DNA of 64,000 nt, from positions 12,678,482 through 12,742,481 of the forward strand of contig NC_069671.1 of assembly GCF_027244095.1 (NCBI RefSeq), in the 5' to 3' direction. This document shows positions 1-64,000 of the stretch, piece by piece (the first letter of the stretch is position 1; each line of letters begins with the position of its first letter). The notes under the pieces were generated by a model. That model searched no databases, was not told where the DNA came from, and saw only the letters and a program-made list of their open reading frames with translations. This DNA comes from Hemicordylus capensis. Its lineage: Eukaryota > Chordata > Lepidosauria > Squamata > Cordylidae. The translations under genes and the position numbers were made by a program.

Positions 1-380
1 AGCTTGACTGATCCGCAGTGAGCTGAGCTGTGTCTCCTTCAGCATAGGATTGCAGTCATATTGCGACGGGGGAAATGCTGCAAACCCAGTGGCAACCATT
101 TCATGGAAGGCCCTTGTTAGGAACCTTATAGACTAAGGGAGCTTGGTCTGGCTGGTGCAATGCGAGAAGCTAACTTGAAAAATATTGGCAGTTTCTAAAT
201 GGCAAGTTACTCGATAGGGTGTCATTGGTTGAAGGTCTGAGACACAGACGGCCTCCTGAATAGAACATCTGCTGTTTCTTTCTTGGCTACCAGAGAAGAC
301 ACCTCTTTGAAATCAAATCTGAGGCTGTGTCAGGAATGAAATGGCTCATTTCATCTTTACACCAACCATCCACCAATATT
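1..380. other. Intergenic sequence left of TCTN2
   Basis: No exon or clear repeat is recognisable here. In human the next gene past TCTN2 is ATP6V0A2, but no exon of it can be seen in this stretch. Confidence 0.4.
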
Positions 381-396
381 TTTCTACATACACATT

Positions 397-402
397 TTTA
401 TT
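397..402 (-). terminator. Poly(A) signal of TCTN2
   Basis: A minus-strand AATAAA lies about 140 bp downstream of the TCTN2 stop codon in A/T-rich DNA and would give a short 3' UTR. No other hexamer lies closer to the stop, but cleavage itself cannot be seen. Confidence 0.5.
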
Positions 403-539
403 TTGCCATTTTTTGCCCTTATAAAAAATATACATTTTAAAAAGTCTTCTCTTTCATTACAAATTTTACAAAAGTACCAATTATGAAACACAGTTTAAAA
501 AAACATTGTTAAAATGGCTCCCTTTACATATAAACAGGT

Positions 540-3500
540 TCATGTTTTACTCCACATTTTAGAGATTCTTCTCCAAGGATCACTTAGCACCACCGCAATT
601 AGGATGAAAAATGCCAATATCAAGCCTTTGGCAAGCGAGTGGGCGTATGGTTCCCCTGAAAGAGAGTTTGAAACAGATTAAGAGCATTGCACTATTAGTG
701 TTCTTTTCGTACGGTTATCATGAAATGCTCATGCACTAAAACAGTGCTGTGTGTGCAAGTAGTTTTGATGCACAAAGCAAACAGCCATTCACACCTGAGT
801 GCAGAAAAGTATATCCATAGGCACTGAGACGAGAAGCAGAGGAACAAATCAGAGCAGTGCCCCATGTCACACATATAGAAACATATATTTGGAACGCTTT
901 GGACCGCGCTCCCTGCTGGAATAAGAGCTTCCCGATCTCTGACAATTTTTAAAAAATCTTTAAAGACACATTTGTTCACCCAGGCTTTTAATTAAATACT
1001 GTTTTAATAGTTTTAACTTCATTTTAAAATAGTTTTATGGTTTTAAATTCTTACAATGTTTTAACTTTTTGTTGTCATTTATTTTAACCAATGTTTTAAT
1101 TTGTCATTTATTTGTAAACTAATGTTTTAACTTTTTGTTTTTGTTGTAAACCACCCAGAGATGTAAGTTTTGGACGGTATAAAATATGTTAATTAAATAA
1201 ATAAATAAATAAATAAATTCTTCATCATCAATCTTTATTACAGTCACAGACCAACATAAAGTACATTTTAAAACCTAAGTAGCAACATATTTTACACTAA
1301 CTGAGCCACGAGACACCTTTTAAAGTGGTGATCCTCTTAAATTTAGCAGGGGGAGAGCAATTGGCCCTATCCAATCCCAGCACAGCATCCTTCCAGTGGG
1401 TGTTGCTGGTATCTGCCTTATGTTTCTTTTTAGATTGTGAGCCCTTTGGGGACAGGGGACCATGTTAATTAATTATCTATCTATATAATATGTTAAGGAC
1501 ATACGTGGCAAGCCCTGCCCACACAGTGCTTTACCAATCGGAGGTGACAGAGCAGAAGCACTGTGGTGATTGGGCAGTGGGGAGGGGGTGATTGGGTGGC
1601 GGGGAGAGGGAGGGCGGCTGACACTGAGCAATAGAACAGGGGCTGTGGTGGGGGGCAAGAAGAGCAACAAAATCCTAGCACACAGATGCTCTGTGTGGGT
1701 TCAGCTAGTTTATGTAAAATAGCCCTGTCTCTGAAATGAGTGGGAACCCTCACGTAGTCCTGGGCAAGCTGCATCACCAACAAATTCTTCTCTGTTGTCA
1801 TTCCAAGAAGTAAATCAACCAGTTGAAAACAGCATCCTCTCTCCCACCCATCTTCTTACCTGTGTAGCTGCGTGTCAAGGGATAAAAAAGCTCTGGCCAG
1901 CAAACATCATTTCTCCTGCAGTCATATTCTGTGTAGTTAATCTGAAATCTGCAAAAAGAAAAAGGGGGAAACCAGTCCAAGGGCATTCACCTGTATAATG
2001 TGTACATAATCCTGATCTAATTCTGTCTCACTTCTACATGGCTTTTCCAGCAAGCCCTATTCACTGATTCATTGATGCTACTAGTTCTGTATTTAACAGG
2101 CAGAGCAATCCTGTGGTCCAGTTACACCAGTGGTAACTCTGGAGCTACACCAGTGCAGGGGGTTATTCAGATTTCTCTCCAAGCACAGGATGGCACCCAT
2201 AGTATTTATTCAAACAATTTTTAGCATTACAGCCATGAATCACTGAGCTAAACCACACTAGACAGACAGAAAATAAGACAAATTTTATTCCTTATGCCAG
2301 AATTAAAGTTATTGTACCCAAAAGTTACCTTGTCATTGGAACTGGGGGTTGAGCTGGTATTTTAATAAAGTGTACTGCAGCAGAGATAGGAAGAGAGCTG
2401 GCTTTATCTTCACAGATAACTGGACACTGAACTTGCCAAGTTACTGTCGAAAAACTAGATGTGGGGGGGAAATATTGATATTATGCTGAATGGGAAACCT
2501 CAGGAAGGAATGATGAAAACACTACTATTTTCATTTATTACAGGGATTTGCTATCCCACTTTTCAGTCCAACCTGCTTAATCTACATATTTCGGAAATCA
2601 GCTGTTCCATGTGCAGATACCCGCCTCCCATCACACACAATCCTGGGTCATAACCAATCAAGCAATATAGGAATAAGTGGAGGTTGCTTTTCAACAGAGA
2701 CAGCCACTAATATGCCTATATGGGCAAACGGTAGGGGTGGAGAAACTAGATCTACAGTGCATTTTGCAAAAGAGAATGGAACATAGGAAACTGCCATAAA
2801 CTAAGTCAGACCATTGGTCCATCTAGCTTAGTATTGTCTACACAGACTGGCAGTGGCTTCTCCAAGGTTACAGGTAGAAGTCTCTGCCAGCCCTATCTGG
2901 AGGTGCCAGGGAGGGAACCTAAACCTTTCTGTATGCAAGCACGTAGACATGCTTCCCAGAGTGGCCCCATAATATCTTACGGTGCTCACATGTAGTCTCC
3001 CATTCAAATACAAACCAGGACAGACCCTGCTTAGCAAAGTCATGCTTGCTACCAAAACACCAGCTCTCTGCTCATGGACCACCTCTATGAAAATCAACAA
3101 AGAAAAAGAGCAAATCTGCTAAACAGAGCTAGAACTTGACATACCTGAGCTGTACGCCTAGTATCTCCTGCTGGGGAATCCCTTCTATTGCACCCACGTC
3201 AGCAGTGATAATCTGAATGTTTAAGTGAGCAGGAATATCAGGGCAAATGCCTTTTAAATTCCCAACACTTGCATTTGTAGTGGAATCAAGTGCATCTAAA
3301 CCTGTTAAGGAAAAAGGGGGGGGCGGGACTGTTCTGAGAAAGAATGGCTAAATCAGGTGTTAATGTTAGCAGTTTTTCTTTCAGGGTTACAAGGGGAAAG
3401 GGTTAATTTTGTTTTATTTTAGGGACAAGTTGTTCAGTCATGTTTACCAGAAAATAGTTATCTAAAATATCAAAATTCAGCTGTCAATTCCAAGCTTAAT

Positions 3501-6500
3501 ACAGCAGAAGTATACTAAACCTCTGCACCATTCTAAACAATATTGAGAACTTCACAAAGCTGATATACTGTATCTCCAATTCTCCCATGCTTTAGATTAT
3601 AGATTTTATAATGGAAGCTAAAATAAGATAGAAACATTATTTTAACTAAAAGAAAACTCCATTAACTTGATATTAGAGAATGATGCATACTCACGAATGA
3701 CTTCGACCCAGTCATCTGGGACACTCGAATTGGCGTTGCCTGTCTTTCCGACATAGCTCGCTTGCACCAAGGAATTCAGCCTTTCAGTAACATTCTCCCT
3801 ATAAAACATATACACCTTACAACTAAACTCAAAGCATTTCCACTTTGGCCATACAGTTTATTACATATTGTAGGTCTCTGAACAGAAACCAATCAAAGTT
3901 TTAGAAACTTTGTTTCAATTTTTTTCTTGTGTTTAAATTTTTTGCTGTAAACCGCCTTGGGATTGCTTTAATGAAAGGCGGTATATAAATTCAACAATAA
4001 AATAAACAAACAAACCAATGAGGGTAAATTCAGCAAAAGACCTACTTTCCCCTAACCACAAAATCTGCACTATATCGAGGAGAGGCATGGCTCACTTACT
4101 TGAGCCATCTATCTGCTGTGCTTGCATTTTAGAACAGTGCATCTTGTTCTAGTACAATTGCTTCTACTTCCATGTTAAACTACAGGGGTGAGAGGAGGAT
4201 TTCTAGCAAAGAAACTTCAGGCTGTACCGAATACTGAGGGTTTCACTGGGGAAAAATATTAGGACTTCCCACAGCCCCAAATTAAAGGAAAGCAGAAAAG
4301 ACACAAACGGAGCAGATTTTAATATGACCCACCCAACCTTAAGCCCTTGAGTGGCAAGCCCCATCCATTTCTCCGTGTAAACCGCCCTGAGCCATTTTTG
4401 GAAGGGCGGTATAGAAATCGAATGAATGAATGAATGAATTTCAAAGGCAGAGTTAAGCACAGGTTGAGATCTCAGCCACTGAAGTCCATGGGAATTAAAA
4501 AGAACCCATCATTGTTTTAAAATTGTTTTAAAGTTTTTTGAATCTGTGTTGTTGTATTGTAAACCGCCCAGAGATGTTAATTTTGGGGTGGTATACTGTA
4601 TAAATATGCCAAATAAATACAATATATATGCTTCACTTTGGGTGGATCATTCCCTTTTTATTTTGTTTTTATTTCAAACATTAGGAACGGAGTACGTAAA
4701 ATACAGAAGGAGAGAGGAGCTGCTTAGCACCTTGAAGAGCTACCAGCTGATGGGAGCCTGTTATTTCCAGTGCTAGGATTAGACCCCCACTGTCATTTTA
4801 AATACATCACAAGCTGGAAAAGGGGAGAAATCTCTGCACCTCACCTTAGCTGTCCGCAGTCTTCCTGAAGATCAACTTCTAAAATGCATCCAGATACCAT
4901 ATTGAATCCAAACGCAAGTGGGGTGAGGCTTGCCGAAGTGCACAGACCTGTGCCATCTGTGTAACAAAAACATTTTGCTTGAGAAACCCTCAGATCAGCT
5001 TTGTCAATTTCTCACTTGTATTTTTAAACTATCTTATTTTGAATGAGAATGCAAAAGTGAAAATCTGAAGTGTTCCTTAATTACATTCAGCTTGGTGACC
5101 AAGTACTCAAAATATACATCTATTATTATTATTACTACTACTACTACTACTACTGCTGCTGCTGCTACTACTACTACTGCCTATGGCAATATCCCTGGGT
5201 TTGTAAACATTTCCAGAGCTAGGCTTTGCAAAATTTCTGTTCTGGATCTGTTCTGGAATGGGTTCAAGGGAGAGCATTAAGAGAAGGAGTTGCAGAAGAG
5301 ACATTTAGGTAGAGACTCTCTCTCTCTCTCTGTATCTTAGATACATCTAAAATATTGTTTAATGATATTTTTCAGAACTTATATGGATAAAGTATTTTAC
5401 AGTATATTTATTTTGACACTAACCATGCTTGATTACCCCTAGGCCTTCGCTGGGCCTTCTCGAGAGCCCATTTTAATGCTTTCCCCTCAGCCTTGCTTAC
5501 TGGGAGGTTTCAACATCTACCCATGGAGGCTGGGCTTTGCACTTGCAGCTCTGATGAAACTGAAACTATTGCTCATATTTTATTGTATTGTAGTTTCTAT
5601 CAGGATTTAAGGGACTGTCTGATTCTACCCTTATTGACTAGATTCCCTGGACATTCTGGTGATTTTTTAGTTAAAATTTTACTTGCAGATAATGATTCCT
5701 TTATTTCTTATGCCGTGGCAAAATTTTGTTATATAGCCATTAGGGTGCGTAGCTCCTTGACTGATTCAAAGGGGAGCTCGGACTGTTCATGAGACTGCTT
5801 CGATGATGATTTGGTATCACTCTAATTACTACTGTGATATTGTTTATTCATCTGATATTTATTTTTTGCTAATGCAACCTTTGTAATTTCTGGCTTTATT
5901 CTTGGTCAATGACCGTAAATAAATTAACTAACTAACTAACTAACTACCCCTATGCAAACAGTACAAAGGGCTAAAATTACAGTACAAAGGGCTAAAATTA
6001 GTGTTGTACTAACAAATTTTGGGAATTTTTCCCCCCTTTTATATTGCTATTCTGCAACATTTCATATCAAAAGTGTAGTACCAGGTTTCCAAAGATTCAA
6101 AGTGGTAACAGCATCAGAAGAATTCAAATTTGCCGCTCTAATCGGTTTGCCAACTTGATAACCTATATACACAAAGAGAATCTGGTGTGAGGTTTAACAG
6201 GTATCCACTGATACCAGCAAGCAATTGTATTAGTGTTCCCAGAGTTAACATCCAAGACACATATATACAATACACACACACATACATTTTGGATTCTACT
6301 TAAAGCCAAGAGGATTAGTAAACAAATATGGTAATGACAAATTAAACTGAGAGGCAAGAACATTGATGTCCCAAAAACAGTGATGGAGGGAGGAACTGAA
6401 TATCATGAATTGCTGGCGATCAATACAAAATGACACTGGTCTTACAAGCAAATGAGAAATTTCACCTGGATTCCCAGACAATTCTTCTGTGTTGGTAGTA

Positions 6501-9500
6501 TTTACACTTACAAAGGAGATAGTGAATCTCTGTCTTGGTAACTCTGTGAAAAGAAAAAGATACGCTGTAAACATTAATAACAGAAAGGATACCATCATGT
6601 AGAAATTTTAATCTCCCAGTTGCATTGTTGCCAACGTTTTGAAAATCAGGGCATTATGAAACAAGGTTACATCTATTATATATCCACCCATACTGTTGCC
6701 TTTTTTTTTTTCTGCTGATGAGTCCAAAGAAGAATGGAGCTTTGGGGTGACTTTAATAAACCACCACAGAGAACACAGATGTGCACTCTGTAAGCAGCAC
6801 AATATGTAGCAAGAACCCCACCGCCAAACATTTGTGGCTACATTAGAACGATGGGACATGGCACAAATGTCCGGAAACTAGTTGGTCCAGAATGCGGCAG
6901 CCAGGCTGGTCTCTGGGTCATCCAGAAGAGACCATATTACTCCCGTATTGAAGGAGTTACACTGGCTGCCAATATGTTTCCAGGCAAAATACAAGGTGTT
7001 GGTCATAACCTATAAAGCCCTAAACAGCTTGGGCCCTGGGTAGTTAAGAGAATGTCTTCTTCGTTATGAACCCCACCACCCTTTGAGATCATCAGGAGAG
7101 GTCCATCCGCATTTGCCACCAGCTCGTCTGGTGGCTACTCAGGGACGGGCCTTCTCCGTCGCTGCCCCGAGGCTTTGGAATGCGCTCCCTAGTGAAATAA
7201 GAGCCTCCCCATCTCTGACATCTTTTTAAAAGTCTCTAAAGACGCATTTCTTCACCCAGACTTTTAACTGATATTGTTTTGTTTTAATGTTTTTAGAATA
7301 TTGTTTTAAAATTTTAAATTGTGTTTTAAATTTCTTGCTTTTAAATTTTTTTGTTTTTGTTTTTAATTAATGTTTTACTTTTAATCTTGTTGTAAACCGC
7401 CCAGAAATGTAAGTTTTGGGCGGTGTAAAAATATGATAAATAAATAAATAAAATAAAATAAAAACAGGCTGGGATCCAATGAATGAATCCCAGTGATGGA
7501 TCTCTCCCCAGACCCTTTTCTCTTTGAACAATACTCTCATGCCATATCACTAACTTTTTTTCTGAACTCCCCCCAGGTTTAAACACAGTTTAGTCCTGGG
7601 CATTGGGGATGGGTGGGGGGGGGGAAACACACACGTTTGTGTTCAATTCTGACCGAGCAGCACAAAAGAAAGATGAAGGTACCTTCTGGACATATTGCTC
7701 CAGAAAGGACTCTGACCTTCATTTCTATTATTCTCCTGCCTTCCCATGTGATGGTATAATCTTCTGCAATGGTCACATTTTTGCATTCTGGAAACAAAGA
7801 AGATGGAATCCACAGTTTCATTGGGGCTCAAGGAAGCAGTTGTACTTCAGTGAACACTTTTATATCTCAAGTTACACTAAAGGTGTATTTACCTCTAGGA
7901 GCGCAGCTAGCTATATTTGTCGTCTTTGTTTCATAGGTCACCTGTGGCTGAATGTTGTCTGGCAAGGGGGAAAAAATCATTAATATACTTTGCCTACAAA
8001 CAAGCTGCAATGGAAGGGCTAATATTAATACTGAATACATTTGCCTTATTTCAGCAGATTCCTAAGTGCAGAAGCCAGATTTTGTCTTCAGGCTGTTTTT
8101 CTGGATTGGGAAGTACATGCAAAAAGGTGGGCCGCAGCTACATTTCCTTTAGCCGCATTTCGATGCTACTAGTGCCATCTGCTGGTGGGTAAGTGTGCCC
8201 AAGCTTTTAGTAAACTAAACCTAAAACCATGTAACAATTTAAGCTTGACAGCGTACACCAAAAGACAGGAGCACAGCCAACCACTGTGAACCGCCCAGAG
8301 GCTTGCGTTTTCGGTGGTATATAAATGTGTTAAAAAATAAAAATAACTGAAGGTAACCGAACCCTTCGGTCAGCTTTAGTACGGACATAACACTTTGGTC
8401 CTCGGCTCTTTGTCCCACCACCATCAGCAAGCACAAGGGACAGGGCCTTCCTGGTATTGGCACCCAGGCTGTGGAACTTCTTGCAACAAGAGAACTTCTT
8501 ACTGACATCTTATCACTCTTCTATTTACTATTGTTTTATCACAGTTGTGAGACACTCTGGGTTGAAAGGCAATACACAAATACGTTAACAACAAACAATG
8601 TATACTTTCCCATCAAAAGCAACATACCTCCGGTACCACTATTTATTGCAACATTCAGCATCATGCCACCTCCTCCATTGCAAGTAGCGAGGCATTCAGC
8701 ATCAACATTCTGGAGGAACGCAACAGGGGCATTCCTTGCACATTGCCCAGCTATGAATTGCTGCAGGCAATTCACAATGAAAAAGAACAGAAGGTGTGAT
8801 TCATTTTTGGCGCAATTTTCTTTTTTCAAAATAAAGCAAACATTAGAAAACCCACATATTGATGGACAAGGAGGGTCATTTATGCAAACCGGTTGCTTAC
8901 CTGAGGAACTGTAAAATACTCATTTTGTGCAGTCAGAATTGGATCACCTTGTTTGTAACCGCTAGACATTTTTCCTGGGACAGTTTCAGATGGAATCTTA
9001 AATGCAGTGACTTGAGATGAAGACCTGCGAACATTTTTTTCAAAACACATCATATTAATATTTAAGCCTTAAACGTAGAGTTATTTTGGGCATGCTGAGC
9101 TGCAATGGTGCAATCTGCTGTGATCATGCCAGCCCTGTCCACTAGGCAGAACTAGGTGGTCTTCTAGGGCACCAGTTCTTGGTGGGGGAGTGTCCCATAA
9201 GAGACTGGGAGCTTACTGGTCATCGATGTAGGCTGGTCTTTCAACCTGTCAAATGAGCAGCCTAGACAGCTCAAGTTAAAGTGGGGACCATGCATTTCTT
9301 GGCTGGGCGGGGACAGGGGGTATCAAAGTTAAATTTCATCTAGGGTGCCAAAAACCCTGGGGTTGGTCCTGATTGTGGCATGTGACAAATTGCAGGAGAC
9401 GACAATGACACAAACACTGGGAAAGACCGTGGTGGGGCTGTTCTCTTTGGCCACCTGCACCCTTTGAATAAAACCTGGCTGGATCTCGACTGCAGCAAAA

Positions 9501-10354
9501 CATGGTAAATGTATACATTATCTTTGAAACAAAGTAGAACCAACACCTAATATAAAGAATGAGGCTCAGTGAATAGCCTGGGAGCAGCTGTGGGTCTGAG
9601 CAGGAACCTGGAGGGAAGACTGCTAAGAACCCCATGTAAGAGCAGGATACTTGCATATCAAATATTAGAGAATATTTTTATTTATTTGTAATATCTCTAT
9701 ACCGCCTGATACAGAAATCCCCAGGCGATGAACAAGTAAAAACATAAATACTAAAAACAATATAAAACAGTTAAAATTCATAAAACAGGTAAAAATAATC
9801 TCATTGAGTAAAAAACATTAAAATTAAAATAATCAAAATGAAGGGTCACAAAGGAGGAGACAGACAGGTAATAGCTCAGCATTTTAAGAGAAATACTCCT
9901 GGAAAAGCACTCCAGGACTGGAGTTGCATAGTGGAGGGCAAATCACACTGCCACAGAAGGAACAAAAATATTTGTGTTTGTGTGTGCGCACACACATACA
10001 TTTTATATATCTCCATCCCCCCGCCAAGAAAGTCCCAAACAAGCTAAAAAGAAGAAGCTAAAAAGAGGAGCTTTGCAAAATGATGTGAACACAGGGGGTA
10101 GGGAGTGACTGTACCACTTTCTCACAGGCAGCATAACAGGAAATGCTCATTAAACAGCCACCAATAAGCTACTTGTGGACAACTCCCCAAAACAGCTGTA
10201 CACAGCACTGGATATAGGAAAAGAAATCCTCAATGTAAGATATGCACAGTGGAGTTGTCCTAGGTGAATTCAAGTAAAGTATGGATCTTAATATTAAAAT
10301 ATTATGGAAATAAAAGGATCACACCATCACACCTTTGGTGTGATCCCAGTTGTA

Positions 10355-10390
<36 letters not shown>

Positions 10391-13300
10391 TTTTCATACG
10401 AGTTTTCATACTTACGTAGTCCCGTGATAGAAATAACCAAGAAAAGGTGTATTGTTAAGGGAAGACTGCACACATAAGAAAGGAAACCAGTCAGGGATAT
10501 TGTTTCCTGTCTGGGCAGAACACAACTGGTCAAACGTTGGGTTGACATCTCCACCAAACACTCCTTTAAAACAAGACCTATTGAACAGTTGCTTCATCTC
10601 TGAGGTGCATTCCTTGGGTGGGGGGGAAACAGACAAAAAATGATACAACAAAGTCAGACACAACCTCTGGCCAATTTGAAAATGAGTAGCATCAGCAGCA
10701 AACCTTACATGTATGTTTTAAGAAAGGCAAAAGGAGGCAGTACAGGCAGAACAGAGGAACTTCCTCTAGCTTTTTCTACCAAGTCAGGTGATTGGTCCAT
10801 CTAGCTCATTACCGCCTACACTGACAGGCAGGAACTCTCTTGGGTTTCAGGTGGGTCTTTCCCAGCTCTATCTGGAGATGCTGCCAAGGAATGAACCTGG
10901 GACCTTCTGTATGCAAAGTAGATGATACCCACTGAGTATCTGGCCGATGACCGTAATAAAGGATTGATCACTCCCTGCCAACGGAGCAGGCACCTTTTCT
11001 TAGGGGTGATTCTCTTTATTTAGCAGGGAGAAAGCAACTGGCCCTATCCATCCCCAGCAGAGCATCCCTCCAGTGGCTGTTGCTGGTGTCTATCTTATGT
11101 TTCTTTTTAGACTGTGAGCCCTTTGGGCTCGCAACATACAGTTGGTTGGCGGGTTAGGAATGAACCAAGCTGATTGTAAACAACCAAAAAGCGGCCGGGG
11201 GCGGAGAGAAAAACTCTGGATATGGCCTCCCTTTTGCTTTGCTTAGCATCCAGCCTGATGGAGAGTTCTGAAGCACTCAAAAGCTTGTTACTCACAACCT
11301 TGGTTCATCCTGATCGGTGGGTATGAAGCTGCTTTGGGGACAGGGAGCCATTTCATTATTTATTTATATCTCTGTAAACCACTTTGGGGACTTTTGTTGA
11401 AAAGTGGTATATAAATATGATATCATAGATAGATAATCTGTCACTGAGGTACAGCCCCATCCAGTGGGGGGGGGGAATGGAGGGCTGAGGGGGTCATAAT
11501 CGCCTCCTAGATAAGGAGCTTGACCACTCACATACCCCTGGACCCTTGTGGTTAATTGAAGGAAACACACTTCTCACCAATCGATCAATCTATATTAAGA
11601 ACAGTTCCCCATGTGCTCAGATCTGTGTTCTTTAAAAATATATATAAAATATGTCACTTTTCCTGTTTAATAAAAGATTTGAAATTATGCTCACCCCCCA
11701 GAAATGCATTTTGCCCCTTCTGTGCCCCACTTATTTCTTCTCCTGGTGCCACAGGGTATCATCTTGGAAGGCGCTCAAATTGCTTATCAATCAAGAGACC
11801 CCTGCACTTTTCATCAATTAGCATTTCCCCCATATATTTTTCTTCTTGTTATTCAAACTAAATGGCGATCCGAAGAAATAACTTTTGTCAGCTTATTATG
11901 TCATAGCACTAGATTTAAAGAGTAAGACACATTTTTTGAGAAAGCTTTGGCATGCATTTTTGTAGACTTCCACCTAAGTCAGGGTTCTTCATTGTAAGGC
12001 CCAGGGACCAGTGGTGGCCCCACCAACATGACGAATATTTATCCCCTGCTAACCGAGCAAAGAGGCACCTTTTTAAAGTGGCGATTCTCTGTATTTAGCA
12101 GGGGGAGAGCAACTGGCCCTATCCATCCAGCCTATCCGAGGCACGATGCCTCTCAATACCAGTTGCAGGAGAGCAACAGCAGGAGAGAGAGCATGCACAT
12201 ACCTCTTGCCTGTGGGCTCCCCAGCGGCATCTGGTGGGCCACTGTGGGAAACAGCAGGCTGGACTAGTTGGGCCTTGTGCTTGATCCAGCAGGGCTGTTC
12301 TTATGTTCATCCCCAGCACAGCATCCCTCCTGTTGCTGGTGTCTACCTTCTTTTTCCTTTTTAGACTGTGTGGTCTTTGGGGACAGGGAGCCATTTTATT
12401 TATTTATATCTGGGTAAACCACTTTGGGAACTTTTGTTGGAAAGCGGTATATAAATATTCATCGTATTCATAACCCTAAGTGCCGTTCCCTGATTAATTG
12501 TTTGTGTGAAGCTTCGGCCAAATCTGAATACTCTGCACAGTCCCTTGGCACTGTGCAAAGGCAACCATTCTCACCACGCAGTGCTATTTATTTATTATTA
12601 TTTATTTCTTCATTCGATTTATATACTGCCCTTCCAAAATGGCCCAGGGCAGTTTATAACAGGCTTTGCCCAGCGCTGGTGGGGTTCTTTATGGGAAACG
12701 GAGCCCTCTTGAGCCTCTGCACATGCACAGAATGCTGGGGAGTGTAGCCCTTCCCAGCACTTTCCTCCTAAAACTCTTAAGAGTGGGCTCCGTCCCTCTT
12801 AAAGGGCCCTCCCAGAACTGTGAAATGCACAGTACTGTGCAGAAGTCAAGACAGTGGAAAATGGCTCTCACTTTGAAGGCTCTTTGCCAAAGTGGCCCCT
12901 GCACGAAAACCAGGGAAGATCCCTGCCCCAAGGGATGCTGGAAATGAAGAAGCAGCAAAGCAATTTTTAAAACCTAAATGTAGAACCAATACCGGATCAC
13001 AGCAGCAACGGATATCACAGGCTCCGGATATCAGGTTGCAAGGACAAGAGCCCAACGGCTGGAACACTTGATTGGGGATAACTGTTGCATTATCTGTTAA
13101 AAGATAAAAATGAGAGACTGAAATTCCTTACTTTGAAAGCATCTTCTGGGCCTGATCCAGTCAGTCCTTATGCATTAAGAAAGGGCTGCTGAGAGGCTCA
13201 GCAAAAAGGGACTCTCATCAGAGGTCCTTGCAAACACAAACATCCCATAACTTGCTTGTTATATACAAACCTAGGTTTAAGGCATTTATATGCATGCCAG

Positions 13301-15892
13301 AGATTCCTCTCTTTATAGATCAGGTTGCTGCCTCCCCCCCCCCCCCAATCTGAAACACAGTATAAAGCAGCAAGGATCCCAACACCTTCTACTTTTCCTG
13401 TCATATTTCCCAAGGACATGTTGGCGTATATTTCAGCTTGGATTAACAGACGGGCCACCACCACCAAGTCTTGGCAAGCTGAAACCTGCAGAGCGTCAAC
13501 CAAGCAGAGGGCCTCTGGGCAGCAATCAGTGAGGTTGGAAGCACACATTTGGAGACTCCTGGTCAGGCGCACCATCACTCTGGAAACATTCTGAAACATA
13601 CAGTTGGCCAGCTGGTTAGAAATGAACCAAGATGATCGTGAACAACCAAAAAGTGATGGGTGGGGTGGGGGAGGGGGGGATCCGCTGGGTATGGCCTCCC
13701 TTTTTGCTTTGCTTAGCATCCAGCCTGATGAAGAGTTTTGGAGAACTCAAAAGCTGGCTGCTCGCAATCTTGGTTCATTTTGGTTCATCTGGACTGGTAG
13801 ATATGAAGCTGCTGTATGCTGAATCAGGCAATTGGTCTATCTAGCTCATTACCGACTGCTCAAGACTGGTAGCTGAGGAGTGGAGAATAGGCCAGGCCCA
13901 TCTCCCACCATTTTCTCCCCTGCCCCAATATATATATATTTTTTACAAATGAATATGGGGTGCTCCAGCCACAAGCTGTTTAGCCCCTCACCATTTTTTG
14001 TGTGCCCCCCACCCATTAACATTTAGACTGGCAGCAGCTCTCCAAGGTTTCAGGCAGGGGTCTTTCCCAGCCCTCCCTAGAGATAAAGTGTGGACTCTTC
14101 CGCCAAGCTGCAGCCCCTCCCCTAGTTATGGTCCTAATAAAGATATTACCACACTGTGGCTTTTGATTTTTTGTTAGAGACCGACATGGCTATCTACAAT
14201 CTTAATATAAATGCTTCACTTGTACTAAAAGGACAAAATCAGTATTTTACGAACCCCTTGAGAGGTGACAGTCAAACTCCAATCCCCCATCCTGTTTCTC
14301 CCACTACAATCTTCAAGGGGCAGCAGGCCTAAAAGAAAGCAAAGGTCCATTTATATGTATGCTCTGAGATTCATCCTTTTTGCTCAAGCATTTCCTAACC
14401 ACTGTCACAGGTGGTGGTAGCAACAACAGAAAACATTGGAAAACACATATTTGTTGGGTCTACTATCCCAGGCTTTGGGTGTCAGAAAGCAGTTGTAAAG
14501 ATTCAGCCAGTTTTTAAACACATGCAATTTGGACAAGGAAAATGTTTTCTAAGCAACCCTACCTGTTTCGTTGTCTGCCACAGCAAGAGAGAAAACAGCT
14601 GCTGGACTGCCAGCCAAAGAGGCAGTGACCACAGACCCAGACATGTGGATAAAGGAAGGCTGAAAACCTAAAAATACAGATCTATGTTCAGACCATCAAG
14701 AAATATTTTAATGCATGTATTTTTGCCCAAACAGCATTTCATATCAGACCTCACTCAGTTTAAGACGTTTTTCCTATGTATTCCATGAGTCTCATAAGAT
14801 TTGACTTATCAGTGGGGTTGGGACCGGGCAGTGGGCACACAAAATGGTATTCCCCAGATAGGGTTCATGGCTAATAAAGGCATTTCAATAGGCGTTTTCT
14901 GTCACTTTGAGGGTTCTGTAACGTATAACTAGAGAAGTGCCCGAAGAAGATTTGGTTGGCTTTGTGTTGCATTGAACTGTGTATGTACTAAATGATATCA
15001 TAACATCATCAATATACAAGCACCTGGGTAGGTGCAGTGAGGAGAAAACAAGAGCAGCAACTCTACACTGTGATCCTTTCTATCGAAATGTGATGTCAAA
15101 TTTTAATTGAATGTTACCGCTGCTTGTTTTATGATCTGCATTTATTTAATTGTAGTTTCAAATACTGCATTTCATCTTTTCTTTCATCATACACCATCCT
15201 GACGATGTTACTGCGAGGGCAGCATGCATACGTATGTATGCATGCATGAATAGCCCGGCAGTCTACATGTCTGCTCCACAAGGTTGCCAGCTGTTGTATT
15301 TTCACCTGGCAGGACCCTTGAGCTTTTAACGGCTTAGTAGCAGGAGAAATAAAACAGACTACACCTTTTTCCTTGCAAGGAGATGTCATCATAATATAGT
15401 AATGTTATTTCATAAGTTCCTAAAACAACAAACCTACCACCAAACAAATAACCTCAGGCTGATCATCTACTTGTATATCTCTTGCCTTCCAGGAACTGTG
15501 GCAAGATACATATGATGAGCTTTATTGAACAAAAAGATAAAAGTTTATAGCGAAACATGGGCAAGCCAAGCAGAAGACGCACGTTTAAAACGTGTACATG
15601 GGGAAATTAGATAGAGGAAAACACGAGCTGCATCATGAGAATGCTGAGCTTTTAATACGAAAACATTTCTAACATAAGGTGCCTAAATAAAGACGAGAGC
15701 TGAGCTGCACCCATTGGATCGCTGCGTGGCTGCACCTGTTGGAGCTCTGCCTGTTGCGTGGCTGTGAGAAGAGCACAGGAGCCCCTTTCCTATTCCGGCG
15801 GCCTTTCAGCGCCACCCACCTGGAGGCCCATCCTGGGCCCGAGCCCTGGAAAGTAACAGCAAAGTCCCCCAAAGAAGCCGCCAGACGACCAT
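540..15892 (-). CDS. TCTN2: Tectonic-2 (ciliary transition-zone protein)
   Basis: Eighteen coding exons on the minus strand, in transcript order: 15892-15820, 14667-14563, 14328-14255, 13590-13386, 13093-12993, 10612-10416, 9024-8901, 8760-8628, 7958-7893, 7787-7683, 6543-6466, 6162-6082, 4956-4845, 3798-3695, 3301-3145, 2454-2329, 1948-1860, 655-540. They total 2046 nt (681 codons plus stop; human is about 697) and every phase agrees. Seen: an N-terminal signal peptide ([14 protein letters not shown]), a Cys-rich block ([17 protein letters not shown]), [45 protein letters not shown], and one C-terminal hydrophobic helix ([13 protein letters not shown]) with a short basic tail. Family knowledge: tectonics belong to the MKS/B9 complex at the ciliary transition zone and are needed for ciliogenesis and Hedgehog signalling. 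The start was chosen because it gives a signal peptide and splices in phase. The donor at 14254 (gttcgt) is weak, so that exon end is the least certain. Confidence 0.95.
890..1218 (+). mobile_element. CR1/L2-clade LINE 3' end
   Basis: The same family as 6880-7458, truncated further. It includes TTTGTTCACCCAGGCTTTTA and the AACCACCCAGAGATGTAAG hairpin, and ends in a (TAAA)n tail at 1193-1218. Confidence 0.75.
2779..3066 (-). mobile_element. 5S-rRNA/tRNA-type SINE
   Basis: Minus-strand copy. Its 5' head (high coordinates, about 2990-3060) reads, on minus, GCTAAGCAGGGTCTGTCC... followed by GGAGACTACATGTGAGCACC, which resembles the 5S rRNA internal promoter region. The body and 3' end match the tRNA-headed SINEs here. 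Confidence 0.75.
5121..5180 (+). repeat. Trinucleotide microsatellite (ATT/ACT/GCT)n
   Basis: About 60 bp of TTATTATTA, CTACTACTA and GCTGCTGCT units in a TCTN2 intron. Open frames over it are compositional. Confidence 0.9.
5440..5946 (+). mobile_element. Non-LTR LINE 3' end (zinc-knuckle C-terminus type)
   Basis: A decayed C-terminal ORF at 5493-5792 carries the Cys/His pattern [18 protein letters not shown] seen at the C-end of several non-LTR retrotransposon ORFs. It ends with TCAATGACCGTAAATAAATT and an (ACTA)n tail at 5927-5946. Clade not assigned. Confidence 0.65.
6880..7458 (+). mobile_element. CR1/L2-clade LINE 3' end with (TAAA) tail
   Basis: It carries the decayed RT C-terminus of this clade (translated pieces like [13 protein letters not shown] and [15 protein letters not shown] are visible), then an A/T-rich 3' UTR with AACCGCCCAGAAATGTAAG and a TAAATAAATAAA tail. 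It lies in a TCTN2 intron, opposite to the gene. Confidence 0.8.
10359..10388 (+). repeat. (TG)n microsatellite
   Basis: Fifteen TG dinucleotides just 3' (on minus) of the TCTN2 exon 10612-10416. Confidence 0.9.
10775..10930 (-). mobile_element. tRNA-headed SINE, partial
   Basis: TACCAAGTCAGGTGATTGGT to GACCTTCTGTATGCAAAGTA on plus, in a TCTN2 intron, same body as the copies at 18572 and 37746. Confidence 0.65.
11118..11332 (+). repeat. Interspersed repeat (about 210 bp), copy 1, nested
   Basis: ACATACAGTTGG to GTATGAAGCTGC. It interrupts another repeat between GAGCCCTTTGGG and CTTTGGGGACAGG, with CTTTGGG on both sides. It shares most of its length with 13592-13806. Family not recognised. 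Confidence 0.55.
12129..12308 (+). mobile_element. CR1 LINE 3' fragment nested in another repeat
   Basis: A CR1 3' end running to CAGGGCTGTTCTTATG sits inside the repeat that runs from about 12050 to 12460. The same repeat at 47205-47430 reads continuously through the junction (CTATCCATCCCCAGCACAG), so the CR1 came later. Confidence 0.75.
13592..13806 (+). repeat. Interspersed repeat, copy 2, abutting a TCTN2 exon
   Basis: It matches 11118-11332 (GCTTTGCTTAGCATCCAGCC, TCAAAAGCT). Its left end touches the splice acceptor of the TCTN2 exon that ends at 13590, so part of that acceptor tract is repeat-derived. Confidence 0.5.
13825..14120 (-). mobile_element. tRNA-headed SINE, disrupted
   Basis: The body begins TGAATCAGGCAATTGGTCTA at about 13822 and is broken by roughly 150 bp of unrelated sequence. 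It resumes at GACTGGCAGCAGCTCTCCAA near 14028 and is old and diverged. Confidence 0.5.
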
Positions 15893-15939
15893 GGCGGCGG
15901 GTCAAAATCGCCGCCTAAGGGAGTTGCGGCGGGGCAGGG

Positions 15940-16000
15940 AGGGCTAGGCCGCCGCCATCTTGCCGGCCGCCTCTCTCGGTCGCTATGGAGACGCCCCGAA
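15940..16000 (-). promoter_or_regulatory. TCTN2 promoter: RFX X-box-like site and YY1-type motif
   Basis: In the GC-rich region just upstream of the TCTN2 start codon (15892), positions 15979-15992 read GTCGCTATGGAGAC. This closely fits the RFX X-box (GTTGCCATGGCAAC type). A YY1-type motif (CAAGATGGCGGC on the minus strand) lies at 15951-15962. RFX control is established for many cilium genes, which fits a transition-zone protein. There is no TATA box. Binding is inferred from the motif. Confidence 0.6.
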
Positions 16001-16371
16001 AGAAGACCCAACCAAGGACGCCGGCTCTGAGAGGAAAATTACATATTGGAAACTAGCCCTGTTATATCTTGGGAACAAGCCCAAAGCCTTTCCTGCATCG
16101 AGAGCAGCGGCGTGGATGGCAGAATGCGGCGCAAGTTGAAGGCAACCGAAAGAGAAGAGAGACTTTACAGTTAACTCCCCCCCCTTATCTGTGTGGGTGG
16201 TATGCTCCATATTAAGGGCAGTGGGTGGTATATTCCACTGCAGTGCACACCACCACTCTCCTCTCCTACACTTCCCATCATGCCCCGGGGTAGAAAGTCA
16301 CGGCTCACGTTACATTGGCTGCTGCCCCAAGCTAAGCCCGCTTAAGTGGCTATTAGTGGGTTTGTATGAGT

Positions 16372-16622
16372 AGGTTGTGCCAAGTCGATGGTGTCGACTC
16401 CTGGCACCCACAGAGCCCTGTGGTTTTCTTTGGTAGAATACAGGAGGGGTTGACCATTGCCATCACCCGCGCAGTATGAGATGATGCCTTTCAGTATCTT
16501 CCTAAATCGCTGCTGCCCGATATAGGAGTTTCCCATAGTCTGGCAATCACACCAGTGGGAATTCGAACCAACAGCCTCCTGCTCTCCAGGCGATTCATTT
16601 CCCCGCTGCCGCGCCATTAGGT
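16372..16622 (-). mobile_element. tRNA-derived SINE with Bov-B-like 3' end
   Basis: Minus-strand copy of the family at 31625-31897. The tail GTTGTGCCAAGTCGATGGTG and the head with GAATTCGAACCAACAGCC (B box, plus view) are clear. It lies between TCTN2 and the unrecognised gene. Confidence 0.75.
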
Positions 16623-16880
16623 ACCGTAGCTAGTTATTATTAGTATTTATTATTTTAAGGATTTTAAAACATGTTGTTAGATGTTAGATGCTTTGGGCAG
16701 CTATTTGGCTGGAAAGCCAGAATAAAAAACAAAACACACTGGATTGCTGGTTGGTGGACTTCCAGAGAGTCACTTTGCTTGCCCGGTGCCTGTTGTGGGA
16801 CCACCTTAAAACAGGGTTTTGACTTCAGTCCCCAAATGTTGTTGGGTTACAGTAGCTATTATACCCAACAGCAGCCATAA

Positions 16881-17043
16881 ATCACTATCTATCTATCTAT
16901 ACATAGATATCTAGATACATACATACATACGTATAGATACTATCTATACATAGATATCGCTATCTATCTATACATATACATATCTATCTATCTATACATA
17001 CAATCGCTATCTATCTATCTATCTATACATACATACATACACA
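16881..17043 (+). repeat. (TATC)n/(ATAC)n microsatellite
   Basis: An imperfect tetranucleotide tract of CTAT, ATAC and TAGA units about 160 bp long, in the TCTN2-upstream intergenic region. Confidence 0.9.
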
Positions 17044-18219
17044 TACAGAAAACCCATTCTCCTTGCTAGCTGCTGCTCTTCAAGTTGAGAACACTTTACA
17101 GGAGTTAATAGTTAATCTTCTTGTTCTACATAGCTGAAGAGACAATGTTGTGAAGGAATCTCACTCTCACACACACACACACCACCACCAACACAACACA
17201 CGCTCACTCCTGTGGCACCATAAAGGCTAGCAGATTTCCTGCAGCAGAAACTTGTGTGGACCACACAGGGGTTCTGAACCTGTGATGTTGCTGAGCAACA
17301 ACTCCCATCACCCCCAGCTGCATTTTTATTGGGGCTGGGGATAATGGGAGTTGTCATTAATCAGCATCTGGAATGCCACTAGAAGCACCAGTGAGAATGC
17401 TACAATCAATAGCCAAGGGGGCAAAGCCACCTTCAAGATTAGGATACCCGTTTATCAGGCTCAACTAAAACGGCGCAAAATCTTGAGCAGCTAGATTTCG
17501 AGTGCTTAAGAACTCTTCATCGGACTGGACGGTAAGAGAAGCAAAGAGTGGAGGTAGTGGGGAGCCAGGCCTGGTTAAATGATCACCGCCGCCGCCACCC
17601 CACCCACAGAGAGTCTGCTTGGTATACAGGTCTTGAGACAGGAATTAAGCAGACTCAGGTCTATCAGCCTCACTAAGTGCTGGCCATTTCAAGCTGCATC
17701 CAGGTCTTTTGGAATGATGAAGAATCAGCCATGGTAGTCTCCCCATTTTAAAAAGCAAAACCAGTCTAGCCGTTTAAGTACTACAATTGACAGCATTTCT
17801 AAACAGCCTTGATCAGCTTGGAGCTGTTTTCTGTGTGTAGCATAATTGAGCAGATCATGGGTGAAAAGAAGCCGGGGGGGGCAACTTCACCCCTCCCTAT
17901 TTCCTTCATTATCTCCCTCACTCTGAGGGGTGCTGGGAAGAGGGGGAAACACGGGCCCCCTCTCCCCTAGCTACAACCCTGGTGCATAGCATCCTTACAT
18001 GGGTGTGAGAGGCTGGGAATAATCAGAGCTTTGTTCTGGAAGGTTCAGGTTCACTGGCCTGACCTCCCTCAAAGACTGGGTAAATGTTTAGCTGATGGGT
18101 TAAGTGCGCCCTGACTAGGATGTACCTATCTAGCTGGTTGCAACCAGTACTTCGGGATATTCCCTCTCCATCCAAGCTGAAAGCAAGGTCTGTTTTCCTT
18201 ATGCACCAAAGAATTTACC

Positions 18220-19520
18220 ATGGACACTGATCCAAAGATCCGTCTCTCATTCTTATATAAGAATGACCCCTTCTATTCCCACTGCCTTTCAGACTTGATG
18301 AAAGCACCACAGCGGGTTAAGAATAAGTTTCTCAAGGAGCAGAAGAACCTGACAACGGTAAGACGACTCGTCTTGTTGATCTTTGGTATTCCCAGCAGTC
18401 ACCAATGGCCCGATCCAGCATAGTTCTGAACTCCTTCAGTGGCATAGGGCAGAGAACTGATCCATGAAAAGAATACTGGTTCTGTTCTGGTTCAGATCCA
18501 CCATTAGCTTTAAACTTGCTTTTAAAAAGTGGATTGATTACCAGTTCAGACACTTTGAGCTGGTTTACACAGGGACAGAGAAAGTTGCCTTATACCGAGT
18601 CAGACCATTGGTCTACCTCGCTCAGTATTGTCTACACTGACTGGCAGCCGTTCCCCATGGTTTCGAATTGGTACTTCCCAGTTCTACCTGGAGATGCCAA
18701 GGATCAAACCTGAGATTTTCTGCATGCAAAGCACATGCTCTTCCATGGAGTGAATCTCCTTCCCTGATTTAGAACCAGTTTAGATACATGACACGCAAAA
18801 TGATATCAAACTTTTGCTGGCAAATGTAACTCTACAAAAGGTGTCTTAAAATTCAGTTACATACATTGGATTAATCTTAATCCAATTACAACTGCAGAAT
18901 TTCCGCACACCTTGTTATATATAAACTGGGCCCTTTTTTTTTAAAAAACCATGCCCAGCTTTTCCCCTTTGTGCTTGGTGCCCAACCTAATGAAGAGTTC
19001 TGTATACCTCAAAAGCTCGCTCATGTAATTCAGCAACATTGTAATTGGTCCTCAAAAAAGCACTGTTAAAGCAGAGTGATCAGTGATGAACAGTGAAGTT
19101 TATTGGGTGGGCAGGGTCTACTATCCCAAATAGATTGATTGCAGGCCTTCTGAAAGCCTTTCCTTCGCTCATTTCCCCCCTCAGACCATAAAGAAACTAG
19201 AGCACCAGAAACTCACCAGACTGAGACAACTCAATGAAGAGAAAAAGCAGTTCAGTCTCCTGATGCAAAGCAAGTTAGCTCCCAGGGTCACTGTCAGGAG
19301 TGGGCCATCCACTGCCACCACCGAAAGGGACTCTCACAGGACCGTCTCCAGCCGCAAGTTTTTGCCGCTTGCCTCAGGTGAGAGCAGCTGGAATTGCTTC
19401 AGTGCCAAACCTTTCGTCAAACCCAGTGCTGGCTTCCCTTCAAGGGCTGGCCGAAACTCCTCTGCAACCAAGACGCCAAGGTTTGCCAAAGCAAGCTCAG
19501 AGCCCAGGGGGAAACTGTAG
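18220..19520 (+). CDS. Unrecognised small basic coiled-coil protein, two coding exons
   Basis: Exon 1 spans 18220-18357 and ends at a CG|gtaaga donor. Exon 2 spans 19185-19520 after a cccccctcag acceptor. The phase-0 junction gives 157 codons. AATAAA follows at 19653. The ATG has a good context (taccATGG). The protein begins MDTDPKIRLSFLYKNDPFY. Residues of about 30-75 are charged and helical (VKNKFLKEQKNL, then IKKLEHQKLTRLRQLNEEKK), which suggests a coiled coil. The last 80 residues are Ser/Thr/Arg-rich and probably disordered. There is no signal peptide or membrane segment. I do not recognise the family. It sits head-to-head with TCTN2 about 2.3 kb away and tail-to-tail with GTF2H3. I know of no human gene at this spot. 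A role in cilia is only a guess from the neighbourhood. It could be an artefact, but matched splice sites, an open frame over both exons and a poly(A) signal argue for a real gene. A 5' non-coding exon may lie upstream. Confidence 0.6.
18572..18765 (-). mobile_element. tRNA-headed SINE
   Basis: Minus-strand copy inside the intron of the unrecognised 18.2-19.5 kb gene. Body TACCGAGTCAGACCATTGGT, head with GCATGCAAAGCACATGCTCT (plus view). Confidence 0.75.
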
Positions 19521-19652
19521 TTTTCAACCATGTGTTACCGGATATCCGCTTTCTTTGTTCACTTTTTAAATATTGTTTTTAAAAATGGTTGATGTTAGCT
19601 ACCTTGGGTGTCCCAGATGGGACAGAATGGCTCGATGTATACATTTAACGTG

Positions 19653-19658
19653 AATAAA
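19653..19658 (+). terminator. Poly(A) signal of the 18.2-19.5 kb gene
   Basis: A canonical AATAAA lies 133 bp after the TAG stop codon at 19518-19520. It is the first hexamer downstream and supports the end of this transcription unit. Confidence 0.6.
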
Positions 19659-19779
19659 GATGTGGTCAGTGAGTCCAGTAATAAATGTTTATGGCCCCGT
19701 TAGCTTTATGGGCTTCTTGCAAGAACCTTTCCCCCTGTATTTGAACAACTCCCCGCCAAGAACATCTTCTTAGGAACAG

Positions 19780-19785
19780 TTTATT
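19780..19785 (-). terminator. Poly(A) signal of GTF2H3
   Basis: This AATAAA on the minus strand (TTTATT on plus) would end a roughly 1.3 kb GTF2H3 3' UTR. It lies only about 120 bp from the AATAAA of the converging plus-strand gene at 19653. Confidence 0.5.
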
Positions 19786-21113
19786 AAAGGGAAGGGTTAC
19801 AAAACAAGTTTAAGACAGAGTGGCAGGTGGCTAACAAACAGTAAAAGATTCAGTCTGCCACACGGGTCTGAATGAAAACAAAATGCATTGGAAAATAAGT
19901 TATACAGTCTTGAGAAAGTAACAATTCCCACTGGGCTGCCAAACGGAACGTAGATTTAGGCTCAGAAAAGAAAGGACATGGAAAATGGTTTTTGAACGGA
20001 TGGAAGAAGTGGCATGCTGGCTTTTTGGAGGCTGTCTATGTTCCACAACTTAAATAATGTGGCAAATGATCATTTTTGGAGATACACAAACTAACACAAG
20101 GTTCTGAAATCAATGCACACCAGGCATTTCTTACCTAAGCCTTCCTTGAGGCTGGCTGAATGAGAGACAAAACACAGCATTTAAAAACTTGCTATTATGC
20201 CAACTAGTGGAAGACTGAACTCTTCCCCACGTCTCAGATCAGAATTTTTAAAACCGTTTTTTTTCCAGAACCTTCACTTAGCTAGAAAACAAGTAGATAT
20301 TTCACTGCATCCAAAAAGGGAAAGACAGATTTTAACAGCTCAAGCAATGAAGGTGCTTGTGATGGTGGTTGAAGGTTGGGAAAGATCTGGGACTTGCCCC
20401 ATCCAAATAAGATTCATTAATTTGTTTGTGCCAGCACAAGTCTTGGGTGATCCGGCATTTAGAAGAGTCTAAAATACACCTGAAGCAGACATGGCTACCA
20501 TGGTTAAAAAATGGAAATGTCCAAGAGTGACAGCTAACCATGTTGAAAAGCTGAGCTCAGAGCGACCTGGGGCCCAATGTATCTGCAGTCTTTATAAGTG
20601 GGCAGTTTTCTCGGTTTCTCTGCAGGACCAGCCTTGGAGCTCTTGGATTCACAGTCCCCCCAAATATTAGAATTCTGCTGAATTCAATGGGCTTTCTTTT
20701 GGGAAAGGGAGGGTTAAGACTCGACATAATTTAGACGGACTCCAAATGGTGGAGTTGGTCCAAAGACATTATATTTGAGAGGTCTCACACCACACCCTGG
20801 GAGTTTATGCATTGGTGACGGTGTTTATGCATGCTTCCACAAGCTGAAGCTGTTGGTTCAAGAGAGTCCTGTCTTAAATGTTACAACTTCAAAGCACAAG
20901 TGATGAAGCCAGCATCCTAATTTGCCACTGAACAAACAGGCTGCACTCAACTCACACACTTGTCCTGAATGACTTCGCCCCTCTGTCTGTGCGTCTCTTT
21001 CAATACCCGTCTCTCTTTCACGGCACCCTATAATCCCCACCCATACACAGCTTTACAGCTACAATCTGTCTTGTGGAATTGCATGCAGAAGGCAGCGGGC
21101 ATCGAGAACACTG

Positions 21114-30438
<9,325 letters not shown>

Positions 30439-30993
30439 AGCGGCCAGCAGCAGCCACAGGAAGAGACTCTCGTCGCCCGAGAGTGACGTCACGCACACCT
30501 CGCCGCGTTCCCTTAGTGTCACCACCAAGTCCCTCCTTTTCCACAGAGATGGTACGATGCCAGAGTAGCCGTTCTCGGGAAACTTCCGGTTTGCTCGTGG
30601 AAGCCATTTTGTTGTCTCCTCTGGGGCGGAAGTGAGAGCTGCTCATAGAAATCAATGGAGAAATCCTGGACTGTGTAACTGTGACTGGGTAGCGGCGTGT
30701 CCCCTCTCAAACAAAAGGAAGCAGCCAGGAAAGTAGCTTGTGTTCTTTTAAATTCAAGTTTGCTCTTTTGTGGGAGAAAATGTGCTTTTCATTTATATTA
30801 GTAGTCCGTAGAGGCTACCAGTTTTACCGGAAGAACTGTGTATTCCTCTAGCAGATTCTTAGCTCTATGGCGTTCTCCTGCTGCCGGAAGTGGGTGCGGT
30901 GTGGAAAGTATTCCGTCCAGGCCAAGTGCCATTGTGACAAAGGTTCCGCTTGAGAAGAGCAGGTGGGACTCTCCGGTCGCATCTTTTCTCACC
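30439..30993. promoter_or_regulatory. Divergent promoter shared by GTF2H3 (minus) and EIF2B1 (plus)
   Basis: Only 555 bp separate the two start codons, and the sequence is GC-rich and free of repeats. A perfect CRE palindrome TGACGTCA lies at 30484-30491. ETS-type GGAA cores lie at 30583-30589 (CTTCCGG), 30625-30634 (GGCGGAAGTG), 30826-30834 (ACCGGAAGA) and 30883-30892 (GCCGGAAGTG). The same head-to-head arrangement exists in human. CRE and ETS/GABP sites are typical of TATA-less housekeeping bidirectional promoters. Confidence 0.75.
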
Positions 30994-33900
30994 ATGAACG
31001 AAGCAGGTAAGAGGCGAAACGACAATTCTCCCTAATTCCCCCCACCCCAGGGATGCTTCTTGTTTTCTGGTCCCTGTTCCTGGTCAGCAGTTGACCCTTG
31101 TATTCAATAACAGCTGGAGAGCCTCCTCTTGGCCACCCTTGCTTTGCGGGATGCTTTGTTAAAAGTGGTTTGCGTGAGTTGTTGAGTTTTCTTTCTTGCA
31201 GTTTAGCTTTCTCTCCAGGATCCCTGAGAGTTAAATCCTGGAGTGGGGAGTGGCTGCACAGGAAACTGATTTGTACTGAGCCAGAGTATTGGTTAATAAA
31301 AGTCAGTATTGTCTGCACCAGGGATTCTCAACGTTAGGTCCCCAGATGTTTTTGGACTTCCACTCCCATAATCCCCAACCAAAGGCTACTGGGGCTGGGG
31401 ATTATGGGAGTTGAAGTCTAATAACATCTGGGACCCAACATTGAGAATCCCTGGTCTACACTGACTGGCAGCAGCTCCCCAAGGTTTCAGGCAGGAGTCT
31501 TTCCTAACCTTACCTTGAGATGCCAAGGATTGAACCTCGGACCTACTGTGTGGAAAGTAGATGCTCTTCCACTGAGCTAAGGCCCCACCTCATTTCTTGC
31601 TTCCGTGTATATTAATGCTACCTTGTAGCTACCTAATGGCGCAGCAGGGAAATGACTTGATTAGCAAGCCAGAAGTTGCCGGTTCAAATCCCGGCTGGTA
31701 TGTTTTCCAGACTATGGAAAACACCTATGTCAGGCAGCAGTGCTATAGAAAGATGCTGAAAGGCATCATCTCATACTGCACGGGAGATGGCAATGGTAAA
31801 CCTCTCCTGTATTCTACCAAAGACAACCACAGGGCTCTGTGGGCATCAGGAGTCAACACTGACTCAACAGCACAACTTTACCTTTACCTTTATTAACATC
31901 TCAGGTACCTTGAAGTGCAAAGGTGGTCACTTTACCAATGCAGTTGCTGCCTTAGACTGCTGTGTTGGAAACAGGATGCTGGAGTAGATGGAACAGCAAC
32001 TTTTTAGGGTTTGAGGCAGAAAAGTCTTTTTCTCATGAGATGCTAGGACCATGAGATGCTAGGAAATGAACTAGGAAATGAACCTGGGTCTTTCTGAGTG
32101 CACAGCTTATGCTCTTCCACTGAGCTATAGCTCCTCCCCTAAGCAGCTTACAAGACTATAATGTAAATGATAGTTTAATTAGTTCATAATAAAATTTAAT
32201 GCATAAAACGGAGCTTTAGTTTCTGAGATATGAAAGAACCACCAAGGGGATACTCTTTTTACTCCACCCCTCTTCTTCCCAGAGTTGATTGAAGCCTTTA
32301 AAACCCGGATGGCAGAAGATCCGGATGTTGCCTCTGCTGTGGCTGCTATCCATATCTTGCTGGTGTTTTTGAAGAAAGATAAAGGCAAGTAATTCTACGG
32401 ACTGAAATGTGGAGCGGGGGTTGCCTCAGAGAGGACATCGCCAGTAGCCCAGATCATGGGCAGGCAGACTTTTCACTAGTACTCCTAGGTTCACAAAGCA
32501 GGTGCTGGGGGTTTGTGGAGCCAGAGGGTCTTTTGCTGCTTTTTGTCCAATGTTCTCCTGCCCTTTGTTAGGTGAGACAATTCAAGGCTTGAGAGCAAAT
32601 CTCAAAAATGCGATAGAAACGCTGTCTAGCGTTGACTCTTCAGTGGCCGTCTCTTCTGGAGGAGAGCTCTTCTTAAGATTCATCAGTCTCACCTCCTTGG
32701 AGAACCCGGTGAGTTTCAGCTAGAGGCAGGGAGGGTGGTCAACAGCTTCAAGGCTTGCTGTAGCTGAGTTCTGTCCTCCTTGTCTTCCAACCTTGATTCT
32801 TCCAACTTCTTCCAGGACTACTCCAAATGCAAAGAGATCATGATTGAACGAGGAGAGCACTTTCTCTGGAGAATCTCTCTTTCGAGAAACAAAATAGCCA
32901 AACTTTGTCATACGTTTATCAAAGATGGCGGGGTGAGTAAGCCGGGGCTTCAGAAGACAAAAGAAAAGAGTGAAGTGCTTTTTCTGGTTGTGTATATTTC
33001 ATAATTTTACAATTGTACTAGGCACAAAATGTATTACCCTGTGAATCTTACAGGGCCAAACAAAACCCAAAAAGGAGTGTATTTATTTAAACACGTATAC
33101 CCAGCCTCTCTCTTTAAAGAGTAACTTGAAGCAGCTTACTTAGTAGGTTTTACTTAGGAAAAATAAGTAGCATTCTACAATTGAGGATTGTGTTGGTATT
33201 TTTTTTTAAACGTTGAATAAAAAGCACAACACACCATAAACTGCAAAATGTGTGCATTGCCTCCCTAGGGAATATTGACTCATGCTTACTCGAAGGTGGT
33301 CCTGAGGGTGTTAGAAGCTGCAACAGAAGCCAAGAAACGCTTCAGTGTCTACATCACCGAATCACAGCCAGATCGAGCAGGGCAAGTCGATGGGGACAGT
33401 GATCTTTTTAACTCTGTTCAAATAACTCAGTTCTTAACTGGAATATGATTGACTTTTGTGAATTTAACTTGGCAGCTGGCTGATCTATTGCCAACTCTGT
33501 GTTTGTGTGTGTGTGTGATTGTTTTCTGACGTCTATACTGGCTTTGTGCTGTATACTCTCATTTTATGCCACTGAAATGTGTTTATGGCATGTATTTCTT
33601 TCTCTCACAGGCAGAAAATGGCCAAAGCCCTCAGTAAGCTAGGCATTCCTGTAACTGTGATCCTGGATGCTGCAGTTGGGTACGTGAATGAGAGTTCATT
33701 GCTGTACCACTTCTGGAATGGAGGGAAATTCAACATATGAAGCTGCCTACTGGGTCAGACCCCGGTCCATCGAATGTCCTGTTGTATACTCTGACTGACA
33801 GCAGCTCTCCAGGTCTCAAGCGCAGGTCTTTCTCATCACCTGCTGCCCAATTCTCTTTAAAAACAAACCTGGAGATGCTGAGGCTCTTCTGCATGCGCAG

Positions 33901-36900
33901 CAGATGTTCTACCGTTGAGGCTGAGCAGTAGTCTCTCTTACTAGGGAGCTCTCTCTACACCACCCTGAGCTCCTTGGAGGAAGGGTGGGCTATACATGGC
34001 TGATTACCAGTGGCATAGCTGAAGGAACAGCAGAACTGGGCTCCAGGGATTAAGCAGCATAGCAGCCACCGTGGCAAATGTTGTGTATGACTTGCATCTT
34101 CTGTTGTTGGTTTTTGCCTTTTGTCCTTCTCTAAATAGCTACATCATGGAGAAAGTAGACCTGGTGATAGTTGGTGCTGAAGGAGTAGTAGAAAATGGAG
34201 GAATTATTAACAAGGTAACATGTATATGCAGGATTGTTGTGGTTATCTATGCACTGAGTCTTGCCTGGTCTTGGAAACCTTTTAATTTCTGAAAAATCTG
34301 AGAACTTAAATAGGATTTAAATATATGAATACGATGAATATTTATATACCACTTTTCAACCAAAGTTCCCAAAGCGGTTTACATAGATTTAAATAAATAA
34401 ATAAAGTGGCTCCCTGCCCCCAAAGGGCTCACAATCTTAAAAAGGAACACAAGATAGACACAAGCAAAAGCCACCGGAGGGATGTTGTACTGGGGATGGA
34501 GAAGGCCAGTTGCTCTCCCCCTGCACAGAGACTCACCACTTTTTAAAGGTGCCTCTTTGCTCAGTTAACATTAGGGATGTGCATGAACCTTTTTACGGGC
34601 TTCTGAACAGGTTCGAACACTGGGGGCGGGGGCACTTTAAGGATGGGGGAGGGTGCACTTACCCCTCCCCCTGCTTTCCCCGCCAGTGCTCGTTCTCCAT
34701 AAAAGCCTTTGGGGCAGCAGTGTACCTCGCTGCCGCTCCTTCCCCCTCTTCGGCAATGATGCACACACCCCCGGTACTTCTGGCCACTTCCGGCCGAAAA
34801 GGGGGAAGGGGCAGCAGGGAGGTACACTGCCGTCCCGAAGGCTTTTATGGACCATGAGCGCCAGTGGGGGGAGGGATAAGTGCACCCTCCCCCGCCCTTA
34901 AAGTTCCCCCCCACACCCTCGAGCCACCCCCACCTAGTTCTGTGCATATCCCTAGTTAACATCTGCTCAAGTCTATCCTATTAAAATTGATGCAGTTTTG
35001 AAGTGCTTAACTTCAACTGAATCTTGCTCTCTCTTTTTGGTGGGGGAGGGAGGGGTGTTAAATCAGAAATACAGCATTGCTTGACAGACCTAACCTTAAG
35101 CATTGCTTTCTCTCCTTATCCAAAACGGCCTCCGCAGATTGGTACAAACCAAATGGCTGTGTGCGCCAAAACTCAGAACAAGCCATTTTACGTGGTTGCC
35201 GAGAGCTTCAAGTTTGTAAGATTGTTTCCTCTGAACCAACAGGATGTCCCAGATAAGTTTAAGGTAAGGGAAGAGTATTATTATTGACTTCTGCCACCAC
35301 CCGTGTGTGTGTGTGACAAGTTACAAAGCATGAGAGGAAAAATCCTTGCCCCAAGGGGCTTACAGTCTAGCAAAAGAAGGCACTTTAAAGATTGATGACC
35401 ATAAGATTCAGTGGTCCAATGTGGTAGAAAACAGGCCTTCAGGTCTCAGTTTGTTTAGGGCTTCGTAATTACTACTCCGACTCCGACTTATATACCACTC
35501 GTCAACCAAAGTTCTCAAAGTGGTTTACATAGAAAAATAAATAATACATAAAGAAGATGGTCCCTTGTCCCCAGAGGGCTCACAAGCTAAACAGAAACAT
35601 AAGGCACATACCAGCAGCGGCCACTGGAAGGATGCTGTGCTGGGGTTGGATAGGGCCAGTTGCTCTCCCCCTGCTAAATAGAAGAGACTCACCACTTGGA
35701 AAGATGCCTCTTTGCTTAGTTAGCTGGGATAAGTGTTAAGAAGCATTTCAAAATGTGCCTGGAGACAGACCAACAACCAGTGTGCATATTAACGTATTAA
35801 CTCCTCTTCATGAGTCAGATCATGGGTCAGCCCAGCTCAGTATTGTCTACCCTAACTGGCAGTGGCTCTTCTGGGTTTCAGGAAGTGGCCTGGTCTTGTG
35901 GCAGTGGGCACCAATTGTCCCCTTTGCTAAGAAGGGTCTGCCCTGGTTTGCATTTGGATGGGTGACACGTGAGCGCTGTAAGATAGTCTCCTCGGGGGAT
36001 GGAGCCATAGCTCAACTTCAAAAGGCCCCAGATTCCCTTCCTGGCAGCATCTCCGGGTGGGGCTGGGAGAGACTCCTGCCTGCAGCCTTGGAGAAGCCAC
36101 TGCCAGTCTGTGTAGATGAAACTGAGCTAGATGGACCCATGGTATAAGGCAGCTTCCTGTATTCCTGCTCTGTGTGGAGAATGCCAGGGATTGAACCCGG
36201 GACCTTCTGCTTCCAAAGCAGGTGCTCTTCCGCTGAGCTGTGGCCATAGAAGAATGCTGGCCAGATATGCTCCCTGCAGTTGGTCCCGGGTAGTACGAAA
36301 TCCATTCGCTGTGTTGTTAACTGAAGTTCTCGGGAAGTCCTCAAAAGGCAGACCCCCACATACAGTGCATGGTGGAAGTCCAATCTAGAGGTCTGAGACC
36401 AGCCTGTTTCGGGCTACTAGAGATGTGCACAGAGCCAGCCCTGGTTCAGTGGCGGGCTGGTGGCTTTAAGGGCAGGGGAGGATGCACTCTTCCCCCCGCC
36501 CCACCGGACACACGTTTCCCTAAAAGCCCGTCGGGGCAGCAGCATATCTCCCTGCTGCCCTGATCCGACATTATCCAGAAATAACTGGAAGTAGTAGCTG
36601 TGACTGCACACGCACCCGACATGCGCGAGCACATGCAGTTGCAGCTGCTACTCCTGGATAACGTCGGAGCGGGGCAGCAGGGAGGTACGCTGCCGCCTCA
36701 ACGGGATTTTAGCAAGACATGCACTGGTGGGGGAAACACAATGTGTGTGTGTGTGTGGCGGGGAGTGCATCCTTCTCCGCCCTTAAAGTCACGCCCACCC
36801 CCGCCACCGAACCCTCGAGCCGGGCAAGGTTCGAACCAATTTGGAGGCCTGTAAAAGGGCCTCCGAACTGGTTCGTGCACATCCCTACTGGCTACGAGTG

Positions 36901-37135
36901 GTCCTGCTGGCACTTTTGGTGGGAAAACCCGTCCCTTCTCAGAAAATAACATGCCTCTTCTTGTGTTTTTTCTTCCCAGTACAAAGCAGACACACTGAAG
37001 AAAAGTAAGGCACTTGCAGAGGAGCACCCCTGGGTTGACTACACCTCCCCATCATTGATCACTCTGCTCTTCACAGATCTTGGGGTTTTGACCCCTTCTG
37101 CCGTTAGCGATGAACTTATTAAACTCTACCTGTAA
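30994..37135 (+). CDS. EIF2B1: Translation initiation factor eIF2B subunit alpha
   Basis: Nine exons: 30994-31006, 32283-32384, 32572-32708, 32816-32932, 33269-33381, 33611-33679, 34139-34214, 35138-35263, 36980-37135. They total 909 nt, 302 codons plus stop (human 305), all in phase. Recognisable blocks are [105 protein letters not shown] and the C-terminal [12 protein letters not shown]. Family knowledge: the alpha subunit is a regulatory Rossmann-like subunit of the eIF2 guanine-nucleotide exchange factor, forms the dimer that joins two eIF2B halves, and senses phospho-eIF2. Intron 2 has a GC donor (AAAG|gcaagt), and intron 5 most likely does too (CAGG|gcaagt). The poly(A) signal is at 37318. 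The N-terminus MNEAELIEAF differs slightly from the human MDDKELIEYF. Confidence 0.97.
31258..31590 (-). mobile_element. tRNA-headed SINE split by a hAT-type MITE
   Basis: Minus-strand SINE in EIF2B1 intron 1. The body breaks at GTCTGCAC and resumes at GTCTACAC around a 135-bp MITE (31319-31453). The tRNA-like head lies at about 31520-31585. Confidence 0.8.
31319..31453. mobile_element. Short palindromic hAT-type MITE
   Basis: 135 bp, ends CAGGGATTCTCAACGTT and its inverse, core ACTCCCATAATCCCCAACC. Target duplication GTCTGCAC / GTCTACAC, inside a SINE. Confidence 0.85.
31625..31897 (+). mobile_element. tRNA-derived SINE with Bov-B-like 3' end
   Basis: The head carries an A-box-like TAATGGCGCAGCAGGGAAAT and a B-box-like GGTTCAAATCCC (31680-31691). 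The 3' end (GGGCATCAGGAGTCAACACT, GACTCAACAGCACA, then a CTTTAC repeat) resembles the Bov-B LINE 3' end, as in Sauria-type SINEs of squamates. It lies in EIF2B1 intron 1. Confidence 0.75.
33733..33945 (-). mobile_element. tRNA-headed SINE
   Basis: Minus-strand copy in EIF2B1 intron 6, with TACTGGGTCAGACCCCGGTC and a degraded head at about 33890-33925. Confidence 0.65.
34572..34954. mobile_element. Palindromic hAT-type foldback element with 8-bp target duplication
   Basis: About 383 bp with long inverted arms (GC-rich, centred near 34763) and ends TAGGGATGTGCA and TGCATATCCCTA. Flanks are identical 8-bp GTTAACAT copies (34564-34571 and 34955-34962), which fits the hAT nTnnnnAn target pattern. 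It carries no transposase and lies in EIF2B1 intron 7. Confidence 0.85.
35886..36165 (+). mobile_element. 5S-rRNA/tRNA-type SINE
   Basis: Plus-strand copy in the last intron of EIF2B1, with 5S-like TTTGCTAAGAAGGGTCTGCC and GGATGGGTGACACG. It is followed by a tail-to-tail tRNA-headed copy at 36166-36255 on the minus strand. Confidence 0.75.
36418..36887. mobile_element. Palindromic hAT-type foldback element, second copy
   Basis: About 470 bp of the same family as 34572-34954. Ends TAGAGATGTGCAC and GTGCACATCCCTA. Flanking 8-mers are CGGGCTAC (36410-36417) and CTGGCTAC (36888-36895), 7 of 8 matching. Both copies lie in adjacent introns of EIF2B1. Confidence 0.8.
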
Positions 37136-37317
37136 GGTGTCCACCTTTGGTGCACTGAGGATGATATATTTGGCTGGAAGCACCTTCAGAGGGCAAGCAG
37201 TAACTGCATATAAGAGGGAACAGTTGCTGGTCATCGGCTATGTTTTTGCAGACAATAGTATTTCAGTTTGATTGTATGAAATGCTCATTGTGCTGTCTGA
37301 AATCCTAAGTTATTGGG

Positions 37318-37323
37318 AATAAA
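37318..37323 (+). terminator. Poly(A) signal of EIF2B1
   Basis: AATAAA lies 183 bp after the EIF2B1 stop codon, inside unique sequence, and predicts a short 3' UTR. Confidence 0.75.
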
Positions 37324-37745
37324 TGGATTTTCTATGCAACATTTACTTTGCTATTCTCTGTGTTCAACAGAACTTTTAAGCCATATATATTTATATAATT
37401 TGCCACTTCTTCGCCCCAAGTTGGGAAGAATCAGGACTGAGCCAAGGTGAAGCGTTATATTCATCTGCTTTGCAATCAAATAGTGCTGAACTGCCAAGAC
37501 AGTGTGTGTAGAGCTCAGAAGGCCTAATATCCCAATGGAGGTTATGGATTTGTAATAAAATAAATTAAAACTCTCATATTCAGCCACACGTATTATCTGG
37601 ACAAATAGTTATGGGAAACAGGATGCTGGCTGGAGACGCATAGGAAGGGGTTAGGGCACATTGCACGCTCTCTCTCTCTCTCTCTCTAAAGCATCACCAA
37701 CAAAAGGGTACAATAAGGACAGTGTTCTATGAGGGACAAAAGGCC

Positions 37746-37932
37746 AGGGCTGCAGCTTCGTGGCAGAGCATCTGCTTTGAATGTAGAAGGTCCCAGGTTC
37801 GGTCCTCGGCATCTCGCAAGCAGGACTGAGAGACCCAGGTTCGAAACCTTGGAGAACTGCTGCCAGTCTGTGTTGATTAAAATACTGATTCAGATTGATT
37901 GACTCAGTAGAAGGGCAGCTTCCTGCATCAAT
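37746..37932 (+). mobile_element. tRNA-headed SINE
   Basis: The head looks like a tRNA 5' half: an A-box-like GCAGCTTCGTGGCAGAGCA at 37752-37770 and a B-box-like AGGTTCGGTCC at 37796-37806. The body and end are shared with the 5S-headed SINEs (CTGACTCAGTAGAAGGCAGC type). Confidence 0.8.
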
Positions 37933-38026
37933 CTGAGTTTATGCAGTGCAGAAGATGCCTGGTGCTCCATTGGCCTGCACGCATAGAGGCTGCTCTTCTG
38001 CCCCTAACATTTAGAGTCAGCACAAA

Positions 38027-38287
38027 ACATAGGAACAGAGGCAGCTGCCATATACTGAGTCAGACCATTGGTCTATCTAGCTCAGTATTGTCTTCACAGA
38101 CTGGCAGCGGCTTCTCCAAGGTTGTAGGCAGGAATCTCTCTCAGCCCTATTTCAGAGATGCCTCCAGGGAGGAAACTTGGAACCTTCTGCTCTTCCCAGA
38201 GCGGCTCCATCCCGAGGGGAATATCTCCATTCATATGCAACCAGGGCAGATCTTGCATAGCTAAAGGGACAAGTCATGCTGGTCTCC
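38027..38287 (-). mobile_element. 5S-rRNA/tRNA-type SINE
   Basis: Minus-strand copy between EIF2B1 and the p24-like gene. Body TGAGTCAGACCATTGGTC on plus, 5S-like head near 38235-38280. Confidence 0.75.
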
Positions 38288-39429
38288 TCTTTCATTAGAA
38301 GCTGGGGGGGGAGGGGGAGAGAGAGAGTGTGTGTGTCAGACAGTTCCGTGGTCAAACCATTCTTGTAGTTAGGAGATTCCCTAATGAATCTGTTCCCTCC
38401 TACTTCCCCGGGGGTTACCAACCTCCAAGTGATTCTTGAAAGCCATCCTGGAGATTTTAAGGGTTTGATGTGAAGAATACGGGGAGTCAGGGGTGAGCAT
38501 CTCCAGGGCAATCTTAATCTGAGGGCAACCGAGAACAAGGCCTGCTCCTTCTCCAGCGTGAGGCAGCCCTTCAGAGATTTGAAGACAGCTGTTGCCTCTC
38601 TCCTCCGGAAGGGGCGTGACTTGGGCTTGAACTGCCCCCTCCCCAAAGTCCATTAACTTTGTGTGTTAGCAGCTGATGCAGCTATTTCTCCTCCTCCTCC
38701 CTGTAAGGTTGCCAACCCTGAGTGGCCTGGGGTCTCCGGGAAACATCGGGAATCTCCAGGTAGGGTTGCCAACAAGCCGCTGCCCAAATATTGAGGCATG
38801 GCGTATACAGGAGTAATTGGAAGCCTGATTGCTGTGTGTGTTTTTAAAGTTTAAAGTCAAACAACAGCTTAAGTTACAACTTAGATTGCTTCCCCTCTGC
38901 TTATTGAGATAATCATGGCTAGCCAAACTGGGTGTGTGATGTGATTTTTGTTTTCTAGAAAGAGAAGCATTGCTAGCCCATGAAAAACAGGTTTCACACA
39001 CAAGCATTATCTTAAGTATGTAGTACACAGCTCTGGGCTCCTTGAAGGAAGCGCGGGATATAAAATGTAAATAATAATAATACCGTCCCCAATATGGGAC
39101 TGCTGGCAACCCCTAAACCTGCTGCCCACCAGAGTACTCTGGTAGGGAGGGAGGAAGGGAAAGGAGTTGGAGCTCATTAATTATTTCATGATTAGTGGAA
39201 ATAACTGGTTTGATCTGAGCCATAGGTTCTTCCCATTAGCTGAAAATAAGGGACAAATGGCATCCCCTAAGGGACAGTTTAGGGCTGAAATAAGGGACAT
39301 CCCAGATGAAAAGGGACTGTTGGTAACACTATCTCCAGGTGACGCTTGAAGGCATGCCTGGAGATGTGAAGGAGCTTGATCTTGTGAAAAAGAAATCCAT
39401 GTGGGAACCATCTCTAGGAAAAGCTCCAG

Positions 39430-39592
39430 TGCAAAGCATTCAAGCCATGAAATGCTGGGTGACTCTTGGCCAGTCATGTACCTTTTAGCCTAACCTACCT
39501 CACAGGGTTCTTGTGAAGGTACACATAACCATGTACACCGCTTCGGGCTCCTTGGAGGAAGAGTGGGAGAGAAATGTAATAAATAAGTAGAA
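39430..39592 (+). mobile_element. tRNA-derived SINE 3' fragment
   Basis: Plus-strand tail of the same family as 56040-56268 (GGGTGACTCTTGGCCAGTCA, CTACCTCACAGGGTTCTTGT, GGCTCCTTGGAGGAAGAGTG). It abuts the strong splice acceptor before the TMED2-like ATG. Confidence 0.7.
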
Positions 39593-39665
39593 AGTGGGCA
39601 ACTCTCTTTCTTTGTGCTTGCACCTCACCCTCCTTTCTTTCCCCCCAGCAGCAGACACCACTAGG

Positions 39666-41988
39666 ATGTTGCTGGTGCAGGCAGTGCTGGTGGCCTTCTT
39701 CCTCTCAGCCCCAGCAGCCGGCAACTTGGTTGTCATTGACCAGGATGCGGAGGAGTGTTTCGCCAAGGAGGTCCTAAATGGCACGGAGATCAGGTTCCTC
39801 TTTGAGGTGCTTGAGGGTGGCTTCTACGACATCAGCGTGGAGGTGAGTCCAAGCCAGGAAGGGCAGCACAGAGGAAGCCGGGGTGGGCAGGAGCTGGGCA
39901 GGGAGCTGGAAGGCTATGGCTCAAGAGCTGGACAGCGCATGATGCTGGGGGAAGGCACAAGCTCCCCAAGGGAGGGGTTGATCCAGCAAAAGGCTGGTGG
40001 TGCCATCTGCAGGTGTGTTAGAGCCAACGAGAGCCCTGCGCCTCCTGGATGTGCAGGCCAGGCCTCCTCTAGAGCAGGGATTCTCGGCATTGGGTCCCCA
40101 GATGTGACTGGAATTCAACTCCCATAATCCCCAGCCCCAGTGGCCTTTGGTTGGGGATTATGGGAGTTGGAAGTCCAATCACATCTGGGGACTCAACGTT
40201 GAGAATCCCTGCTCTAGAGGAGGTGCCTCCTGGGCGGGCCTCTTCCTGCTATTGAGTAGATCCCTCGGGGGATGGAGTGTGACTGGCCCAGAGTCACCCA
40301 GCTAGCCACTACACCACACCCACTCTAGCCACTACACCACACTGGCTCTTTTTAGATTGCACTCAGGTTGAATCAGGAAAGCCCCGCTCTGAATGCACAT
40401 GTGCACACACTGCCTTGATACTGCCGCCCAGAACAAAACTCATTCCGCACACAGATGAAAAGAATTAAGAGTGCCCACTGTTCAAGTGTCATGGCTTTCT
40501 TTCTCTCTTGCTTCCAAGATAACAGCACCTAATAACAGGAAGATCTACGAAGTGCAGCGACAGTCCGGTGGGGCGTACATCTTTGATGCTGAGATGAGTG
40601 GAACGTACCAGTTTTGCTTTAATAACAGGAAGGCCAGCGCAACTCAAAAAGTAGTGAACATCACACTGGACATAAGTGAACCTCCCAAGCAGGCAGCTAT
40701 GGAGACAGGTGAGGAGAAATCTTTCTTAGCTCCCATTTTAAATATGTTTCTTCTTTAGAAAGAAGCTGCCCCCAACCCATTTGCATATGTGGAACCTTCT
40801 GAGCAATCTGACACCTTATCTTTTGACAAGCCACAAATGTACAACCAGTACCAGCAAAACAAAGCTGAGGTCTTGTGAGTTCTTTCAAAAAGGCCAGCTC
40901 TGCAGTCCATGTGAAAACTGTTTCCAAGGTCTTACATACCCTCCTAAAGGTCCCAACGAGACCAGACCTGAGATGATTAAAAAAATGGACTGAAAACATC
41001 TGCAGGATTTGGGATGCCCTTTTTGAAACTAAGATACTCTGCCCAGTTATACAGAGGCAGAAGATCACCCCAGCTTAACTCTAAAAAGTGGTTTGATGAC
41101 CAGTTCAGACACTTTCAACCAATTCTGATAAATTTAATGTAGAATAATATCAAAGCCATCACTAATTTAAGTACAAAGCATAGAAAGCCACATGTAAGAC
41201 TTACTACGGACTAAAACTGTAATGCTGCAATAGGCAGTACAGAATCCACTGTAAGACTAGAGCACATAGGAAACGACTGAGTCGGACCCTTGGTCCATCT
41301 AGCTCAGTCCTGTCTTCACGGACTGGCAGCGGCTTCTCCAAGGTTGCAGGCAGGAGTCCCTCTCCGCCCTATCTGGAGATGCCAGGAAGGGAATCCAAAA
41401 TCTTGTGCATGCGAACAGGCAGATGCTCTTTCTAGAGCAGCTCCATCCCCTGAGGGGGAATATCTTACAGTGCTCAAACATGTAGTCTGTATATAAGGTT
41501 CTGTATGGAGCTTCCTAGCAGCACCTCAAGACCCCAGACAACCTGCTGACTGCACAGAGTTGACTAAGTGGCAGCGGACAAGGTTCTCTGGATCCCAGCC
41601 CTTCCTTTTCGGAAATCGCTCAGGACAAGAGTTAACAGTAAGAGCAGACCAATGAAGTGTCCTTTGTGTCTGTTACTTGCAAGTCTCATGGGGAACGCTG
41701 CAAATTGTATTTCAGAATGGAGCAACATGTCTTTGGCATCAGCTGGGGAAATTATGGCTGCTGTGTTGCGCTTGGAGATCGCTGTGAACACCACAAGTAA
41801 GTTCTTACACTTTGGCTTGGTTCCTAATGGACTCCTGGCCCACCTGGCCCTCACTCCTCCTCTCTTTTCCTTGATACGCAGTTAGACTTTTGCAGGACCG
41901 AGTCTCCAGATTAGAGAGAACTGTGGAAAAAATGAGAACAGCCAGGGGCGGCCTGACAACCTACCCATCTGAAGATGCGGAAGGCTAA
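39666..41988 (+). CDS. TMED2-like p24 protein with GOLD domain, no transmembrane helix
   Basis: Coding exons 39666-39842, 40519-40708, 41716-41796 and 41882-41988 give 184 codons plus stop, all in phase. Residues 1-19 form a signal peptide (MLLVQAVLVAFFLSAPAAG). Residues about 21-120 are a GOLD domain very like TMED2: IDQDAEECF, FEVLEGGFYDISVE, GTYQFCF, TLDISEPPK. The Cys pair expected for the disulfide is C31 and C92. Intron phases (0, 1, 1) match TMED2, and both genes split an Ile codon A|TT at the last junction. The C-terminal third does not match: residues 134-167 form a heptad-like helix (LQDRVSRLERTVEKM) and the end is hydrophilic (TTYPSEDAEG), with no membrane span and no KK or FF tail motif. 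Four N-glycosylation sequons lie at N38, N106, N126 and N147. Known p24 proteins are type I membrane cargo receptors; this one is predicted soluble and lumenal or secreted. An acceptor at 39647-39648 just before the ATG implies a 5' non-coding exon. Reading through the exon-2 donor would instead stop at 40756-40758. Confidence 0.72.
40075..40211. mobile_element. Short palindromic hAT-type MITE
   Basis: 137 bp, same ends as 31319-31453. Perfect 8-bp target duplication CTCTAGAG at 40067-40074 and 40212-40219. It lies in intron 1 of the TMED2-like gene. Confidence 0.9.
41262..41490 (-). mobile_element. 5S/tRNA-type SINE, head truncated
   Basis: Minus-strand copy in intron 2 of the TMED2-like gene: GACTGAGTCGGACCCTTGGT to CTTACAGTGCTCAAACATGT. 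The 5S head is cut short. Confidence 0.65.
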
Positions 41989-42904
41989 GGTTCTGTTTTC
42001 CATGTAACGTTTTCCTTAAAAATGACTTGCAATGTAACTCCTTCTCTCTGAATAGGCTGTCATGTAGCCACTTTGAATTACTGCTGCATATGCATGCTTT
42101 TATGCTGATAGTATGTTGTGATGTAACAACACTGAAGAACTTGCCGTTGCATAGAGTTAATCAATTCCAGAAGAAATGGGTTCTGCTTAAGCAAGCTGCA
42201 AATACTGTGGCTGGAGTGAAGGGTAACAATAAGCCACTCTCTCCCACAGCCATCTACTTCCGGGGTTTTCAAACAAACCTAATCATGGAGGAGAGCTTGT
42301 TGTCGAGTGAAATATAGCCGTTTAATCAGTCCGGCAGCTCCAAGGCCATACAACCAAGCTAGCCTGTAAAATTCAGCATGCAAAAGACCCGAGAAACTTA
42401 CTAAAACTATAACTCAGCGAAGGAGCTCCCTGAAAAGGTTACTTGACTGGTCGCCATCTTGCGCAGCCTCTTTCAAACGAACCTGTTGAACCTCTGCCAT
42501 TGTGGCTGGGGATGATGGGTGCTGTAGTCCAACACCACCGGGGGATCCAGGTTTAAGAAGCCCTGCTGTGGGTTAGACACTTGACCTTGCCCATAAAGAA
42601 AGGCCGAGGCAAGAGGAAGCATCTGGGAAATAGGTCCCAAATTAGTTTCAGCCCAGAAGAGGCTGGGGTGGCGTTGAGTGGCTACAAACCTCAAGATGGG
42701 AAGGCGATCTCCATCCCTGTGTGACTTATACTACCAAATTAGGAGAGATGAGGAAAGAGGCTGGATCAACCCAGTTCCAAATACAAGCCCCAACAGCAGA
42801 GCCAAATGGCATTTGGCATTGACAAAATGCAGTTGTCAAGTTAGAAAGCCATTTTAGACAAGAACAATAGAGCTGGGCCGAGCACAGAGCAGCTGCGCCT
42901 CTAG

Positions 42905-43205
42905 TTGGGAACTGCCGCCCATGTTATCTTCTTCTCCCACCCCCTCGCTGTCTTCTAGTTCTCCCCCCACACCCACTGGCCGTTTGCCACCTGGCCAGGT
43001 GGCCCACCTTCTTCCTTCCTTTCCTCCCGCCAGCCAGCCAGCCAGCCATTCACCGATGCTTTCTCCCCCCACCACCCCTGCTTTTTTGCTAGCCGTCTTC
43101 TTCCCACCCACCTGCCTGCCAGCCGTCTTCTTCCCCACCCCCTGCCAGCTATCTTCTTCCCCGCGCCGCCGTTTTCTTTGGCCAGCCGGCCAGCCACCCC
43201 ACTGC
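42905..43205 (+). repeat. Pyrimidine-rich degenerate tandem tract
   Basis: About 300 bp of C/T-rich sequence with recurring units such as GCCAGCCGTCTTCTTCCC and GCCAGCCAGCCAGCC. It is low complexity and non-coding on both strands, despite open frames caused by its composition. It lies downstream of the TMED2-like gene, possibly in its 3' UTR. Confidence 0.6.
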
Positions 43206-43752
43206 CATACCTGTCGCTATCCAGGCAACTGCTTGCGAACTTTCGGGAGAGCTGCTGTGCACGGGATTAGCCACGGGAATGCCTTAGAGAAATATAGATA
43301 GATGGATTACAGGAGACAAATTGCTTTTCTCTCCATGATCCATACTTCTAAGAGACACTAAAGTCTGGTGGTTGTTTTTTTTTAAAAGGATTATGATGGG
43401 CAGGATACTCATGGCAACAAAAATCACCATTGCACAAATCTAAAGAAAAATCATGATACCCTAGGTAAAGAACTTTAGCTTCAGCACTCGGGCATACAAG
43501 GTGAATGGCTGAAGGAGCAGCAACTGTATAGACAAGGGGAGGTAGAGAGAAAACGCTCAGGAAACCTTTGTAGACAGATGAAAGTTTTTGGGAAATGAAT
43601 GGAGGGAGACCACAGCTCTTTCAGGATATGACTTTCTATTTTTGATTGAGGCTTAAATTCGAGGCGCATGACTGTATGTAAAGATGAAATCTATATTTGC
43701 TTTTTAAAAGTCATCTCTGAACTGTTTGATATATATATATATGTTATATGAA

Positions 43753-43758
43753 AATAAA
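43753..43758 (+). terminator. Candidate poly(A) signal of the TMED2-like gene
   Basis: AATAAA lies in A/T-rich DNA about 1.8 kb after the stop codon at 41986-41988. No canonical AATAAA was noticed in between, so the 3' UTR may be long and include the pyrimidine-rich tract at 42.9-43.2 kb. Confidence 0.35.
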
Positions 43759-44329
43759 TATATATTTAGAAACCCACCATTTCATTGGCATTATTAAAAA
43801 GGGCCTGTGAGCCCCCCAGCAGCTGGGATGACGTGACCTTTGTTCCACTCTGGTTTCGGTTCCCTTGCCCAGCCCGAGAAGGCAACAGAACGGCAGCCAC
43901 CCAAGGAGAAGTGGGCCCAGCGGGGGCTCATCTCTGGGAAGGAGACGGTGGGGCCACGAGGCATGAGGGCCTGTATCTTTCTATAGGGAAGGGCCCCAGG
44001 AAGTGCTGACCCCAGACGGTCCTGCCGATGAGTACAAAAGGGAGTTGCCTGCTGGGGTTACAGCAGGATGCTGGAGGCCCTTGGAAGATGGGAGGCGAGG
44101 AAAGGGCAGGCCAACTGCAAGACTGGTTACAGCCTCCCTCACCAGACCTGCTGAAGGACATCTGTTAGGAACCCGGTGACTGGGTGAGGTTGCCACTCGC
44201 CCCAGGTGAATGAAAACCTTCAAGTGTAGTCTTGTACTCTCTGGAAGGTGCTTGACCAGGGTCCCCGTGGCGCTGAGCTGAGCTGGCTTCCGGGGCCCAG
44301 CTCCCACGACAGGGCCTTCAGCCCCCTTC

Positions 44330-56530
<12,201 letters not shown>

Positions 56531-56700
56531 CGTCTCCAGGTGAGGCTGTGCAGTGGCCCCCTCGGAGGTCCCCCACGCGGAATGTGTCCGTCGCTTTAAG
56601 CGGCCGGTTGGGAAACGGAAGCTCCGAGACATTGGTTCCCCATCAGCGCCAAACGTTCCGAGTTCTCCACCTTGCCTGTCACTTTTCCTACCGCATCAGG
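56531..56700 (-). promoter_or_regulatory. GC-rich 5' region of DDX55
   Basis: A CpG-rich, repeat-free stretch upstream of the DDX55 start with no TATA box, as expected for a housekeeping gene. GCGGAA and ACGGAAG ETS-like cores lie near 56578 and 56614-56620. The transcription start cannot be placed from sequence alone. Confidence 0.4.
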
Positions 56701-58050
56701 GACGCTACTAATGTTAGCACGAATGCGGCTTTTCGCTCCTTCAAGCTCTCGCTCTCTCAAAAAACCAAGCCAAAAAAACAAACAAAAACCCACGCTGAAA
56801 CAAATCCAGCAATACCGACTTAGTTATATTACAGGGCATAGAACCTCCATTTTAGTAGTAGTATACCTTAATGCCTGCTTGCTGGGGCACACAAAAGGCG
56901 AGAGCTACTGCCTGCATGCCCCGTTAGTCAGCTGCTCCCTGGAAACTTAGGACTTGCAGCCCACCTCACTGATTCAGTCTGCAAGCCTCTCTGTGGGTAG
57001 CCCCACCTATCGCAGCCACTCCCTAGCATATTTTGCAAGTCCTTTCTATTCAAGCTGGCTTCTGTGTACCAGGGATAAACAAGCAGAAAACCGGGGTTGA
57101 TGGAAGCCAGTGCTCCCCAGGCCTTTGATACCCAAGTTATGTCAGTTACAGGATAGCACCTCTTAGTATCCCACTCCCTTGCTCAGTGAGTCAGGCTCAC
57201 AAATGGAATTGTGCGTTTGGGGAAATTGTGGTGGTTCTGGCATTTCTCCATTCCTGCTAGCCACAGCTTTGGCTGCATCAAGGGATTCTAGTGCATCTCT
57301 ATTCCATCCTTTGGAATCTCCCCTCTGCACCTATATTCTCACTGGCTGAGCAGTTGCTTTGCATGCACAGTCCCCAGCTCAATCCCTGGAAGGACCCTTG
57401 TTTGAAACCCTGGACAGCTGCTGCCAGTCAGAGCAGCAACACTGAGTAAGAGGGACCAAGTCTCTGACTCACTAGAAAGCAGCTTTGTGCAACCATCCAA
57501 CATGGTGACTTAATGTTCCAAGGACGCGATTTGAAAATCACTACTTTGACTTGTTTATTAAGCTTTAAATACATCTTTTTCTACCCTTTCCAAGCCTTTT
57601 GAAAAAGGGCTGGCTATAAATCTCGACAGTTTTCACAGGACAGTGACCGAGAGTTTCCGAAGTCCTCCAGGAACTGTGATACTTTTGTTCTATTAAATCT
57701 CACTCTGCTCCATGTTTGACTCTCAGGTCACTAAAGTGAAGCTTATGAGTTGTTGAGAGTTCTTGAAATGGTTTCTAAATCCATGAGGTTGCATACATTA
57801 TAGAAACCGTTTCACAAGCAGCTTGTCTTCTTGTGACCAAGTTTGTACACAACAGATTGAGTTAGTCAACTTCTTTGAGGGAGGGGGAATACTCTAGATG
57901 CAAAAGGGTTTCATTAAAAAGAACATGATCCTCCCACAAAAGCCAGGGTAGATTACCTTTTACACTCAGTTCCCTAACAAAGAGGTTATGCGAAGGCGAG
58001 GAAGCAAAAGATGGCAGACACTGTTATTTACAATGCAAGACAAGCACCAG
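56700..58050. other. Intergenic region between DDX55 and TMED2
   Basis: No coding exon is seen. A degraded tRNA-headed SINE lies at about 57350-57490 (plus strand). The rest is unique sequence. Confidence 0.4.
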
Positions 58051-58079
58051 GCTCTCTCTCTCTCTCTCTTTAAAAGATG

Positions 58080-58085
58080 TTTATT
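58080..58085 (-). terminator. Candidate poly(A) signal of TMED2
   Basis: AATAAA on the minus strand about 1.6 kb after the stop. Further hexamers at 59450 and 57554 mean alternative 3' ends are possible, so this choice is tentative. Confidence 0.35.
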
Positions 58086-59658
58086 TATCGAATCCGGCCA
58101 TATTCAATTTGTAAGCATTTTTAAATGTACATCTTCTAATTCGAATCCAGAGTATCTCACACACACAGAATTGGCGTACAACAGTTGCACTGAAGTGGGA
58201 AGAACCACCTGTTTGAATAACTGCTGTTTAAAGTATCCACCTAAGGCTGAAAAAGATTACTTGAACCATGAAAACTTGTAACAAATTTTAATTAAATTAA
58301 ATTTGGTACAAAACTCTTTGTGTGTTACTGATAGAATGCTCCCCCTCCCAACCCGACTCGTGAAAAGAACCCGCTCCCAAAATTACAACCAATATACATC
58401 AGTCCAATATACATTAGCCACAACATAATCTTGGATCAGCACCTGCTGCCGGGGACAGACGCTGTGATTTTTTAAACCCATCAAGATAGCAAGAAGAAAA
58501 ATAGTTTATACAAAAACTAAAGTCAACGTGTGTCTGAAGAGAGAAACAAGCACAAAATATACTGGCATTTCAAGAAAGCCTAAGGGGGATTGCCAATTCC
58601 TTAACAGAGGCTCCTGCACTGTTAACAGCAGCCTGTCAGGCAGAAATTCAATGGGTGCCATTTCTCATTGTGGAGCTGCTGTTAACAGGGGAAGCTGCAC
58701 CTGTTGAATGTCTCTGCTGTGCCACTATTAAATGCACAAAAGCCTCGTTTCATTTTTCCCTGCCATTTAAAGGCACAGCAGCCTCTCTCACAGGAAAGGC
58801 GGTTGCAATCCTAACTTTATTATGACAATATATGGGCTGCATAGCATAGGAATACCCTCCCTTTCCCTACCTTCCCACAAATTAAGTAACCCTTTGGCAT
58901 CAGGAACTGGCATCCTGAACACTAGTTCTAGAATAGTGCTAAACACAGGAGCAGCTTTGGATCTGTAAGCAACAGGGGGAAACGTATTACATTTTGCTAA
59001 GTTCCCACCGATGGCTGCCTTTTCACACATTTTCACACTAAGACTGTACGGTTAACTGGCAAGGAACAGTACTGCGTGTCCATCTCATGTTCATCTCTTT
59101 AATTAAAAAAAGAATCTGTGGAAACAAGCCATTGTTAATTACAATAAAACAACTGGAAGAAGTCAGCTAACTCGTACTCTATCAGAACCAGTGGCTGGTT
59201 TCAATATGTCAGAATAGGAATAACATTTCCATCTCTTTCTTGGCAGCCTGTGTAAAGTAGAGACAAAATCTTCAGAGCGATTTCCCCCTAGACAAAAACT
59301 GCATTATTACCCCAAAAGAACCAAGAGTTATAAGACAACCAACAGTGGTTTTGTGGTTTTTTTAAAAAAAAACTAACATTCGCAATTTGGTTGAACTCAC
59401 TTTGGCTAGTGAGAAATATGTCTGCCCATTTCAATGAAGAGATTCAGCATTTATTTCCCTAGAGAGAAGATCTATATAAAAACATCCTTTTTAATCTAAG
59501 AAGAAAAACTCAAAAACACAAGTTTTTATAGTTCAGAAGGCAGGGATAAAGAAAAACTAGGTGATTTTTGCGATCAAGTTGTTTGGTAGACAGTGAATGG
59601 AGAATCTGGGATCGCTGGACAGGGCCAAAAAAAAAGGAAAAAAAGAACGTAGTTTTGA

Positions 59659-63878
<4,220 letters not shown>

Positions 63879-64000
63879 TTACACGACACCCTTTTCTGAA
63901 GCACTTCACAATCCTTCAATCCTCCGGTGCACCATCTCAGTGAGAGACTTCTACATCCCCACCCTCACCTTTTTTGCACAGCTAGAAAACTGAGGAACCC

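Follow-up and report, generated by a model that had tools for sequence, protein, structure and literature searches.

A candidate TMED2-derived gene between EIF2B1 and DDX55 of Hemicordylus capensis, predicted to encode a soluble GOLD-domain protein

The DNA analysed here, a stretch of 64,000 nucleotides from the squamate Hemicordylus capensis (hereafter, the window), carries EIF2B1 on the plus strand (32282–37132) and DDX55 on the minus strand (44372–56530), both located by tblastn, with their exons in order, using human query proteins. A candidate gene of four exons lies on the plus strand in the 7.2-kb interval between them, with EIF2B1 as its upstream neighbour and DDX55 as its convergent downstream neighbour; an earlier reading of the letters alone (the sequence-only reading) had placed it there, and the limits of EIF2B1 (ending at 37132) and DDX55 (beginning at 44372) agree with that placement. 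The presumed parent gene, TMED2 (59659–63836, minus strand, 95–100% identity to TMED2), is represented by exon 2 (63836–63644), exon 3 (60580–60473), and exon 4 (59783–59659), its exon 1 being outside the window. TMED2 and the candidate are situated on opposite sides of DDX55 and in opposite orientations.

The four exons of the candidate are in phase, as had been claimed, and their joined product is a protein of 184 amino acids followed by a stop codon. Coding exon 1 (39666–39842, plus strand, as are all four) encodes the signal peptide and the first half of the GOLD domain and ends in phase 0; coding exon 2 (40519–40708) encodes the second half of the GOLD domain and ends in phase 1; coding exon 3 (41716–41796), which is open, encodes a linker or helix with two N-glycosylation sequons and also ends in phase 1; and coding exon 4 (41882–41988) encodes a coiled coil of 4-3 heptads and a polar tail, up to a TAA stop codon. 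The intron phases (0, 1, and 1, the same as in TMED2) and the split of an Ile codon as A|TT are likewise as described by the sequence-only reading, and this correspondence with TMED2 may be a coincidence if exons 3 and 4 of the parent gene were never copied or were deleted.

Because a strong acceptor (cctttctttccccccag|CAGCAG) is found 17 bases before the ATG (score 7.26, compared with 7.71 for the best acceptor of TMED2 on the same scale), a non-coding first exon further upstream is likely, and positions 39649–39665 on the plus strand probably belong to coding exon 1 as its untranslated 5′ portion. No CpG-rich stretch is present in 37.3–39.7 kb. The first common polyA signal on the plus strand is at 43753, 1.8 kb past the stop codon, in sequence that should lie antisense to the 3′ untranslated region of DDX55. 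With common polyA signals (43753 on the plus strand for the candidate and 42326 on the minus strand for DDX55), the 3′ untranslated regions of the two convergent genes would overlap (42326–43793), and antisense transcripts may be formed.

Kinship with TMED2 is clearest in exons 1 and 2, where it had been proposed: against a human TMED2 query, with which solved TMED2 chains agree in result, the candidate is 50% identical over 121 amino acids without a gap (E 9e-40), and both cysteines (C31 and C92) are kept. The candidate protein matches Pfam family EMP24_GP25L (PF01105) at 80.3 bits (cut-off 25.9), and its matches to solved chains are best for TMED2 (6.7e-32), followed by TMED5 (2.1e-10) and TMED1 (9.4e-4), so that placement in the beta subfamily follows from TMED2 being the closest of the subfamilies among solved chains. 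Two features characteristic of p24/TMED proteins are present, namely the GOLD domain with its conserved cysteine pair (C31 and C92 align with those of TMED2) and an N-terminal signal peptide (MLLVQAVLVAFFLSAPAAG), called on hydropathy, which peaks at 2.16 over 19 residues. The mature part of exon 1 is identical to TMED2 at 23 of 41 positions, and the codon log-odds of this exon are 0.38 per codon. Exon 2 aligns with TMED2 exon 2 along 63 codons without a gap, with 69% of the nucleotides identical (a score reached by 0/200 shuffles; K2P distance 0.40), and the likeness extends about 20 bases into the intron on the acceptor side. Exons 1 and 2 are an old TMED2 duplicate, and we regard the gene as very probably real in this part.

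The candidate protein has changed fast. Between the candidate and TMED2, exon 2 has a dN of 0.31–0.36, a dS of 0.60–0.76, and a dN/dS of 0.43–0.61; since the window's TMED2 exon 2 is identical to the human one at 62 of 65 residues, nearly all replacements fall on the branch of the duplicate, and if silent change is split equally between the branches, the duplicate's own dN/dS is near 1, which, if so, is relaxed or positive selection. For that reason, the case for purifying selection rests mainly on the frame of exons 1 and 2, which shows zero indels and zero stops relative to TMED2 over 122 codons. Missing indels carry more weight here than the stop-free frame, albeit with an assumed indel rate: under the general assumption of one neutral indel per ten substitutions, about 13 indels would be expected in 366 nucleotides at 0.35 substitutions per site. 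In neutral simulations with substitutions only, on the other hand, exon 2 stayed stop-free in 27–51% of trials, which makes an open exon 2 weak evidence by itself.

The same figures bear on the possibility that the locus is a truncated duplicate in decay, i.e. that exons 1 and 2 were copied, the 3′ end is chance downstream DNA, and the whole is a functionless pseudogene, either transcribed or silent. Such decay would be in keeping with the frequency of stop-free neutral trials, with the high replacement rate of exon 2 (30 of 63 residues, TMED2 being nearly frozen), with a weak exon 3 acceptor, and with the failure to find homologous 3′ exons in the interval. The replacements are nevertheless fewer than the neutral expectation (35.5 ± 2.6 if all change occurred on the duplicate's branch), the 122 codons are without an indel, both cysteines and the exon 1–2 splice sites are intact, and exons 3 and 4 are coding-like, with a strong heptad pattern; we consider decay distinctly unlikely.

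Counterparts of TMED2 exon 3, which encodes the coiled coil, and exon 4, which encodes the membrane span and tail, were found neither as DNA in 40.7–44.35 kb (scores of 80 and 70, respectively, where shuffles averaged 84 and 82) nor as protein, where no forward frame of the interval gave a score above shuffles. At K = 0.45, this search recovers a neutral copy of exon 3 in 78% and of exon 4 in 94% of trials, and at K = 0.6 in 32% and 47%, respectively, so that copies decayed to the latter degree would be missed more often than they would be found. To judge from these searches, divergence is a less probable reason for the absence of the two TMED2 exons than their deletion or their omission from the original copy. 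The exons that occupy their place look coding: compared with stop-free non-coding stretches, the codon log-odds of exon 3 (0.13) are above 97% (P = 0.028) and those of exon 4 above 96% (P = 0.036). Neither exon has a significant match among solved structures or Pfam families. Derivation of exons 3 and 4 from a repeat elsewhere in the window was considered and set aside, no repeat origin having been found.

Within these exons, the hydrophobic heptad reported by the sequence-only reading (V146, I150, L153, V157, L160, V164, and M167) proved to have perfect 4-3 spacing across the exon 3/4 junction. It was matched by 0/3000 shuffled tails and 0/38,362 non-coding 25-residue windows, and the part within exon 4 alone, which is most of it, by 1/767 non-coding open reading frames; the heptad and codon figures overstate the case somewhat because the exons had been chosen by eye beforehand. 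As a coiled coil, the candidate tail scores 13.3 and TMED2's own coiled coil 8.6 on the same scale. We hold the 3′ exons as modelled to be probably right.

Exon 3 is nonetheless possibly optional, i.e. skippable in frame. It is symmetrical (81 nucleotides, phases 1 and 1), and while its donor scores 5.42, its acceptor (−0.02) is the lowest among those scored for the candidate model and TMED2 (that of exon 4 scores 2.83). Were the same gene spliced from exon 2 directly to exon 4, a join that is in frame (METVRLLQDRV...), it would encode a 157-amino acid protein of GOLD domain and coiled coil with the greater part of the heptad retained, and both forms might be made. The coding-like codon use of exon 3 and the extension of the heptad into it at V146 argue against skipping, which seems to us unlikely.

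Three features that define p24/TMED proteins are absent from the modelled product. The p24 lumenal coiled coil is not recognisable, the predicted coiled coil bearing no resemblance to TMED2's own (P = 0.50); the single C-terminal transmembrane span is lacking, with a Kyte-Doolittle maximum of 1.42 in the mature protein versus 1.77 in TMED2 and no 19-residue stretch at ≥1.6; and in place of an FF or dibasic coat-binding tail, the protein ends in ...TTYPSEDAEG. The sequence-only reading had stated that coiled coil, membrane span, and FF tail were all lost. This is correct for the span and the FF tail and incorrect for the coiled coil, as the new tail is itself predicted to form one, and the 3′ end is better described as a putatively received, unrelated end than as the loss of a transmembrane tail.

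No transmembrane-bearing alternative 3′ exon of p24 type was recognised in 40.7–44.35 kb. A hydrophobic stretch near 42078 was tried as a TMED2 membrane span (S-x-FE...LK) and rejected (P = 0.55 to 0.99 with the transmembrane query over all forward frames, the best alignments being elsewhere). This stretch and two other loose hydrophobic stretches, at about 43074 and 43689, are what could be cited for a true 3′ end that was missed, with a membrane anchor contributed by exons further downstream that have no recognisable TMED2 similarity; all three are devoid of p24 features and of TMED2 similarity, however, and the only alternative two-exon chains above the splice-score thresholds (which the four-exon model itself fails on account of the acceptors of exons 3 and 4) run into DDX55 in antisense and have no p24 feature. 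A missed anchor of this kind is, in our estimation, very improbable.

The four N-glycosylation sequons that had been reported are all present (N38, N106, N126, and N147), compared with 1.18 expected by permutation (P = 0.018), a modest excess over chance that would fit a lumenal protein.

To our knowledge, p24 proteins have been described as membrane cargo receptors, all of which have GOLD, coiled-coil, and transmembrane parts in common, and we found no relevant report of a named TMED2-like gene or of a soluble p24 in the open-access literature. Searches of non-vertebrate genome contigs and viral contigs yielded no relatives of the candidate, which has no bearing on its conservation. As these p24 parts (coiled coil, membrane span, and tail) are missing from the product, we suggest that ‘p24-derived GOLD protein’ is a better name for it than p24 cargo receptor. 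The cytosol also has soluble GOLD-domain proteins (SEC14L, ACBD3, and FYCO1); these share predicted solubility and the domain with the candidate but are cytosolic, have distant GOLD sequences, and are without a signal peptide.

In human, the beta subfamily is listed with a single member, TMED2 (p24 beta 1; PMC10620864). The candidate resembles it in signal peptide, GOLD domain, the two cysteines, gapless identity (50% over 121 amino acids), and intron phases (0/1/1), and differs from it in having no transmembrane span or cytosolic tail, unrelated exons 3 and 4, four N-glycosylation sequons, and a charge reversal at position Cys+3, where TMED2 has Glu and the candidate Lys34. Glu at Cys+3 is conserved among TMEDs, and the E52R replacement in TMED9 strongly reduced the binding of one cargo (PMC11414720); Lys34 in its place hints at an altered cargo choice. 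In p24 proteins, the GOLD domain serves to bind cargo and Tango1, while assembly is driven by the coiled coil in the lumen (PMC11414720, PMC10932740). Solved and cryo-EM p24 structures (TMED2 GOLD domain, 5azw; the TMED2/TMED5-containing 21gl; TMED9 oligomers) have the GOLD fold that is expected of the candidate from homology, followed by a lumenal coiled coil that is trimeric in TMED9; the predicted coiled coil of the candidate likewise follows the GOLD domain, but its heptad and the coiled coil of TMED2 are dissimilar in sequence, and a membrane domain is absent. TAG (TRAM adaptor with GOLD domain) also combines a GOLD domain with a non-p24 C-terminal part, and interactions between GOLD domains are described (PMC7904555); TAG is a splice variant with a TIR domain, whereas the candidate is a gene of its own whose tail is a predicted coiled coil.

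The locus is still best read as proposed from the letters, as encoding a TMED2-derived soluble lumenal or secreted GOLD protein, with which the sequons and the want of a recognisable p24 transmembrane exon in the interval agree, amended in that the coiled coil was replaced and exons 3 and 4 look acquired. That this is a genuine protein-coding gene for a fast-evolving, soluble, glycosylated beta-p24 paralogue of TMED2 strikes us as somewhat probable. A partial inverted duplication would have taken TMED2 exons 1 and 2, with the signal peptide and the GOLD domain, across DDX55, and new 3′ exons, encoding a coiled coil and a polar tail, would then have taken the place of those for the coiled coil, membrane span, and coat-binding tail of p24 proteins. 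The product would enter the endoplasmic reticulum and be N-glycosylated, its GOLD domain folding around a C31–C92 disulfide; its coiled coil would let it self-associate or join p24 partners, and it would itself be unable to recruit COPI or COPII. As a soluble oligomer, it would bind p24 partners or cargo in the ER–Golgi lumen, competing with or modifying membrane p24 complexes, or it would alternatively be secreted. We infer expression, location, oligomerisation, and function alike from the sequence, and the protein would most likely act on membrane p24 complexes or their cargo, as a soluble partner or competitor, or else be a secreted oligomer. The more specific proposal of a lineage-specific soluble p24, in which selection kept a duplicated TMED2 head with a newly evolved coiled-coil tail as a regulator of p24 cargo receptors that is diffusible, whether lumenal or secreted, is offered tentatively, with confidence just short of even. 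If true, a natural p24 without an anchor would separate lumenal from coat-binding functions, a natural soluble competitor would be useful for testing the choice of cargo and partners by the GOLD domain, and the gene would exemplify the making of a gene from half an old one and a new 3′ end.

Repeats are present in and near the gene. Intron 1 contains a nearly self-complementary element (40063–40223; 85% identical to its own reverse complement), with related copies at 31319–31458 and elsewhere, that has the look of a mobile element of the short inverted-repeat (MITE-like) type. The dispersed repeat in intron 2 (41276–41488), of which the window has about 12 copies (e.g. 2800–2998, 22599–22794, and 49009–48819), is probably a SINE. 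The tRNA family of Rfam (RF00005) has two weak matches on the minus strand, 36184–36239 at 38.1 bits and 31516–31586 at 29.5 bits; these, at neither of which ARAGORN called a tRNA gene, are likely tRNA-derived SINE heads.
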